From an uncultured Phycisphaerales bacterium (GTDB lineage: Bacteria; Planctomycetota; Phycisphaerae; Phycisphaerales; UBA1924), in assembly GCA_937995595.1 (NCBI GenBank), contig CALKJW010000045.1, positions 1 through 57,493 of the forward strand: DNA of 57,493 bases. The letters are read 5' to 3'. The notes below the pieces were generated by a model, which saw only the letters and a list, made by a program, of their open reading frames with translations, was not told the DNA's origin and ran no database searches. A program made the translations under genes and the position numbers. Shown piece after piece: positions 1 through 57,493 of the stretch. Within the stretch, counting starts at the first letter, position 1; each line of letters opens with the position of its first letter.

Positions 1-22
1 CCCCCCCCCCCCCCCCCCCCCC
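1..22. repeat. poly-C tract at window edge
   Basis: Twenty-two consecutive C residues open the window, followed by more C-rich sequence. It lies about 30 bases upstream of the HD-GYP start codon. It may be a real homopolymer, or an assembly or contig-edge artefact; the sequence alone cannot tell. Confidence 0.6.
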
Positions 23-54
23 GCCCCGCAGCGCCGTCGCGCGAAGGAGACTCC

Positions 55-1341
55 GTGCTGAGAATCTCCGTCGACAACGCGGTCCCGCGCATGACGCTGG
101 CGCTGCCCGTGCTGCACCCCGAGAAGCCCGAGCACCTGCTGCTCAAGCCGGGCGCCGAACTGGACATGCCCGCGATCGAGAAGATGCGCGAGATGGGCGT
201 GCGGCGGATCTGGATCCGCTACCCGCCGACGGACTTCCTGCTGCGATACGCGAGCCCGCGCATCATCGCCGAGCACGGCCGGATGGCCTCGCGGCTGGCC
301 GGGTGCTTCGACGCCGTCGCCACCGACACGCACGCGGACCTGGAGTTCACCGACTACGCCTCGACCGTCCGGTCGTTCGCGCAGGCGATCCTCGACGAGC
401 CGAACGCGGCGGTGTTCCTGGGCGACATCCTCGACTCGGGGGCGCCGCTGGTGGCGCACTCGAGCAACGTCTGCTACCTCAGCCTGCTGATGGCGCTCAA
501 ACTCGACGGCTACCTGATCAGCGAGCGTCCGCTGATCGGCGCGCGGCGCGCGCAGAACGTCGAGAACCTGGGCGTGGGCGCGATGCTCCACGACGTCGGG
601 ATGCTGCGACTGGCGCCCGAGGTCGTGGCCGACTGGGAGCGCACCCGCGACGAGACCGACCCGCGCTGGCAGAAGCACGCCGCGCTGGGCTTCGACACGG
701 TCCGCGGCAAGGTCGCCCCGACGGCCGCGGCGGCGGTGCTGCACCACCACCAGCGGATGGACGGCACGGGCTTCCCGAAGCGCCCGCGGATCATGGGCCC
801 GCCGCGCCCGCTGGCCGGTGGGGAGATCCACGTCTTTGCGCGCATCATCGCCGTGGCCGATGTGTTCGACCGGTTCCGCAACCCGCCGCGCCCGGCGGGG
901 GCCCCGTCGCAGCGCGTGCCGACCGTCCGCGCGCTGCGGCAGACGCTGGCGCTGGTGCGCGCCGGCAAACTCGACCCGGTGGTGTTCAAGGCGCTGCTGG
1001 CCGTGGTGCCCGCGTTCGCGCCCGGCTCGCTGGTGGGACTGAGCGACGGCACGTCGTGCGTCGTGGTGTCGTGGGACCCGACGCGCCCCTGCGAGCCGGT
1101 GGTGCAGATCGTGCCCGACACGGAGGACTTCCTGCGTCCCCGCGCCCCGGCCGACGACCCGCCGCGGCTCGGGCACGTCATCGACCTGCGCAACCGGCGC
1201 GACGTGTCGGTGGCGCTGGCCGAGGGCGAGCACGTGGGCGCCGACTCGTTCCACGCGCGCAACGCGCGCGAGTTCGACCTGCGGTATCAGTTCGTCGGGG
1301 GCGTGTTCGCCGGCGCGCTGCCCTCGGCCGCGGCGGGCTGA
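55..1341 (+). CDS. HD-GYP domain protein (probable cyclic-di-GMP phosphodiesterase)
   Basis: HD-GYP proteins hydrolyse cyclic di-GMP and act in the cytoplasm to control surface attachment and motility. The N-terminal part (about 1-120) has no domain I recognise. The HD domain shows His-Asp at 179-180 and the second motif HHHQRMDGTGFP at 230-241, followed by ADVFDRF at 268-274. Two positions differ from the usual pattern: HDxGK reads HDVGM, and the GYP triad reads GFP. Activity is therefore probable, not certain. No PAS, receiver or GGDEF domain is attached. The start is GTG, chosen because AAGGAGA at 44-50 lies four bases upstream. The 3' end overlaps the convergent HlyD-type gene by 55 bp. 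Its place ahead of a pilus cluster fits a role in surface behaviour, but no shared transcript is visible. Confidence 0.82.
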   Translation: MLRISVDNAVPRMTLALPVLHPEKPEHLLLKPGAELDMPAIEKMREMGVRRIWIRYPPTDFLLRYASPRIIAEHGRMASRLAGCFDAVATDTHADLEFTDYASTVRSFAQAILDEPNAAVFLGDILDSGAPLVAHSSNVCYLSLLMALKLDGYLISERPLIGARRAQNVENLGVGAMLHDVGMLRLAPEVVADWERTRDETDPRWQKHAALGFDTVRGKVAPTAAAAVLHHHQRMDGTGFPKRPRIMGPPRPLAGGEIHVFARIIAVADVFDRFRNPPRPAGAPSQRVPTVRALRQTLALVRAGKLDPVVFKALLAVVPAFAPGSLVGLSDGTSCVVVSWDPTRPCEPVVQIVPDTEDFLRPRAPADDPPRLGHVIDLRNRRDVSVALAEGEHVGADSFHARNAREFDLRYQFVGGVFAGALPSAAAG

Positions 1342-3146
1342 GCGGGCGGGCCCGCGGTCGTGGCGGCGGGAGCGGTGGGGGCGGCGTTGCTCGCGCCGCT
1401 TTCTTCGGCCGCGGGGGTCGGGCGTGCCGGGTTGGGCCTCTGCGGGCGCTGGCCGCCGGGGCCCGCCGGGCCGCCGGGGCGCGCCGCGCCGCGGGCGTCG
1501 CCGTCGCCGCCGGTGGCCGAGACGATCTGCCCCTGTTCGCCGAGTTTCAGGCCGACCGCGGCCAGTTCGGCCTCGTCCCAAGGGCGCTGGCGCACCTCGT
1601 TGGGCGCGGGCCGGCGCGCCAGCACGCGCTCGCCGACGTTCAGGCCCGCGCGCACCTCGGCGAAACGGTCGGACCGCTGCCCGAGCAGGACGGGCCGGCG
1701 GACGAACTGCGAGGAGTTGGCCTCCTGCACGTGCACGAAGCGCACCGGCCCCTCGTTGAAGACCGCCTGCACCGGCACGGTCAGCGCGTCGGTCACGCGG
1801 CCGAGGGTGATCTCGGCCTCGCAGCGCATCGAGGGCTTGAGGTCCGCGCCCTTGCCCGACGACAGCGCCTCCCGGTCCAGCGCGATGCGCACGGTGTACT
1901 CGCGCAGGTTCGGGTCCATCCAGCGCGAGGTCTGCTCGGCCAGCACGCCGATGGTCTCGACGCGCCCGGGGAAGCGCGCGTCGCCGACCGCGTCCACCTT
2001 CACCGTCACCGGCTGCCCCGGCCGCACGCGCCCGGCGAGGCTCTCGTGCACGCGCACCGCGGCGATCATCTCCGCCGTGTCGGGCAGCACGATCAGCAAC
2101 TGGTTTGGGAAGACGCGCGTGCCCACCTGCAGGGGGCCCTCGTTGTCGCCCCAGCGGCTCTGCTCGATGCTGGTGCCGTAGACGACCAGCCCGTCGGAGG
2201 GCGCGCGGATGACCGACGCGGCCAGTTGCTCGCGGAGGTTGGCCAGCCGCTTGTCGCGCAGCGCCAGGGCCTCGCGCCGGTTGTTGAGCGTGGCCTCCTT
2301 GCTGGCCAGCCGGCTGATGTTCTGCCGCTCGACGCGCTCGACCTCGGCCTCGGCCTCCTCGACGTCGGAGAGCCGCTGCTTCTCGTCGCGGACGCGCTGG
2401 AAGTCCTCGTAGACCTGCTGATCGAGTTTGCGCCGTGTCAGGTCGCTGACGGCCTGCTCCCACGCCAGTTCGTCCTGGCGGAGCAGGTCCTTGCTGTAGT
2501 AGCCGCGCTCGTGGAGGCTGACGCTCTTCTCGAACTTCTCGCGGAGGCGGAGTTCCTCCTTCGTGGCGCGCTCGACGCTGTGCTGCAACTCCAGCCGCTT
2601 GCTGACGAGTTCGCCCGACCGCCATTTCTCCAGGTCGAGGATCGCCAGCGCGAGTTTGAGGTTCGCCGCGCGGAGCGCCGACTCGTTCTCCAGCAACTGG
2701 ATCGCGTAGCCCTGCTCGGCCTCGACCAGCGCGGCCCGCACCGAGTCGCTCTCCAGCGATTCGGTGTCCAGCCGCTGCTGCATCGGCTCGGCGTTCAGGC
2801 GCACCAGGATGTCCCCCGCCTTGACGCGCCGGCCCTCCTCGATGATCTCGACGATGGTCGTGTCCGAGTCGATCTTGTTGCGGATCTCGATCTGGTTGCG
2901 CGTGCGCAGGTCGCCCGTCGCCGTCGTCGTCACGTCAAAGTCCATCCGCGAGACGACCGCCACGTCCACCGCCGCGGCCGGGGCCTTGGCCTTGGACGGC
3001 TGCGGCGACGCGGGCGACACCGCTACCAGCACGCCCGCCCCGACGGCCAACGCGCCGGCAAGGCACGCCCCGACCAGCGCGCGGCGTGATCGGCTGCGCC
3101 GGGCAACGGGCTGGCGTGCGGTGTCGGGCTGGACGATCGTGGGCAT
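1287..3146 (-). CDS. HlyD/RND-type membrane fusion (periplasmic adaptor) protein
   Basis: Adaptor proteins of this family link an inner-membrane pump or ABC transporter to the outer membrane. One membrane span lies near residues 23-43. A biotinyl-lipoyl-like half follows (about 75-125, EGRRVKAGDILVRLNAEP), then a long charged coiled coil (about 130-320). The second half begins at SVIRAPSDGLVVYGT, followed by a beta-barrel region. The last 80 residues are Pro/Ala/Gly-rich and unstructured. I chose the ATG at 3146 over one 33 bases upstream because CGGAG lies seven to eight bases before it. No pump gene is adjacent. The MacB-like permease at 26483 could be a partner, but nothing here links them. 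At about 619 residues it is long for the family, because of the coiled coil and tail. Confidence 0.85.
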   Translation of the reverse strand: MPTIVQPDTARQPVARRSRSRRALVGACLAGALAVGAGVLVAVSPASPQPSKAKAPAAAVDVAVVSRMDFDVTTTATGDLRTRNQIEIRNKIDSDTTIVEIIEEGRRVKAGDILVRLNAEPMQQRLDTESLESDSVRAALVEAEQGYAIQLLENESALRAANLKLALAILDLEKWRSGELVSKRLELQHSVERATKEELRLREKFEKSVSLHERGYYSKDLLRQDELAWEQAVSDLTRRKLDQQVYEDFQRVRDEKQRLSDVEEAEAEVERVERQNISRLASKEATLNNRREALALRDKRLANLREQLAASVIRAPSDGLVVYGTSIEQSRWGDNEGPLQVGTRVFPNQLLIVLPDTAEMIAAVRVHESLAGRVRPGQPVTVKVDAVGDARFPGRVETIGVLAEQTSRWMDPNLREYTVRIALDREALSSGKGADLKPSMRCEAEITLGRVTDALTVPVQAVFNEGPVRFVHVQEANSSQFVRRPVLLGQRSDRFAEVRAGLNVGERVLARRPAPNEVRQRPWDEAELAAVGLKLGEQGQIVSATGGDGDARGAARPGGPAGPGGQRPQRPNPARPTPAAEESGASNAAPTAPAATTAGPPAQPAAAEGSAPANTPPTN

Positions 3147-3269
3147 TGTGATCTCCGGGCAGTGCATGGGCGGGCGCAAGGACTCCGATAGAGGATTGAA
3201 CCGTCCAACGGCGGGCCGGTTGACGAGTCAGGGGCCTGTGCGGGATTCGGCGCCGGTACCCTAGGCCGC

Positions 3270-3998
3270 ATGGGCGCGGCGCTGCGCGACATCTCGCACA
3301 ACGGGCGTGTGCTGCTCGTGGTCGCCGCGCCCGCCGAGGCCCGCGCGGTCGCCGCGGGGTTCGGATTGAGCCGGGATCGGTCGGGCCCGGCCGCGTCGTG
3401 GGACTGGCCCGTCGTGCCGCTGGCCGAGGGTGTGGACCTGTTGGAGACGGGCGTTGGCAAGGTCAACGCCGCGGCGGCCGCGGCGGTGCGCGGGCCGTCG
3501 TACGGGGCCGTGCTCAACCTCGGCGTGTGCGGGGCGTTGCCGGCCGCCGATCCGCCGCGGATCGGCGATTGCGTGCTGGCGTCGGAGTCGGTGTACGCCG
3601 ACGAGGGCGTGCAGACGGAAGCGGGCTTTCAGACCGTGCCGGAGATGGGCTTTGCCCTCGGGCCGTTCGGGGGCGCGGGCGTGCCGTGCGACGGCGTGCT
3701 GCTGGGCGCGCTCTCGCCGCTGGCGGGGCGTGTCGCGCCGGTGGCGACGGTCTCGACGTGCTCGGGGACCGACGCGCTGGCGCGGTCGGTCGCGCTGCGC
3801 ACAGGGGCGGCGGCGGAGGCGATGGAGGGCGCGGCGGTGGGGCACGCGCTGGCGCGGCTGGCGCCGTCGGCGCGCTTCGCGGAACTGCGCGTCGTGAGCA
3901 ACACCACCGGCGACCGTTCGCGCCAGCGCTGGGACCTCGGGAGCGCGCTGGCGCGGCTGACCGGCCTCGCCGCGGCGCTGGCCGGTTCTCGGACCTGA
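3270..3998 (+). CDS. mqnB: futalosine hydrolase (MqnB-like nucleosidase)
   Basis: MqnB removes hypoxanthine from futalosine to give dehypoxanthinyl futalosine, a step of the alternative menaquinone pathway. The fold is the MTA/SAH nucleosidase type. Visible family motifs are TGVGKVNAA near residue 55, NLGVCGALPA near 76, SVYADEGVQTEAGFQ near 110, and EAMEGAAVGHA with RVVSNTTGDRSRQRW in the C-terminal half. The last two match futalosine hydrolases better than MTA/SAH nucleosidase. The length of 242 residues is typical. The ATG has no Shine-Dalgarno site. A TACCCT hexamer at 3257-3262, seven bases before the ATG, could be a -10 element of a leaderless transcript. It is divergent from the HlyD-type gene. 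No other menaquinone gene is in the window. Confidence 0.78.
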   Translation: MGAALRDISHNGRVLLVVAAPAEARAVAAGFGLSRDRSGPAASWDWPVVPLAEGVDLLETGVGKVNAAAAAAVRGPSYGAVLNLGVCGALPAADPPRIGDCVLASESVYADEGVQTEAGFQTVPEMGFALGPFGGAGVPCDGVLLGALSPLAGRVAPVATVSTCSGTDALARSVALRTGAAAEAMEGAAVGHALARLAPSARFAELRVVSNTTGDRSRQRWDLGSALARLTGLAAALAGSRT

Positions 3999-4182
3999 GC
4001 CCTCCGGCCGCGCGCGGTGCGCAACGGCGCGCTCTGGTCGGGATGTTCCGTCGCCGACGGCAAGCCCGGCCGTTCCCGTCACAGGCTGTCTCAACACCCC
4101 GGCTCCGCGCGACGATGCTCGCCCGGTGCGGTTGGCGCGCGCCGAGGTCGGCGCGGGCCGTCGCGCCGGGAGGCGTGTGTTC

Positions 4183-5475
4183 ATGGCGTTCTCGTTCGGC
4201 CGCATGAAGTCCGCCGCGATGGGCCACCTGGCCCTCGGGACGCTGCCGATCGCCGTGGACTTCGGCGCATCGAGCCTGAAGGTGCTGCAACTGGAGGGCG
4301 GCGACGCGCCGTCGCTGATCGCCGCGGCGGCGGTCGACGTGCCCGACAACATCCTGCACGACGCGGGCAAGCGCTTCGCGTTCCAGTTTCAGGCGCTGCC
4401 GAAACTGATCCGCTCGGCGGGGTTCAAGGGCCGGCGCGCGATGTGCGCGATCCCCGCGGCGCACATGTTCTGCAAGCACATGCAGTTCCCCAAGGCCGAG
4501 GGCGTCGAGCTCAAGTCGCTGGTGCAGGCCGCGGTCCACCAGCACCTGGCCTGCCCGCCCGAGGCGCTGGTCTACCGGCACGTGCCGGTCGAGGGCGCGC
4601 AGCCGGTGGGCACGGGGGCGGGCAAGACCGAGGTGATCTGTCTGGCCGCGGCGCGCGAGATGATCGGTCGCATGATGATCGCGCTGCGCGAGGCGCGTCT
4701 CGAGTGCGTGGGGATGCACCCGGAGTACTCGGCGACGATGGCGGCCTTCGCGCACCTGAACCGGCGCGCCGAGGACGCCAACCTCGCGACGCTCTACCTC
4801 GACCTGGCCTACGGCGCCACCAAGGTCGTGATCGGCCACGGGACGAACCTGGTGTTCGCCAAGACGGTGCCCATGGCCGGGGCCGAGTTCGACGAGGCGG
4901 TCGCGCGTGCGCTGGACGTGCAGACCGGCGAGGCGCGGGCCCGCAGGCTCGCCGCGGCCGAACTGGTCGCGCACCCGGCGCCGGGGCCCAAGACGCCCGG
5001 CGCGGCCGGGCACGCGATGCTCAACGCGGCGCGCCGACAGGCCGGCGCGGGCGACGCGCCGGCCGAAGGCGATTCGCCGGTCGCGCTGGCCGAGGACCGG
5101 CGTGTCGGCCTGCCCGTTCCCGGCTCCAGCGGCGACGTGATGAGCCAGCCCCCGGCGCGCGTCGCGACCGATGGGTTCGACCTGAGCGACCAGTTGGAAG
5201 TGCTGACCGACGAGGTGGCCGGCTGCCTGCGCTACTACGAGGCGATCTTCCCCGGCCGCAAGGTGCAGCGGGCGGTGCTGTTCGGCGGGGAGTCCCGGCA
5301 CCGCGGGCTGTGCCAGCAGGTGGCCAGGCGGATCCGGCTGGCGGCGCAGGTCGCCGACCCGGTGGCGCGGATGGCGCGCACCGGCAACGAGCCGTGCGTG
5401 GGCGTGGACTTCTCGCAGCCGCAGCCTGGGTGGACCGTCGCCTTCGGCCTGTCGCTGTGCCCGCCGGACCTCTAG
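4183..5475 (+). CDS. pilM: PilM-like actin-fold protein of type IV pilus assembly
   Basis: PilM is a cytoplasmic FtsA/actin-fold protein that binds the tail of PilN and helps build the pilus inner-membrane platform. The N-terminal phosphate-binding strand is visible as IAVDFGASSLKVLQLEGG (about 23-40), and LATLYLDLAYGATKVVIG in the middle is the second nucleotide-binding half. A poorly conserved Ala/Pro-rich insert (about 260-325) precedes the C-terminal QRAVLFGGESRHRGL segment. I chose ATG 4183 over an upstream in-frame start because GGGAGG at 4168-4173 lies nine bases before it. It heads a co-directional run with PilN, PilO, PilP-like and PilB genes, which supports the call more than sequence alone. 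At 430 residues it is longer than typical PilM (about 350) because of the insert. Confidence 0.72.
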   Translation: MAFSFGRMKSAAMGHLALGTLPIAVDFGASSLKVLQLEGGDAPSLIAAAAVDVPDNILHDAGKRFAFQFQALPKLIRSAGFKGRRAMCAIPAAHMFCKHMQFPKAEGVELKSLVQAAVHQHLACPPEALVYRHVPVEGAQPVGTGAGKTEVICLAAAREMIGRMMIALREARLECVGMHPEYSATMAAFAHLNRRAEDANLATLYLDLAYGATKVVIGHGTNLVFAKTVPMAGAEFDEAVARALDVQTGEARARRLAAAELVAHPAPGPKTPGAAGHAMLNAARRQAGAGDAPAEGDSPVALAEDRRVGLPVPGSSGDVMSQPPARVATDGFDLSDQLEVLTDEVAGCLRYYEAIFPGRKVQRAVLFGGESRHRGLCQQVARRIRLAAQVADPVARMARTGNEPCVGVDFSQPQPGWTVAFGLSLCPPDL

Positions 5476-5530
5476 ACCCCGGAGTTGAACGCGTGGACCG
5501 CCCGAGCGCGACAAGGCCAAGGAGCAAGGC

Positions 5531-6388
5531 ATGAGTTTCTACAACCGGCGCCCGGGGACGGGCGGGTCCTTCCTCCCGGAGGATTACATCGAGAAGAAGG
5601 CGGAGAACAGGAACCTGTTCATCGCGGTCTTCCTGTTCATCGTGGTGACGCTGGGCGTGGTGGGCGCGTTCTTCGTGACCAACCGCCAGTGGACGACGGT
5701 CAAGGCCCGCCAGCAGGAGATCAACCGGCACTACGCGACCGAGACCGCCAAGATCGAGCAACTCAAGGTGCTCGAGGCGCAGAAGCAGGAGATGCTCGAG
5801 AAGGCGGAGGTGACGACCGCGCTGATCGAGAAGGTCCCGCGCTCGATCCTGCTGGCCGAGCTCATCAACCGCATGCCGCAGGAACTGACGCTGACCGAAC
5901 TGAACCTCAAGAGCAAGCGCATCGCCGAGCCCAAGCCCAAGCCCTCGCCCAACCAGCCCAAGGCGGGCCAGCCGCGGACGCTCGCCTCGGCCCGCCCCGG
6001 CGCGCCCAAGCCCGGGGAGAAGGCCGAGCCGCCGCCCAAGCCGGCCCCGCCGCGCTTCGAGTTCAAGATCGAGATCATGGGCCTGGCGGGGGCCGACGAG
6101 GAGATCGCCGACTACCACCGCGCCCTGTCGGACTGCCCGCTGCTGGACAAGGTCGAGATCCTGTACTCGGGGGACGTGAAGGTGGAGGAGGTCCGGATGC
6201 GCAAGTTCCGGATCGAGTGCATGATCCGGCCCAACGCCGACGCGCGCCACATCGAGCCGCTGCAGGTCCCGCGCCTGCCGCCGCGCCCGGGCGTGGCGGG
6301 CATGAACCGTCTGCTCAACATCGACCCCATGGACCCGACCCAGCCGCGCGAACTGACCGACGCGGCGCAGGCGGGGGGAAAGGACTGA
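5531..6388 (+). CDS. pilN: PilN-like inner-membrane platform protein
   Basis: PilN is a bitopic inner-membrane protein; its cytoplasmic N-terminus contacts PilM and its periplasmic part pairs with PilO. The sequence has a short N-terminal cytoplasmic tail, one clear membrane span (about 28-50, LFIAVFLFIVVTLGVVGAFF), a coiled coil (about 55-100) and a C-terminal alpha/beta region (about 175-230) with FKIEIMGLAGADEEIADYH. A Pro/Lys/Ala-rich linker (about 130-175) is unusual for the family. The 34-residue tail carries the phrase LLNIDPMDPTQPREL, of unknown role. It follows pilM by 55 bp. The assignment rests on topology and gene order more than on strong sequence identity. Confidence 0.68.
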   Translation: MSFYNRRPGTGGSFLPEDYIEKKAENRNLFIAVFLFIVVTLGVVGAFFVTNRQWTTVKARQQEINRHYATETAKIEQLKVLEAQKQEMLEKAEVTTALIEKVPRSILLAELINRMPQELTLTELNLKSKRIAEPKPKPSPNQPKAGQPRTLASARPGAPKPGEKAEPPPKPAPPRFEFKIEIMGLAGADEEIADYHRALSDCPLLDKVEILYSGDVKVEEVRMRKFRIECMIRPNADARHIEPLQVPRLPPRPGVAGMNRLLNIDPMDPTQPRELTDAAQAGGKD

Positions 6389-6395
6389 CCGCCCC

Positions 6396-6944
6396 ATGAA
6401 CGCCGCGCTCCGACAGCTGCTCTTCCTCGGCGTCCTGCTGGCGCTGCCGATCGCCTCGTACTTCCTGGTGTTCAAGCCCCAGAACGAGGAGATCGCCAAG
6501 GCCAAGAAGGAGATCGAGCACAAGCAGGCGATGCTCGAGAAACTCCGCCAGGCGACCTCGCAGACCGAGGACCTTGCGCGGGCCAACGACCAGGTGAAGC
6601 GCGCCATCGAGGCCATCCAGTCGCGCCTGCCGAGCACCAAGGAGATGGACAACGTGCTTCGGCAGGTCTCGGGCCTTGCCGGCAAGAGCGCCCTGCGCGT
6701 GCCGCAGTTCAAGAAGTCCGACAAGGTCGCGCCCGCCGGGCTGGCGATGGAGCAGCCCATCGACCTGGAGATCACCGGCGACTTCGACGGGTTCTACTCG
6801 TTCCTGCTCGAACTGGAGCAGTTGCCGCGCATCATGCGCATCCCCGACTTCTCGATCGTGCGCTCGGACAAGGTCGACGGCGAGATGAAGACCAAACTCG
6901 TCCTGTCGATCTTCTACGAGGGCGAAGGGAGCGACGCCAAATGA
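6396..6944 (+). CDS. pilO: PilO-like inner-membrane platform protein
   Basis: PilO pairs with PilN in the periplasm and aligns the pilus or secretion machine between the membranes. Visible features are a membrane span at about 8-26 (LLFLGVLLALPIASYFLVF), a coiled coil at about 30-80 rich in Glu and Lys, and a C-terminal alpha/beta domain (about 110-180) with IDLEITGDFDGFYSFLLELE. That phrase is the classic PilO/GspM-like ferredoxin-fold segment. The length of 182 residues fits. It starts 7 bases after pilN and its end overlaps the next gene by 4 bp (ATGA), which implies translational coupling. Confidence 0.75.
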   Translation: MNAALRQLLFLGVLLALPIASYFLVFKPQNEEIAKAKKEIEHKQAMLEKLRQATSQTEDLARANDQVKRAIEAIQSRLPSTKEMDNVLRQVSGLAGKSALRVPQFKKSDKVAPAGLAMEQPIDLEITGDFDGFYSFLLELEQLPRIMRIPDFSIVRSDKVDGEMKTKLVLSIFYEGEGSDAK

Positions 6945-7675
6945 CGAACCTGAACCCGACCGCGCCGCAGGGCGCGCCCGACAAGCCCGACGCCGCGCCC
7001 GACGGGGTCGTGGGCGGCACGTTCCGGCTCGAGGCGATGGCCGCCGGCGCCGACCCCGCGCCGGTCGACCCCTCCGTCGCGCCCGCCCGCCGGGGCCTGC
7101 GCTCGACGCAGACCGTCGCGCTGGCGCTGCTGGTCGCCGCGGCGGGCGGCGTGGTGTACGGCATGCGCCAGGCGGGCATCGGCCCGATGGGCGCGCTGGC
7201 GACCACCAAGATGCCCGACTACGACGTGACCAAGGCGCCCGGCTCCAAGACCGCCGACCACAAGCGCGTGCTGGCGCAGCTCGAGGCGACGACCACCGGC
7301 GCGCAGGTCCCGCCGGACCAGGTGCAGAAGAACCCCTTCCGCCTGGCGGACCTGCTCTCGACCGACGCCGGGCCGATCGACGACGGCGCGAGCGAGGCGG
7401 CCGAGCGGGCCCGCGCCGAGCGCGCCAGGCGCGACGCCGAGGCCCGCGCCAAGCGCGTCGCCTCCGACCTGGCCTCGCTCAAGGTCAACGCCATCATGGG
7501 CGGCTCGACGCCCGTGGCGCGCCTCTCGGGCGAGATGTACCGCGTCGGCGACCGCGTGGGCGACTTCACCGTCACCGCCATCCGCGCGCGCGAGGTCGAC
7601 CTCGAGGCCGACGGTCAGACCTACACCCTCTCGCTCGACCAGCCCGACCTGAAGAAGGCCCCCAAGAGGAAGTGA
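6941..7675 (+). CDS. PilP/GspC-like membrane-anchored linker protein
   Basis: The position after pilO and the layout suggest the PilP/GspC role: an inner-membrane protein whose periplasmic domain reaches the secretin. There is a disordered cytoplasmic N-terminus rich in Ala and Pro, a membrane span near 55-77, and an Arg/Ala/Glu-rich helix (about 145-180). A small C-terminal beta domain (about 180-240) shows LKVNAIMGGSTPVARLSGE and GDRVGDFTVTAI. That last part resembles the HR/PilP beta-sandwich, in which a short protein reports on its own maturation loop. The start overlaps the pilO stop by 4 bp. No lipobox is present, so it differs from true PilP, which is a lipoprotein. A GspC-type anchor is equally possible. 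Confidence 0.58.
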   Translation: MTNLNPTAPQGAPDKPDAAPDGVVGGTFRLEAMAAGADPAPVDPSVAPARRGLRSTQTVALALLVAAAGGVVYGMRQAGIGPMGALATTKMPDYDVTKAPGSKTADHKRVLAQLEATTTGAQVPPDQVQKNPFRLADLLSTDAGPIDDGASEAAERARAERARRDAEARAKRVASDLASLKVNAIMGGSTPVARLSGEMYRVGDRVGDFTVTAIRAREVDLEADGQTYTLSLDQPDLKKAPKRK

Positions 7676-7682
7676 GCAGGCC

Positions 7683-9746
7683 GTGGGCAAGTTCGACATC
7701 GACGACATCCTGTCCGAACTGGGCGTGGACGGCCGGGGTGCCGATGCCCCGGCCCGCCCGCGCCCGCGGCCCGCGCCGCCCCCGGCGCCCGACGCCGCGC
7801 CCCAGCCGCCGCGCCGCCACGCCGTCGACGCGGCCGAGCGGTCCTTCGCCACCCTCCCGGCCGTGCCCAGCGGCCAGCGGTCGTTCGCCGAGTCGGTGAC
7901 CGTCGAGCACGACCCGAGCGTCCCCGTGCGCGGTCGCGAGACCGCGGCCAACGTGGGCGCGGCGATGTCCACCGTCTACCAGCCCGACGCGTCGCAGTCG
8001 GGCGCGTCGGCCACGCCGCTGGGCGATTTCCTCGTCCAGAGCGGCGCCATCACCCCCCAGCAGCACACCGCCGCGCAGACGGTGCTCAAGGCCTCGCCGG
8101 GCCGGCGGCTCATCGACGTGCTGATCGAGCAGGGCGGCGACGAGGTGAAACTCTGCGCCGGCGTGGCGTCGTTCGCGGGCGTGCCTTTCGAGCGGGTGGA
8201 CATGGAGAAGGGCCTGGACGGCGGGTTCGACGGCGTGCTCCTCCAGCGCCTGACCGCCGAGTTCTGCAAGCAGAACCTCGTGCTGCCGCTGCGGACCGTC
8301 AAGATCGGCTCGGGCCCCAACGCCCCCACGCGCGTGGTGATCGGCGCGGCCAACCCCGACGACGTCTTCCTGCTCGACGAGGTGCGCCGGCGGCTGGGGG
8401 TGACGGGCGTCAAACTCGTCGTCGTCCCGCCCAGCGACATCCGCGGCGCGGTCGAGATCATCGGCGGCGGCGAGCAGGCGGCCGACGTGGACCTGTCGCA
8501 GATCCTCGACGAGGTCGAGGAGGGCGACGTCCAGGTCGAGAAGGCCAAGGAGACGCAGGAGGTCGACCTCGAGAAGGCCGCGGAGGAAAGCCCGGTCATC
8601 CGGTACGTGAACTACATCATCCAGACCGCCGTGAAGGAGGGCGCGTCGGACATCCACATCGAGCCGGCGGAGAAGAAACTCAAGGTGCGGTTCCGCATCG
8701 ACGGCGTGCTCTTCGAGATGATGCACCCCCCGGCGGGCATGGCCAACGCGATCACCTCGCGCCTGAAGATCATGGCCAACCTCGACATCTCCGAGCGCCG
8801 CCTGCCGCAGGACGGGCGCATCCGCTGCACCGTCGCCGGGCGCAAACTCGACCTCCGCATGTCCACGCTGCCCAACGGCGCGGGCGAGAAGACGGTGCTC
8901 CGCATCCTCGACACCAGGTCGATCAGCGTCGGGCTGGACGACCTGGGCTTCTCCGAGGAGGCGCTGGTCATCTGGAAGAAGGCCATCGACGAGCCGCACG
9001 GCATCGTGCTGGTCACCGGCCCCACCGGCTCGGGCAAGACCACCACGCTCTACGCCTCGCTGCGCCAGATGGACAAGCAGTCGATGAACATCTCGACGGT
9101 CGAGGACCCGATCGAGTACCACCTCGACGGCATCACGCAGACCCAGACGCACGACAAGATCGGGATGACCTTCGCCAAGGCGCTCAAGGCGCTGCTGCGT
9201 CAGGACCCCGACGTGATCATGGTGGGCGAGATCCGCGACCTCGAGACCGCCCAGACCGCGGTGCAGGCCGCGCTCACCGGCCACCTGGTCCTCTCCACCC
9301 TGCACACCAACGACGCCCCCGGCTCGATCACCCGGCTGGTCAACATCGGCATGGAGCCGTTCCTGGTCGGCGCGGCGGTGCGCGCCGTGCTGGCCCAGCG
9401 GCTGGTCCGCCGACTGTGCGCCCACTGCAAGGCCAACGAGCCGCCCAGCGAGGAACTGGCCGAGTTCCTGGGCATGAACGGCATGGACGCCGACGGCGTC
9501 TGGGTGCCCAAGGGCTGCGACAAGTGCCGCAACACCGGCTACTCGGGGCGCGTGGGCATCTACGAACTGTTGAGCGTCGACGACCAGTTGCGCGACATCA
9601 TCGCCCGCAACCCCAACGTGGCCGAGTTCCGCCGCCTGTGCATCGAGCGCGGCATGGTCACGCTCCGCAACGACGGCATGCGCAAGGTCGCGCGCGGCCT
9701 GACGAGCATCCAGGAAGTCCTGAGCGCGACCGAGTCCGGCTCGTGA
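7683..9746 (+). CDS. pilB: PilB/GspE-type assembly ATPase
   Basis: This hexameric cytoplasmic ATPase powers pilus extension or type II secretion. A Pro/Ala-rich disordered segment fills the first 90 residues. An MshEN/T2SSE-N domain follows (about 115-260, GDFLVQSGAITPQQ at its start), then the ATPase core. Walker A GPTGSGKT begins at residue 446, the Asp box lies around 470-490, and Walker B reads RQDPDVIMVGEIRD near 505. The zinc-binding tetracysteine motif is CAHC near 578 and CDKC near 612; it marks PilB/GspE and is absent from PilT. The start codon is GTG, preceded by AGGAAG. It is the last gene of the pilM-to-pilB run. The extension motor lies here while the retraction motor pilT is 5.4 kb away. 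Confidence 0.93.
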   Translation: MGKFDIDDILSELGVDGRGADAPARPRPRPAPPPAPDAAPQPPRRHAVDAAERSFATLPAVPSGQRSFAESVTVEHDPSVPVRGRETAANVGAAMSTVYQPDASQSGASATPLGDFLVQSGAITPQQHTAAQTVLKASPGRRLIDVLIEQGGDEVKLCAGVASFAGVPFERVDMEKGLDGGFDGVLLQRLTAEFCKQNLVLPLRTVKIGSGPNAPTRVVIGAANPDDVFLLDEVRRRLGVTGVKLVVVPPSDIRGAVEIIGGGEQAADVDLSQILDEVEEGDVQVEKAKETQEVDLEKAAEESPVIRYVNYIIQTAVKEGASDIHIEPAEKKLKVRFRIDGVLFEMMHPPAGMANAITSRLKIMANLDISERRLPQDGRIRCTVAGRKLDLRMSTLPNGAGEKTVLRILDTRSISVGLDDLGFSEEALVIWKKAIDEPHGIVLVTGPTGSGKTTTLYASLRQMDKQSMNISTVEDPIEYHLDGITQTQTHDKIGMTFAKALKALLRQDPDVIMVGEIRDLETAQTAVQAALTGHLVLSTLHTNDAPGSITRLVNIGMEPFLVGAAVRAVLAQRLVRRLCAHCKANEPPSEELAEFLGMNGMDADGVWVPKGCDKCRNTGYSGRVGIYELLSVDDQLRDIIARNPNVAEFRRLCIERGMVTLRNDGMRKVARGLTSIQEVLSATESGS

Positions 9747-9783
9747 CGCGACGCCGGCGCGCGGTACACTGCGCGCTCCATGC

Positions 9784-10944
9784 TCAGGAGCGCGCGTATG
9801 TCGCGGCTTTCGCCACAGGTGCAGCCGCCGCCCGCTCGCGGCGGGCGCTGAGCGCCCCGCCCAGCGCCAGGCGCAGCACGCGGCGCTGCGCGCTGGACAG
9901 GGCGAAGGCGTCCAGTTGGTCGGGGCGCACGCGGGCGCGATCCGTGTCGCCAGCGTGCGCGCCGCGCGGCCAGCGGCGCGGCGCCGCGCCGCGGTACACG
10001 TCGAACCGCACCAGCCGGTGCGTCGTCGCGTGCGTGAACGTGCCGCGGGCGTGCAGGTCGCGCGCGGCAAGGCCGAGGGCGCGGGCCAGTTCGGCGCGCG
10101 TGGGCGCGCGGTCGGCGCGCTCGACCGTCGGCGCCTGCCACAGGCCGGCCCACATGCCGCCCTCGGCGCGGCGCTGCAGCACGATGCGGCCCGCGCCATC
10201 GACCAGCACCGCCGATGCGCAGTGCACCGTCTGCCGCGCGGCCCGGCCCTTCGGGAGCGGGATGCGCGCCTGCGTTCCCGTGCGCCGGGCGGCGCACGCC
10301 GGCGCGAGCGGGCACGCGTCGCAGCGCGGCGCGGCGGGCGCGGGCAGGCACACCGTCGCGCCCAGTTCCATGACCGCTTCGTTCACGACGCCCGCGCCGA
10401 CGCCCCGCGCCCCCGCCGCGGCGATTCGCGCGGCGTGGTCCCACAGCCACGCGCGTGCCGCGCGGTCGTCAGGGCGCGTCGCGCGCCCGTGCACGCGCAG
10501 CAGCACCCGCGCGGTGTTCCCGTCGACGATCGGCGCCGCGTCGCCGAAGGCGATCGACGCCACCGCGCCCGCCGTGTAGCGTCCGACGCCGGGCAGTTCG
10601 AGCAGGTCGTCCACGGTCCGCGGCACCGCGCCGCCGAAGCGCTCGACGATCAGTCTCGCCGCGGCGTGCAGGTTGCGCGCCCGCCGGTAGTAGCCCAGCC
10701 CCGCCCACAGCGCGAGCACCTCGCGCTGGTCGGCCGCGGCCAGCGCGCCGGGCGTGGGGAATCGCCGCATGAACAGCGGGAACCGCTCGGCGATGCGGGA
10801 GACCTGCGTCTGCTGCAGCATGGTCTCGGAGACGAGCACGGCCCACGGGTCGCGCGGCGAGCCGATCGGCCCGCGCCAAGGCAGGTCGCGCGCCGATGCG
10901 CGGAACCAGCGTGCCAGGTCATCGATGGTTCGGGCGTTCAACAC
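9784..10944 (-). CDS. mutY: A/G-specific adenine DNA glycosylase MutY
   Basis: MutY removes adenine mispaired with 8-oxoguanine. The N-terminal helix-hairpin-helix domain carries the catalytic Glu40 (SETMLQQTQV), the hairpin LPGVGRYTAG near 117 and the catalytic Asp141 (VDGNTARV). Four cysteines at 199, 208, 211 and 217 form the iron-sulfur loop; the first spacing is 8 residues where the usual value is 6. The C-terminal NUDIX-like 8-oxoG recognition domain begins near 240 (SAVLVDGAGRIVLQRR) and includes the FTHATTH segment. The start is GTG with no Shine-Dalgarno site. It is convergent with pilB, with 37 bp between the stops. The length (386) is normal. Confidence 0.93.
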   Translation of the reverse strand: MLNARTIDDLARWFRASARDLPWRGPIGSPRDPWAVLVSETMLQQTQVSRIAERFPLFMRRFPTPGALAAADQREVLALWAGLGYYRRARNLHAAARLIVERFGGAVPRTVDDLLELPGVGRYTAGAVASIAFGDAAPIVDGNTARVLLRVHGRATRPDDRAARAWLWDHAARIAAAGARGVGAGVVNEAVMELGATVCLPAPAAPRCDACPLAPACAARRTGTQARIPLPKGRAARQTVHCASAVLVDGAGRIVLQRRAEGGMWAGLWQAPTVERADRAPTRAELARALGLAARDLHARGTFTHATTHRLVRFDVYRGAAPRRWPRGAHAGDTDRARVRPDQLDAFALSSAQRRVLRLALGGALSARRERAAAAPVAKAATYARS

Positions 10945-11033
10945 GGAGAGGCGTGCGATGGAGAGGCGTTCAAGGCAGGCCGCGGGTGCGTACGGATCGA
11001 AGCCCTCCGGCGCGGCGGCGACCGGCCGCGACG

Positions 11034-11156
11034 CGGGAACACGGATGAATCAGATCAAGGCCACGGATGATGCGGATGAGACGTGCTCAAATCCAGCGTC
11101 GGATCCACGTTTGTGCGTGTGGGTCCGTGGCTCTGATCCGTCTGGTCGGTGTTCCT
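11034..11156. repeat. inverted decamer-type repeat pair without a gene
   Basis: Two arms face each other across about 20 bp. The left arm (11036-11082) contains ACGGATGA, GCCACGGATG and GCGGATGA. The right arm (11101-11156) read in reverse contains GGAACACCGACC, CGGATCAGAGCCACGGA and CGTGGATCC. Both outer ends share GGAACAC. The same ACGGAT/ATCCGT words border the restriction-modification island at 33601 and 35222. No reading frame of note lies inside. This fills the 264-bp gap between mutY and yidC. Confidence 0.6.
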
Positions 11157-11208
11157 GCCTTGAACTCGTGTGTCGCGCGATCTTCGCGCGGGTGGGTGGG
11201 GCGGGGGA

Positions 11209-13554
11209 TCACTTCCGCCGGTTCTTCTTCTCGGCCTGCCGCTTCTGTTCTTCGATGAGTTTCTGCCGGCGCTCGACCTCGGCCTGCAGGCGGGCGAAGA
11301 AGCCTGGCCTGCTGGGCGCGGCCTTGCCCCTGCGGTCGAGCGCGGGCCTGCCCGACGCCGCGGCCGCGGCGGCGTGCGCCTCGCGGCGCTTCTCCAGTTC
11401 GTCCGCGTGGGCGCGGATCCACTTGCTCTCGAGGATGCCCAGCGTCGAGTTGATCATGAAGTACAGCGACAGCCCCGCCGGGGCGTTGTACATGAACAGG
11501 GGGAACATCACCACCATCATCACCTTCATGATCTTCTGCTGCTGCTGCTGCTCGGGCGTGAGCGGGGTGGCCGAGGGCGGCGTCATGTACTTCTGCTGGA
11601 TGTAGAACACCACGCCCAGCAGCAGGGGCAGGATGTTGAGGCCCTGGATGCCGCCCATCATCGTCGACAGCAGCGGGACGTGGAAGCCCTCCTTGCTCCA
11701 GCCGAAGGCCTGGTGGAAGTTGATGAAGTTGTCCGGCTCGGCCAGGTCGCCCAGGAACATCCACCGCCCGCCGCTGACCGCCTGGAACAGCCCGAAGAAC
11801 GCGGCCTGGTGGCGGAGTTCGAAGGTGAAGTAGATCATCGCGTACAGCGCGATCCAGATCGGCATCTGCAGGAACGGGGGCAGGCAGCCGCGTGCCGCGG
11901 CGCCGTAGTCGACGTGCTCCTCCTTCATCAGGCGGGTGATCTCCTCGCGCATCTTGGCGGGGTCGTTCCTGTACTTCTCCTGGATCGCCTTCTGCTTGGG
12001 GGCCAGCGCCTGCATCTGCTTGCCGAATCGCAGCATGCTCAACTGGCTCCAGCGCGTCACCGGGTGCAGCACGCCGCGCACGCAGACCACGAGCACGATG
12101 ATCGCCAGCGCCCAGTCGAACACGACGTAGTCGTGCAGCGTCCCGAGGAACCACCGCAGGAAGTACGCCACCGGCTGGAACGTGCACGGCGCGCACGGGC
12201 CGCCGAAGGTGAAGATGACCAGCGCGGGCAGGTTGTAGAACGCCGCGGCGGGCTCGGCCGCGATGAACCGGCGTGACAGCGGCCCGGCGTAGACCACCAT
12301 CGACAGGTCGTGCGTGGCGCCGGGCGCGACGGTGAACGCGGGCGAGGTGGCGCGCAGGATCATCGCGCCCGCGCGATCGTCCGGGCCGGGGATGGGCAGG
12401 GCCAGCCGCTCGACGCGCGACAGGAGCGGGAAGGCCTTTTCCACGCCGCGCGGCCGCGACGGGTCCGCCCCCGCCGGCAGCGGCGGGTGCACCGCGACGG
12501 CGAAGTAGCGGCTGGTCATCGCGGCCCACGCGATGGCGTAGTTCTCCCTGATCGCGTGCTCGTCGGGCCAGAGTTCCCTGATCGGGTAGAAGCGCCCGCC
12601 CGGCCCGTACGACGGCTTGCCCAGCGCGGCGTCGTGGCTGATGCGGTACTCCTTGGCCAGCACGTCGCGCACGTCGTTGATGTTGGGCGGCGGCAGATAG
12701 CCGAAGCGCACGCGGCGCACGTCGCCGCCGTAGCGCAGCACGCCCTGTGGCAGGTCCGCCGGGCCGTACTGGCTCCACACGATCGAGAGTTCGCGCCCCG
12801 AGACGTTCTCGAAGCGCTGGTCGATCGTGAACTCGTGCGAGTTGGGCGCGAGGCGGTACGCGCGCGTGAGGCGCGCCACCTCGCGCTCGGTCCCGTCGTC
12901 GGCACGCTCGACGATCACCGCCTCGAACGCGCCGGGCCCGGTCGGGCGCCACAGCGTCACGCCCGGGTCGCGCGTGTCCAGCGAGAGGTCCACCGCGACG
13001 CCGTCGATGGTCACGCTGCCCGCGGCGAACGGCGTCGCGCCCACGCGGTCGCTCCCGCCCAGCGAGTAGAACCGCTGGATGGTCTCGTGGTCGGCCCTGT
13101 CGATGTGCTCGAAGTAGTCGGCCAGCGTCAGGCTGTGCAGCCCGGCGCCGAACGGCGAGAACTCCAGGCGCATGCGGAACTGCCCGCCCTCGGAGGCGGG
13201 CGTCAGGCCGCCGATCGGCGGCGCCGCTTCGGCGGGGAATCGTCGCGCCGACAGCGCACGCGGCGGGGCGGTGGGCGGCGCGGCGACGGGCGCGGGCTGC
13301 GCGGCCTGCGGCGCGGGCGCGCCCGGCTCGGCCGCGACGGGCGGGGGCTCGGCCGCCGGCGCGGCCGGCGTGGGCGGCTCGGCCGGCGCGGGTTTGGCGC
13401 CCTCGGCCGCCGCGGCGGTCGGCGGCGTCGCGGGCCGGGGCAACGCCTTGCGCGAGTTCGACGTGGCGATCAGGTAGAACAACCCGATGCCGAGCATCAG
13501 GACGCCAAGCGGCACCAGCAGCCGCAGCGGACTCTTCTTCCGGGCTTCGGGCAT
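11209..13554 (-). CDS. yidC: membrane protein insertase YidC
   Basis: YidC inserts and folds inner-membrane proteins, alone or with Sec. The N-terminal anchor span lies at about 10-29. An Ala/Pro-rich linker (about 38-95) leads to the large periplasmic beta-sandwich domain (about 100-430), as in Gram-negative YidC. The conserved core with five spans starts near 455 and includes FDWALAIIVLVVCVRGVLHP, CLPPFLQMPIWIALYAMIYF and VVFYIQQKYM. Six glutamines in a row near residue 670 are encoded mainly by a (CTG)n run on the opposite strand. The C-terminus ends in a Lys/Arg-rich tail, typical of proteins that bind ribosomes. At 781 residues it is longer than E. coli YidC (548). rpmH and rnpA, common neighbours, are absent. 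Confidence 0.95.
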   Translation of the reverse strand: MPEARKKSPLRLLVPLGVLMLGIGLFYLIATSNSRKALPRPATPPTAAAAEGAKPAPAEPPTPAAPAAEPPPVAAEPGAPAPQAAQPAPVAAPPTAPPRALSARRFPAEAAPPIGGLTPASEGGQFRMRLEFSPFGAGLHSLTLADYFEHIDRADHETIQRFYSLGGSDRVGATPFAAGSVTIDGVAVDLSLDTRDPGVTLWRPTGPGAFEAVIVERADDGTEREVARLTRAYRLAPNSHEFTIDQRFENVSGRELSIVWSQYGPADLPQGVLRYGGDVRRVRFGYLPPPNINDVRDVLAKEYRISHDAALGKPSYGPGGRFYPIRELWPDEHAIRENYAIAWAAMTSRYFAVAVHPPLPAGADPSRPRGVEKAFPLLSRVERLALPIPGPDDRAGAMILRATSPAFTVAPGATHDLSMVVYAGPLSRRFIAAEPAAAFYNLPALVIFTFGGPCAPCTFQPVAYFLRWFLGTLHDYVVFDWALAIIVLVVCVRGVLHPVTRWSQLSMLRFGKQMQALAPKQKAIQEKYRNDPAKMREEITRLMKEEHVDYGAAARGCLPPFLQMPIWIALYAMIYFTFELRHQAAFFGLFQAVSGGRWMFLGDLAEPDNFINFHQAFGWSKEGFHVPLLSTMMGGIQGLNILPLLLGVVFYIQQKYMTPPSATPLTPEQQQQQKIMKVMMVVMFPLFMYNAPAGLSLYFMINSTLGILESKWIRAHADELEKRREAHAAAAAASGRPALDRRGKAAPSRPGFFARLQAEVERRQKLIEEQKRQAEKKNRRK

Positions 13555-13561
13555 GGGGCGG

Positions 13562-13567
13562 ATGATA
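13562..13567 (-). promoter_or_regulatory. candidate -10 element of yidC
   Basis: On the minus strand TATCAT (5 of 6 matches to TATAAT) ends seven bases before the yidC ATG at 13554. This spacing would give a leaderless or nearly leaderless message. The -35 region falls inside the heptamer array, where no clear TTGACA-like hexamer is seen. Confidence 0.35.
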
Positions 13568-13568
13568 C

Positions 13569-13645
13569 GAGTGCGGAGCGAAGAGTGCGGAGCGGGGAAT
13601 CGGTTCTCGGAGTGATTGCGGATTGCGGACCGTGGATTGCAGATG
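13569..13645. repeat. heptamer array upstream of yidC
   Basis: About eleven degenerate heptamers can be read in register: GAGTGCG, GAGCGAA, GAGTGCG, GAGCGGG, GAATCGG, then after one phase shift repeated GCGGATT-like units. GA dinucleotides recur every seven bases at 13569, 76, 83, 90 and 97, then again at 13614, 21, 28, 35 and 42. The C-rich strand is the sense strand of yidC, whose start codon lies 14 bases away. Confidence 0.75.
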
Positions 13646-13708
13646 GAGTAGCGCCAGCCCGGACCCCGAGCCGCGGGACCCGGACCCCGAGCACGTTTTC
13701 ACCGGGTC

Positions 13709-14491
13709 TCAGCGCCCTTCAAACAGCCGGTCGCCGAGCCAGTCGGAAAGTTCCGGGATGGCCTTGATCTTGTTCGCCGTCGCCGCGACGTCGTACTCGA
13801 CGCGCACGAACTCGATGCGGTCGGGGCGGATGATGGCGTAGCAGGCGCGCGGGTCGAGGTCGCGCGGCTGGCCGACCGACCCGACGTTGATGATCGCCTT
13901 CTCTTCCATGTACCTGTACGCGCCGTCGGTCAGTTCCGCGGGCGGGTAGAAGTCCGGCTCGTCGGTGAAGACGCCGGGCACGTGCGTGTGCCCCACGATG
14001 CACAACTTCTGCACGCGCTCGAAGATCGTCGTCACCTTGTCGGGCGCGGTGTGGCAGTCGTCGGGGAAGATGTACTCGTTGATCGGCCTCCGCGGCGAGC
14101 CGTGCACCGCCAGGATCGGCAGGTTCGTGCCCGGCGTGCTCTCGACCACGCGCACCCGCAACTGCCCGAGGAACTCGTAGCGCGACCTGCGCTTGTCCGG
14201 GTCCGGCTCGGCGTCGAACTGCTGGCGCGTCCAGTACGCCGCCTGCTCGGCGCCGGGGTTGAAGTTCGTCGGCTCGTACAGCACCGAGAAGTCGTGGTTG
14301 CCCATCAGCGACCACGCGCACCGCTCGCGCACCAGGTCCACGCACTCCAGCGGGTCCGGGCCGTACCCGATGATGTCGCCCAGGCAGATGATCCGCTCGA
14401 TGCCGCGGCGGTCGATGTCCGCCAGCACCGTCTTGAGCGCCTCGGCGTTGCCGTGGACATCCGAGATGACGGCGACCTGATCGTTCGGCAC
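13709..14491 (-). CDS. calcineurin-like metallophosphoesterase
   Basis: The two-metal phosphoesterase motifs are all present in order: SDVHGN at 10-15, LGDIIGYGPDP near 37, GNHD near 64, VHGSPR near 129 and VGHTHVPG near 166. The pattern resembles the YfcE/diadenosine-tetraphosphatase-like branch of single-domain phosphatases. The substrate cannot be read from sequence. The protein has 260 residues, no signal peptide and no membrane span, so it should be cytoplasmic. It lies downstream of repeat-rich sequence and upstream of yidC on the same strand, with 154 bp between them. No Shine-Dalgarno site is obvious before the ATG. Confidence 0.85.
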   Translation of the reverse strand: MPNDQVAVISDVHGNAEALKTVLADIDRRGIERIICLGDIIGYGPDPLECVDLVRERCAWSLMGNHDFSVLYEPTNFNPGAEQAAYWTRQQFDAEPDPDKRRSRYEFLGQLRVRVVESTPGTNLPILAVHGSPRRPINEYIFPDDCHTAPDKVTTIFERVQKLCIVGHTHVPGVFTDEPDFYPPAELTDGAYRYMEEKAIINVGSVGQPRDLDPRACYAIIRPDRIEFVRVEYDVAATANKIKAIPELSDWLGDRLFEGR

Positions 14492-14682
14492 GTGCGGGCG
14501 TTCCTGCGCGAGGAGGGGGAGGCGATCTCGGGCAAGGCAGGGGCAATGCTAAGGGCACCGGGCCGGTCGTGCTACCCCGGCTTGACCGCCGCGTCGCCTG
14601 CCTGCGCTCCCGCCTTGAAGCCGGATTGAACCACGGAGTCGCACGGGGCGCCACGGAGGTCGAGGCGGGAACCCGAAGCCCT

Positions 14683-14731
14683 GGGTGCTGAGTCGGGAGT
14701 GCCGAGTCCTGAGTCCTGAGTCCGGTGTCCT
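14683..14731. repeat. heptamer array, seven units
   Basis: Seven units in perfect register: GGGTGCT, GAGTCGG, GAGTGCC, GAGTCCT, GAGTCCT, GAGTCCG, GTGTCCT. The C-rich strand is sense for the metallophosphoesterase, which starts 192 bases away on the minus strand. Confidence 0.85.
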
Positions 14732-14785
14732 CCCCGCCTCCGCGGCCTGCTGAGCAGGCCCGGATCACTCAAGACTCAGGCGCTT

Positions 14786-14831
14786 CAATCCGTCCCATCC
14801 GTATCCCAACCGTGCCAACCGTGTTCCTGCC
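14786..14831. repeat. decamer-type ATCCGT/AACCGT repeat
   Basis: Successive words ATCCGTCCC, ATCCGTATCCC, AACCGTGCC and AACCGTGTTCC occur at a spacing of 9-11 bases. The family is the same as at 11034, 33601 and 35222, judged by the shared ATCCGTG core and the shared end GTGTTCCTGCC. Confidence 0.6.
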
Positions 14832-15103
14832 TGGGCGGGTCGGACCCGAGCCGGCGCGCGGCGCACAGGGCTGGAACCGTCGGAGTCCGCGTGGCGGTCC
14901 GAACCGGCCCGGAACCCCCGTCCCTTGGCGTGCGAACCGGCTTGCCGGTCCCGATCGTCCGTTGGCCGCTGGTTCCGGCCGCGGCCCGTTTCCGGGTTCG
15001 TCCGCGGCGTTTGTGCGCGCCGTTCGGGCGGTCGGTCGGGTACACTGAACATGGAGCGGCCCGCGGGGCCGATGTCGCTGTGTTGAACGAACAATCCGCC
15101 GGC

Positions 15104-16315
15104 ATGGCCGCGCCCCAGAGCAACGGCGCGGCCGCGGGCAAGAACGGGTCCCCCATGAGCGTTTCCTCCGACCACCACCCCACCGCGCCCCACCACGCCG
15201 GGCACGTCACGCTCGACCCCGACGAGAAGCACGACCCGCACGCGACGCGGTTCGGGGACTTCCTCAAGGCCGCGATCAAGTTCGAGGCGTCGGACCTGAT
15301 CATGAAGTCGGGCCAGAAGCCCAAGATCCGCCTGCGCGGCGCGCTCAAGCCGCTGGACACGACGCCGGTGAGCGCCGAGGAGTTCCTGTCGATCGCCAAG
15401 CACATCCTGGACGAGGAGCAGTTCAAGGATCTTCGCCACTTCGGCTCGGTGGACTTCGCGTACGACTACGACGAGGCGCACCGCTTCCGCGTGAACCTCT
15501 TCCAGGCGCGCGGCAAGCTCGCGGTCGCGGCCCGACTGATCACCTCCAAGATCCGCAAGTTCGACGAGTTGTACCTGCCGCCGATCATGTCCGAGATCGC
15601 GATGCAGCCGCAGGGCATCGTGCTGCTGTGCGGCGTGACGGGCTCGGGCAAGTCGACCACGATCGCCGCGATGCTCGACTACGTCAACGAGCGGAAGCCC
15701 GTGCACATCGTCACGATCGAGGACCCGATCGAATACATCTTCAACGACAAGAAGGCGACGGTGAACCAGCGCGAGATCGGCATCGACTGCCTGGACTTCA
15801 AGATCGCGCTCCGCGCGCTGGTCCGCGAGAACCCCGACATCGTGCTCGTCGGCGAGATGCGCGACAAGGAGACCTTCGAGGCCGCGCTGCACGCCGCGGA
15901 GACCGGCCACCTGGTCTACGGGACCATCCACGCCTCGAGCACCACGCAGACCTTCAGCCGCATCTACGGCCTGTTCGAGCAGGAGGAGGTCGAGCAGGTC
16001 CGGCGCATCCTCGGCTACCAGATGCGCGCGTTCGTGTATCAGAAACTGCTCCCCACGCTCCGGCCGGAGATCCACCGCATCCCCGCGATCGAGATCCTCA
16101 TCAACAACTCGGTCGTGCGCAAGCACATCCTCGAGGGGCGCGAGGGCGAACTCCGCGAGTACTTCAACACCATCGAGGCCCAGCAGTCGGGCATGAAGGA
16201 CTTCAACCAGTCGCTGGTCGAACTGGTCGAGGGCGAGTACATCCACGTCCGCACGGCCATCGAGGCCTCGCCCAACGTCGACGAACTGCAGATGCGCCTC
16301 AAGAAACTGGGCTGA
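15104..16315 (+). CDS. pilT: PilT-type retraction ATPase
   Basis: PilT hexamers depolymerise type IV pili and drive twitching. An N-terminal tail rich in His, Ala and Pro (about 1-45) precedes the PilT N-domain (FGDFLKAAIKFEASDLIMKS). Walker A GVTGSGKST begins at residue 177, the Asp box is VTIEDPIEYIF, and Walker B is ENPDIVLVGEMRD. The His box is GTIHASSTTQT. The zinc tetracysteine of PilB is absent, which separates it from the ATPase at 7683. The C-terminus lacks the strict PilT AIRNLI motif, so PilU is possible. The start is uncertain: ATG 15104 gives 403 residues and ATG 15155 gives 386; neither has a clear Shine-Dalgarno site. Confidence 0.88.
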   Translation: MAAPQSNGAAAGKNGSPMSVSSDHHPTAPHHAGHVTLDPDEKHDPHATRFGDFLKAAIKFEASDLIMKSGQKPKIRLRGALKPLDTTPVSAEEFLSIAKHILDEEQFKDLRHFGSVDFAYDYDEAHRFRVNLFQARGKLAVAARLITSKIRKFDELYLPPIMSEIAMQPQGIVLLCGVTGSGKSTTIAAMLDYVNERKPVHIVTIEDPIEYIFNDKKATVNQREIGIDCLDFKIALRALVRENPDIVLVGEMRDKETFEAALHAAETGHLVYGTIHASSTTQTFSRIYGLFEQEEVEQVRRILGYQMRAFVYQKLLPTLRPEIHRIPAIEILINNSVVRKHILEGREGELREYFNTIEAQQSGMKDFNQSLVELVEGEYIHVRTAIEASPNVDELQMRLKKLG

Positions 16316-16466
16316 GGCCCGGCCCGACGCCTGCTCGCTCGCGCCCGTCGTCCCGCTCGGGGACGCCGGTTCGGCGTCCGTTGTGCTAGACTTCGCCCCC
16401 TTCCTCGCGGCCGGAGATCCCGGCCCGCCGGTCACCGTCACCCCTGGACCGAGGAGCGTCAAGCCG

Positions 16467-18083
16467 ATGCCGCGCACCCGATCGATGGTCCGACCCGTTC
16501 CTGTCTCCCGATCCGCGGCCCTCGCGCTGGCGCTGGTCGCGTCGGTGGCCGTGCTCGGCGCGCCCGCACGGGCCGACGACACGCTGCAGTCCATCAACGC
16601 GCAGTTCCGCGCCGTGCCCGAGTCGCGCCGGTCCGACCTCAAGGTCCTGCCCCTGCTGGCCGACCTGTCCGACCCGCCGCGCTCGCTGGAGACCCGCTCG
16701 CCCGCGTGGGTGACGCGCCCGGCCGAGCGTGCCGCGCTGCTGTCGTGGAAGGGCCCGAACTGGTCGGACTGGAAGGCCTGGGCGCAGGGCGCGCCGCAGC
16801 AGGCGCTGCTGGCGGTGCTGCCCGAGATCACGGCCGAGGGCGACTACCGGCGCGCGTACGCCTTTGCGCAGCCCTACGGCGTCGAGGGCGTGAGCGTGGA
16901 CCTGATCTCCAAGGGCATGTACACCGACCTGGGCGACCCGCCGCTGCTGGCCCGCGCCCAGCACCTCTACATGCCGAAGATGGAGCACTTCGAGACGCTC
17001 GCGCACGTCGAGGCCTCGCGCCTGATGGAGGAGGGCCGCGCCGACGACGCGGTCAAACTCATGGCCGACTGGTCGATGTTCGCGCGACAGTTCGCCGACC
17101 GCCCGATGCTCAGGGAGAAGCGCTGGGCGCTGGACGCGCTGGAACTGGGCCTGGTGCGCATGCGCGACCTGGCCTACGAGGACTTCCGCGCCCCGGAGCG
17201 GAAGATGACCTCCGCGACGCTGGTCGACATCGTCGACCGCTTCAAGTTCCGCAACGGTTACCTCGACCTCGACCGTCTCCAACTGCCCGTCGGCGAGTTC
17301 GCCGCCAAGGCGCAACTGATCGACCGCGTGATGACCCGCGGCGGGGGGGCCAACGCCGAGTTTGCGCGCGAACTGGCGCGCATCACCACGGTCGATCGTC
17401 CGCTCCGCCGCTTCGCCGCCGCGGCGTACTGGGAGGGCATGGCCGCCGGCCACGCCAACGAACTCGACACGCGCCGCCAGCTCCAGCGCATCCGCGACGA
17501 CTGGACGCGCCGCTGGAGCCTCTCGCCGTTTGACCCGATCCTCGACAACCGGACCGACTACCAGAAGAACGTCCGCGGCCGGCCGCAGTACGCCCTGCTC
17601 GACGCGGGCGTGGGTACGATGGAGGAACTCTTCCCGCTCCGCCAGCGCCTGCGCGTGGAGTCCGCCGGCACGCGCATGGGGCTGGCGGTGTACGCCTTCG
17701 TGCTCACCAACCGCAACCTGCCGCCGGGCCTTGCGGCGGTCCGGCCCACATTCACCAAGGGCGCGCCGCTCGACACCGACCCGTACACCAAGCAGCGTGC
17801 CGACATCCAGTACTTCGTGCCCATGCGCGACACCCCGCGCGACGAGCACGGGCGCGAGAAGATGTACCGCGTCTCGCTCTTCCCGCCCGCGCCGCACCCG
17901 GAGTTCGAGGTGCCCTTTGCGCGCGACCAGTTCATCCTCTATTCGACCGGCCCCAGCGGCGTGGCGGGCATGGCGTCGACGGTCACGCAGGACCGGCGCG
18001 GCGTGCCGGGCGATTACCTGCTCTGGCCGCCGCTGATGTCGCTGGAGCGCACCCTGCTGATCGAGCGCGGGCAGTTGCGCTGA
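16467..18083 (+). CDS. secreted protein of unknown function
   Basis: I do not recognise a domain. A signal peptide is clear: positive start (MPRTRSMVR), hydrophobic core SAALALALVASVAVLGA, and a likely cleavage after APARA near residue 36. The mature part is about 500 residues with no further membrane span and no repeats. Charged and aromatic residues are evenly spread, so a folded, mostly helical periplasmic protein is likely. No PQQ, heme or zinc motif is seen. ATG 16467 was preferred because GAGGAG lies ten bases upstream and the signal peptide begins there. It sits between pilT and trxB on the same strand, 25 bases before trxB, so it may be co-transcribed with trxB. Confidence 0.7.
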   Translation: MPRTRSMVRPVPVSRSAALALALVASVAVLGAPARADDTLQSINAQFRAVPESRRSDLKVLPLLADLSDPPRSLETRSPAWVTRPAERAALLSWKGPNWSDWKAWAQGAPQQALLAVLPEITAEGDYRRAYAFAQPYGVEGVSVDLISKGMYTDLGDPPLLARAQHLYMPKMEHFETLAHVEASRLMEEGRADDAVKLMADWSMFARQFADRPMLREKRWALDALELGLVRMRDLAYEDFRAPERKMTSATLVDIVDRFKFRNGYLDLDRLQLPVGEFAAKAQLIDRVMTRGGGANAEFARELARITTVDRPLRRFAAAAYWEGMAAGHANELDTRRQLQRIRDDWTRRWSLSPFDPILDNRTDYQKNVRGRPQYALLDAGVGTMEELFPLRQRLRVESAGTRMGLAVYAFVLTNRNLPPGLAAVRPTFTKGAPLDTDPYTKQRADIQYFVPMRDTPRDEHGREKMYRVSLFPPAPHPEFEVPFARDQFILYSTGPSGVAGMASTVTQDRRGVPGDYLLWPPLMSLERTLLIERGQLR

Positions 18084-18108
18084 GCGCGCCAAGGGAGTTG
18101 AGCGGCAC

Positions 18109-19101
18109 ATGTCCAACGAATCGAGCGTGCACAAGGTGGTGATCATCGGCTCCGGGCCGGCGGGGTGGACGGCCGCCATCTACGCCGCGCGGGCGCGGCT
18201 CGACCCGGTCGTGTACACCGGCGTGCCCAAGCAGGACCCCGGCCCCGTCCTGCCCGGCGGGCAGTTGATGCTCACCACCGAGGTCGAGAACTACCCGGGC
18301 TTTCCGGAGGGGATCGTCGGGCCGGAGATGATGAGCCGCTTCCAGAAGCAGGCCGAGCGCTTCGGCACCAAGGTGCTGATGGAGGATGTCGCGCGGTGCG
18401 AGTTCTCGCGAACGCCCGGGACCCCCCACACGCTGCACACCGCGGAGGGCAAGGTCGTTCGGGCGCACGCCGTCATCATCGCCACCGGCGCGACGGCCAA
18501 CTGGCTCGGCCTGCCCAACGAGATGCGGCTGGCGACGACCGGCGGCGGCGTCTCGGCGTGCGCCGTGTGCGACGGCGCGCTGCCCGCGTTCCGCAACAAG
18601 CCGCTGGGCGTCGTCGGCGGCGGCGACACCGCGATGGAAGAGGCCACCTACCTCACCAAGTTCGCCTCGACGGTGTACATCATCCACCGGCGCGACTCGC
18701 TCCGGGCCAGCAAGATCATGCAGGACCGCTTCCTCTCTCGCCCCAACGCGAAGGTGCTGTGGAACAAGGTCGTGGTTGACGTGCTCGGCGACTCGCACAT
18801 CACCGGCGTGCTGCTCGAGGACACGGTCACCGGGCAGCGCAGCACGCTCGAACTCGGCGGCCTGTTCATCGCCATCGGCCACACGCCCGCGACGAAGTTC
18901 CTCAAGGACTCGGGGCTGGAGTTCGATTCCAGCGGCTACATCGCGCTGCGGCAGCGGAACAGTTACACCAACATCCCCGGCGTCTTCGCCGCGGGCGACG
19001 TCGCCGACGAGCACTACCGCCAGGCCGTCACCGCGGCGGGCATGGGCTGCCAGGCGGCCATCGACGCCGAGCGCTGGCTCGCGGCCAACGGCGTGGGATG
19101 A
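18109..19101 (+). CDS. trxB: thioredoxin-disulfide reductase
   Basis: TrxB passes electrons from NADPH through FAD to thioredoxin. The FAD-binding GSGPAGWTAAIYAARA motif is at about 13-28, and the redox pair Cys151-Ala-Val-Cys154 lies in the expected SACAVCDG context. The NADPH-binding GGGDTAMEEATYL follows near 172, and the C-terminal FAD motif GVFAAGDVADEHYRQA near 288. The length (330) is standard. AAGGGAG lies about 12 bases before the ATG. It follows the secreted unknown by 25 bases, and is convergent with plsC. No thioredoxin gene is in the window. Confidence 0.95.
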   Translation: MSNESSVHKVVIIGSGPAGWTAAIYAARARLDPVVYTGVPKQDPGPVLPGGQLMLTTEVENYPGFPEGIVGPEMMSRFQKQAERFGTKVLMEDVARCEFSRTPGTPHTLHTAEGKVVRAHAVIIATGATANWLGLPNEMRLATTGGGVSACAVCDGALPAFRNKPLGVVGGGDTAMEEATYLTKFASTVYIIHRRDSLRASKIMQDRFLSRPNAKVLWNKVVVDVLGDSHITGVLLEDTVTGQRSTLELGGLFIAIGHTPATKFLKDSGLEFDSSGYIALRQRNSYTNIPGVFAAGDVADEHYRQAVTAAGMGCQAAIDAERWLAANGVG

Positions 19102-19155
19102 AGCCGACCGCCGCTCGCGCCGCCGCGGCGGCCTTGTTCGTCGCGGGACAAGCGC

Positions 19156-19824
19156 TCAGCGTCGCTCGCCCATCTTCTCCGCCAGTTCCGCGCGCAGCCG
19201 CTCCACCTCGTCGCGCAGGCGAGCGAGTCCGCGCTCCGGCCCGAGGGCCTTGAGTTCGTCGTACGGGATCGGCGTGCCCAGCGACACGGCGATGCGGTGG
19301 CCGAAGAGAAACGGCAGGCGGTTGGTCCGCGGCCAGGCGTCGAACGCGCCCTCGATCGCCGCGGGGAGCACGTCGACCCTGGCGCGCGACAGCAGCACCC
19401 ACGCGCCGCGCTTGAACTCCTTGATGCTGCCGTCGGGCGTGCGCGTGCCCTCGGGAAAGATCAGCATCATCCGGCCCTTCCTGAGTTCGGCGATGGCCGC
19501 GCGGATCGCCCCCGCGTCGCCCTCGTCCTCCCTGATGGGGATGCAGCCCAGCCCGCGGATGATCTGCGCCAGCACCGGAACGCGGAACAAGCCCTCGCGC
19601 CCGATGCTCGCCATGTTCCGCGTGCGGAACGACACGCCGACGATCGGCGGGTCCCAGTGGGACTGGTGGTTGCACACCACCAGCAGCCCGCCGCGGGGCG
19701 GCAGGTTCCCCGCCCCGAAGATCCGGAGCCGGTACAGCAGCGTGACCAGCACCATCACGACCCAGTAGCAGAACCTGTAGAAGAGGATCTGCCAGAGGGG
19801 CTGTGTGGGGTCGAGCGAGCGCAT
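19156..19824 (-). CDS. plsC: 1-acyl-sn-glycerol-3-phosphate acyltransferase
   Basis: PlsC makes phosphatidic acid by acylating lysophosphatidic acid at the inner membrane. The catalytic NHxxxxD motif reads NHQSHWDPP with His53 and Asp58. The substrate motif FPEGTRTPDG has its EGTR at 125-128. A membrane span lies at about 15-33, and PIPYDEL near 180 matches the block that follows in the family. The length (222) is normal. The start codon directly follows ATCCCAC heptamers on the sense strand, with no Shine-Dalgarno site. Upstream on the same strand is cmk. From memory the two genes are adjacent in several phyla, so the DUF559 element between them looks inserted. Confidence 0.92.
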   Translation of the reverse strand: MRSLDPTQPLWQILFYRFCYWVVMVLVTLLYRLRIFGAGNLPPRGGLLVVCNHQSHWDPPIVGVSFRTRNMASIGREGLFRVPVLAQIIRGLGCIPIREDEGDAGAIRAAIAELRKGRMMLIFPEGTRTPDGSIKEFKRGAWVLLSRARVDVLPAAIEGAFDAWPRTNRLPFLFGHRIAVSLGTPIPYDELKALGPERGLARLRDEVERLRAELAEKMGERR

Positions 19825-19856
19825 GTGGGATGTGGGATGTGCTCGGACCTGTCTCG

Positions 19857-19920
19857 GAGCACCCTCTCCCCGCTCCGGCGGGGAGAGGTGGCGAGGCCGT
19901 CAGGCCGAGCCGGTGAGGGG
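19857..19920 (+). repeat. two-hairpin repeat, class A (left arm of DUF559 element)
   Basis: Hairpin 1 is CCCTCTCCCCG / CGGGGAGAGG with a CTCCGG loop. The tail TGGCGAGGCCG..GGCCGAGCCGGTGAGGGG is class A. One extra T relative to other class A copies creates the TGA stop of the DUF559 gene. Confidence 0.85.
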
Positions 19921-20322
19921 CTTCCTCTCCTTCTCCATCTTCAACGTCTCGATCCTGGCAAGGGCCGCGTCAGCGATCCGGTGAAGCACCCAGTTCCCAT
20001 CGCTGTCCACGGCCGAACACCGGATCCGGATCGTGGCGATCCCCAGCGAGCGCATGTACGCGTCGCACCGCTTGTCCTCCGCGACGCGGCCGGCATGCCA
20101 CGAACTGCCCAGTTCGACGACCAATCTCGCCGCCGCGCAGTAGAAGTCGGTCGTGTACGGTCCGATCGGGTGCTGCCGTCGGAACTTCAGGCCATCGAGT
20201 TTCCGATCCTTGATCATGTTCCAGAGTTTGCGCTCGGGCATGGACATGCGCCTTCGCAGTTCTCTCGCCCTGTCGCGGCCCGGCGACTCAGCGCAATCCC
20301 GGCTGTCGGGCGAGTGTCGCAT
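19900..20322 (-). CDS. DUF559 domain protein (predicted PD-(D/E)XK-type endonuclease)
   Basis: DUF559 proteins resemble the very-short-patch-repair and restriction nuclease fold; their cellular role is not established. Core blocks are PERKLWNMIKDRKLDGLKFRR (about 29-49 in part), HPIGPYTTDFYC and LVVELGSSWHAG. The family usually has ELDGxxH in the last block; here the Asp is replaced by Gly, so activity is doubtful. A second usual motif, RFxNxxV, reads RIRCSAVDSD. The last six residues and the stop codon lie inside the class A repeat, so repeat and gene are physically fused. GC is lower than in neighbours (a line at 20101 is near 60%). It is on the same strand as cmk and plsC. Confidence 0.8.
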   Translation of the reverse strand: MRHSPDSRDCAESPGRDRARELRRRMSMPERKLWNMIKDRKLDGLKFRRQHPIGPYTTDFYCAAARLVVELGSSWHAGRVAEDKRCDAYMRSLGIATIRIRCSAVDSDGNWVLHRIADAALARIETLKMEKERKPLTGSA

Positions 20323-20339
20323 GTCCCGAGTCTACCAAT

Positions 20340-20402
20340 GGCCCCTCACCGGTCGCTGCGCGACCACCTCTCCCCGTTCAGAGCAACGGGGAGAGGGTGC
20401 TC
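20340..20402 (-). repeat. two-hairpin repeat, class C (right arm of DUF559 element)
   Basis: On the minus strand: CCCTCTCCCCG, loop TTGCTCTGAA, CGGGGAGAGG, TG, hairpin GTCGC-GCA-GCGAC, then CGGTGAGGGG. The orientation is opposite to the unit at 19857. Confidence 0.85.
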
Positions 20403-20432
20403 CAGAAACTCCGAACCACCCTCCCACATCCT

Positions 20433-21272
20433 CTACCCCGCCCTGGCCCGCACTCTCCGCTCCAGTTCGTCGACGACCTGTTCCAGCGTCATGTCCGAGG
20501 TGTCGATCCGCACCGCGTCCTCCGGGCAGATCAGCGGGCCGTCGCGCCGGGTCGAGTCCGACAGGTCGCGCGCCACGATCTCCTGGAGCAGGGCGCGGAA
20601 CTCGTCGGGCCCGCCCCTGATTGTACCCTGTGCTACAAGTTGTTCGTACCGCCGTCTGGCCCGCTCCTCCGCCGACGCGTCGAGGTAGAACTTCACGTCC
20701 GCGTCCGGGAAGACCACGCTTCCCTGGTCGCGTCCCTCGGTCACCAGGCGCGGGTGCGCCCGCGCGATCGCCCGCTGCTTGCGCACCATGTCGCGCCGCA
20801 GGCCGGGGATCGCCGCGACCGGCGAGACGATCCGCGTGACGTCCGGTTCGCGGATCCGTTTCATCATCGACCGGCCGCCGCAGATCAGTTCCGGCGGGTC
20901 GGCGTCCCAGTCAAAGTGCATGTCCTGCGAGGCCACCGCCGCGACGATCTGGTCCGGCGAGCCGAGGCTGATGCCGGCGTCGATCGCCACCGCCGCCGCG
21001 GCCCGGTACATCGCGCCCGTGTCGAGAAACTCCACCCCCAGTCGCCTGGCCAGCAGCCGCGCCACCGTGCTCTTGCCCGTCCCCGCCGGGCCGTCGATGG
21101 TGACGATCAGCCCCGCGTCCTTTCCCTTCGCGGCACCCGCTGTCGGACGCTTGGGCATGGCCTGGACCTCGACGATGTTCGCACCCATCGATTGCAGCAG
21201 CGTGCGGCCGGCGGTGGTCGCGGCCCCGGCGGGGGGGGCGGCGGGGGGGGCGGTGGGGGCGGGCTCGGTCAT
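20433..21272 (-). CDS. cmk: cytidylate kinase
   Basis: Cmk phosphorylates CMP and dCMP. The P-loop GPAGTGKST is at 61-69, followed by the substrate segment FLDTGAMYRAAA and the late motif VTEGRDQGSVVFPDA. The C-terminal lid region ARRRYEQL and RDLSDSTR are also family-typical. The N-terminal extension of about 55 residues is rich in Pro, Ala and Thr; Cmk usually begins only a few residues before the P-loop. The extension is encoded partly by G8 runs on the plus strand. Met29 or Met39 could be the true start, but ATG 21272 overlaps the upstream stop by 4 bp, which favours it. The upstream gene is the TIM-barrel protein; the downstream one is the DUF559 gene. Confidence 0.92.
   Translation of the reverse strand: MTEPAPTAPPAAPPAGAATTAGRTLLQSMGANIVEVQAMPKRPTAGAAKGKDAGLIVTIDGPAGTGKSTVARLLARRLGVEFLDTGAMYRAAAAVAIDAGISLGSPDQIVAAVASQDMHFDWDADPPELICGGRSMMKRIREPDVTRIVSPVAAIPGLRRDMVRKQRAIARAHPRLVTEGRDQGSVVFPDADVKFYLDASAEERARRRYEQLVAQGTIRGGPDEFRALLQEIVARDLSDSTRRDGPLICPEDAVRIDTSDMTLEQVVDELERRVRARAG
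21231..21263 (+). repeat. clustered G-runs (G8, G8, G5, G3)
   Basis: Four G-runs of 8, 8, 5 and 3 bases lie within 33 bp on the strand opposite to the cmk start. They could form a G-quadruplex on that strand. Because they fall in codons 4-14 of cmk, a one-base slip in either G8 run would shift the frame if ATG 21272 is the real start. Confidence 0.6.
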
Positions 21273-22141
21273 TCGTCCGTCACCTCCTCCACGTTCTCGG
21301 CGCTCTGCACGCCGGCGACCGTTTCCAGCGCGGCCCGCGCAAGGCGGAGCGCGGCGTCGGCGTCTCCGCCCCCACGATAGTCCAGCGCCAGCGTCCCGGT
21401 GTAGCCGACGCTCAGCACCGTCTTGGCGTACTCCGCGAGGTCGTACGGCTCGTGGTCCATGCCCTTCCTGGACTTCTTAAAGTTCATCACCGCCGCCGTC
21501 ACCGCCGCGGCGTAGGGCGTCAGGCGCCGCAGGTACATCAGCGGGTCGTCCGACTTTGACGCGGTCTCGAAGTCGGGGAACGTGCCGATGCGGAACCCGC
21601 CGACGCGCTTGATCAGGTCCGTCAGCGCCTCGGGGTTGCTCGTCGGCCCCGGCGAGACGTCGCCCGGCGCGCCCCCGCTGCCGATCAGCAGGTTCACCTC
21701 GCGCTTCTCGGCGACCGACATTACCTTCCGCAGGCGCTCGGCCGCTAGGTCCGCGGTGTCGGACCCCTGCTCGAACCCCTCGGCGGCGATGAACATGGCC
21801 GCCGAGTTGCAGCCCAGCCGGTGCGCCGCCTGCACCACGCGGCTCATGCGCTCGACGGCGGCGTCGCCGCGGGCGTCGTCGTCGGTGAAGAACGGCAGCG
21901 CGTCGGGCTTGACCAGCACCAGACACGGGCACGAGGCCTTGTCCGCCGCTTCCCGCAGCGCGTCGAGTTGCGGCACGTCCGCCCCGGCCAGCAGGTCGGT
22001 CGAGACGTTCAGGCCGTACAGGCCCAGCGTGTCGCGCGCGTGCCGCGGCAGGTCGGTCAGCCGCATCTGCCCGGCAGGGGCGCGCCCGGGCCCGAGGTGG
22101 AGCCGGGCGCGCATCGAAGTGGCGGCGAGCGTCAGCAGCAT
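21269..22141 (-). CDS. TIM-barrel sugar phosphate isomerase/epimerase-like protein
   Basis: Segments LYGLNVSTDLLAGA, PCLVLVKPD, LLIGSGGAPGDVSPGPTSNPEAL and GYTGTLALDYRGGGD fit the xylose-isomerase-like (AP_endonuc_2) TIM-barrel family. The last two match the phosphate- or metal-binding ends of barrel strands, but metal ligands are not fully conserved, so the substrate is unknown. I chose ATG 22141, which gives MLLTLAATSM and the first barrel strand. An upstream ATG at 22192 adds 17 residues of no clear structure. Its stop overlaps the cmk start by 4 bp, so the two are translationally coupled. It diverges from gcvH. Confidence 0.65.
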   Translation of the reverse strand: MLLTLAATSMRARLHLGPGRAPAGQMRLTDLPRHARDTLGLYGLNVSTDLLAGADVPQLDALREAADKASCPCLVLVKPDALPFFTDDDARGDAAVERMSRVVQAAHRLGCNSAAMFIAAEGFEQGSDTADLAAERLRKVMSVAEKREVNLLIGSGGAPGDVSPGPTSNPEALTDLIKRVGGFRIGTFPDFETASKSDDPLMYLRRLTPYAAAVTAAVMNFKKSRKGMDHEPYDLAEYAKTVLSVGYTGTLALDYRGGGDADAALRLARAALETVAGVQSAENVEEVTDE

Positions 22142-22310
22142 GGTGCGGACTGTAGCAAACCCCGGCCGGATCGGTTCGCGGGACGTTCGCATGCCTTATC
22201 GGCACTTTGCCCCCTCGCCTAGCATCAAAGCCCGTGTCCCGGCGCCCCCGGCGGCGCGGCCGACCCCGTCCCGAGACAGCCCCAACGACCCCGCAAGGAC
22301 CGTCCAGACC

Positions 22311-22687
22311 ATGGCCAACGCCCCCGCCGACCGCGTCTATTCCGAGAGCCACGAGTGGCACAAACTCGAAGGCGACACCCTCACGCTCGGCCTGACGCAG
22401 TTCGCCGTCGACCAGCTCACCGACGTCACCTACGCCGAACTCAAGCCCGTGGGCACCAAGGTCGCCCCCGGCGGCTCGGTGGGGGAGGTCGAGAGCGTCA
22501 AGACGACCAGCGACGTCTACTCCGCCGCCGGCGGCGAGATCATCGAGGTGAACAAGGCCGTCGTCGAGGATCCCTCGATCCTCAACTCGGACCCGTACGG
22601 GCGCGGCTGGCTGGTGAAGATCCGCGTTTCCGACAAGTCGGGGCTGTCCAAGTGCATCGACGCCGCGGCGTACTCGAAGCAGTACTC

Positions 22688-22691
<4 letters not shown>
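22311..22691 (+). CDS. gcvH: glycine cleavage system H protein
   Basis: GcvH carries the lipoyl arm that moves the aminomethyl group between the P, T and L proteins. The protein has 126 residues, the family length. The lipoylation motif VESVKTTSDVYS places the modified lysine at residue 64, as in most GcvH. The start MANAPADRVYSESHEWHKL aligns with the family N-terminus, so the much longer upstream open frame is not coding. TAGCAT at 22220-22225 could be a -10. No gcvT or gcvP is in the window. The stop overlaps the next gene's GTG start by 4 bases (GTGA), so it is coupled to an ABC transporter gene. Confidence 0.96.
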
Positions 22692-23515
<824 letters not shown>

Positions 23516-26040
23516 CCGCACCGCGCTGCTCGTCGCCTCGGTCGCGCTCTCCGCGGGGCTCATCGCGGCGGTCGCCTGCGCCATGGCCTCGCTCCACGCG
23601 GGCATCCGCACCAAGGTCGAGCAGACTGTCGGCGCGGCCGACCTCCGCGTGCAGCGCGTCGGCAAGGACGTCTTCGACATCGGCGTCCTCGAGCAGATCG
23701 AGCGGTGGCCCGAGACCGTGCTCGCCGTGGGCCGCATGCAGGGCGCGCTGAGCCTCGTCAACCCGCGCACCGGCGGCGAGGTCACCGCCATCGGCAACGG
23801 CCTGATGGTCGACCGCGAGTACCGCATCCGCCCGATGGACCTGCTCGACGGGCGCGAGGTCCGCGCCGACGGCGAGGTCGTCCTCGACGCGCTGGCCGCC
23901 GAGGAACTGGGCGCGCAGGTCGGCGACGAACTGAGCGTGCAGCGCTTCGGCGAGCCGGTGGCGCTCCGCGTCGTCGGCGTCTGCAGGCGCCCGCCGCTGG
24001 GCATGCTCAGCCGGCCCGAGGTCTTCACGACGCTGGGCACGATGGGCGCGATCGCCGACAAGCCCGGCAAACTCCGCGAGGTGGACGTGCTGGTCCGCGA
24101 CCCCGCGCGCGCCGAGGCGATCGCCGAGGCCCGCGCCGGGCAGATGGACAAGGGCGTCGTCCTCCGCGCCGCCAGCAAGATCACCACCGGCCTGAACAAG
24201 AACCTGCAGTCCAGCCAGATCGGCATGGTCATCGCGTCCATGCTCAGTTTCCTCTCCGCCGCGTTCATCATCCTCACCGGTCTGAGCACCAACGTGAACG
24301 AGCGCCAGCGCGAGCTGGCCGTGCTCCGCTGCATCGGCGGCACCCGCGCCCAACTGGCCGAGAGCCAGTTCGCCGTGGGGTTCATCGTCGGCGCGCTGGG
24401 CGCGGCGGTGGGCATCCCGCTGGGCGTGCTGGGCGCGTGGGTCATGGTCCGCGTCTTCCCCGAGCAACTCCCCGGCGGCCTGGCGATCAACACCCTCGGT
24501 CTGGCGCTGGCCGCGACCGGCTCCATCGTCGCCGGCCTGCTCGGGGCGCTCTGGCCCGCCGTCCGGGCCTCGCGCACCAGCCCGCTGGAGGCGATGGCCG
24601 TGCGCGCCCGCCCGCCCACGTTCCGCGGGATCGCCCTCGCGGGGGTCGTCGGTCTGGCGCTGGCCGCGTTCCACGTGTGCGTGCTCACCGTGCCGCGTGA
24701 CGCGCAGGTCGTCTTCTGGCTCGACGTCACGCTCGGCCTGCCCGCGCTGTTCACCGGCTACTTCCTGCTGAGCATCCCGGTGACGGTCGGCGTCACCGCG
24801 CTGCTGGGCCCGCTGGTGTCGCGCGCCCTGCGCCTGCCGCCGGGCGTGCTGGTGCGCACGGTCCTGGCCTCGCCGTACCGCTTCGGCCTCACCTCCGGCG
24901 CGATGATGCTCGGCCTGGCGATCATGGTCGCCATCTGGACCAACGGCCGCGCCATCATGCGCGACTGGCTCGGCACGCTGGCCTTCCCCGACGCCTTCGC
25001 CAGCGGCCTGTCGATGACCGAGCGCACCCAGCAGCGCATCGCCGCGCTGCCGTTCGTCACCGACACCTGCGCCATCACGATCCAGAACTTCCGCACCGAC
25101 GCGTTCGGCGTCCGCGCGCTCTCGCCGCCCACGACCTCGTTCGTCGCCTTCGAGCCCGAGCCGTTCTTCCGCATGACCTCGCTCACGTGGATCGAGGGCG
25201 AGCCGGAGAACGCGAGGGCCGCGCTGGCCCGCGGCGGGGCCGTCATCGTCGCCAACGAGTACCGCGTCGCCAGGGGCATCGGCGTCGGCGACACGCTCAC
25301 GCTCACGTGGAACGACCGGCCGGTGTCGTTCGAGGTCGTCGGCGTGGTCGCCTCGCCCGGGCTCGACATCGCGAGCAAGTTCTTCGACATCGGCGAGGAG
25401 TACCTCGACCAGGCCGTCAACGCCGTCTTCGGCTCGCGCGACGACCTCAAGCGGCTGTTCGGCAACACGGGCATCCAACTCATCCAGATCTCGCTGGCCC
25501 CGGGCGTGTCCGACGAGCAGGCGATGAATGAGATCCGGCGCGTCGGCGGGTTCGAGGTCATCGCCGCGGGCTCGGGCCGCCAGATCAAGGCCGAGATCCG
25601 CACCTTCCTCACCGGTTCGCTGGTCGTGTCGTCGGCGGTGGCCGTCGCCGCGATGCTCGTGGCGTGCTTCGGCGTGGCGAACCTCATCGTCGCGGGGATC
25701 CAGGCGCGGCAGTTCGAGTTCGGCGTCCTGCGCGCCATCGGCGCGCAGCGCGGCCTGGTCGCGCGACTGGTCATGGGCGAGGCGCTGCTGATCGGCCTGT
25801 CGGCGTGCGTCGTCGGCACCGCCATGGGCGTGCACGCGTCGTGGGGCGGCCAGCACATGTACGAGATCCTGCTGGGCATCCTGCTCAGCGTGCGCATCCC
25901 CTTCGGCCCCACCGCCGCGGGCTGGGCCGCCGTGCTGCTGATCACGCTCGGCGCGGCGGCGCCGGCCGTTCTGGCGCTCTCGCGTCGCCGGCCGCGCGAA
26001 CTCCTGGGCGCGGTGCGGGGCTGAGCGACGGGCGCGACCG

Positions 26041-26367
26041 CTACAGCGTCGCCGCGATCCGCGCATCGAAGTCCCGCGTCCACCGCCGGCAGGTCGAGCA
26101 GTCGAGTTTGTCGGGCAGCGTCAGGTCCGGCCGCGCGGCGAGCAGCGCGGCGATGGCCGCCTCGGCCACGCGCGAGGGCGAGGCCTGTCCGTGCGACCAG
26201 TACTCGTAGTCGGCCCACGAGAGCGAGACCTCGTGGCGCGTCGGTTCCGCGTCGGCCCCGCGCCGGACGGCCACGTCGAACACCCAGCCGCGCGCCGACT
26301 CGCGCTCGCGCAGCGCCTGGACCGAGGTCCCGCCCCCCGCGACCGTGTTGTCCCGCTCCGGTACCAT
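26041..26367 (-). CDS. small conserved-looking protein of unknown function
   Basis: I do not recognise the family. The 108-residue product is soluble, with no signal peptide or span. The middle holds RHEVSLSWADYEYWSHGQ and the end holds LDCSTCRRWTRDFD, with a Cys-x2-Cys pair that could bind metal. Codon use is the high-GC pattern of the neighbours. ATG 26367 was chosen because codons before it read as non-coding. It is convergent with the ABC permease, 16 bases away, and diverges from the MacB-like gene. Confidence 0.6.
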   Translation of the reverse strand: MVPERDNTVAGGGTSVQALRERESARGWVFDVAVRRGADAEPTRHEVSLSWADYEYWSHGQASPSRVAEAAIAALLAARPDLTLPDKLDCSTCRRWTRDFDARIAATL

Positions 26368-26450
26368 CGATGCAGAGTCTATCGGCCCATGCCCGGGCCG
26401 GGTTCGGGTTCCGATTGCGATGTGAACAAGCGTTCCAGAGTCGGGATTGT

Positions 26451-26482
26451 TTCGCCCTCTCCCTTCCCACTTCCGCCTTCCC
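26451..26482. repeat. heptamer array running into a start codon
   Basis: Units TTCGCCC, TCTCCCT, TCCCACT, TCCGCCT and TCCCATG run in register. The last contains the ATG of the MacB-like gene at 26483. The sense strand is pyrimidine-rich, so there is no Shine-Dalgarno site. GAGTCGG and GATTGTT just upstream (26438-26451) continue the period on the other strand. Confidence 0.75.
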
Positions 26483-27775
26483 ATGAACCTGTCGTTCCTC
26501 AACGAGATGATCCGTCTGGGCCTGGGCAACCTCCTGCGGCACAAACTCCGCAGCGTGCTCACGGCGCTGGGCATCATCTTCGGCATCGCCGCGGTCATCA
26601 CGATGGTCAGCATCGGCAAGGGCAAGGAGCGCGACGCGCTGGAGCGCATCGAGCGGATGGGCGCCAAGAACATCATCATCCGCTCGCAGAAGCCGCCAGA
26701 GAGCCAGCAGGCCGGGGGCGGGCAGCAGCGCGGCCGCAGCATCCGCTACGGCATCACCCGGGCCGACGCCGAGGTTCTCTCGCAGAGTTTCCCCGGCGCC
26801 GAGGCGATCGTCCCGCTCAAGGAGGTTGGCGGGCAGGTGCTCCGCGGCTCGCGCCGCCAGACCAGTCAGGCCCACGGCGTCACGCCCGACCTGCTCGACG
26901 CCGCGCGCATCCGCGTCGCCCGGGGTCGCTACATCACCGCCGACGACCTCGAGCAGCGCGCCATGGTCGCCGTCGTCGGCGCCGAGGTCGCCAAGGAGAT
27001 GTTCCCGCTCGAGGACCCGCTCGGCCAGACCCTCCGCATCGACGACAAGACCCTCCGCGTCGTCGGCATCCTCGCGCCCCTGGGGCTGGCCGGCGGCGCG
27101 GGCGGGGCGCAGGTCGGGCGCGACCTCAACCTCGACGTGCACATCCCCATCACCACGGCCGCGCTGGCCTTCGGCGACCGCGTCGTCCGCCGCACCAGCG
27201 GCAACTTCTCCAGTTCCGAGGTGCAGATCAGCGAGTTGTACATCGTCGCCCCCACGCGCGACGACGTCGCCGCCTACGCCGAGACCGCCCGGCGCATCAT
27301 GGAGGTCCGCCACCCCGGCATGACGGACGTCGGCGTCATCGTCCCCTACGAACTGCTCGCCGAGGCCAAGCGCGAGGCGCTCACCTGGCAGGCCGTGCTG
27401 GGCGCCATCGCCGGCATCTCGCTGCTGGTCGGCGGCATCGGCATCATGAACATCATGCTCGCCAACGTCACCGAGCGCACGCGCGAGATCGGCATCCGCC
27501 GCGCGCTGGGCGCGACACGACGCGCCATCACCCTCCAGTTCCTCATCGAGACCAGCGTGCTCAGCGTCCTGGGCGGCCTGCTGGGCGTCGCCCTGGGCAT
27601 CTCCGGCAGTCTCGCCATCGGCGCGGTCGCCAAACTCAACATGCCCACCTACCTCACCACCTGGTCCATCGCCCTCTCCTTCGCCGTCGCCGCGCTCACG
27701 GGCGTCGTCTTCGGCCTCTACCCCGCCATCATGGCCAGCCGCAAGGACCCGATCGTCGCCCTGCGGCACGATTGA
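26483..27775 (+). CDS. MacB-like ABC transporter permease
   Basis: Four membrane spans in the 1+3 MacB order: about 22-45 (LTALGIIFGIAAVITMV), 310-335, 360-390 and 400-420. The first is followed by a periplasmic MacB core (about 50-300). Motif NVTERTREIGIRRALGATR follows the second span, and the C-terminus ends in ASRKDPIVALRHD, both family-typical. It lacks an ATPase domain and no ATPase gene lies next to it, so it may use the ATPase at 22688 or a distant one. The start codon is part of a heptamer array, with no Shine-Dalgarno site. The length (430) is normal for a separate MacB-type permease. Confidence 0.9.
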   Translation: MNLSFLNEMIRLGLGNLLRHKLRSVLTALGIIFGIAAVITMVSIGKGKERDALERIERMGAKNIIIRSQKPPESQQAGGGQQRGRSIRYGITRADAEVLSQSFPGAEAIVPLKEVGGQVLRGSRRQTSQAHGVTPDLLDAARIRVARGRYITADDLEQRAMVAVVGAEVAKEMFPLEDPLGQTLRIDDKTLRVVGILAPLGLAGGAGGAQVGRDLNLDVHIPITTAALAFGDRVVRRTSGNFSSSEVQISELYIVAPTRDDVAAYAETARRIMEVRHPGMTDVGVIVPYELLAEAKREALTWQAVLGAIAGISLLVGGIGIMNIMLANVTERTREIGIRRALGATRRAITLQFLIETSVLSVLGGLLGVALGISGSLAIGAVAKLNMPTYLTTWSIALSFAVAALTGVVFGLYPAIMASRKDPIVALRHD

Positions 27776-27847
27776 GCCGGAATGTGATCGTAACTCCATA
27801 ACCAACAGACATTTGCATTGTCGGGACGGATTCGGCCCGCCGATTTC

Positions 27848-27876
27848 TTGATCGGCATTCGTTTGGGTTGTATCCT
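27848..27876 (+). promoter_or_regulatory. imuA promoter with possible LexA-type dyad
   Basis: TTGATC (27848-27853) and TATCCT (27871-27876) are spaced by exactly 17 bases. The predicted start of transcription falls on or next to the imuA ATG at 27883, which implies a leaderless message. A short dyad GTT-N7-AAC (27867-27879) covers the -10 and could be a damage-response operator. The planctomycete LexA site is not known to me, so the operator call is weak. Confidence 0.5.
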
Positions 27877-27882
27877 AACACA

Positions 27883-28734
27883 ATGCTATCAATCGTCGGC
27901 AACGTCGTACTCGCCGCTGCGCCCGCGGGAACCGCGTCCGACCGTCTTGCCCTTCGCGCCGCGATCGAGGCCGTCGAGTGCCGCGCAGCGCACCACGCCC
28001 CGGCGCGCACCGCGCGCATCCCCACCAACTGGACCGCGATCGACGATGCGCTCGGCGGCGGTCTGGCGCTCGGCTCGGTGCACGAGTGGTTCGGCCTGCA
28101 CGCCGCCGTGCTGGATGGAAGCGAGAAAGAGGGGGGACAAGTGGGGGGACAAGAGGGGGGGTGGCTCCCGCCGCTGACGGTGCTGCTGCACCTGGCGCAC
28201 CGCGCGGCCGCGGCGGGGGAGCGCGCGGGGCTGGTCGTCTGGATCGGCGAGCGTTGCCACCCCTCGCCGCCCTCGATGCCGCGCGACCTGCTGGAGCGGA
28301 GCGTGTTTGTCTCGTGCGGCACGCGCGACGAGCGCGTCTGGGCGATCGACCTCTCGCTGCGCTGCGCGGGCGTGTGCGCCGTCGTCGCCGACGGTTCGGG
28401 GCTGAGCATGGCCGACTCGCGCCGCTGCCAACTCGCCGCCGCGGCGGGGGAGGCGGGCGGGGGGGCGCTCGCGCTGTTGGCGCGCCCTTCGCGCGAGCGG
28501 GCCCAGTTGTCCGCCGCGCGGACGCGCTGGCTCGTCTGGCCCGCACCGTTCGACGGGCGCGGACCGGGATGGTCCGTGCAACTGCTGCGCTGCAAGGGAG
28601 TGCGGCCCACACCGGAGGACGCGCGACACTGGGTCGTGCGGCACGATCATGCGACGGGCGATGTGCATCTGGTTCCCGAGTCTGCCGCTGGAGGCGGTGC
28701 TGAGGGCGAGCCGCCGCGCCGAGGCGCCGCCTGA
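27883..28734 (+). CDS. imuA: ImuA-like SOS mutasome protein
   Basis: ImuA is a RecA/SulA-like partner that works with ImuB and DnaE2 in error-prone repair. Visible family features are IPTNWTAIDDALGGGLALGSVHEWFG near 45-70 (the start of the RecA-like core, where Walker A is degenerate), followed by the hydrophobic strands LVVWIGE and CAGVCAVVADGSGL. The C-terminus holds WVVRHDHATGDVHLVPESA. The product has 283 residues, with a Gly/Glu-rich insert near 78-92 from a repeated GGGGGACAAG-type stretch. ATG 27883 was chosen over a TTG 15 bases earlier because of the promoter spacing. It overlaps imuB by 86 bp. Gene order imuA-imuB-dnaE2 is the main support for the name. Confidence 0.8.
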   Translation: MLSIVGNVVLAAAPAGTASDRLALRAAIEAVECRAAHHAPARTARIPTNWTAIDDALGGGLALGSVHEWFGLHAAVLDGSEKEGGQVGGQEGGWLPPLTVLLHLAHRAAAAGERAGLVVWIGERCHPSPPSMPRDLLERSVFVSCGTRDERVWAIDLSLRCAGVCAVVADGSGLSMADSRRCQLAAAAGEAGGGALALLARPSRERAQLSAARTRWLVWPAPFDGRGPGWSVQLLRCKGVRPTPEDARHWVVRHDHATGDVHLVPESAAGGGAEGEPPRRGAA

Positions 28735-30187
28735 GCGCGGGCCGGTGCTGCTGGTGCGCACCGAGAAGCGCCGGCGCGTGGTGGCGTTCTGCTGCGCCCG
28801 CGCCGGCGCGGCCGGCGCGCGGCCCGGCATGCCCCTGGCCGAGGCGATGGCCGTGCTGCCGACGCGCGGCGAGCGGGCCGAGGGCGTGCGCGTGCTGCCG
28901 GCGCGTCCCGACCGCGAGGTCGCGCTCCTCCGCGCGCTCGCGGGGTGGTGCTCGCGTCTCTCGCCGCTGGTCGGGCTCGACCCGCCCGACGGCCTGATGC
29001 TCGACGTCAGCGGGTGCGCCCGGGCGCACGGCGGCGAGGCGCGGCTGCTGGAGCGCGCCCTGTCGGGGCTTGGCGCGCTGGGGTTCGCCGTGCGCGCCGC
29101 CGTCGCGCCCACGTTCGGCTGCGCGTGGGCCGTGTCGCGCTTCGGCGACCGGCCCGGCGCGGTCGTGCCCGACGGCGGGCAGCGCGCCGCGCTCGCGCCC
29201 CTGCCCGTCGGCGCGCTGCGCATCGACGGCGCTACGCGCGACGCGCTGGCCGAACTGGGCGTCACGCGCGCCGGCGAACTGCTCGACCTGCCCCGCGCCG
29301 CCCTGCCGGCGCGCTTCCGGCCCGACCTGCTGCTGCGGGTCGATCAGGCGCTGGGCGGCGCGATGGAGGAACTCGTGCCCGTGCGCGAGGCGGCGCGCAT
29401 CGCCGTCGAGCGCGACTTCGACGGCCCGACCACGCAGGGCGCGCCGATCGAACTCTGCACGCGCGAACTGGTCGATCGCCTGTGCGCGCAACTCACCGCG
29501 CACCAGCGCGGCGCGCGGCGCGTCGAGATCACGCTCGACCGCGCCGACCTCGGGCCGGCGCGGCTGACCATCGGTCTGGGCCGCCCCTCGCGCGACCCGC
29601 GCCACCTCTGGCGGCTCATCCGCCCGCGCCTGGAGCGCGTCCACCTGGGCTGGGGCGTCGAGCGCATCGCCATCGCCGCGCCGTGGACCGCGCGCCTCCG
29701 CCACGAGCAGGACCAGCGCTGGCGCGAGCGCGAGGGAGAAGTGGAGGCCGACAAGGCCGCGGCGGAACTGCTCGACGCGCTGGCCAACCGCCTCGGCTCG
29801 CGGCGCGTCCGCACCGCCGCGCCGGTCGAATCGCACCTGCCCGAGCGCGCCTGGGCCTGGCGCAGCGCGGCCGATGCCCCGCCGCGAACCCGCGCGGCCG
29901 AGGACGCGGCGACAAGCACCGCGCCCGACGCGCCCGCCCATGGCGAACGCCCGACGGTGCTGTTCGCCCGCCCGCGCCCGGTGCACGCGGCCGGCCTGCT
30001 CCGCGACGGGATCGACGCCGAGGCCCCGCCCGAGTCGCGCGAGCGCATCGCCTGCGAGTGGTGGCGCGACGGGTGGGACGTGCCCACGCGCGACTACCTC
30101 CGCGCCCCGGACCGGCACGGGCGCGTGCTCTGGCTGGTGCACGAGCCCGAGACCGCGCGGTGGTTCGTGCACGGCGTGTGGGCCTAA
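28649..30187 (+). CDS. imuB: ImuB, catalytically inactive Y-family polymerase homologue
   Basis: ImuB links DnaE2 to the sliding clamp and to ImuA in translesion synthesis. The protein starts CIWFPSLPLEAVLR where active Y-family enzymes have DMDAFFASVE, so the first catalytic acid is gone. DVSGCARAHGGE replaces the second active-site SIDE motif, as expected for ImuB. A helix-hairpin-helix thumb lies near LAELGVTRAGELLDLPRAAL, and the C-terminal part (about 250-510) is the ImuB-C region. The last line DRHGRVLWLVHEPETARWFVHG matches other ImuB C-termini. I see no clear clamp-binding motif (QLPLF-like). It overlaps imuA by 86 bp, and dnaE2 starts 56 bp downstream. Confidence 0.85.
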   Translation: MRRAMCIWFPSLPLEAVLRASRRAEAPPERGPVLLVRTEKRRRVVAFCCARAGAAGARPGMPLAEAMAVLPTRGERAEGVRVLPARPDREVALLRALAGWCSRLSPLVGLDPPDGLMLDVSGCARAHGGEARLLERALSGLGALGFAVRAAVAPTFGCAWAVSRFGDRPGAVVPDGGQRAALAPLPVGALRIDGATRDALAELGVTRAGELLDLPRAALPARFRPDLLLRVDQALGGAMEELVPVREAARIAVERDFDGPTTQGAPIELCTRELVDRLCAQLTAHQRGARRVEITLDRADLGPARLTIGLGRPSRDPRHLWRLIRPRLERVHLGWGVERIAIAAPWTARLRHEQDQRWREREGEVEADKAAAELLDALANRLGSRRVRTAAPVESHLPERAWAWRSAADAPPRTRAAEDAATSTAPDAPAHGERPTVLFARPRPVHAAGLLRDGIDAEAPPESRERIACEWWRDGWDVPTRDYLRAPDRHGRVLWLVHEPETARWFVHGVWA

Positions 30188-30203
30188 GGCCCTGTCTTTG
30201 GTG

Positions 30204-30224
30204 GGCCGGCACTCCGTGCCGGCC
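30204..30224. repeat. TCC-loop hairpin before dnaE2
   Basis: A perfect 9-bp stem GGCCGGCAC / GTGCCGGCC closes a TCC loop, preceded by GGT. It lies between the imuB stop and the dnaE2 start. The form is the same as at 44078 and, with loop GGA on the plus strand, at 32796. It has no T-run, so it is not a standard terminator. Confidence 0.8.
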
Positions 30225-30243
30225 ATGAGGGGTGAATCTGTTC

Positions 30244-33200
30244 ATGCCCGATGTCCCCGAGACCAAGATCCGTCCCCACCCCGGCAGGGCCGCCGCGCAC
30301 CCCCACCGCGCGCCCACGGTCGTGCGCGCGACGACCGCCGCGCCCGTCCCCTACGCCGAACTCGCCGTCACCACCAACTACACCTTCCTCACCGGCGCAA
30401 GCCAGCCCGAGGAGATGGTCGAGCGCGCCGCCGCGCTCGGCCATGCCGCCGCGGCGATCGCCGACCGCAACACGCTCGCCGGCGTCGTCCGTGCCCACGT
30501 CGCCGCGAAGGAAAGCGCCATCCCGCTCGCCGTCGGGTGCCGCCTGTCGCTCATCGAGCCCGCGGGGTTCCAGATGCTGGTCTTCCCCACCTGCCGCGAC
30601 GCCTACGCGCGCCTGTGCACGCTCTTGACCCTCGGCAAGCGCCGTGCGCCCAAGGGCGAGTGCGACCTGTCGCTGCACGACTTCCTCGACTTCGAGCGGG
30701 GCATGCTCGCCGTGCTCCTCCCGCCGCGGGAGATCGACGACGATTACGTTGCGCTGGTGCGCGGCCTGCGCGCACGCATGACCGACGACCGCCTCTCGCT
30801 GGGCGCATCGTGCTCGCTCGACGGGCGCGACGCGCTGCGCCTGCGGCAGATCGACGACCTCTCGCGCCACACCCGAGTGCCCATGCTCGCGCACAACGAT
30901 GCGCACTACCACGACCCCGCGCGCCGCCCGCTGCAGGACGTGCTCACCTGCATCCGGCACGGCTGCACCGTCCACGAGGCCGGCCGCCGGCTGCACGCCA
31001 GCGCGGAGCGCCGCCTCAAGAGCCCGGCCGAGATGGCCGCGCTGTTTGGGCGATACCCCCACGCGCCGGCCCGCGCCGCCGAGGTCGCCCTGCGCGCCGC
31101 GGCGTTCAGCCTCGACGAACTCCGCTACGAGTACCCCGCGCCCGACTGCCCGCCCGGGGTCTCGCCCACGCGGCACCTGCGGCAACTCACCGCCGCCGGC
31201 GCGGCCCGCCGCTATCCCGACGGTGTGCCCGAGAAAGTCCGGCGCGACCTGGAAAGCGAACTCGCCCTCATCGAGGAACTCAGGTACGAGGCCTACTTCC
31301 TCACCTGCCACGACATCGTCGCCTTTGCGCGCTCGCGCGGCATCCTCTGTCAGGGCCGCGGCGGCGCGGCCAACTCCGCCGTGTGCTACTGCCTGGGCAT
31401 CACCGAGGTGAACCCGGCCACGTTCAGCCTGCTCTTTGCGCGTTTCGTCAGCCGCGAGCGGCGCGAGCCGCCCGACATCGACATCGACTTCGAGCACGAG
31501 CGGCGGGAGGAGGTGATCCAGCACCTGTATGCCAAGTACGGGCGCGAGCACGCCGCGCTCACCGCCGAGGTCATCACCTACCGCGGCCGCAGCGCGGTGC
31601 GCGACGTGGGCAAGGCCATGGGCCTCTCGGCCGACTGCCTGGACGCGATGGCCCGCAACCTCAGCCGCTGGCCCGCCCCGCCCGAGGACGAGCGCGACGC
31701 CCGCACCCTCGCCTGGGCCCGCGACGCGGGCATCGACCCCACCGAGCCCACCATCCGCAGGACGCTCGAACTGGCCGGCCAGATCGCGGGCTTCCCGCGG
31801 CATCTCTCGCAGCACGTCGGCGGGTTCGTCATCACGCGCTCGCCGCTTTCGCAACTGGTTCCCATCGAGAACGCCGCGATGGACGGACGCACCGTCATCG
31901 AGTGGGACAAGGACGACATCGACGCCATGGGCATGCTCAAGGTCGACGTGCTCGGGCTGGGCATGCTCACGTGCATCCGCAGGTCGCTGGAACTCATCGG
32001 CCCGGCCGTCGGCGGGCCGCGCACCGACGCGCTCTACGCGCGCATCGCCACTGACCCGACCGACCCGCGCGTGTACCAGATGATCCAGCGTGCCGACACC
32101 GTCGGCGTCTTCCAGATCGAGTCGCGCGCCCAGATGTCCATGCTCCCGCGCCTGCGGCCCGAGCGCTTCTACGACCTGGTCATCGAGGTCGCCATCGTCC
32201 GCCCCGGCCCCATCCAGGGCGGCATGGTGCACCCCTACCTGCGCCGGCGCAGCGGCGAGGAGCCGGTCACCTTCCCGCGCCCCGAGATCGAGGATGTTCT
32301 CGGCCGCACGCTCGGCGTGCCGCTGTTTCAGGAGCAGGCGATGCAGATCGCCATCGTCGCGGCGGGCTTCACGCCCGACGAGGCCGACGCCCTCCGCCGC
32401 GCCATGGCCGCGTGGCGACGCAAGGGCGACAGGATCCTCGCGTTCGGCCGTCGGCTCATCGACGGCATGGTCGCCAACGGCTACCCGCGCGAGTTCGCCG
32501 AGCGCTGCTTCGAGCAGATCAAGGGCTTCAGCGAGTACGGGTTCCCCGAGTCCCACGCCGCGAGTTTCGCCCTGCTGGTCTACGTCTCGTGCTGGCTCAA
32601 GCGTCACCACCCCGCGGCGTTCGGCGCAGCGCTCATCAACAGCCAGCCGATGGGGTTCTATGCGCCGGCGCAGATCGTCCGCGACATGCGCGAGCACGGC
32701 GTCACCGTGCGCCCGGTCGACGTGAACCACAGCCAGTGGGACTGCACGCTGGAGTGGCACGGCCGTCCCGGCCATGGCGCAGAACATGCCCTCCCCACGG
32801 GCGGGACGCCCGTGCCACCAGACGACCCGCCCTCCGCCTGGGGCCTCTCCGGCCCCGCCGTGCGTCTGGGCATGCGCCTGGTGCGCGGGCTGAGCGAGCA
32901 GCAGGCCCACCGTATCGCCGCGGCGGTGCGCGCCCGCGGCCCGTTTGGTTCCATCGCCGCGCTGCGCCGCGAGAGCGGCGCATCGGTCAGCGCGCTGCGC
33001 TGCCTGGCGCGGGCCGACGCGTTCGCCTCGATGGGCCTGGACCGTCAGGCCGCGCTCTGGCACGTGCGGGCCCTGCGCGACGAACGGCTCCCCCTGTTCG
33101 ACCAAGCCGAGAACGACGACGAAGATGGAGGGACGACGGACCTGCCCGCCTTCGCGCCCGGCCGCCACGTGCTGCAGGACTACGCCCACACCGGCCTTTC

Positions 33201-33582
33201 GCTGCGCGCCCACCCGATGAGTTTTCTGCGTCACCGGCTGGCCGAGCGCGGCGCGGCGTGCAACGAAGCGCTCCGCGACCAGCGCGCCTGCCCGCAGGGC
33301 GCGCGCATCACCGTCGCGGGCGTGGTGCTGGTGCGCCAGCGCCCCGGCACCGCCTCGGGCGTCGTCTTCGCCACGCTCGAGGACGAAACCGGCACGGCGA
33401 ACCTGGTCATCTGGCCGCGGGTCTTTGAGCGATTCCGCAAGACCGTCCGCCTCAGCGCGGTCATGCTCGCCGCGGGGCGCGTCGAGCGACAGGGCGAGGT
33501 GGTGCACGTGCACGCCGACCACGTCGAGTGCCTCGACCACCTCGTGCCCGAACTGGTCACCCACTCGCGCGACTTCCACTGA
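30244..33582 (+). CDS. dnaE2: error-prone DNA polymerase DnaE2
   Basis: DnaE2 is the C-family polymerase of the SOS mutasome. The N-terminal PHP domain (about 35-280) has YTFLTGASQPEE, where most DnaE2 have SHPEE; the missing His may weaken metal binding. The polymerase core has the catalytic aspartates in PDIDIDFEHERREE near 411-413, and PGPIQGGMVHPYLRRR. A helix-hairpin-helix region lies near 880, and an OB fold (about 1015-1075) leads to the usual end HSRDFH. I chose ATG 30244 over GTG 30232 because GAGGGGTGA (30227-30235) lies eight bases before the ATG but overlaps the GTG. An extra segment of roughly 25 residues after DCTLE (from residue 838) is encoded by two TCC-loop hairpin repeats. 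Confidence 0.95.
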   Translation: MPDVPETKIRPHPGRAAAHPHRAPTVVRATTAAPVPYAELAVTTNYTFLTGASQPEEMVERAAALGHAAAAIADRNTLAGVVRAHVAAKESAIPLAVGCRLSLIEPAGFQMLVFPTCRDAYARLCTLLTLGKRRAPKGECDLSLHDFLDFERGMLAVLLPPREIDDDYVALVRGLRARMTDDRLSLGASCSLDGRDALRLRQIDDLSRHTRVPMLAHNDAHYHDPARRPLQDVLTCIRHGCTVHEAGRRLHASAERRLKSPAEMAALFGRYPHAPARAAEVALRAAAFSLDELRYEYPAPDCPPGVSPTRHLRQLTAAGAARRYPDGVPEKVRRDLESELALIEELRYEAYFLTCHDIVAFARSRGILCQGRGGAANSAVCYCLGITEVNPATFSLLFARFVSRERREPPDIDIDFEHERREEVIQHLYAKYGREHAALTAEVITYRGRSAVRDVGKAMGLSADCLDAMARNLSRWPAPPEDERDARTLAWARDAGIDPTEPTIRRTLELAGQIAGFPRHLSQHVGGFVITRSPLSQLVPIENAAMDGRTVIEWDKDDIDAMGMLKVDVLGLGMLTCIRRSLELIGPAVGGPRTDALYARIATDPTDPRVYQMIQRADTVGVFQIESRAQMSMLPRLRPERFYDLVIEVAIVRPGPIQGGMVHPYLRRRSGEEPVTFPRPEIEDVLGRTLGVPLFQEQAMQIAIVAAGFTPDEADALRRAMAAWRRKGDRILAFGRRLIDGMVANGYPREFAERCFEQIKGFSEYGFPESHAASFALLVYVSCWLKRHHPAAFGAALINSQPMGFYAPAQIVRDMREHGVTVRPVDVNHSQWDCTLEWHGRPGHGAEHALPTGGTPVPPDDPPSAWGLSGPAVRLGMRLVRGLSEQQAHRIAAAVRARGPFGSIAALRRESGASVSALRCLARADAFASMGLDRQAALWHVRALRDERLPLFDQAENDDEDGGTTDLPAFAPGRHVLQDYAHTGLSLRAHPMSFLRHRLAERGAACNEALRDQRACPQGARITVAGVVLVRQRPGTASGVVFATLEDETGTANLVIWPRVFERFRKTVRLSAVMLAAGRVERQGEVVHVHADHVECLDHLVPELVTHSRDFH
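32758..32814. repeat. paired TCC-loop hairpins inside the dnaE2 frame
   Basis: Hairpin 1 (32758-32776) is CACGGCCG-TCC-CGGCCATG, with one wobble. Hairpin 2 (32796-32814) is CACGGGCG-GGA-CGCCCGTG, a perfect 8-bp stem that reads with a TCC loop on the minus strand. The two are inverted copies of one family, joined by 19 bases. They keep the dnaE2 frame and encode part of the Trp-His-Gly..Pro-rich insert. Confidence 0.85.
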
Positions 33583-33600
33583 CCCGAGCCAAGACGGGCC

Positions 33601-33630
33601 ACGGATGAGCACGGATACGAACGGATCGAA
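33601..33630 (+). repeat. decamer array, left edge of the R-M island
   Basis: Three units in register: ACGGATGAGC, ACGGATACGA, ACGGATCGAA. Confidence 0.85.
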
Positions 33631-33737
33631 CCAGTAGCCAGCGTCAGACCGACACGGACCAATCGCGCGTCATGGAGGGAAGACGACACGCTGCCGCGAG
33701 CATCGACAATCCAAACACGATACACTCGGAGATGACC

Positions 33738-34592
33738 ATGACAACCACGACCGCACCCGACGTTGCCAAGGGCCAGACCGCGACGGCGGCGCCTCGGAAC
33801 AAGATTGTGCTCGGTGACGCGATGTCCGTGCTGCCGAGCTTGCCGAATGGGTACGTTGATCTCACGGTCTTCAGTCCGCCATACGACGGCATCCGGGACT
33901 ACGGCAAGGACTGGAGTTTGGACTACAAGACGCTCGGATCAGAGCTGTACCGCGCGACAAACGACGGTGGGGTGTGCGCGATGGTCATCGGCGATGGCAC
34001 CAAGGACTTCGCCAAGTCGCTGACGACGTTCCGATGGGCGGTCGATTGGGTAGACCGCGTGGGGTGGCGACTGTTCGAGTGCTGCATCTACCAGCGGCAC
34101 GGAAACCCGGGCGCATGGTGGACCCAGCGGTTCCGCGTGGATCACGAGTACATCCTGATATTCTTCCGCGGTGACCGTCCTCGACACTTCGACAAGAGCA
34201 CGCTCATGGTGCCGTCCAAGCACGCCGGCAAGATCTACACGGGCACCGACCGATTGACCAACGGCGGCTTCAAGAGAATCGAGCCCAAAGCGGTCAACGA
34301 CATGAAATGCCGGGGCACACTCTGGGAGTACGCGACGAGCAACACCGAGGGGAATCGGACCAAGCTGGAGCACCCCGCGACTTTTCCCGACAAACTCGCG
34401 GACGATCTGATCCAGTGCTTTTCCAAGCCGGGCGACCTCGTCCTTGATCCGATGTGCGGCAGTGGAACCACGTGCGTGATGGCGGCCAAGGCGAAGCGGG
34501 ATTACCTTGGAATCGAGATCAACGAAAGGTACCACGGCCTCGCGACACGACGAATGAATGAGGAAGTGATGAATGACGCCGGGCTTTTCTGA
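33738..34592 (+). CDS. DNA methyltransferase, beta class (N4-cytosine or N6-adenine)
   Basis: The modification half of a type II restriction-modification pair. The catalytic motif IV reads FSPPYDGIRDYG near residue 43; SPPY favours N4-cytosine methylation over N6-adenine. The AdoMet-binding motif I reads LVLDPMCGSGTTCVMAAKA near 240, so motif IV precedes motif I, the beta order. The last block RDYLGIEINERYHGLA is also typical. ATG 33738 was chosen because CGGAG lies six bases upstream; ATG 33732 would sit right against it. The recognition site cannot be deduced. The 3' end overlaps the nuclease gene by 20 bp. Third-codon positions are less GC-rich than in neighbours, a sign of transfer. Confidence 0.88.
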   Translation: MTTTTAPDVAKGQTATAAPRNKIVLGDAMSVLPSLPNGYVDLTVFSPPYDGIRDYGKDWSLDYKTLGSELYRATNDGGVCAMVIGDGTKDFAKSLTTFRWAVDWVDRVGWRLFECCIYQRHGNPGAWWTQRFRVDHEYILIFFRGDRPRHFDKSTLMVPSKHAGKIYTGTDRLTNGGFKRIEPKAVNDMKCRGTLWEYATSNTEGNRTKLEHPATFPDKLADDLIQCFSKPGDLVLDPMCGSGTTCVMAAKAKRDYLGIEINERYHGLATRRMNEEVMNDAGLF

Positions 34593-35225
34593 GGATATCC
34601 GCAAGGCCAAGGCGGCACTTGCAGGCCTGCCACGGGTGTGGGACGGTCGGCAGTGCATACTGGAGATGAAGGAAGCAGACTACCACTGGAAGCAGATGGG
34701 GTGGTGGGCGTTCGACTTTGAGTTCCTGTGCCGCCACCGTCTGGGACGCGATTTCCAGATTCCAGGAGAGAAGTTCAGGACCGTTGAGTTTGATCTCAAG
34801 GGAAGTGTCAACTGGGACCTGAAAGCCAAGGCAATCAAGTCGGACGAGCACTCGTGCATACTCAACGACTGTTCCGCCATTGAAGCGTCAATCCAGACGC
34901 ATCAAGAGCACGGTGTGATCATCGCTCTGTGTGACGTCGAGTACAACGATGTAAACCGGTCGTTCCAACAGTGGCACAGCGAACCAAGGGTGGTCTCTCC
35001 GCCTATGAGCAGGCGCGCCGACGGCGGACCAACGTTTCGCGGTACCGCAAGACCAAGGCCGAGCTCTCACAAGTGCTCTTTGTACGGTTGGACAAGGAGG
35101 TAATCGGCCGACTCGGTCAGATGCGACAAGGCCGGAACTCCAATGGCGCACCGCGCCCGCCAAAGTACCTGCTCGATCTTGAAGAACACGGCGATCTGGT
35201 CGTCGACTCGATCGACTTCGATTGA
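34573..35225 (+). pseudogene. type II restriction endonuclease partner, frameshifted
   Basis: Two overlapping frames together look like one nuclease of about 217 residues. Frame 1 (from ATG 34573) reads normally up to RSFQQWHSE at 34983. From 34986 the next frame continues as KGGLSAYEQARRRRTN and SRYRKTKAELSQVLFVRL, ending LLDLEEHGDLVVDSIDFD. That junction recalls the QWH..LKGG.S.YE blocks of some restriction enzymes. One missing base near 34984-34986 would explain it. The first frame contains VEFDLKGSVNWDLKAKA, a possible catalytic strand, but PD-(D/E)XK is not certain. The cause may be mutation, programmed shift or a sequencing error. The stop lies inside the right-hand decamer array. Confidence 0.6.
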
Positions 35226-35254
35226 TCCGTGCCATCCGTGTTCATCCGTGGCCG
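35222..35254 (-). repeat. decamer array, right edge of the R-M island
   Basis: Units TGATCCGTGCC, ATCCGTGTTC and ATCCGTGGCC on the plus strand, the inverse of the array at 33601. The TGA of the nuclease frame is part of the first unit. Confidence 0.85.
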
Positions 35255-35269
35255 GCGCTGCGACCTTGC

Positions 35270-36916
35270 CTACCCCGCCCCCGGCGCCGGCTCCGCCGCG
35301 TCCGCGCGGTTGAACAGCCCGCCCGCCCCCGCCTCGCCCTTGCTGATCGGCGCGCCGGCCTTCAGCCCGTGCGGCCCTGCCCACGCGGCCAGTTCCGCCA
35401 GCGTCAGCCCGCGCTGCACCGCCCGAGTCCCCGTCGGGCAGCCCCAGCGCGTCAGCAGTTCGTCCATCTTCCACGGCATCGCCGGCCACAGCAGGTACGC
35501 CGCGATGCGGACCGCCTCGGCGCAGTGGTACAGGATCACCGCCAGTTCCCGCTTCTTCAGCGGGTCGGCCTCGGCGTGCTTGGCGATCTTGAACGGCGCG
35601 GTCGTGTTGATGTACCCGTCGATCTTCCGCACCAGTTCCACGCCGCTGCGCAGCGCGCCGTGCAGGTCGAACCGCGCGGCGAGGTTCGCCGCGCCGTCGG
35701 CCCCCGTCGTCAGTTCGCCGACGATCCGTACCCAGTCGTGCCCCGCCAGCGCGTGCACGCCCTGGGCATCGGGCACCGCGCCGCCGAAGTACCTGTCGAT
35801 CATGTTCGCCACGCGCGAGGCGCAGTTGCCGATCCCGTTGGCCAGGTCCGCGTTGTAGGTCTCGACGAACTTGGCGTGGCTGAAGTCCGCGTCGTTGCCC
35901 GCCAGCGGGCCCTGCGTCGCCAGGAACCACCGCAGCGCGTCGAGGCTGTACCGCGACGCGTACGCCTTCACCCGCTCCAGGTCGATGAAGTTCCCCAGGC
36001 TCTTGCTCATCTTCTGGCCTTCGGCGATCCACCACCCGTGCCCGAAGACCGTGCGCGGCAGCGGCTCGCCCAGCGCCAGCAGCACCGCCGGCCAGATCAC
36101 CGCGTGGAACCACAGGATGTCCTTGCCGATCAGGTGCACCGTCGCCGGCCAGAACTTCCGCCGCTCCGGCGTGTCCACCACCGACAGGTAGTTGAACAGC
36201 GCGTCGATCCACACGTACACGCGGTGCGCGTCGTCGCCGGGGATGCGGATGCCCCACTGCGTCGCCGGGTCGTCGGTCACGGGGCGCGAGATCGGCACGT
36301 CGTGCAGTTCCGCCGGCGGGCGCAGACGCGCCAGCACCTCCTGCCGGCGCGCGTCGGGACGCACGAACTCGGGGTGCTGTTCGATCAGCGCGCGCAGTTT
36401 CCCCTGGTACTGCGACAGGCGGAAGAAGTAGCACGGCTCGGTCCGCTTGATCAGCGGCCGCCCGTTGACCGCGCTCCTGAACTGGTGCTCGCGCGCCGCC
36501 GTGTCGGTGACGTACTCCTCCTGTCCCGCGTCGTACCACCCCGTGTACTCGCCCTTGTACACCGCGCCGCAGTCGATCAGTCTCCGGATGTACCCCGACA
36601 CCTTGTCCCGGTGCCGCGGCTCGGTCGTGCGGATGAAGTCGTCGTTCGTGCAGCCCAGATACGCGAACGCCTCCCTGAACGCCGCGGCGTTGCGGTCGGC
36701 CCATTCCTGCGGCGTCACCCCGTGCTCGGTGGCGCTGGTCACCACCTTGTCGGCGTGCTCGTCGGTGCCCGTCAGGAAGAACACCTCGCGCCCGAGCAGC
36801 CGGTGGAACCGCGCGGCGACGTCGGCCAGCACCGTGGTGTAGCAGTGGCCGATGTGCGGCCGGTCGTTCACGTAGTAGATCGGCGTGGTGATGTAGTACG
36901 CGCCCGCGATGGACAT
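35270..36916 (-). CDS. metG: methionine-tRNA ligase
   Basis: MetG charges tRNA(Met). The class I signature HIGH is at residues 21-24, preceded by YYITTPIYYVNDRP. KMSKS is near 302-306 in GQKMSKSLGNF. The zinc-knuckle cysteines are absent: the connective region reads GWYDAGQEEYVTDTAARE, the zinc-free form found in many bacteria. The anticodon-binding domain covers about 380-510, with a short C-terminal tail rich in Ala and Gly and no C-terminal tRNA-binding (EMAP-like) domain. I chose ATG 36916, giving MSIAGAYYITTP; ATG 36931 adds five residues. TACACT on the minus strand (36923-36928) lies six bases before this start and could be a -10 of a leaderless message. Confidence 0.95.
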   Translation of the reverse strand: MSIAGAYYITTPIYYVNDRPHIGHCYTTVLADVAARFHRLLGREVFFLTGTDEHADKVVTSATEHGVTPQEWADRNAAAFREAFAYLGCTNDDFIRTTEPRHRDKVSGYIRRLIDCGAVYKGEYTGWYDAGQEEYVTDTAAREHQFRSAVNGRPLIKRTEPCYFFRLSQYQGKLRALIEQHPEFVRPDARRQEVLARLRPPAELHDVPISRPVTDDPATQWGIRIPGDDAHRVYVWIDALFNYLSVVDTPERRKFWPATVHLIGKDILWFHAVIWPAVLLALGEPLPRTVFGHGWWIAEGQKMSKSLGNFIDLERVKAYASRYSLDALRWFLATQGPLAGNDADFSHAKFVETYNADLANGIGNCASRVANMIDRYFGGAVPDAQGVHALAGHDWVRIVGELTTGADGAANLAARFDLHGALRSGVELVRKIDGYINTTAPFKIAKHAEADPLKKRELAVILYHCAEAVRIAAYLLWPAMPWKMDELLTRWGCPTGTRAVQRGLTLAELAAWAGPHGLKAGAPISKGEAGAGGLFNRADAAEPAPGAG

Positions 36917-37054
36917 TGCCGGAGTGTACACAGCAGGGACCTGTCAGGGGTCCGGCAAAGCCGCACGCCGGACTCGCCGATAACAGCCCGCGGCGAACGC
37001 TCCCGGCCCCGCGCCGGTATCACCCGTAGAGTTTCACGCAACGGAGGTGCGGCA

Positions 37055-38728
37055 ATGGGCGCCAATCGCAGATGGTCAATCTTCGGCGTCGCGGCGGTTC
37101 TCGTGCTCGCCGGCCAGGCCCTCGGCCAGAACGCCCTCGGCGACGGCACCATCCTCGACCGCAACCTGCAGGTCGGCTCGGGCGGGCGCAACACGCAGGT
37201 GCTGGACCTGCAGTCGCAGATCCGCTTCAACAACGCCATCATCACCGGCAACGCCGCGGGGCGGTCGTTCCACGGCTCGGTGGGCTACCGCGCGACCGAC
37301 GAGTTCGGCGCGGTGCTCGGCTCCAACTCCCTCTACACCTTCCGGCGCGACACCGCGCCCGGCGCGTTCGCCGGCGCGGGCGTGCGCGCCTCCGACGCCC
37401 TGCGCTACCAGTTCGCCCTCTCCACCGGACAGGCCCTGCCCAGCGCGCTCTCCGGCGGCGTGGGGTTCGTCGTGCCGCGGGCCGGCGCGAGCCCCGAGTT
37501 CCAGCCGCGGAGCACCGCGGCCAGCGCGCTCCGCAGCACCTCCGAGTTTCTCTCCGCCCAGTCGCTCCGCCCGACGCTCATCGGCTACCGCCAGGACGAG
37601 GACGGCTCGGTCATGACCGCGACGGCCTCGCCCCTGGTCGGCATCCTCTGGACGCCCGTCGAGACCGGCGCGCGGCCCACCGGCGTAGTCCCCACGCTCC
37701 CTTCGGACAGCCGCCCGCGCATCAACCCGCTGACCGGCTTGGAGCCGACCGTCGCCGGCATGCCCTCGCCGCTGGACCTGACCGGCCTTGGCCGCACCGC
37801 GCTGGCCCCGCCCCCGCCGCCGGCCTCGGGCCGCATCGAGAGCCGCAGCGAGAACTACACCCGCGTCCTCGAGACCTTCCGCACCAGCCACCAGCGCATC
37901 ATGGGCGCCGAGTCCGATCAGGCCCAGCCGACCGTGCTGGCGCTCGACGACGCGGCCTCGCCGTGGCGCACCGACCTCGACCGCCTGCGCGAGTCGCTCC
38001 GGGTCGGGATCGACACGCCCCGGCGCGACGAGCGCGCCCCCGTGAGACGAGAAGGCGACGAGCGCCCGGCCTACGACCCCGGCGCGCCGATGCCCGTCCC
38101 CGGGCGCGACCTGGGCCCCACGCCCACCGAGCGCGAACGCGCCGAGCGCGAGCGACGCAGCACCGTCCTCAGCCCCGAGATGGTCCGCATCCTGCGCGAC
38201 TCCAGCGTCCGCATCGACACGCTCCGCCCCGCCTCGCCCCCGGCCGACCAGACCGCCTACGCCGCGCACATGGAGGCCGGGCAGGAGATGCTCAAGGCAG
38301 GGCGGTTCTTCGACGCCGAGGACCGCTTCACCCGCGCCCTGTCGGCGCTGCCCGGCGACCCGCTCGCCGCGCTGGCCCGCGTGCACGCCCAGATCGGCGC
38401 GGGCCTGTACCTCTCCGCAGCGTCGAACCTCCGCGAGGCCGTCCGCAACAACCCCGAGATGTCCGCCGCGCGGTTCAACCCCGCGCTGGTCCCCTCGGAC
38501 GCGCGCGCCGGGGCTGTGGCCGAGCAGTTGCGCCACGAGATCGAGCACGGGTCCGACCGCATGGCCCGCGACGCCGCGCTCCTCATGGCCTACCTCGGCC
38601 GCGTGCGCGAGGACGACGCCCTGCGCGACGAGGGTCTCGCGGCGTGGAAGCGCCGCATCGCCGAGGGCGACGAGGCCGAGTCGCGCCTGCACGAACTGCT
38701 CAGCAGGGTCTGGGGCGCGGCGCGCTGA
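37055..38728 (+). CDS. secreted TPR-repeat protein of unknown function
   Basis: The signal peptide is MGANRRWSIFGVAAVLVLAGQALGQN, with cleavage likely near residue 25. The mature part has a Gly/Ser-rich region (about 30-260), a Pro-rich stretch of PPPPP near 255, and a charged linker (about 310-400). TPR-like helices follow near 415-480 (AGQEMLKAGRFFDAEDRFTRAL and AALARVHAQIGAGLYLSAASNL, in part). No catalytic motif is seen. GGAGGTG at 37043-37049, five bases before the ATG, is the clearest Shine-Dalgarno site in the window and fixes the start. It is divergent from metG. The long upstream open frame across metG is a shadow. Confidence 0.75.
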   Translation: MGANRRWSIFGVAAVLVLAGQALGQNALGDGTILDRNLQVGSGGRNTQVLDLQSQIRFNNAIITGNAAGRSFHGSVGYRATDEFGAVLGSNSLYTFRRDTAPGAFAGAGVRASDALRYQFALSTGQALPSALSGGVGFVVPRAGASPEFQPRSTAASALRSTSEFLSAQSLRPTLIGYRQDEDGSVMTATASPLVGILWTPVETGARPTGVVPTLPSDSRPRINPLTGLEPTVAGMPSPLDLTGLGRTALAPPPPPASGRIESRSENYTRVLETFRTSHQRIMGAESDQAQPTVLALDDAASPWRTDLDRLRESLRVGIDTPRRDERAPVRREGDERPAYDPGAPMPVPGRDLGPTPTERERAERERRSTVLSPEMVRILRDSSVRIDTLRPASPPADQTAYAAHMEAGQEMLKAGRFFDAEDRFTRALSALPGDPLAALARVHAQIGAGLYLSAASNLREAVRNNPEMSAARFNPALVPSDARAGAVAEQLRHEIEHGSDRMARDAALLMAYLGRVREDDALRDEGLAAWKRRIAEGDEAESRLHELLSRVWGAAR

Positions 38729-38731
38729 ACC

Positions 38732-40000
38732 TCAACCCCGCGCCGGCGCCCGCAGCGCGGTCGGCCCCAGCGTCACGATCGTCACCGCGCCCAGCGACCT
38801 GCGCGACAGGTAGTCGTTCACGAGCCGCGGCGTGATGGTGTCGTACTGCGCCGCCACCTCGTCCAGCGACCGCGCCCGTCCCAGCCGGTAGTGGTCCGTC
38901 GCCAGCGCCGACGCCCGCGCGCTGGTCGATTCGCCGCTCAGCACCAGCCCCGCCCGGATGCCCACCAGCGCGCGGCCCACTTCCTCCTCCGTCGCCGCGC
39001 CCGCGGGCGTGTTGATCCGCTCCAGTTCCGCCATCAGCACGTCCAGCGATTCCTGCGCCCGCTCCGGCGTCGTGCCGACGTACGCCGTGCAACGGCCGAA
39101 GTCGCGGTCCGTCGCGTACGAGGCGCTCACGCTGTAGCACAGCCCGCGCTTCTCGCGGACCTCCGTGAACAGCCGCGCCGACATCCCCCCCGACAGCACC
39201 GACGCGACCACGCGCTCCAGCCGGCTGTCCGGGTCGCGTTCCGCCGGGGCCTCGTGCAGCGCGAGGATCTGCACCTGCGCCGTGTCGTCCGCCTCGTGCC
39301 GGTAGGTCCCGCGCGTCGCCGACCGGCCGACCTTCACCGGCACGGCCGCGCCAGCCCACCCCGCGAACAGCGCGTCGAGCGTCCGAGCGACGTCGTCGCC
39401 GCCCGTCCCGCCCAGCACGTCCGCGTCCCCCGCGATCGCCAGGATCGACCCGCCCGGGCGCGCCCGGTCGGTCCACCCGCGCACCAGGTCGTCTCGCGTG
39501 ATCGCCCCCAGCCCCTCGACGGTGCCGAGGCCCGAGCGGTTCAGCGGCGGATCCGCGTGCGTCTGCTTGGCGATGATCGCCGCGCGCTCGTGCGGGTCGT
39601 CCTTGAGCGACTCGATCGCCTGCAGCGCAAGGTCGCGCGCCGGGCCGATGGACGACTCGTCGAACCGCGGCCGCAGCACCATGTCCGCCAGCAGCGGCAG
39701 CGCCTCGTGCAGCCGCGTGCCCAGCACCGTGCACGACACACGCATGTGCATCGTCGAGGCGTCCGCCGAGCGCGACGCGCCGATGCGGTCCCACGCGTCG
39801 GCCTGCCCGCGCGAGTCCAGCGCGCCCGCCCCGCGCATCAGCAGTTCCGACCACATCGCGCTCAACCCCTGCCGGTCCTCCGGCTCGCAGGCCGACCCCG
39901 CCGGCAGCAGCATCGTCAGCCCCACCGAGCGCACCCCCGGCATCGGCTCCAGGATCAGCGGCAGGCCGCAGGCCAGTTGAATCGTGCGGATGTCGGGCAT
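38732..40000 (-). CDS. M16-family peptidase homologue lacking the zinc motif
   Basis: M16 proteases bind zinc through HxxEH. Here the matching place reads GLSAMWSELLMRGAG, with neither His nor the Glu in order, so the protein should be catalytically silent. The second-half motif is intact: SARLFTEVREKRGLCYSVSA carries the Arg-Tyr pair that shapes substrate binding. Heterodimeric M16 enzymes have exactly such a split, one subunit with HxxEH and one with Arg-Tyr. A partner gene is not in the window. Two M16 domains (about 1-200 and 205-420) fill the 422 residues. GAGGAAG lies a few bases before ATG 40000. It is convergent with the TPR protein. Confidence 0.8.
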   Translation of the reverse strand: MPDIRTIQLACGLPLILEPMPGVRSVGLTMLLPAGSACEPEDRQGLSAMWSELLMRGAGALDSRGQADAWDRIGASRSADASTMHMRVSCTVLGTRLHEALPLLADMVLRPRFDESSIGPARDLALQAIESLKDDPHERAAIIAKQTHADPPLNRSGLGTVEGLGAITRDDLVRGWTDRARPGGSILAIAGDADVLGGTGGDDVARTLDALFAGWAGAAVPVKVGRSATRGTYRHEADDTAQVQILALHEAPAERDPDSRLERVVASVLSGGMSARLFTEVREKRGLCYSVSASYATDRDFGRCTAYVGTTPERAQESLDVLMAELERINTPAGAATEEEVGRALVGIRAGLVLSGESTSARASALATDHYRLGRARSLDEVAAQYDTITPRLVNDYLSRRSLGAVTIVTLGPTALRAPARG

Positions 40001-40264
40001 GGTCTTCCTCTGCGCATGCCGCGCGGCCGCCGCGACGCCGGACCAGCGCGCCGGCGGCCGTTCGGGGCTGGAGTCTATGAGCCCGCGCACCCCGCACACC
40101 CCGCATAAACCCACCCGACCCCGGCGCGCCGTCAACTTGGGCCGCCCCCTCGGTCCGTACGGGCCGATCCTTCCCTCCGGCGCGCCCGCCGTGCGGGCAG
40201 GCCGCCGCGTGCGCGGGGCGCGTCCCGCGTGGGTGTCCTGTTCCGCCGGTCGCCGGAGGTGGTC
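40001..40264. other. 264-bp intergenic region
   Basis: No gene is seen. A period-10 GCACACCCC-like stretch lies near 40084-40108. GGAGGT at 40255-40260 serves the next gene. Confidence 0.4.
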
Positions 40265-40894
40265 GTGTTCCGCTGGTTGGCCGACATCGCCGCGCTGGTC
40301 GTCGTGCTCGCACTCGGGGCGGGCGTCCTGCTGCACGAGCGCGCCCGACGCGACCGCGAGGCCACCATCGTCAAGGTCGGCGCCGACATGCGGCGTCTGG
40401 AACTCGAACTCAAGTACCGCGCCGCCTCCGGCGGTGTCGAGGTCAACGCGCGCGGCTGGCCCGTCACCGTCGACCCCGAGTGGTTCATGCCGCACCCGCC
40501 GGTGAACGCGCTCCTCTCGCCCCACCGCCCGTGGGTCGAGGTCGCCTCGCCCGACGAGGCCGGCCTCCTGCACCCGCCGGTCCGCATGGCCATCGACGAG
40601 ACCTACGCCGCGTTCTGGTACAACCCCTACCAGGGCGTCGTCCGGGCCCGCGTCCCGGTGATGGTGAACGACGACCAGGCGACCGACCTCTACAACCGCG
40701 TGAACGGCACCGGCATCCCGTCGATCTTCTACGAAGAAAAGGCGGTCCCGCAGCCCGAGTCGCCCACCCCGCGCACGCCCGCCGCGCCCGACGCCCTGCC
40801 GCCCGACCAGACGAGCGAGCCGCCTCCCTCCGGCCCGGAGCGCACCGACCAGGCGCCCATGACCGACGCGGGCGCCGCCTCCGAAGCGCCCTGA
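40265..40894 (+). CDS. membrane-anchored protein of unknown function
   Basis: A single N-terminal span (LADIAALVVVLALGAGVLLHE) is followed by a helix with charged residues (ARRDREATIVKVGADMRRLELELKY, in part), then a beta-like region with WPVTVDPEWF. The last 50 residues are Pro/Thr/Glu-rich and disordered. The layout of a short tail, one span and a long helix is that of a pseudopilin or a simple periplasmic anchor, but no prepilin cleavage site (G-FTLxE) is present. The start is uncertain: GTG 40265 follows GGAGGT by four bases, while GTG 40229 has no such site. Co-oriented with, and 54 bp before, the ThuA fusion gene. Confidence 0.6.
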   Translation: MFRWLADIAALVVVLALGAGVLLHERARRDREATIVKVGADMRRLELELKYRAASGGVEVNARGWPVTVDPEWFMPHPPVNALLSPHRPWVEVASPDEAGLLHPPVRMAIDETYAAFWYNPYQGVVRARVPVMVNDDQATDLYNRVNGTGIPSIFYEEKAVPQPESPTPRTPAAPDALPPDQTSEPPPSGPERTDQAPMTDAGAASEAP

Positions 40895-40910
40895 CTCCGA
40901 GCGTGCCGCG

Positions 40911-40939
40911 TTGCGATGACCGTCGTACTCCCGTAGTCT
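40911..40939 (+). promoter_or_regulatory. promoter of the ThuA-dehydrogenase gene
   Basis: TTGCGA (40911-40916) and TAGTCT (40934-40939) are exactly 17 bases apart. The ATG at 40949 follows ten bases after the -10, so the leader would be only a few bases long. Confidence 0.5.
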
Positions 40940-40948
40940 GCGCGGCCC

Positions 40949-43900
40949 ATGCCACGCCGCGCACCATTCCATCTCGCCGCGCTCCTCGCGCCCCTCGCCA
41001 TGATCTTTGCCGCCGCGGCCGACGCGCCGCGCGTCCTCCTCTTCACCCGCACAACCGGCTTCCGGCACGACTCCATCGTCGCCGGCGTCCGCGCCCTCGT
41101 CGCGCTCGGCGAGCGCGGCCAGTTCGAGGTCGATCCCACCGACGACCCCAACGACTTCTCCGACGAGAACCTCAAGCGCTACCGCGCCGTCGTCTTCCTC
41201 AACACCACCGGCAACATCCTCAACGACCCGCAGCAGGAGGCCATGCAGCGCTTCATCCGCGCCGGCAACGGCTTTGTCGGCGTCCACGCCGCGGCCGACA
41301 CCGAGTACGACTGGCCGTGGTACGGCGGCCTCGTCGGCGCCTACTTCAAGAGCCACCCCGCCGTGCAGAAGGGCACGATCCTCGTCACCGACCGCGCCCA
41401 TCCGGCCACGCGCCACCTCCCCGCGCGATGGACGCGCACCGACGAGTGGTACGACTACACCACCAACCCCCGCGGCCGCGTGCACGTCCTGATGACGCTC
41501 GACGAATCGACCTACTCCGGCGCGAACATGGCCGGCGGGAAACTCGACCACCCGATCGCGTGGTGCCACGAGTACGACGGCGGCCGCGCCTTCTACACCG
41601 GCCTGGGCCACACCGCCGAGACCTTCGCCGAGCCGCTGGTCCTGGACCATCTGCTGGGCGGCATCCTCTGGGCCGCGGGCCTGCTCCCCGGCGACGCCTC
41701 GGGCACCATCGAGTCGTGCTGGCAGAAGACCATCCTCGACGACCACACGTCGGACCCGATGGAACTCACTGTTCTGCCCGACGGGCGCGTGCTGTTTGTC
41801 GAGCGCGCCGGCGCGATGAAACTCTGGAAGCCCGACACCCGCTCAACCGTCGCCGCGGGGTTTCTCAACGTCTCCACCGAGATCGAGGACGGCCTGCTCG
41901 GCGTGACGCACGACCCCTCGTTCGCCGCCACCGGCTGGTTCTACGTCTTCTACTCGCCTGCGGGCCGGCGCGCCGTGCAGCACCTCTCCCGCTTCACGCT
42001 CAAGGGCGACCAGGTCGATCTCGCCAGCGAGCGCATCCTGCTGACCATCCCCACCCAGCGGCAGGAGTGCTGCCACTCCGGGGGCTCGCTGGCCTTCGGG
42101 CCCGACGGCTGCCTCTACCTCTCCACCGGCGACAACGTCAACCCCTTCGCCTCCGACGGCTACGCGCCCATCGACGGCCGCCCCGGCCGCGAACCGTGGG
42201 ACGCGCGCGTCACCTCGTCCAACGCCGCCGACCTGCGCGGCAAGATTCTCCGCGTCCGCCCGCGCCCCGACGGCGCCTACGACATCCCCGACGGCAACCT
42301 CTTCCCGCCCGACGGCTCCAACGGCCCGGGCGCGCCGGAGATCTACGTGATGGGCTGCCGCAACCCGTTCCGCATCAGCATCGACCCGCGCGGCACGCTC
42401 TACTGGGGCGACGTCGGGCCCGACGCCAGCGCGCCGCGCGACGGGCGCGGCCCCGCCGGATACGACGAGTTCAACCGCACCCGTAGCGCCGGCTACTTCG
42501 GCTGGCCGCTCTTCATCGGCCCCAACCACGCCTACCACGAGTACGACTTCGCGACCTCCGCCAGCGGCGCGGCGTTCGACCCCGCGCGTCCCGTCAACGC
42601 CGCTCCCGGCAACACGGGCCGGCGCGAACTCCCCCCTGCGCAGCCCGCGTGGATCTGGTACCCCTACGGCGAATCCAGGGAGTTCCCGTGGGTCGGCGAG
42701 GGCGGGCGCACCGCCATGGCCGGGCCGACCTACGCCTTCCGCGACGCCGCGGGCAGCCCCTTCCGCCTGCCGCAGTGCTTCGACGGCGTGCTGTTCATCT
42801 ACGAGTGGACGCGCAACTGGATCAAGGCCGTCCACTTCGATGAAACCGGCGAGATCCTCCACGTCGCGCCGTTCATGACCAGCGAGACCTTCACTCGCCC
42901 CATGGACCTCGAACTCGGCCCCGATGGCTGCCTCTACGGCATCGAGTGGGGCACCGGCTTCGGCGGCGGCAACGCCGATTCCACCATCTTCCGCATCGAG
43001 CACTACCGCGACGGCGTGCGACCGCCCATCGTCTCCGCCGCGGCGGACCGCACCGATGGCCCGGTGCCCCTGCACGTTGCGTTCTCTGCCGCGGGCTCAA
43101 AGAGTCGCAACGCCGGCTCGTCGATCGACTATGCGTGGGACCTCGATGGAGATGGCGTGATCGACTCGCGCGAGATGAACGCCTCGTTCACCTTCGAGCG
43201 CGCGGGGAACTACACCGCGCGCCTCACCGTCACCGATCACCGCCGCGGCCAAGCGTCCAGCGCCGTCGCCAACATCCCCATCGCTGCGGGCAACACCGCG
43301 CCGCGCGTCTCCTTCGTCTGGCCGCCGAGCGGCGGCATCGCGGATATCGGCGAGCGCGTCCGGTTCGACGTGCGCATCGAGGACGACGAGGACGAATCGA
43401 TCGACGACGCGCGGCTCACCGTGCAGCCCCTGCTCGGCCACGACACCCACGCCCACCCCATGCGGCAGCTGCACGCCCGCACGGGCACAATCGCCATCGA
43501 GCGCGATGAAGCGGGCGAGGGCCACGGCGAGGGGGCCAACGTCTTCACCGTCCTGAGCGCGTCGTACACCGACGCGGGCGCCCCCGGCGTCGCGCCGCTC
43601 ACCACGCGCGCGGCGGTGATCCTGCAGCCGCGACGAAAGCAGGCGGAGCACTTCACCGCGCACCACGGCATCGTCGTCGAGAAGTGCGAGGACCCCGAGG
43701 GCGGCGGCCTCGCGGCGTGCGCCTACATCGAGAACGGCGACTGGACCGGTTACGCGCCCGTCAACCTGCTCAACATCGACGCGCTGCGCTTCCGCGTCGC
43801 CTCGGCCACGCAGGGCGGCACGATCGACGTGCGCCACGGCGAATCCATCGAGAACAGCACGCTGCTCGCCAGCGTCACCGTCCCCGGCACGGGCGGCTGG

Positions 43901-44053
43901 CAGAAGTGGACGACCATCGAAGCGCCACTCGGCGACGCCGCGCGCGCCGCCGGCACCGCCACGCTCCTGCTCCACTTCCGCGGCGGCACAGGCTCGCTGT
44001 TCAACATCAACTGGTTCGAGTTCGTCGGCCGCGGCGTGGGCGCGCGTGAATGA
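40949..44053 (+). CDS. ThuA - sorbosone/glucose dehydrogenase - PKD - CBM6-like fusion protein
   Basis: A secreted multidomain protein of 1034 residues, probably acting on sugars in the periplasm. A signal peptide (about 1-25) precedes a ThuA-like glutamine-amidotransferase-fold domain (26-240; VLLFTRTTGFRHDSI, VHAAADTEYDWPWYGG, GHTAETF). Next is a PQQ-type sugar dehydrogenase beta-propeller (about 250-690) with LLGVTHDPSFAATGWFYVFY, CCHSGGSLAFGPDG and MGCRNPFRISIDPRG. A PKD domain (about 695-775, YAWDLDGDGVIDSRE) and an Ig-like stretch follow. The C-terminal jelly roll (about 890-1030) resembles CBM6 (GDWTGYAPVNLLNIDALRFRV, in part). The combination is known in planctomycetes and Bacteroidetes; the substrate is unknown. 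A consensus-like promoter lies just before it. Confidence 0.88.
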   Translation: MPRRAPFHLAALLAPLAMIFAAAADAPRVLLFTRTTGFRHDSIVAGVRALVALGERGQFEVDPTDDPNDFSDENLKRYRAVVFLNTTGNILNDPQQEAMQRFIRAGNGFVGVHAAADTEYDWPWYGGLVGAYFKSHPAVQKGTILVTDRAHPATRHLPARWTRTDEWYDYTTNPRGRVHVLMTLDESTYSGANMAGGKLDHPIAWCHEYDGGRAFYTGLGHTAETFAEPLVLDHLLGGILWAAGLLPGDASGTIESCWQKTILDDHTSDPMELTVLPDGRVLFVERAGAMKLWKPDTRSTVAAGFLNVSTEIEDGLLGVTHDPSFAATGWFYVFYSPAGRRAVQHLSRFTLKGDQVDLASERILLTIPTQRQECCHSGGSLAFGPDGCLYLSTGDNVNPFASDGYAPIDGRPGREPWDARVTSSNAADLRGKILRVRPRPDGAYDIPDGNLFPPDGSNGPGAPEIYVMGCRNPFRISIDPRGTLYWGDVGPDASAPRDGRGPAGYDEFNRTRSAGYFGWPLFIGPNHAYHEYDFATSASGAAFDPARPVNAAPGNTGRRELPPAQPAWIWYPYGESREFPWVGEGGRTAMAGPTYAFRDAAGSPFRLPQCFDGVLFIYEWTRNWIKAVHFDETGEILHVAPFMTSETFTRPMDLELGPDGCLYGIEWGTGFGGGNADSTIFRIEHYRDGVRPPIVSAAADRTDGPVPLHVAFSAAGSKSRNAGSSIDYAWDLDGDGVIDSREMNASFTFERAGNYTARLTVTDHRRGQASSAVANIPIAAGNTAPRVSFVWPPSGGIADIGERVRFDVRIEDDEDESIDDARLTVQPLLGHDTHAHPMRQLHARTGTIAIERDEAGEGHGEGANVFTVLSASYTDAGAPGVAPLTTRAAVILQPRRKQAEHFTAHHGIVVEKCEDPEGGGLAACAYIENGDWTGYAPVNLLNIDALRFRVASATQGGTIDVRHGESIENSTLLASVTVPGTGGWQKWTTIEAPLGDAARAAGTATLLLHFRGGTGSLFNINWFEFVGRGVGARE

Positions 44054-44077
44054 AACGGTCCGCGGCCGCCTGGGGTG

Positions 44078-44098
44078 GGGCAGGCGTCCCGCCTGCCC
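44078..44098. repeat. TCC-loop hairpin between convergent genes
   Basis: Perfect 9-bp stem GGGCAGGCG / CGCCTGCCC with a TCC loop, preceded by GGGGTG. It lies between the ends of the ThuA fusion and the flavoprotein gene, where a bidirectional terminator would fit. It lacks T-runs and shares its form with the dnaE2-linked hairpins. Confidence 0.75.
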
Positions 44099-44151
44099 TG
44101 TCCGACAGCGCCGTGATCCTCACCCCGCAGGGGCGACAGACCGCGAGGAAC

Positions 44152-45786
44152 TTACCCCCGCCCCTGCGTCACGCCCAACTCCTCCTCGGACACGTCCGCC
44201 TCTTCGCGGTCGCCGATGGCGCGAACCACGACCGCGGGCGCAGCCGATGCCGGTTTCTTCTCCCCGCTCCCCGCGTGCGCGCTGCGCTCGTGCACCGCGG
44301 CGTTGCGTCCGTCCGCCGTCACCCGGTACTGCATGCCGATCGTGGTCTCCGGCTCGCCCAGCAGCAGGCGGTTCACCAGTTCCACGCCCTGCATCAGCGT
44401 GTGGTCGGTGTTCGAGACCTCGTACTTCCACATGCCGAAGCGCCCGCGCGAGTAGATCCCGCGCGTCTCCAGCCACGGGATGACCTCCGCGAGGATGTCG
44501 TCGCGCTCCACGCTCGGCGTCGGGTACGAGTAGTCGGCGTAGTAGCACCAGCGGCTGACGATGTTGGCCCGCTCGCCGGCTTCGAGCAGACCCGCGTTCT
44601 CGAGGCCCGTGATCACGTCCTCGATCACCGCGTCGGTGTTCCGCCCCTCGCGCCCCGGCGTGGGCTTGAACGCGCTCTCGCTTACCTCGCACAAGAGCGA
44701 GTAGTAGTTGTCCCTGTCCGGGGTCATGTGCGGCGAGTAGTTCGAGAGGTACGTCACCCGGTAGAACGGGCAGTTGTCCTCGGGGAAGTACATCCAGCTC
44801 TTCGTGTCCGGCGTCCCCGCGCCCGGCGCGCGGCTCCTGAGGCCGATGCCCACCATGTACCCCGACGAGTGCAGCAGCCTCGCCGCGGCGGCGCGCAGCG
44901 AGTCCGGCACGCTCCCCTTGAGCACGTCGCGGCACAGAACGTCCAGCGGCATCGCGCTGATCAGCACGTCGTACCGGTCGCTCGAACCATCCGCGAAGCG
45001 CACCGTCTTCGCGTCCACGTCGACCGCCACGATCTTCCTGTTGAGCGCGACGTGCTCGCTCTCGGTCTCGCCGTCGCGCAGCCCGAGCACGGGCCCGAAG
45101 CGCCGGTAGAACTCCCCCGTCCCGCCGCGCAGCGGGAACTTGAACTGGTTGTTCGGCCCCCAGCCGAAGTCGTCCTGCTCCAGCAGCACGTTCCGCAGCG
45201 CGCGGTCGACGTCGAGCACGGCCACCCGCTCGCCGATCCACTGCTTGTTCATCATCTCCGGCGGGTGCGCCCAGACCTTGAAGTTGTACGGACGCATGAA
45301 GTGTCTGGCGATCCCCTCGCCGAACACCGCGTCGATGAACTCGCCGAAGTTCCTCGCCACGGCGGGCGACGCCACCCTGCCCTTGCCGTGCTGCGCCTTG
45401 ATCAGCCCCGACAGGCACTCGTACGCGGCCTGCCTGGGCAGGTACCGGATGTTGTTCTGGAACGGGTACGGCACCCAGCGGTCAAACATCCGTACCCACG
45501 ACTCGCGGTTGTTGAGCGTGAACTCGTCGCCCATCAGCCGGTCGAACACCCGGTCGTAGTACGTGTAGTGGCTGAACATCACGTGCCCGCCGATGTCCCA
45601 CGTGAAGCCCGCCTCGTCTACGAACGAATGCGCCAATCCACCTATATAGGGGTTGCGGTCGTACAGCCGGAAGTTCCGATGCCCCAGTTCCTTCAGACGG
45701 TAACCGGCCCCCAGCCCGGTGGGGCCGGCACCAATGACGACGACACGATCATCACCTGAAATGGTTGTTTTCTGACCGTTCGACAT
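44152..45786 (-). CDS. UDP-galactopyranose-mutase-like flavoprotein
   Basis: FAD-dependent oxidoreductase fold. The dinucleotide-binding motif VVVIGAGPTGLGAGYRLKELG is near residue 15. DIGGHVMFSHYTYYDRVFDRL near 63 and the RWVPYPFQNNIRYLP block near 102 are typical of UDP-galactopyranose mutase and its relatives, which rearrange nucleotide sugars for surface polysaccharides. True UGM is about 390 residues; this one has 544, with a charged C-terminal tail (about 500-544). A protoporphyrinogen-oxidase-like relative is the alternative. I chose ATG 45786 because GGAG lies nine bases upstream and the FAD motif follows at the usual distance. No glycosyltransferase is adjacent. Confidence 0.75.
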   Translation of the reverse strand: MSNGQKTTISGDDRVVVIGAGPTGLGAGYRLKELGHRNFRLYDRNPYIGGLAHSFVDEAGFTWDIGGHVMFSHYTYYDRVFDRLMGDEFTLNNRESWVRMFDRWVPYPFQNNIRYLPRQAAYECLSGLIKAQHGKGRVASPAVARNFGEFIDAVFGEGIARHFMRPYNFKVWAHPPEMMNKQWIGERVAVLDVDRALRNVLLEQDDFGWGPNNQFKFPLRGGTGEFYRRFGPVLGLRDGETESEHVALNRKIVAVDVDAKTVRFADGSSDRYDVLISAMPLDVLCRDVLKGSVPDSLRAAAARLLHSSGYMVGIGLRSRAPGAGTPDTKSWMYFPEDNCPFYRVTYLSNYSPHMTPDRDNYYSLLCEVSESAFKPTPGREGRNTDAVIEDVITGLENAGLLEAGERANIVSRWCYYADYSYPTPSVERDDILAEVIPWLETRGIYSRGRFGMWKYEVSNTDHTLMQGVELVNRLLLGEPETTIGMQYRVTADGRNAAVHERSAHAGSGEKKPASAAPAVVVRAIGDREEADVSEEELGVTQGRG

Positions 45787-45824
45787 CGTGGAAAACTCCG
45801 AAGTGCGTCGTTCTTGCGCGGCCC

Positions 45825-45846
45825 GACCGACATCCGGCGGTCGGTC
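45825..45846. promoter_or_regulatory. 7-bp inverted repeat in the flavoprotein leader
   Basis: GACCGAC, an 8-base spacer, then GTCGGTC. It lies 39 bases before the flavoprotein ATG. It could be an operator or an RNA hairpin. Confidence 0.4.
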
Positions 45847-46210
45847 CCGTGGGCGAAGAGGATAGCGTTCCCGCGTCCGAATGCACGCGAAAACCGCCGC
45901 GGCGGTCCTGTTCGCCACTTGCGCGCACGCAGCGGCGCGCAACTGTTTCCAAGATCAACGCTTGAAGGCCAACACCCCGGCGCAACCGTCAACAGCCCCG
46001 CTCCGACGTGCTGAACGCCACCGCGCGCGGCCCGCACAGTTTTCTCGCCGCGCAAACCCCAGCGCGCAAAAAACTTGGGCGACTGCACGGGCGAAGGCAC
46101 TAGCGAAGCGCGACGGGAGTCTGTATGCTCACGCGCGTCCGCGCTCCCGCTTTGTTGTTCCAGGCCCTACAGACCCACTTCGGGGGTCGAAAAAGCCCGG
46201 ACGAGGGGCG

Positions 46211-46227
46211 CGTGTGTGCACAACACG
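46211..46227. promoter_or_regulatory. dyad upstream of the LuxR-type gene
   Basis: CGTGT, GTGCACA, ACACG: a 17-bp dyad. TACTCT (46237-46242), a possible -10, lies ten bases downstream, so the dyad covers the -35 region. The symmetry is that of a regulator binding site. Confidence 0.4.
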
Positions 46228-46253
46228 TCGCTATGGTACTCTGCGTTCGCCCT

Positions 46254-46281
46254 GTTCCGGTCGGTCGGCGACCGTCGGAAC
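46254..46281. promoter_or_regulatory. long imperfect dyad upstream of the LuxR-type gene
   Basis: GTTCCG, CGGTCG, then CGACCG and CGGAAC in inverted order, with two small bulges. If the TACTCT -10 is real, this lies in the transcript leader and may form a stem. Confidence 0.4.
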
Positions 46282-46345
46282 AAGGTGGATGATTCACGCG
46301 GGTTCACCACTTGCCCTTCCGTGACGCGGGGCGCAGGAGGTCTGG

Positions 46346-47251
46346 ATGAGCACATTGGCGCGAGAGGGATCGAACGCCCTTGCTGCCTGCATCAGGATCA
46401 CGGAGAGCATCTGTTCGCTCCCCGCCGTCGCCACGCAGGACTGGTGCGACCGCGCCGCCTCCGCGCTGCTGGGCATTCATCAACCGTCCATCTGCGTCTG
46501 CATGATCGGCGAGGCCGACTCGCGCGGCAACATCGCGCGTCAGGAAGCGACCGGCGTCGCCGGCTGCTACGTCGCCGAGGTCACCACCACCGTCGGCCGG
46601 GCCGCGTCCTCGTCCGCGATCGTTGCCTTCGACCCCAACGACGCGACGCTCGCGCGCGTCCGCACCAGTTTCGCGCAGGCCCGCGACCTCTCGTGGGCGC
46701 CCGGCCCCATCGGGCCCGGCACCATCGTCGCCGGCGCCCCCGAGCAGTTCGGCCTCGGGCCCAACTGGCAGATGTCCGGCCTCGGCAAGCGCTGGGCCGA
46801 CGTGCCCTACACATCGCTCACCCTCGGACTGGCCGCGCTGGGCAGCGCGGCCAACGGCCGGTCGCTCATCGTCGAGTTCGCCCGCACCGGCCCCGGCCCG
46901 GTCGACCCCGAGGCCGACGCCGAGGTCCTTCGCGCCGTCCTCGTGCCCATGGCGCGACGCGCGCTCCTGGCCGTCGGCGCCGACCCCACCGACGGCGGGC
47001 ACTGGCTCACCGCGCGCGAGCAGATCATCCTCCAGCACCTCCTGCTCGGCAAGTCCGTCCGCGAGATCGCCGACGAACTCGGACGCAGCCCCCACACCGT
47101 CCACGACCACGTCAAGAGCCTGCACCGCAAGCTCCGCGCCAACAGCCGCGGCGAACTGGTCGCCAAGGCGCTGGGCTACGTCGACCTCGTGCACGGCGCG
47201 CCGCACAACTCCGCGCCGACCATCGCCGAGCACAACCCGCAAAGGGCCTGA
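46346..47251 (+). CDS. LuxR-type helix-turn-helix transcription regulator
   Basis: The C-terminal LuxR/GerE helix-turn-helix spans about 221-275: LTAREQIILQHLLLGKSVRE then IADELGRSPHTVHDHVKSLHRKL (in part), with the usual recognition helix. The N-terminal 200 residues have no receiver Asp pattern and no autoinducer domain I recognise; a GAF-like sensory fold is possible. Such orphan regulators are common in planctomycetes. GGAGG seven bases before the ATG fixes the start. Divergent from the flavoprotein gene, so the two may share the control region upstream. Target genes are unknown. Confidence 0.85.
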   Translation: MSTLAREGSNALAACIRITESICSLPAVATQDWCDRAASALLGIHQPSICVCMIGEADSRGNIARQEATGVAGCYVAEVTTTVGRAASSSAIVAFDPNDATLARVRTSFAQARDLSWAPGPIGPGTIVAGAPEQFGLGPNWQMSGLGKRWADVPYTSLTLGLAALGSAANGRSLIVEFARTGPGPVDPEADAEVLRAVLVPMARRALLAVGADPTDGGHWLTAREQIILQHLLLGKSVREIADELGRSPHTVHDHVKSLHRKLRANSRGELVAKALGYVDLVHGAPHNSAPTIAEHNPQRA

Positions 47252-47275
47252 GCCGCGCTGGCGCCGGTCAGGGCT

Positions 47276-48139
47276 TCACGCGTCCGGGTTCGCGGCGGGC
47301 GCGGGCCGCTCCGCGTCATCGTCGCCCGACGCCGCCAGCCGGCGCGCCGTCCGCGCGTACGACACGATGCTCAGCGGCAGGCTCGCCAGGTACGCGCCCG
47401 CCACCAGCGCGATCGCCAGCCAGAAGTCCTTGGCCGCCAGCGCGATCCACAGACCGACGCCCAGCATCAGCGGCACCACCAGCGGCCGGCCGATCCGCAC
47501 CTGCTTGAAGGAGAACATCGGCTGGCGGCTCACCATCAGCCACGCCAGCGCGACCGTGTACGGCACGATCGCCAGCGTGTTCGGCGCGTTCTGCACAAAC
47601 CGCGACATCTCCAGCATCACCGGGATCAGCACCGCCAGCGCGGCCGCGGGCGTCGGCAGGCCCACGAAGAACTTCACGCCCAGCGGGTTCGGCCGCGCGG
47701 CCCGCGCGCCCTCGGCCTTCGGCGCGCCCGCCGCGGCGGTGAACCGCGCCAGCCGCAGCGCGCTGCACAGCGCAAAGAGCATGATCGCCCCCAGCACCAG
47801 CGCCTCGATCAGTTTGCGCACCCCCGGCTCGGGTGCCGAGTCCTTCAGCATCCACTGGTGCATCAGCAGCGCGGGCGCGACGCCGAAGCACAGGAAGTCC
47901 GACAGCGAGTCCAGCACCGCCCCGAACTTCGACGAGGCCCGCAGCAGCCGCGCCGCACGCCCGTCGAGCATGTCGAACACCGCCGCGACCAGGATCGCCC
48001 CCACCGCGCGGTCGAAGTCCCCCTTGATCGAAAAGTGCAGCGACGCCAGCCCGCTGCACAGCCCGCATGTCGTCAACAGGTTCGGCACGATGACCCGCAG
48101 CGGGACCTCGCGCTGACGCGATGGGTAGCGGATGAACAC
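47276..48139 (-). CDS. pssA: phosphatidylserine synthase (CDP-alcohol phosphatidyltransferase)
   Basis: PssA joins CDP-diacylglycerol and serine. The CDP-alcohol motif DxxDGxxARxxxxxxxxGxxxDxxxD is complete: Asp56, Asp59, Gly60, Ala63, Arg64, Gly73, Asp77, Asp81. About six to seven membrane spans follow, and the C-terminal tail is short and charged. The product has 287 residues, as expected for the Gram-positive-type PssA. It begins four bases after the psd stop on the same strand, so the two last steps of phosphatidylethanolamine synthesis form one operon. The start codon ATG 48139 has no strong Shine-Dalgarno site. Convergent with the LuxR-type gene. Confidence 0.93.
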   Translation of the reverse strand: MFIRYPSRQREVPLRVIVPNLLTTCGLCSGLASLHFSIKGDFDRAVGAILVAAVFDMLDGRAARLLRASSKFGAVLDSLSDFLCFGVAPALLMHQWMLKDSAPEPGVRKLIEALVLGAIMLFALCSALRLARFTAAAGAPKAEGARAARPNPLGVKFFVGLPTPAAALAVLIPVMLEMSRFVQNAPNTLAIVPYTVALAWLMVSRQPMFSFKQVRIGRPLVVPLMLGVGLWIALAAKDFWLAIALVAGAYLASLPLSIVSYARTARRLAASGDDDAERPAPAANPDA

Positions 48140-48143
48140 GCGA

Positions 48144-48911
48144 TCAGACCTCCGCCCCCTGCGCCGCCGCGGCGGGCGCTTCCACGCGCGCCGGCGCGCC
48201 CCGCGCCGGCAACGCCGCGATCACCGTCTCCCCCGCCACCATCCGCTGCCCGACCCGCGCGCGCGCCTCCGCTCCCTCCGGCAGGTACACGTCCACGCGC
48301 GAGCCGAAGCGGATCAGCCCGTACCGCTCGCCCGTCCTCAGCAGGGCCCCCGGCCCCACGCGGCACACGATCCGCCGCGCCACCAGCCCCGCGATCTGCA
48401 CGCACCCGACGCGCTCGCCCTCCGGCGTGCGGATCACCATCCCGCACCGCTCGTTGTGCTCGCTCGCCTTGTCGAACGACGCGTTGAAGAACTTCCCCGG
48501 CCGGTACTCGACCCGCTCGACCTCGCCCCCGACCGGCGCGCGGTTCACGTGCACGTTGAACACGTTCATGAACACCGACACGCGCGTCCATGTCGTTGCG
48601 CTGTCCAGTCCCAGTTCCGCCGGCGGCTGCGCGGGGCCGGCGTGGCAACACACCCCGTCGGCCGGGCTCACCACCACGCCCGCGCCGGCAGGCGCCGTCC
48701 GCGCCGGGTCGCGAAAGAACCATACCGCCCACATCGCCAGCAGCCCCGTCACGCTCCCCACCAGCGGCCCGGCCGGCGAGCCGAGCAGCGCCCACGCGCC
48801 GCCCGTCAGCACGCCCGCCGCGAGCACGAACGCGGCGACAATCGGCCAGCCCTCGTGGGCGATGATCGGGTAGTCGCGCTCGTCGCGGTGCTGCGGCGTC
48901 GGCACAGGCAT
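48144..48911 (-). CDS. psd: phosphatidylserine decarboxylase proenzyme
   Basis: Psd turns phosphatidylserine into phosphatidylethanolamine; it cleaves itself to make a pyruvoyl cofactor. The cleavage site is GlySer in [13 protein letters not shown], so the serine becomes the pyruvoyl group. Upstream blocks [28 protein letters not shown] and GYR-like [20 protein letters not shown] (in part) match the short form of the family. Two membrane spans lie near 25-45 and 48-68. At 255 residues it is a short-type Psd (E. coli 322). ATG 48911 was chosen because the upstream open frame runs through repeats. It is the first gene of the psd-pssA pair. Confidence 0.9.
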
Positions 48912-48967
48912 GGACAAGGGTAGCGAGCGGGAACCCGGAAGTCGGAAAGGCGCTTCCAACCGGGCCC

Positions 48968-49000
48968 GCTGCCTCTCCCCGCGGCGCGGGGAGAGGGGAA
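48968..49000. repeat. half unit of the two-hairpin repeat
   Basis: CCTCTCCCC, GCGGCGC loop, GGGGAGAGG, ending GGGAA; the second hairpin is missing. Confidence 0.8.
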
Positions 49001-49024
49001 GGCGTGTTGCGTTTTGATCTGCGC

Positions 49025-49084
49025 TTTCCCCTCTCCCCATCGAAGATGGGGAGAGGTGCCCGAGCGCAGCGAGGGGGTGAGGGG
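49025..49084 (+). repeat. two-hairpin repeat, class B
   Basis: CCCCTCTCCCC with ATCGAAGAT loop, GGGGAGAGG, TG, CCCGAGCGCAGCGAGGG, GTGAGGGG. It lies between psd and the GNAT gene. Confidence 0.85.
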
Positions 49085-49120
49085 TTCCGTTGACTCGTAC
49101 TCGGTTCTGTTGACGCCGAT

Positions 49121-49158
49121 CTCCCGCCTCTCCATCCCACTTCCCTACCCTTCCACCC
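49121..49158. repeat. heptamer-like array running into a start codon
   Basis: Pyrimidine heptamers CTCCCGC, CTCTCCA, TCCCACT, TCCCTAC and CCTTCCA end at CCC just before the ATG at 49159. The register is less exact than in other arrays. No Shine-Dalgarno site is present. Confidence 0.6.
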
Positions 49159-50217
49159 ATGACCACGTTCATCGGTGAGTCCCCGCCGACCCCGATCGGG
49201 CCCGGCCCCGATTCCCCGCGCGTGGTGCTTGTCCCCGAGCGCCTCCGCCTCGCGGCGTGCGCCCGCCTCGTCGCCGACAACGCGCGCGAACCGCTCGCCG
49301 CCGCCCGGCGGTTCATCGACGCCGCCCACGACCTCAACATCGATCTCTCGCTTCTCTGGGGCGTTCTCGACGAGTCCGGCGCGAACGTCCGCCAGGTCTG
49401 CCTCGCCGTCATCGGCGCGGGCCGAACGGCCATGCTCTTCCTTTCCGGCGATCCGCCGCACCGTCGGCCGGTGCCAGATGCCCTCGCCCTCCGCGAGCGG
49501 GTCGCGCTCGTGCAGGCCGCGTGCGCCGCGCTCAGCGGGCCGATCCCCGGCAAGACGGACAAGGGCGTCCGTCTGGCGCAGGCTCTCCTGGAGCCGCGCG
49601 AGACCGCCGCGCGCGACGCCCTCCGCGCCGCCGGGTTCACGCAGATCGGCGATCTGGCCTACATGCGCCGCCCGCCGGGCCCGATGCCCGCCGCGCCGGG
49701 GCACGCCGCGTCCTCGCAACTCCCCACGGGTTTCGAAGTCCGATCGGTCGCCGAACTGCTCGCGACGCACGGCGAGGCCGACGTCGACCGCCTGCTCATC
49801 GACGCGCTCGCCGATTCCTACGTCCAAACGCTCGACTGCCCCGAGTTGTGCGGCCTGCGCGACGTCGCCGACGTGCTCGAGTCGCACAAGCACGTCGGAC
49901 GCTACGACCCCGCCCTGTGGTGGGTTGTCTTGGCCGACCACAAGCCCTGCGGGTGCGCGCTGTTTTCCGTCTCGCCCGAGCACGACTCGGTCGAACTGGT
50001 GTACCTCGGCCTGGGTCCGTCGTGCCGCGGCCGCGGCGTCGGCAGCGCGCTGCTCGACCGCTGCCTCCGCGCGCTGGGCAAGGGCCTGCTGCGTTCCGGC
50101 GGCGTCACCTGCGCCGTCGACACGCGCAACACGCCCGCGCTGCGCCTCTACGCCCACGCCGGGTTCGTGCGCTTCGGCGTGCGCATCCCGATGATCCGAC
50201 CGCTGGCGCGGCAATGA
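49159..50217 (+). CDS. GNAT-family acetyltransferase, tandem-domain
   Basis: The C-terminal GNAT domain (about 200-345) has the acetyl-CoA loop in [18 protein letters not shown] and the late strand [24 protein letters not shown] (in part). The N-terminal half (about 10-180) looks like a degenerate second GNAT domain (CRGR-less), with [10 protein letters not shown] closing it. Two fused GNAT domains of about 350 residues resemble mycothiol synthase MshD in plan, but planctomycetes are not known to make mycothiol, so the substrate is open. No Shine-Dalgarno site precedes the ATG, which follows a heptamer array. It shares no operon with neighbours. Confidence 0.8.
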
Positions 50218-50263
50218 CCGCTGCGCGCGGCGCGAACGCCGATCCCGCCGACGTTCCACGCGG

Positions 50264-50318
50264 TTTTCCACACGATTCTCCACCGTTGTCCCGAACTTCC
50301 GCGCCGCGCCGTGGAGAA
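50264..50318. promoter_or_regulatory. DnaA-box-like cluster
   Basis: TTTTCCACA (50264-50272) fits TTWTNCACA exactly. TTCTCCACC (50276-50284) and, on the minus strand, TTCTCCACG (50310-50318) are near matches. Three sites within 55 bp, about 75 bases upstream of the -35, suggest DnaA autoregulation or an origin part. Confidence 0.5.
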
Positions 50319-50392
50319 GTTTTTTGTCGCGCGCAAGTCCCGGGTTTTGCGGCCTTCCGCTTCATTCGTTCTTCGCGCTCGCGCCCGGCCCC

Positions 50393-50421
50393 TTGAGACC
50401 GCGCCCGCCGCGCGGTACGCT
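50393..50421 (+). promoter_or_regulatory. dnaA promoter
   Basis: TTGAGA (50393-50398; 5 of 6) and TACGCT (50416-50421) lie exactly 17 bases apart. The predicted leader before the GTG start would be about 330 bases, and contains the CCGGACAGCTGTCCGG palindrome. Confidence 0.5.
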
Positions 50422-50756
50422 CTGCCCATCGGTCAGGGACTCGACCGACCGTCCCTCATCACGACGATGACCTGTTGTGTGCTTCCTCCCGGCTCGCGAC
50501 CCCGGCCCGGACAGCTGTCCGGCCCCGCTCGCGGGTGGTGCTTTGCTCCGCCTGGCTCTTCGAGGCCGGAGCGACAACGTGTGCGACCGATCCGTCGGGG
50601 CGCGGAGCCGTCCCGACGCGGCCGGTCCGCCGGGATCTGGGACGGCGTTGGAACGGATTCGCGGAGACACCACCGCCGGCTGACCGGCGATCACCGTGCC
50701 CCGCCGCCGCGGCTCTTCCGCGACCGGCCCGGCCCCACCGCGCAAGGGTGTGACCT

Positions 50757-52499
50757 GTGGAGACACGTCACGCTTCGGATCCAACCGCCCAGCGACCCAT
50801 CGAGAGAGACGAGAGCACACGATGCGAACCCACTGACGCGCCGCGCGACACCGTCTGGATCGAAGCCCGCGGCCCGCTCCACCGCACCCCCGGACGCGAC
50901 GCCGGCGACCGCGACTCCCGCGCACGCCGCGCGCACGCGCACCCCCAGCGACACGCCCACGCCGGCAACGGCGCGCCCGCGGGCGCTGCGCCCGCGCCGG
51001 TCGTCCCCGGCGACGCGCACGCGGCGGATGACGCCCCCGCCGACGACGCCGAGGCGCTCCACGCGCGCCTCGCCATGACCATCGGCCACGCCGCCTACGA
51101 CCGCTACTTCCGCGGGCGCGTGCAGATCCGCCTGCGCGACGGCCGCGCCGAGGTGCACGCCCCCAGCCGCGCCGCGGCCGACGTTCTCCGCCGGCGCTTC
51201 GCCGTCGCGCTCCGCCAGGCCGCCGGCGCCGAGGCCGAGTTCATCGGCGACGATCTTCCCGCCTCCAACGGGCACGCGGCGGCCGCGCCCGCCGCGCCGC
51301 GTACCGCGGCTCCCGCGCCCGCGCCGAGCACCCGCCACGCGCCCGCCGCGCGCTACCGCCTCGAGGACTTCGTCGTCGGCGAGTCCAACCGCGTCGCCTA
51401 CGACGCCGCCTCGCGCCTGGCCGAGAGCGCCGACGAAGACGCGCCCCGCCACCTCTTCATCCACGGCCCCTGCGGCCTGGGCAAGAGCCACCTCCTCCAC
51501 GGCGCGGCGGCGCGGTTCCGCGAGCGCCACCCCGGCGCGGTCGTGCGCGTCACCAGCGGCGAGGCGTTCATGAACGACTTCGTCGCCGCCATCCGCGACA
51601 CCGGCCCCGCCGGGCCCGGCAAGCCACCCGCCGGCGTCGCCCGCTTCCGCAGGGCCTACCGCCGCTGCGACCTGCTCTGCATCGACGACGTCCACTTCCT
51701 GGCCGCCAAGCAGGCCACGCAGGACGAACTCCTCCACACCTTCGACGAGATCGAGCGCGGCGGCGCGAAGGTCATCCTCGTCAGCGACCAGCACCCGCGC
51801 CTGCTGCGGAAGTTCAGCCCCGCGCTCGTCTCGCGCTTCATGGCGGGCCTGGTCGCCGGCGTCGCGCCCCCCGAGAGCGGCCTGCGCGAGCGGATCATCC
51901 GCGTCTTTGCCCAGCGCCGCGGCCTTCGGCTCGACGACGGCGCGGTCCGCGCGGTCGCGTCGCGCACCGGCTGGCTCCCCGCGGCGTCCGCCGGCCCGTC
52001 GGTCCGCGACATCGAGGGCGCGCTCACCAAGATCGACGCGCTCCGCCGCGTCGCGCCCGAGTTCGTGGCCGCCGACGGCCGCATCGGCGCCGCGGCGGTC
52101 GAGCGCGCCCTGGGCGGCGCGCCCGCCGGCGCCGCCGCCGAGGCGTCCCCGCGCCCGGCCCGCCCCGTGCGCATGCACACCATCGTCGCCCAGACCTGCG
52201 CCGCGCTGGCCGTCGACGCCGCCGACCTCGCCGGGCGCACCCGCCACAAGCGCGTCGTGCTCGCGAGAGCAATTATAACTTATATCGCCCGCGCGCTCAC
52301 AACCCAGAGTTTCCCGGACATCGCCCGCGCCCTGGGCCGCCCCGCGCACTCCACCGTCATCACCGCCTACCAGCGCTTCACGCGCCAACTCCAGGCCGAC
52401 GAGCCCCTGGCCCTCGACCACGCCGCCGAGCCGACTACGCTTCCCGTGCTGGTGCGCCAACTGACCGAGGCGGTCGTGCGCGAATCAGCCCGCGGGTAG
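50757..52499 (+). CDS. dnaA: replication initiator DnaA (atypical domain IV)
   Basis: DnaA opens the chromosomal origin. A His/Ala/Pro-rich N-terminus (about 1-100) precedes a short domain I (about 100-160). The AAA+ core has Walker A GPCGLGKSHLLHG near 237, Walker B LLCIDDVHFLAAKQATQDE near 307, and SRFMAGLVAGVAPPESGLRE. The helix-turn-helix domain IV (about 500-560) ends LGRPAHSTVITAYQRF. The usual GGRDHTT reads G-R-P-A-H-S-T, so the base-contacting Arg-Asp is changed to Pro529-Ala530. Codons 506-510 are AT-rich, unlike the rest. The start is GTG, the first start after a stop. At 580 residues it is longer than typical. dnaN is not adjacent. A paralogue elsewhere is possible. Confidence 0.85.
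   Translation: METRHASDPTAQRPIERDESTRCEPTDAPRDTVWIEARGPLHRTPGRDAGDRDSRARRAHAHPQRHAHAGNGAPAGAAPAPVVPGDAHAADDAPADDAEALHARLAMTIGHAAYDRYFRGRVQIRLRDGRAEVHAPSRAAADVLRRRFAVALRQAAGAEAEFIGDDLPASNGHAAAAPAAPRTAAPAPAPSTRHAPAARYRLEDFVVGESNRVAYDAASRLAESADEDAPRHLFIHGPCGLGKSHLLHGAAARFRERHPGAVVRVTSGEAFMNDFVAAIRDTGPAGPGKPPAGVARFRRAYRRCDLLCIDDVHFLAAKQATQDELLHTFDEIERGGAKVILVSDQHPRLLRKFSPALVSRFMAGLVAGVAPPESGLRERIIRVFAQRRGLRLDDGAVRAVASRTGWLPAASAGPSVRDIEGALTKIDALRRVAPEFVAADGRIGAAAVERALGGAPAGAAAEASPRPARPVRMHTIVAQTCAALAVDAADLAGRTRHKRVVLARAIITYIARALTTQSFPDIARALGRPAHSTVITAYQRFTRQLQADEPLALDHAAEPTTLPVLVRQLTEAVVRESARG
52271..52285. other. AT-only 15-mer inside dnaA
   Basis: Codons 506-510 are ATT ATA ACT TAT ATC, giving a run of AATTATAACTTATAT broken by a single C in a frame otherwise dominated by G/C at third positions. 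The minus strand carries a perfect TATAAT (52272-52277). It may be an internal promoter, a binding site, or chance. Confidence 0.5.
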
Positions 52500-52503
52500 G
52501 TCC

Positions 52504-52538
52504 GGGTGCGGATCGCGGAACGCGGAGTGCGGAGTTCC
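52504..52538 (+). repeat. heptamer array, left of the four-helix gene
   Basis: Five units in register: GGGTGCG, GATCGCG, GAACGCG, GAGTGCG, GAGTTCC. It begins five bases after the dnaA stop. Confidence 0.85.
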
Positions 52539-52599
52539 CTCCCGATCCCGGCGCACCGCCCGCGGCGCCGGACTTCCCCGCGTCTCTCGATTGCGCCGC

Positions 52600-52971
52600 G
52601 TGTCCAACGAGAATCTCGAGGCCCGAACCAAACGGTTGGCGCTCCGGGTCATCCGAATCGCTGAGGCTCTTCCCGCGGGCCGCGCTGCCGATGTGATCGG
52701 TCGTCAGCTGCTCAGGCCGGCGACATCTGTCCGGGCCAACTACCGCGCGGCGTGCAGGGCCCGCTCGTGGGCGGACTTTGTCAGCAAACTCGGCATCGTG
52801 GAGGAAGAGGCCGACGAAACCGGGTACTGGCTGGAACTGCTGGAAGAGTCCGGCTTGGTCAATCCTCCACGGCTGGCTGATCTGAAAGCCGAGTGCAACG
52901 AGTTGACCGCCATCATTGTCGCATCGATCCGAACGGCCCGGGGCATGCGTCCGCCCCCGAATCGCCGATGA
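52600..52971 (+). CDS. four-helix bundle protein (S23/Avd-like)
   Basis: These small helical proteins occur in intervening sequences of 23S rRNA genes (S23-like) and, as Avd, in diversity-generating retroelements; for most members the role is unknown. The protein is nearly all helix: LEARTKRLALRVIRIAEALP, ADVIGRQLLRPATSVRANYR, DFVSKLGIVEEEADETGYWL and LADLKAECNELTAIIVASIR give the four helices. RPATSVRANY is the best-conserved family phrase. Start uncertain: GTG 52600 or TTG 52591; neither has a Shine-Dalgarno site. No reverse transcriptase or rRNA gene is near, so neither known context applies. Flanking heptamer arrays are described separately. Confidence 0.85.
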   Translation: MSNENLEARTKRLALRVIRIAEALPAGRAADVIGRQLLRPATSVRANYRAACRARSWADFVSKLGIVEEEADETGYWLELLEESGLVNPPRLADLKAECNELTAIIVASIRTARGMRPPPNRR

Positions 52972-52977
52972 ATGCGC

Positions 52978-53019
52978 CGCGTTCTGCACTCCCGACTCTG
53001 CACTCCCAACTCCGCACTT
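52978..53019 (-). repeat. heptamer array, right of the four-helix gene
   Basis: Six units in register on the plus strand: CGCGTTC, TGCACTC, CCGACTC, TGCACTC, CCAACTC, CGCACTT, then GCC and the ATG of the aminotransferase. It is the inverse of the array at 52504. Confidence 0.85.
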
Positions 53020-53022
53020 GCC

Positions 53023-54261
53023 ATGCACGAGATCCCTCTCTCCCGCCCCGACGTCACGCCCGCCGAGACCGACCTGGTCGTGCAGACCATCAAGTCCGGC
53101 CGCCTCGCGCTGGGCCCGATGGCCGAGCGCTTCGAGCAGGCCGTCGCGGCCTCGGCCAACCGCGCCCACGGCGTCGCCGTCTCCAGCGGCACCGCCGGCC
53201 TGCACCTGGCGCTGCTGGCCCTGGGCATCGGCCCCGGCGACGAGGTCATCACCACGCCGTTCTCGTTCGTGGCCAGCGCGAACTGCGTCCTGTACGTCGG
53301 GGCGACGCCGGTGTTCGTGGACATCGACCCCAAGACGCTGAACATGGACCCGGAGAAGCTCGAGGCCGCGATCACGCCGCGGACGCGGGCGATCGTCGCC
53401 GTCGAGACCTTCGGCAACCCGGCGCACATGCACGAGTACGAAGCGATCGCGCAGCGGCACGAGATCCCGCTGGTCGAGGACTGCTGCGAGGCGCTGGGCG
53501 TGTCGCACCGCGGCCGGCGCGCGGGGAGTTTCGGGCGCATCGGCGTGTTCGCCTTCTACCCCAACAAGCAGATCACCACGGGCGAGGGCGGGTGCATCGT
53601 GACCGACGACCGGCGGCTGGCCAACCTGTGCCGCTCGATGCGGAACCAGGGGCGTGCCATCGCCGACGCGCACGAGCGCCCCAGCGCGGCGGAGAAGGGC
53701 GCGGCGCCGACGGCCGGCGCGATCGGCGGCGGCGGCGGCTCGGTGGGGTCGTGGCTGAGCCACGAGCGGCTGGGCTTCAACTTCCGCATGTCGGAACTCA
53801 ACGCCGCGTTGGGCGTGGCGCAGATGCGCCGGCTCGACGAGATCGTCCGCAAGCGCCAGCACGTGGCGAACATGTACTTCAAGCGTCTGTCGGGGCACAC
53901 CGACCTGGTGCTGCCGACGATCCTTCCGGAGACGGAGATGTCGTGGTTCGTGTTCGTGGTGCGGCTGGGCGGGCCGGGCGCGTGGACGCGCGAGGAGCGC
54001 GACCGCATCATCGCGGGCCTGCGCCGGCACGACATCGGCGCGGCGGACTACTTCCCGTGCATCCACACGCAGCCGTTCTACGCGGCGCTGGCGCGCGAGG
54101 GGAAGGTGCGCGGCCGGGAGGGCGAGTTCCCCATCGCCGAGAGCGTGAGTTCGCGCACCATCGCGCTGCCGTTCTTCAACGACCTGAGCGAGCGCGACGT
54201 GGACATCGTCTGCGGCACGCTGGAACTGATGATGAGCCGGGAGAACCTGCGGAGGGGGTGA
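53023..54261 (+). CDS. DegT/DnrJ/EryC1-family sugar aminotransferase
   Basis: PLP enzymes of this family transfer amino groups to nucleotide-linked keto sugars for surface polysaccharides. The PLP lysine is Lys182 in FAFYPNKQITTGEGG. Other family blocks are VSSGTAGLHLALLALGIGPG near 53, DEVITTPFSFVASANCVLY near 73, VEDCCEALGVSHRGRRAGSFG near 150 and the late NFRMSELNAALGVAQMRRLDE (in part). An insertion rich in Gly and Ala (about 213-245) is not usual. It starts three bases after the heptamer array, so the array forms the whole leader next to the start; there is no Shine-Dalgarno site. The product has 412 residues. The flavoprotein at 44152 is the only other candidate sugar-nucleotide enzyme. 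Confidence 0.9.
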   Translation: MHEIPLSRPDVTPAETDLVVQTIKSGRLALGPMAERFEQAVAASANRAHGVAVSSGTAGLHLALLALGIGPGDEVITTPFSFVASANCVLYVGATPVFVDIDPKTLNMDPEKLEAAITPRTRAIVAVETFGNPAHMHEYEAIAQRHEIPLVEDCCEALGVSHRGRRAGSFGRIGVFAFYPNKQITTGEGGCIVTDDRRLANLCRSMRNQGRAIADAHERPSAAEKGAAPTAGAIGGGGGSVGSWLSHERLGFNFRMSELNAALGVAQMRRLDEIVRKRQHVANMYFKRLSGHTDLVLPTILPETEMSWFVFVVRLGGPGAWTREERDRIIAGLRRHDIGAADYFPCIHTQPFYAALAREGKVRGREGEFPIAESVSSRTIALPFFNDLSERDVDIVCGTLELMMSRENLRRG

Positions 54262-54280
54262 GGGAAGCGGGAGGTGGGGT

Positions 54281-54396
54281 GTCGTGGGCACCGACCGCGG
54301 GGCGCGTCGGTCGGTGGCACGGGGAAGGCGCTGGTTCTTCCCCTCTCCCCATCGCAGATGGGGAGAGGTGCCCGAGCGGAGCGAGGGCGGTGAGGG
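54281..54396 (+). repeat. long repeat with class B unit, inverted match to 57103-57220
   Basis: It runs GGGCACCGACCGCG..CGTCGGTCGGTGGCAC.. into a full class B two-hairpin unit (54338-54396). The reverse complement of 57103-57220 matches it with fewer than ten differences by eye. The pair brackets the CTERM and lipoprotein genes. Confidence 0.85.
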
Positions 54397-54412
54397 GCGG
54401 GCAGGCAAAGGC

Positions 54413-54472
54413 GCCCCTCACCGGCTCGGCCTGCGGCCTCGCCACCTCTCCCCGCGGGGCGGGGAGAGGGGA
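54413..54472 (-). repeat. two-hairpin repeat, class A
   Basis: On the minus strand: CCCCTCTCCCC, GCCCCGC loop, GGGGAGAGGTGG, class A tail, GGTGAGGGG. Orientation is opposite to the unit at 54338. Confidence 0.85.
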
Positions 54473-54482
54473 AGTTGTTGCT

Positions 54483-54513
54483 TTCACCTCTCCCCGCCGG
54501 CGCGGGGAGAGGG
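54483..54513 (-). repeat. half unit of the two-hairpin repeat
   Basis: Only hairpin 1 is present (loop GCGCCGGC on the minus strand), with no tail. Confidence 0.7.
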
Positions 54514-54524
54514 AACGTCGCGGC

Positions 54525-54561
54525 AAAAAGAACAGGAGCCCCGGGGTGACCCGGGGCTCCT
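54525..54561 (-). terminator. rho-independent terminator of the CTERM gene
   Basis: A perfect 12-bp stem AGGAGCCCCGGG / CCCGGGGCTCCT with a four-base loop (54534-54561) is followed on the minus strand by GTTCTTTTTG. It lies 41 bases past the stop of the gene at 54602. This is the clearest terminator in the window. Confidence 0.85.
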
Positions 54562-54601
54562 GCGAGATTCAACTGCCACTCAAGATGAGTAGGCGTTCAG
54601 A

Positions 54602-55393
54602 TCAGGCGCGACGGCGACGGGCCGCGACCAGACCGCCGAGGCCGAGCAGCGCGGCAGCGCCGGGGGCCGGGACGACGGTGAAGGTGAAGGACGAGCCGTT
54701 CACCTGCTGGTTGCCGTTGACGCCGTTCAGGTTGGCGCCACCCGTGGTGCGGGGGAAGAACAGGAAGCCCTGACCGTCCACGTTGATCGTGTACGTGCCG
54801 ACCGCGTTGTCGGTGAGCATGAACTCGAAGCTGTAGACGCCCCAGCGACGCGACGCCTGGGTGTCGGACCGGTGGCCCGGGGCCGAGGTCGTGATCGGCA
54901 GGGCGTTGAAGATGTTCAGGTTGCCGCCGACCGGGGTGAAGTCACCGTTGGACTGCGGGAACACGCCCGTGCGGAACGGGTTGTTCAGGCCGAAGTCGCC
55001 CGAAGGGTCCGACGTGTCCGGGTTGGTGAAGCCGAACGGGCCCACGTTGTTCGGGCCGTTGGCCTCGGTCTCCGTCAGTTCGGCGGCCGAGAACATGCCG
55101 TGGGTGGCCGGGATGTTGGACGAGATGGTCAGCGAGGTCGCGGACAGACCGGCGGACACGTGCCCGTCGGCCGTGCCGTTCGCGTCGGTGATGAAGTACC
55201 GCACGTGGAAGCGGATCTTCTGGCCGACGGTGTCCAACTGGATCGGGCCGGCGATGTCTTCGATGTTACCGAAGGTAGTCGTCCGCGGGACCAGCAGGAG
55301 GTTCAGCTGGTAGTCGTTCGCGACGAGCTGGGCCGACGCGGAACCAGCGGCAGCCAGGAGGCCAGCAACAGCAAGGAAACCAATCTTGTTCAC
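54602..55393 (-). CDS. secreted protein with CTERM-type sorting tag
   Basis: A signal peptide (VNKIGFLAVAGLLAAAGSASAQ) opens the 263-residue product. The mature part is rich in Thr, Asn, Gly and Phe and looks beta-rich; no enzyme motif is seen. The C-terminus has the tripartite tag VPAPG, a hydrophobic AAALLGLGGLVAA, and RRRR, the planctomycete VPAP variant of PEP-CTERM. Such tags lead to processing by an exosortase-like enzyme at the cell surface; none is in the window. The start is GTG 55393, chosen because AAGGAGA lies five bases before it; an upstream ATG at 55441 would add 16 residues and spoil the signal peptide. Promoter and terminator are both clear, so it is a single-gene transcript. 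Confidence 0.85.
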   Translation of the reverse strand: MNKIGFLAVAGLLAAAGSASAQLVANDYQLNLLLVPRTTTFGNIEDIAGPIQLDTVGQKIRFHVRYFITDANGTADGHVSAGLSATSLTISSNIPATHGMFSAAELTETEANGPNNVGPFGFTNPDTSDPSGDFGLNNPFRTGVFPQSNGDFTPVGGNLNIFNALPITTSAPGHRSDTQASRRWGVYSFEFMLTDNAVGTYTINVDGQGFLFFPRTTGGANLNGVNGNQQVNGSSFTFTVVPAPGAAALLGLGGLVAARRRRA

Positions 55394-55452
55394 AGGAATC
55401 TCCTTCAGATCTATTGAGGGCAGTACGGAAGACCACAACAACGACAGCGTGG

Positions 55453-55481
55453 AAGATACATCAAAGCCGGGGGCCTGTCAA
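55453..55481 (-). promoter_or_regulatory. consensus promoter of the CTERM gene
   Basis: On the minus strand TTGACA (55476-55481) and TATCTT (55453-55458) are exactly 17 bases apart: full -35 consensus and 4 of 6 for -10. The leader would be about 50 bases. Confidence 0.85.
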
Positions 55482-55554
55482 CCCTTTGCTGCAATTCGCT
55501 GCCACGTTTGCGCGTTCCTTGACCGTTTCGCGACCGCGCAACCCCTAAACCGGC

Positions 55555-55583
55555 TGTAAACTCCGATCAGATCAGGGTTTACA
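55555..55583. promoter_or_regulatory. 29-bp operator-like dyad upstream of the CTERM promoter
   Basis: TGTAAAC and GTTTACA are perfect inverted arms across a 15-base spacer. The spacer holds GATCAGATC. It lies about 75 bases upstream of the -35, a place for an activator. Confidence 0.55.
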
Positions 55584-55600
55584 TACACTCAGAACCCGAA

Positions 55601-55621
55601 CAAAAACACCTGAAACAGGGG
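55601..55621 (-). terminator. weak terminator after the lipoprotein gene
   Basis: On the minus strand CCCCTG-TTT-CAGGTG (5 of 6 pairs) is followed by TTTTTG. It lies about 20 bases beyond the lipoprotein stop. Confidence 0.45.
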
Positions 55622-55641
55622 TTCATCTTGCCCAGATGCCT

Positions 55642-56925
55642 CTACTGGGCGGGCGAATCGAGGGCCGTCAGGAACAAAAATTTGCCGGATTCCGGCCCCG
55701 CCGTGCGGATGAGCACGTACGGGCGCGAACCCGTGCTGGTTCGCCGAGGGATCGATATTCCCGGACGTACCAGACGTGGCGGTCCGAAGGTCGTCTGCTG
55801 GTCCTGTGGGCGCTCGCCGACGATCTGCACGACCAGGTCGGCGGCGGTGGTCGAGACGATGCACGGCGCGCCCTCGGCGCGCTCGTCGCCCCAGACCGAG
55901 GCGAGCAGCCCCGGGTGCGCGGCGAGCGTGCGCAGCGTGTCGGCGCGTCCGTCGCGCGCCCACGCGGTGGTCTGCTCGATCGGCGCGAACAGCAGCACGC
56001 CGCCGCGCCCGCGCGACGCGCCCGACGCGAGCGCGGGCGAGGGCGACTGCGCCGCGGCGACGCACTGAAAGGCCTCGAAGACGCCGGAGTTTGGCGCGAC
56101 CGGCGCGGCGGCGGCGACGGCGAGCGGCGCGCCCGGCGCGCCGAGGTCGATGCGCACCAGCAGCAGCGGCAGGCGCGCGTCGCGCGGGTGCGGCGCGGCC
56201 AGCGCGTAGACCGCGCGCGGGTCCGCCGCGTCCTCGAACATCGGGAACAGCAGCGACGCGCCGGGCATCGCGCACTCGCGCTCGCCGCGCGCGTCGAGCG
56301 CGTCGGCGCGCACGCGCAGGACGAAGGGCCCGTCGGCGTGCTCGCGCAGGCAGTAGGCCAGTTCCCCGCGCGGGCCGAGCACGCCGAACGCCGCGCACGC
56401 GCCGGGCGCATCGGGCGTGAGAAAGACGACGTCGCCCGGGCCGCGCGCTATCCACGGGGCAAGGCCGATTCGCCGCGTGCCGCTGGCCTCGCCGGGGACC
56501 TCGACCAGGAAGCCCTGCTCGACCGCCGAGCGGCCCAGCAGCGTGCCCGCCGCGAGACGCGCCACGGGCTGACCCGTCGCGGGCAGGGCGTGGATCTCGA
56601 CGGTGTTGCGCCGTGCCGCGGCGGCGTTGCCGCCGGGCGCGGCCAGGAGCGTGTCCCAGTCGGGCAGGCCGCCGGTCTGCGTCGCGACCATGCGGGCGTC
56701 GGGCGCGAGCAGGGGGAGCGTGACGCCGTCGTAGGGGACCGCGCCCAGTTCGACCGGTACGAGCGCGGCCGCGGCGGGCGGCGGCAGGTTCGCCCCCGCC
56801 GGGGTGGTGCCGAGCGACGCAACCCCCGCGCGGGTGATCCACGGCGAACGAACGGGTGACGCCGCCTCTCGCGCGACGCACGCGGTCAGCAGGAGCGGCA
56901 GCACGGCGACAACGCGGGTGCGCAT
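55642..56925 (-). CDS. lipoprotein of unknown function
   Basis: MRTRVVAVLPLLLTAC is a lipoprotein signal peptide; the lipobox Leu-Thr-Ala-Cys places the lipid-bearing Cys at residue 16. The mature chain (about 410 residues) is rich in Ala, Pro and Arg with alternating beta-like segments. Phrases such as DVVFLTPDAPG and GGVLLFAPIEQTT suggest a beta-propeller or beta-sandwich, but no repeat is regular and I do not recognise a family. I chose ATG 56925 because the frame upstream runs through the two-hairpin repeats, which are non-coding. It may be followed by a weak terminator at 55601. It shares the strand, but not the promoter, with the CTERM gene. Confidence 0.7.
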   Translation of the reverse strand: MRTRVVAVLPLLLTACVAREAASPVRSPWITRAGVASLGTTPAGANLPPPAAAALVPVELGAVPYDGVTLPLLAPDARMVATQTGGLPDWDTLLAAPGGNAAAARRNTVEIHALPATGQPVARLAAGTLLGRSAVEQGFLVEVPGEASGTRRIGLAPWIARGPGDVVFLTPDAPGACAAFGVLGPRGELAYCLREHADGPFVLRVRADALDARGERECAMPGASLLFPMFEDAADPRAVYALAAPHPRDARLPLLLVRIDLGAPGAPLAVAAAAPVAPNSGVFEAFQCVAAAQSPSPALASGASRGRGGVLLFAPIEQTTAWARDGRADTLRTLAAHPGLLASVWGDERAEGAPCIVSTTAADLVVQIVGERPQDQQTTFGPPRLVRPGISIPRRTSTGSRPYVLIRTAGPESGKFLFLTALDSPAQ

Positions 56926-56970
56926 GATGGAGTTGTACCGGCTGGGGGGTGGTTGTGCCTCTGGCCGGCA

Positions 56971-57493
56971 ACTTCCCCTCTCCCCGCGCCAGCGGGGAGA
57001 GGGGACTGTGGCAAGCATCAAAGGAACTTCCCCTCTCCCCGCGCCAGCGGGGAGAGGTGGCGAGGCCGCAGGCCGAGCCGGTGAGGGGTGCATTGAGAAC
57101 CGCCCCTCACCGCCCTCGCTCACGCTCGGGCACCTCTCCCCATCTGCGATGGGGAGAGGGGAAGAACCCGCGCCTTCCCCGTGCCACCGACCGACGCGGA
57201 GCGCGGTCGGTGCCGATGACGCCTTCCCCTCTCCCCGCGCCAGCGGGGAGAGGGGACTGTGGCAAGCATCAAAAGAACTTCCCCTCTCCCCGCGCCGGCG
57301 GGGAGAGGTGGCGAGGCCGCAGGCCGAGCCGGTGAGGGGTGGTTCTCGATCGACCAAGCGCCCCTCACCTGTCGCTGCGCGACATCCTCTCCCCGTTGAG
57401 AGCAACGGGGAGAGGGGAACCACACCGATCCGCCCCTCACCGCCCTCGCTCACGCTCGGGCACCTCTCCCCATCTGCGATGGGGAGAGGGGAA
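56971..57493. repeat. cluster of two-hairpin repeats at window end
   Basis: In order: half unit (56971-57004), class A + (57027-57089), class B - (57103-57162), half unit (57224-57256), class A + (57279-57338), class C - (57360-57419), class B - (57433-57493, reaching the window end). A 118-bp stretch (56971-57090) recurs as 57223-57341, spaced 252 bp, nearly identical. No gene is seen. Confidence 0.9.

Follow-up and report, generated by a model that had tools for sequence, protein, structure and literature searches.

A DUF559 gene encoding a predicted nuclease lies between inverted BoxC-style repeats in a Phycisphaerales bacterium, and the pairing recurs in other bacterial phyla

It was found that a small gene for a DUF559 (PF04480) protein, a predicted PD-(D/E)XK nuclease, lies between inverted copies of a fold-prone repeat in an uncultured Phycisphaerales bacterium. 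The same pairing recurs in many bacterial phyla, with a relative in E. coli K-12. The repeats are in the style of the BoxC/PIT/'TM' intrastrand-triplex repeats, whose means of spreading was unknown. These results suggest that the DUF559 family helps to spread such repeats, in a RAYT/REPIN-like partnership with an unrelated, homing-endonuclease-like enzyme, although it is inferred rather than observed that DUF559 causes the spread.

The cmk-plsC junction

The window is a stretch of 57,493 nucleotides, a contig (C45) of a 3.11-Mb, 55-contig draft genome. Below, genomes are numbered with G (the own genome is G000), loci with L, and contigs with C. Between an acyltransferase gene, plsC (19156-19824, minus strand), and a cytidylate kinase gene, cmk (20433-21272, minus strand), there is one gene on the same strand (19900-20322, minus strand). 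It encodes 140 amino acids with a nearly full DUF559 domain (E 6e-28; 97.3 bits against a curated cut-off of 20.6). The gene lies between two inner arms inverted to each other, the plsC-side arm (19856-19921, plus) and the cmk-side arm (20341-20403, minus). Each arm reads hairpin CCTCTCCCCG-loop-CGGGGAGAGG, then a second element (GGCC-rich in the plsC-side arm), and then GGTGAGGGG facing the gene. The last codons of the gene read into the plsC-side arm. The hairpin of the cmk-side arm, with its loop, is identical to dispersed copies on contigs C3 and C7. The arms are complementary at 17 of 17 positions (GGAGCACCCTCTCCCCG, 19856-19872 with 20387-20403), 13 of 13 (19879-19891 with 20364-20376), and 12 of 12 (19910-19921 with 20341-20352). 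The local-alignment score of the upstream flank against the reverse-complemented downstream flank is 60, against at most 22 in nine intervals of the same geometry in the same locus. Both arms fold better than shuffled sequences (z -2.97 and -4.05), while the second hairpin is clear only in the cmk-side arm. Thus, the arrangement described in the original prediction, a DUF559 gene inside inverted two-hairpin repeats between cmk and plsC, is real, and the arms are where it placed them. However, it missed further copies of the inner repeat in the window, at about 49.0 kb, 54.3-54.5 kb, and 57.0-57.5 kb. An Rfam search of positions 19000-21300 gave no match at the gathering score.

The outer GGATGTGGGA arms, which the original prediction counted as part of the unit, are remnants of a different repeat type. 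They consist of TGTGGGATGTGGGATGTG (19825-19842, plus) and its inverted partner TCCCACATCC (20423-20432, minus). In the sister species (G177, the one other genome of the genus given by the searches, with cmk 86% identical by tblastn), the same junction holds a 23S_rRNA_IVP-family gene (PF05635; L174, 2311-2883) between inverted tandem arrays of GGGATGTG-like octamers. This looks like another repeat-bounded small-gene unit. The cmk gene was found in 60 of 61 relatives, and the 30 loci kept were read. Own and sister genomes apart, 22 have plsC directly downstream at about -7 to 186 bp (20 of them at most 92 bp), which leaves no room for a gene, and in six no plsC was found in the locus. Therefore, the junction has received inserts in this genus, and the DUF559 unit lies within the remains of an IVP-type one.

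Repeats elsewhere in the same genome

A search with a pattern of the hairpin gave 36 places in the genome and none for the reversed control. A PF04480 profile search gave two genes, both between such repeats. At the second gene, the two nearest units are in direct, not inverted, orientation, but further units make inverted pairs (inverted score 48). In 14 stretches fetched from the genome plus the window, a fuzzy pattern found 65 units, a few of which overlap. Twenty-three neighboring pairs are tag-inward with spacers of 14, 16, 20, or 21 bp, and the spacers fall into a few sequence types, whereas the 12 tag-outward pairs have scattered distances. These gene-free inverted dimers are 129-148 bp long and REPIN-like. 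In the window, they lie at 54340-54471 (16-bp spacer), 57030-57161 (14-bp spacer), and 57281-57417 (21-bp spacer). In addition, 48972-49084 contains a hairpin stem (48972-48996) and one whole repeat unit (49023-49084). The DUF559 unit is the same arrangement with a gene for a spacer (421 bp). The two arms in the window are 95% and 93% identical to units of a dispersed array (L025), and the units around the second gene are 80-97% identical. At the site of L025, the sister genome has about 290 bp of other sequence and no such repeat. Repeat arrays lie at the end of the window (56972-57493) and at the ends of contigs C22, C33, C49, and C54, suggesting that these repeats break the assembly.

Recurrence in the order and in other phyla

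PF04480 hits 61 of 151 genomes of the order, although many weak hits are parts of very long frames. I read the flanks of all 51 strong places (E at most 5.6e-19), and 49 have an inverted-repeat score of at least 30. The two others are L210 and L214, the latter being cut by a contig end. Some places also have long direct repeats. In one genome (G022), two DUF559 genes have very long flank repeats, with an inverted score of 327 in L211 and a direct score of 326 in L212.

A scan of genome contigs kept the best 80 of 582 confirmed relatives. Together with 31 loci of the order read first, 105 of 111 loci have full 250-bp flanks. Of these, 79 score at least 30, against 11 of 2764 control intervals of the same geometry in the same loci; at 36 or more, the numbers are 71 and 2. 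By this cut-off, 26 of the 105 loci lack inverted flanks. Among the 75 contig loci with full flanks, inverted flanks were found in 22 of 30 for Pseudomonadota, 13 of 16 for Planctomycetota, 6 of 12 for Chloroflexota, 3 of 6 for Bacteroidota (one, L106, is A-rich and unlike the others), 1 of 3 for Cyanobacteriota, 2 of 2 for Myxococcota, 1 of 1 for Hydrogenedentota, and 1 of 1 for Rhodothermota, hence in eight phyla. None was found in one locus each of Armatimonadota, Nitrospirota, Bipolaricaulota, and Fibrobacterota. A myxococcal DUF559 gene (L111, 2823-3512) lies between very long, nearly perfect inverted repeats (about 119 bp, score 208). A search of phage records gave DUF559 in 2 of 50,697, and a plasmid collection gave 35 of 72,556, several of them chromosome-sized.

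The arm sequences differ among the loci but, by eye, many read hairpin, short stretch or second hairpin, and then a mirror-like copy of the purine stem. In the window, this is GGGGAGAGG with GGTGAGGGG. This grammar was found in either flank of 88 of 105 loci against 33 of 1578 control windows. However, a direct-repeat version also scores 79 of 105, and the comparison of mirror and direct third strands is not decisive, because many purine stems are nearly mirror-symmetric. Flank sequence and protein co-vary only weakly (Mantel 0.19 versus 0.13 for control flanks).

Resemblance to BoxC/PIT repeats

A text search for the arm sequences led to a study of intrastrand-triplex repeats in bacteria (Holder 2015, PMC4666352, which cites the earlier work of Hoyne and Maher). 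It deals with sequences formerly called BoxC or PIT, with 23 copies in E. coli, and also describes inverted pairs. It reports that no activities providing genetic mobility were found near them, and neither 'DUF559' nor 'endonuclease' occurs in its text. The class-A arms fit its consensus, CCCTCNCCCN3-6GGGNGAGGGN3GGGNGAGGG, and 20 of 111 DUF559 loci hold an exact match somewhere in the locus. The arms in the window have the hairpin and the mirror third strand but do not match the consensus exactly, since an extra element makes the second loop longer. In the literature searched, I found no report of a link between DUF559 and such repeats, and no paper held both 'DUF559' and 'inverted repeats'.

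Insertion polymorphism in the HMG-CoA lyase gene

One HMG-CoA lyase with DUF559 inside was searched in 120 genomes of the family, with matches in 115. Of the 30 loci kept, the junction could be read in 28 (the motif missed L147 and L158). Six are full and in frame (567-666 bp), with the arms translated, while a seventh, G101 (L147), is full by the search (554-aa frame). G215 and G159 hold a repeat alone, in frame (162 and 174 bp). G223, G000, and G151 hold what looks like a scar (129, 150, and 132 bp). Of the other 17, 14 have 111-120 bp, and three (L161, L162, and L167) are longer without a visible repeat. Four genera (g1, g13, g33, and, from the match places of the search, g23) have both full and not-full species. 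The tree of the domains does not group all seven copies and the best tree needs four changes, but a single clade is not rejected (AU p 0.088 for all seven copies, 0.123 without one). Thus, independent insertions are not claimed, and one old insertion with losses remains possible. In another locus, L036 (contig C198 of G145), DUF559 with palindromic arms is inserted in frame in an Eco57I-type restriction-modification methylase.

DUF559 and repeat load

A mismatch-tolerant class-A pattern matched its reversed control equally, and an exact pattern with 0 control hits in 151 genomes was used instead. The exact pattern does not fit the repeat class of the own genome (0 matches in G000), which was left out of the count. 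In the 150 relatives, four or more copies occur in 23 of 38 genomes with DUF559 (E at most 1e-10) and in 11 of 112 without (Fisher 1.5e-9). Families f1, f5, and f6 each give p below 0.05, while f2 and f4, with 1 and 2 DUF559-positive genomes, show no association. Fifteen of the 38 DUF559-positive genomes have fewer than four copies, and seven DUF559-negative genomes have 10 or more (one, G148, is only 71% complete). Y1_Tnp is present in 107 of 151 genomes. Taken alone, it is weakly linked to repeat number (29 of 106 with, 5 of 44 without; p 0.034), but it is not significant within the DUF559-positive or DUF559-negative sets. In contrast, the effect of DUF559 persists among Y1_Tnp-free genomes (4 of 6 versus 1 of 38). 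Since related genomes are not independent, these p values are generous.

With a wider pattern in 14 genomes picked by their HMG-CoA lyase allele, eight with DUF559 gave 15-88 matches (own 61, sister 41) and six without gave 0-2, absence being judged by the HMG-CoA lyase search; three genera hold both states. These matches include overlapping ones (the 18 of G059 are 11 places), and reversed-control matches are 15 in G022, 7 in G143, and 0-2 elsewhere. The one DUF559 of the sister G177 is that in HMG-CoA lyase, and its arms are of another class than most of the repeats seen in that genome.

The predicted enzyme

The invariant residues of the family are those expected of a PD-(D/E)XK nuclease, and PMC1189080 lists YcjD among PD-(D/E)XK members. 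In the window copy, E30, D59, E70, H76, and D83 are present, but the nearly invariant Asp (D72) of the ExD motif, within VE(L/V)DG, is Gly. This copy may be impaired, while the second own copy is intact there. A sequence profile search found 3hrl, a DUF559 protein (1.7e-32), and 3r3p, a mobile intron protein (3.5e-4). The AF2 model (pLDDT 88.5) matched 3hrl (Foldseek 1.5e-7) and 3r3p, the homing endonuclease I-Bth0305I (9.8e-5), and matched Vsr (1cw0/1vsr) only weakly (0.06-0.07). In L104 (1-3306) and L135 (1210-5010), DUF559 lies beside Intein_splicing hits, below the curated cut-off of that family, within N4/N6 DNA methylase frames, indicating a possible DUF559-type intein homing nuclease. 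In L136, it lies in a methylase frame without such a hit. PADLOC gave nothing for the window protein and one marginal DpdF hit (E 0.0091) for the second own copy.

A proposed REPIN-like unit with a gene as its spacer

The explanation I favor, with moderate confidence, is that the unit is the gene-bearing form of a REPIN-like mobile repeat, namely two inverted BoxC/PIT-style repeats (hairpin plus mirror third strand) with a DUF559 gene as their spacer, and that the gene-free dimers with 14-21-bp spacers are its miniature forms. Most likely, the nuclease would recognize the folded repeat (a hairpin or intrastrand triplex in single-stranded or supercoiled DNA) and cut at or near it. Repair of the break would copy repeat dimers, and rarely the gene-bearing one, to new sites. 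It would thus do for BoxC-style repeats what RAYT is thought to do for REP, with an unrelated enzyme. The analysis itself establishes the architecture, its recurrence, the insertion polymorphism, and the co-occurrence with repeat load, whereas recognition of the repeat, triplex formation, cutting, copying, and any DUF559-dependent transposition are inferred. The weak points are the repeat-rich genomes without DUF559, the sister genome, and the divergence of DUF559 copies within a genome, which are only 41-64% identical, so that the gene itself does not multiply often.

The interpretation given in the original prediction, an inserted unit and possibly a nuclease that spreads its own repeats as RAYT proteins do, is partly supported. 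The insertion, the recurrence of DUF559-plus-repeat units, and the link with repeat number are borne out, while movement of the repeats by the nuclease is not shown. The two findings named beforehand as fatal to it, the same arrangement in all relatives and DUF559 genes elsewhere without the repeats, were looked for at the cmk-plsC junction and at the other DUF559 loci, and the outcome did not refute it. DUF559 is still named a family of unknown function in Pfam. Joining the family with the repeat gives a candidate enzyme for an old repeat, a candidate role for a little-studied nuclease family, and an E. coli K-12 gene on which to test it. It would show that RAYT is not the only way by which bacteria came to carry REP-like repeats. 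A broader reading is not excluded but remains tentative: DUF559 nucleases may be the dispersal enzymes of BoxC/PIT-style triplex repeats throughout bacteria, a transposase-free class of mobile repeat that works by structure-specific cutting and repair, inserts in frame into protein genes, and is present in E. coli K-12 as ycjD.

Of the alternatives, the one that survives best, although doubtful, is homing only. In this view, DUF559 is a homing nuclease that cuts repeat dimers or their empty sites and is copied into them by break repair, while the repeats are its target and are spread by something else. The resemblance to I-Bth0305I (the nearest solved structure besides 3hrl), the neighboring Intein_splicing hits, the full, scar-like, and empty states of the same host-gene site, and the divergence of the gene copies agree with this, but it does not by itself explain why genomes with DUF559 have more repeats. 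It is unlikely that the palindromes are merely expression insulators (terminators or attenuators) kept around an immobile defense or repair gene such as the Vsr-like VsrA of Caulobacter. In Caulobacter, the SOS response of cells lacking a cytosine methyltransferase depends on VsrA, a DUF559 protein (PMC12907096), and the gene ends inside the repeat in the window and, by my reading of the sequence, in an E. coli strain. However, the same repeats occur in many gene-free copies and in frame inside HMG-CoA lyase, and PIT elements are reported to lack promoter or terminator activity (PMC4666352). It is also unlikely that Y1/RAYT transposases move the repeats with DUF559 genes as passengers. The own genome has two Y1_Tnp genes, but none of these repeats was found within about 1.5 kb of either, and Y1_Tnp has no significant effect once DUF559 is held constant. 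Least likely, repeats that occur in clusters, several at contig ends, recombine and trap whatever lies between them, DUF559 being over-represented only because it is small and common, since the inverted-flank rate is about 190 times that of other intervals slid along the same loci (75% versus 0.4%), a control that does not cover other small gene families.

Comparison with known systems

In RAYT/REPtron, TIRtron, and REPIN systems (PMC3733652, PMC2817692, PMC3116915), a small nuclease-type gene also lies between repeats, gene-free inverted dimers are dispersed in the genome, and palindromic repeats are reported inside protein genes. In the unit described here, the enzyme is a PD-(D/E)XK DUF559 protein and not a tyrosine (HUH) transposase, and the repeats were not assigned to the GTAG or CGTC families. 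I-Bth0305I, of the EDxHD, Vsr-like family, is intron-encoded and is not known to have palindromic repeat arms. Rickettsia palindromic elements are inserted inside protein genes, as in HMG-CoA lyase here, but they are unrelated in sequence and are not known to carry a nuclease gene. Rickettsial REPs also appear in PMC3733652.

The E. coli gene ycjD is annotated as a DUF559 gene. A near match to the ycjD stretch was found in 3365 of 5426 complete genomes, and K-12 has the gene. In strain KE47, an exact BoxC motif lies just behind ycjD with its tag towards the gene, and another lies about 170 bp further. In K-12, the near one is degenerate, and one exact motif remains between ycjD and fabI. No exact motif lies upstream in either stretch. 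Strains without ycjD are not simple empty sites, since the one read carries an efflux operon there, as PMC12817139 describes. E. coli chromosomes without ycjD can keep a BoxC motif; one (H97) matched only that stretch of the query, and other ycjD-free chromosomes have 2-6 matching places. The Neisseria homologue has similar repeats on both sides, by eye, but no exact motif. VsrA of Caulobacter, another DUF559 protein, was proposed as a mismatch-repair enzyme (PMC12907096). Around the start of ycjD in K-12 (L206, 1970-2012), there is also a long palindrome, CACCTCATTCTGACAA...TTGTCAGAATGAGGTG, which is unrelated to BoxC.
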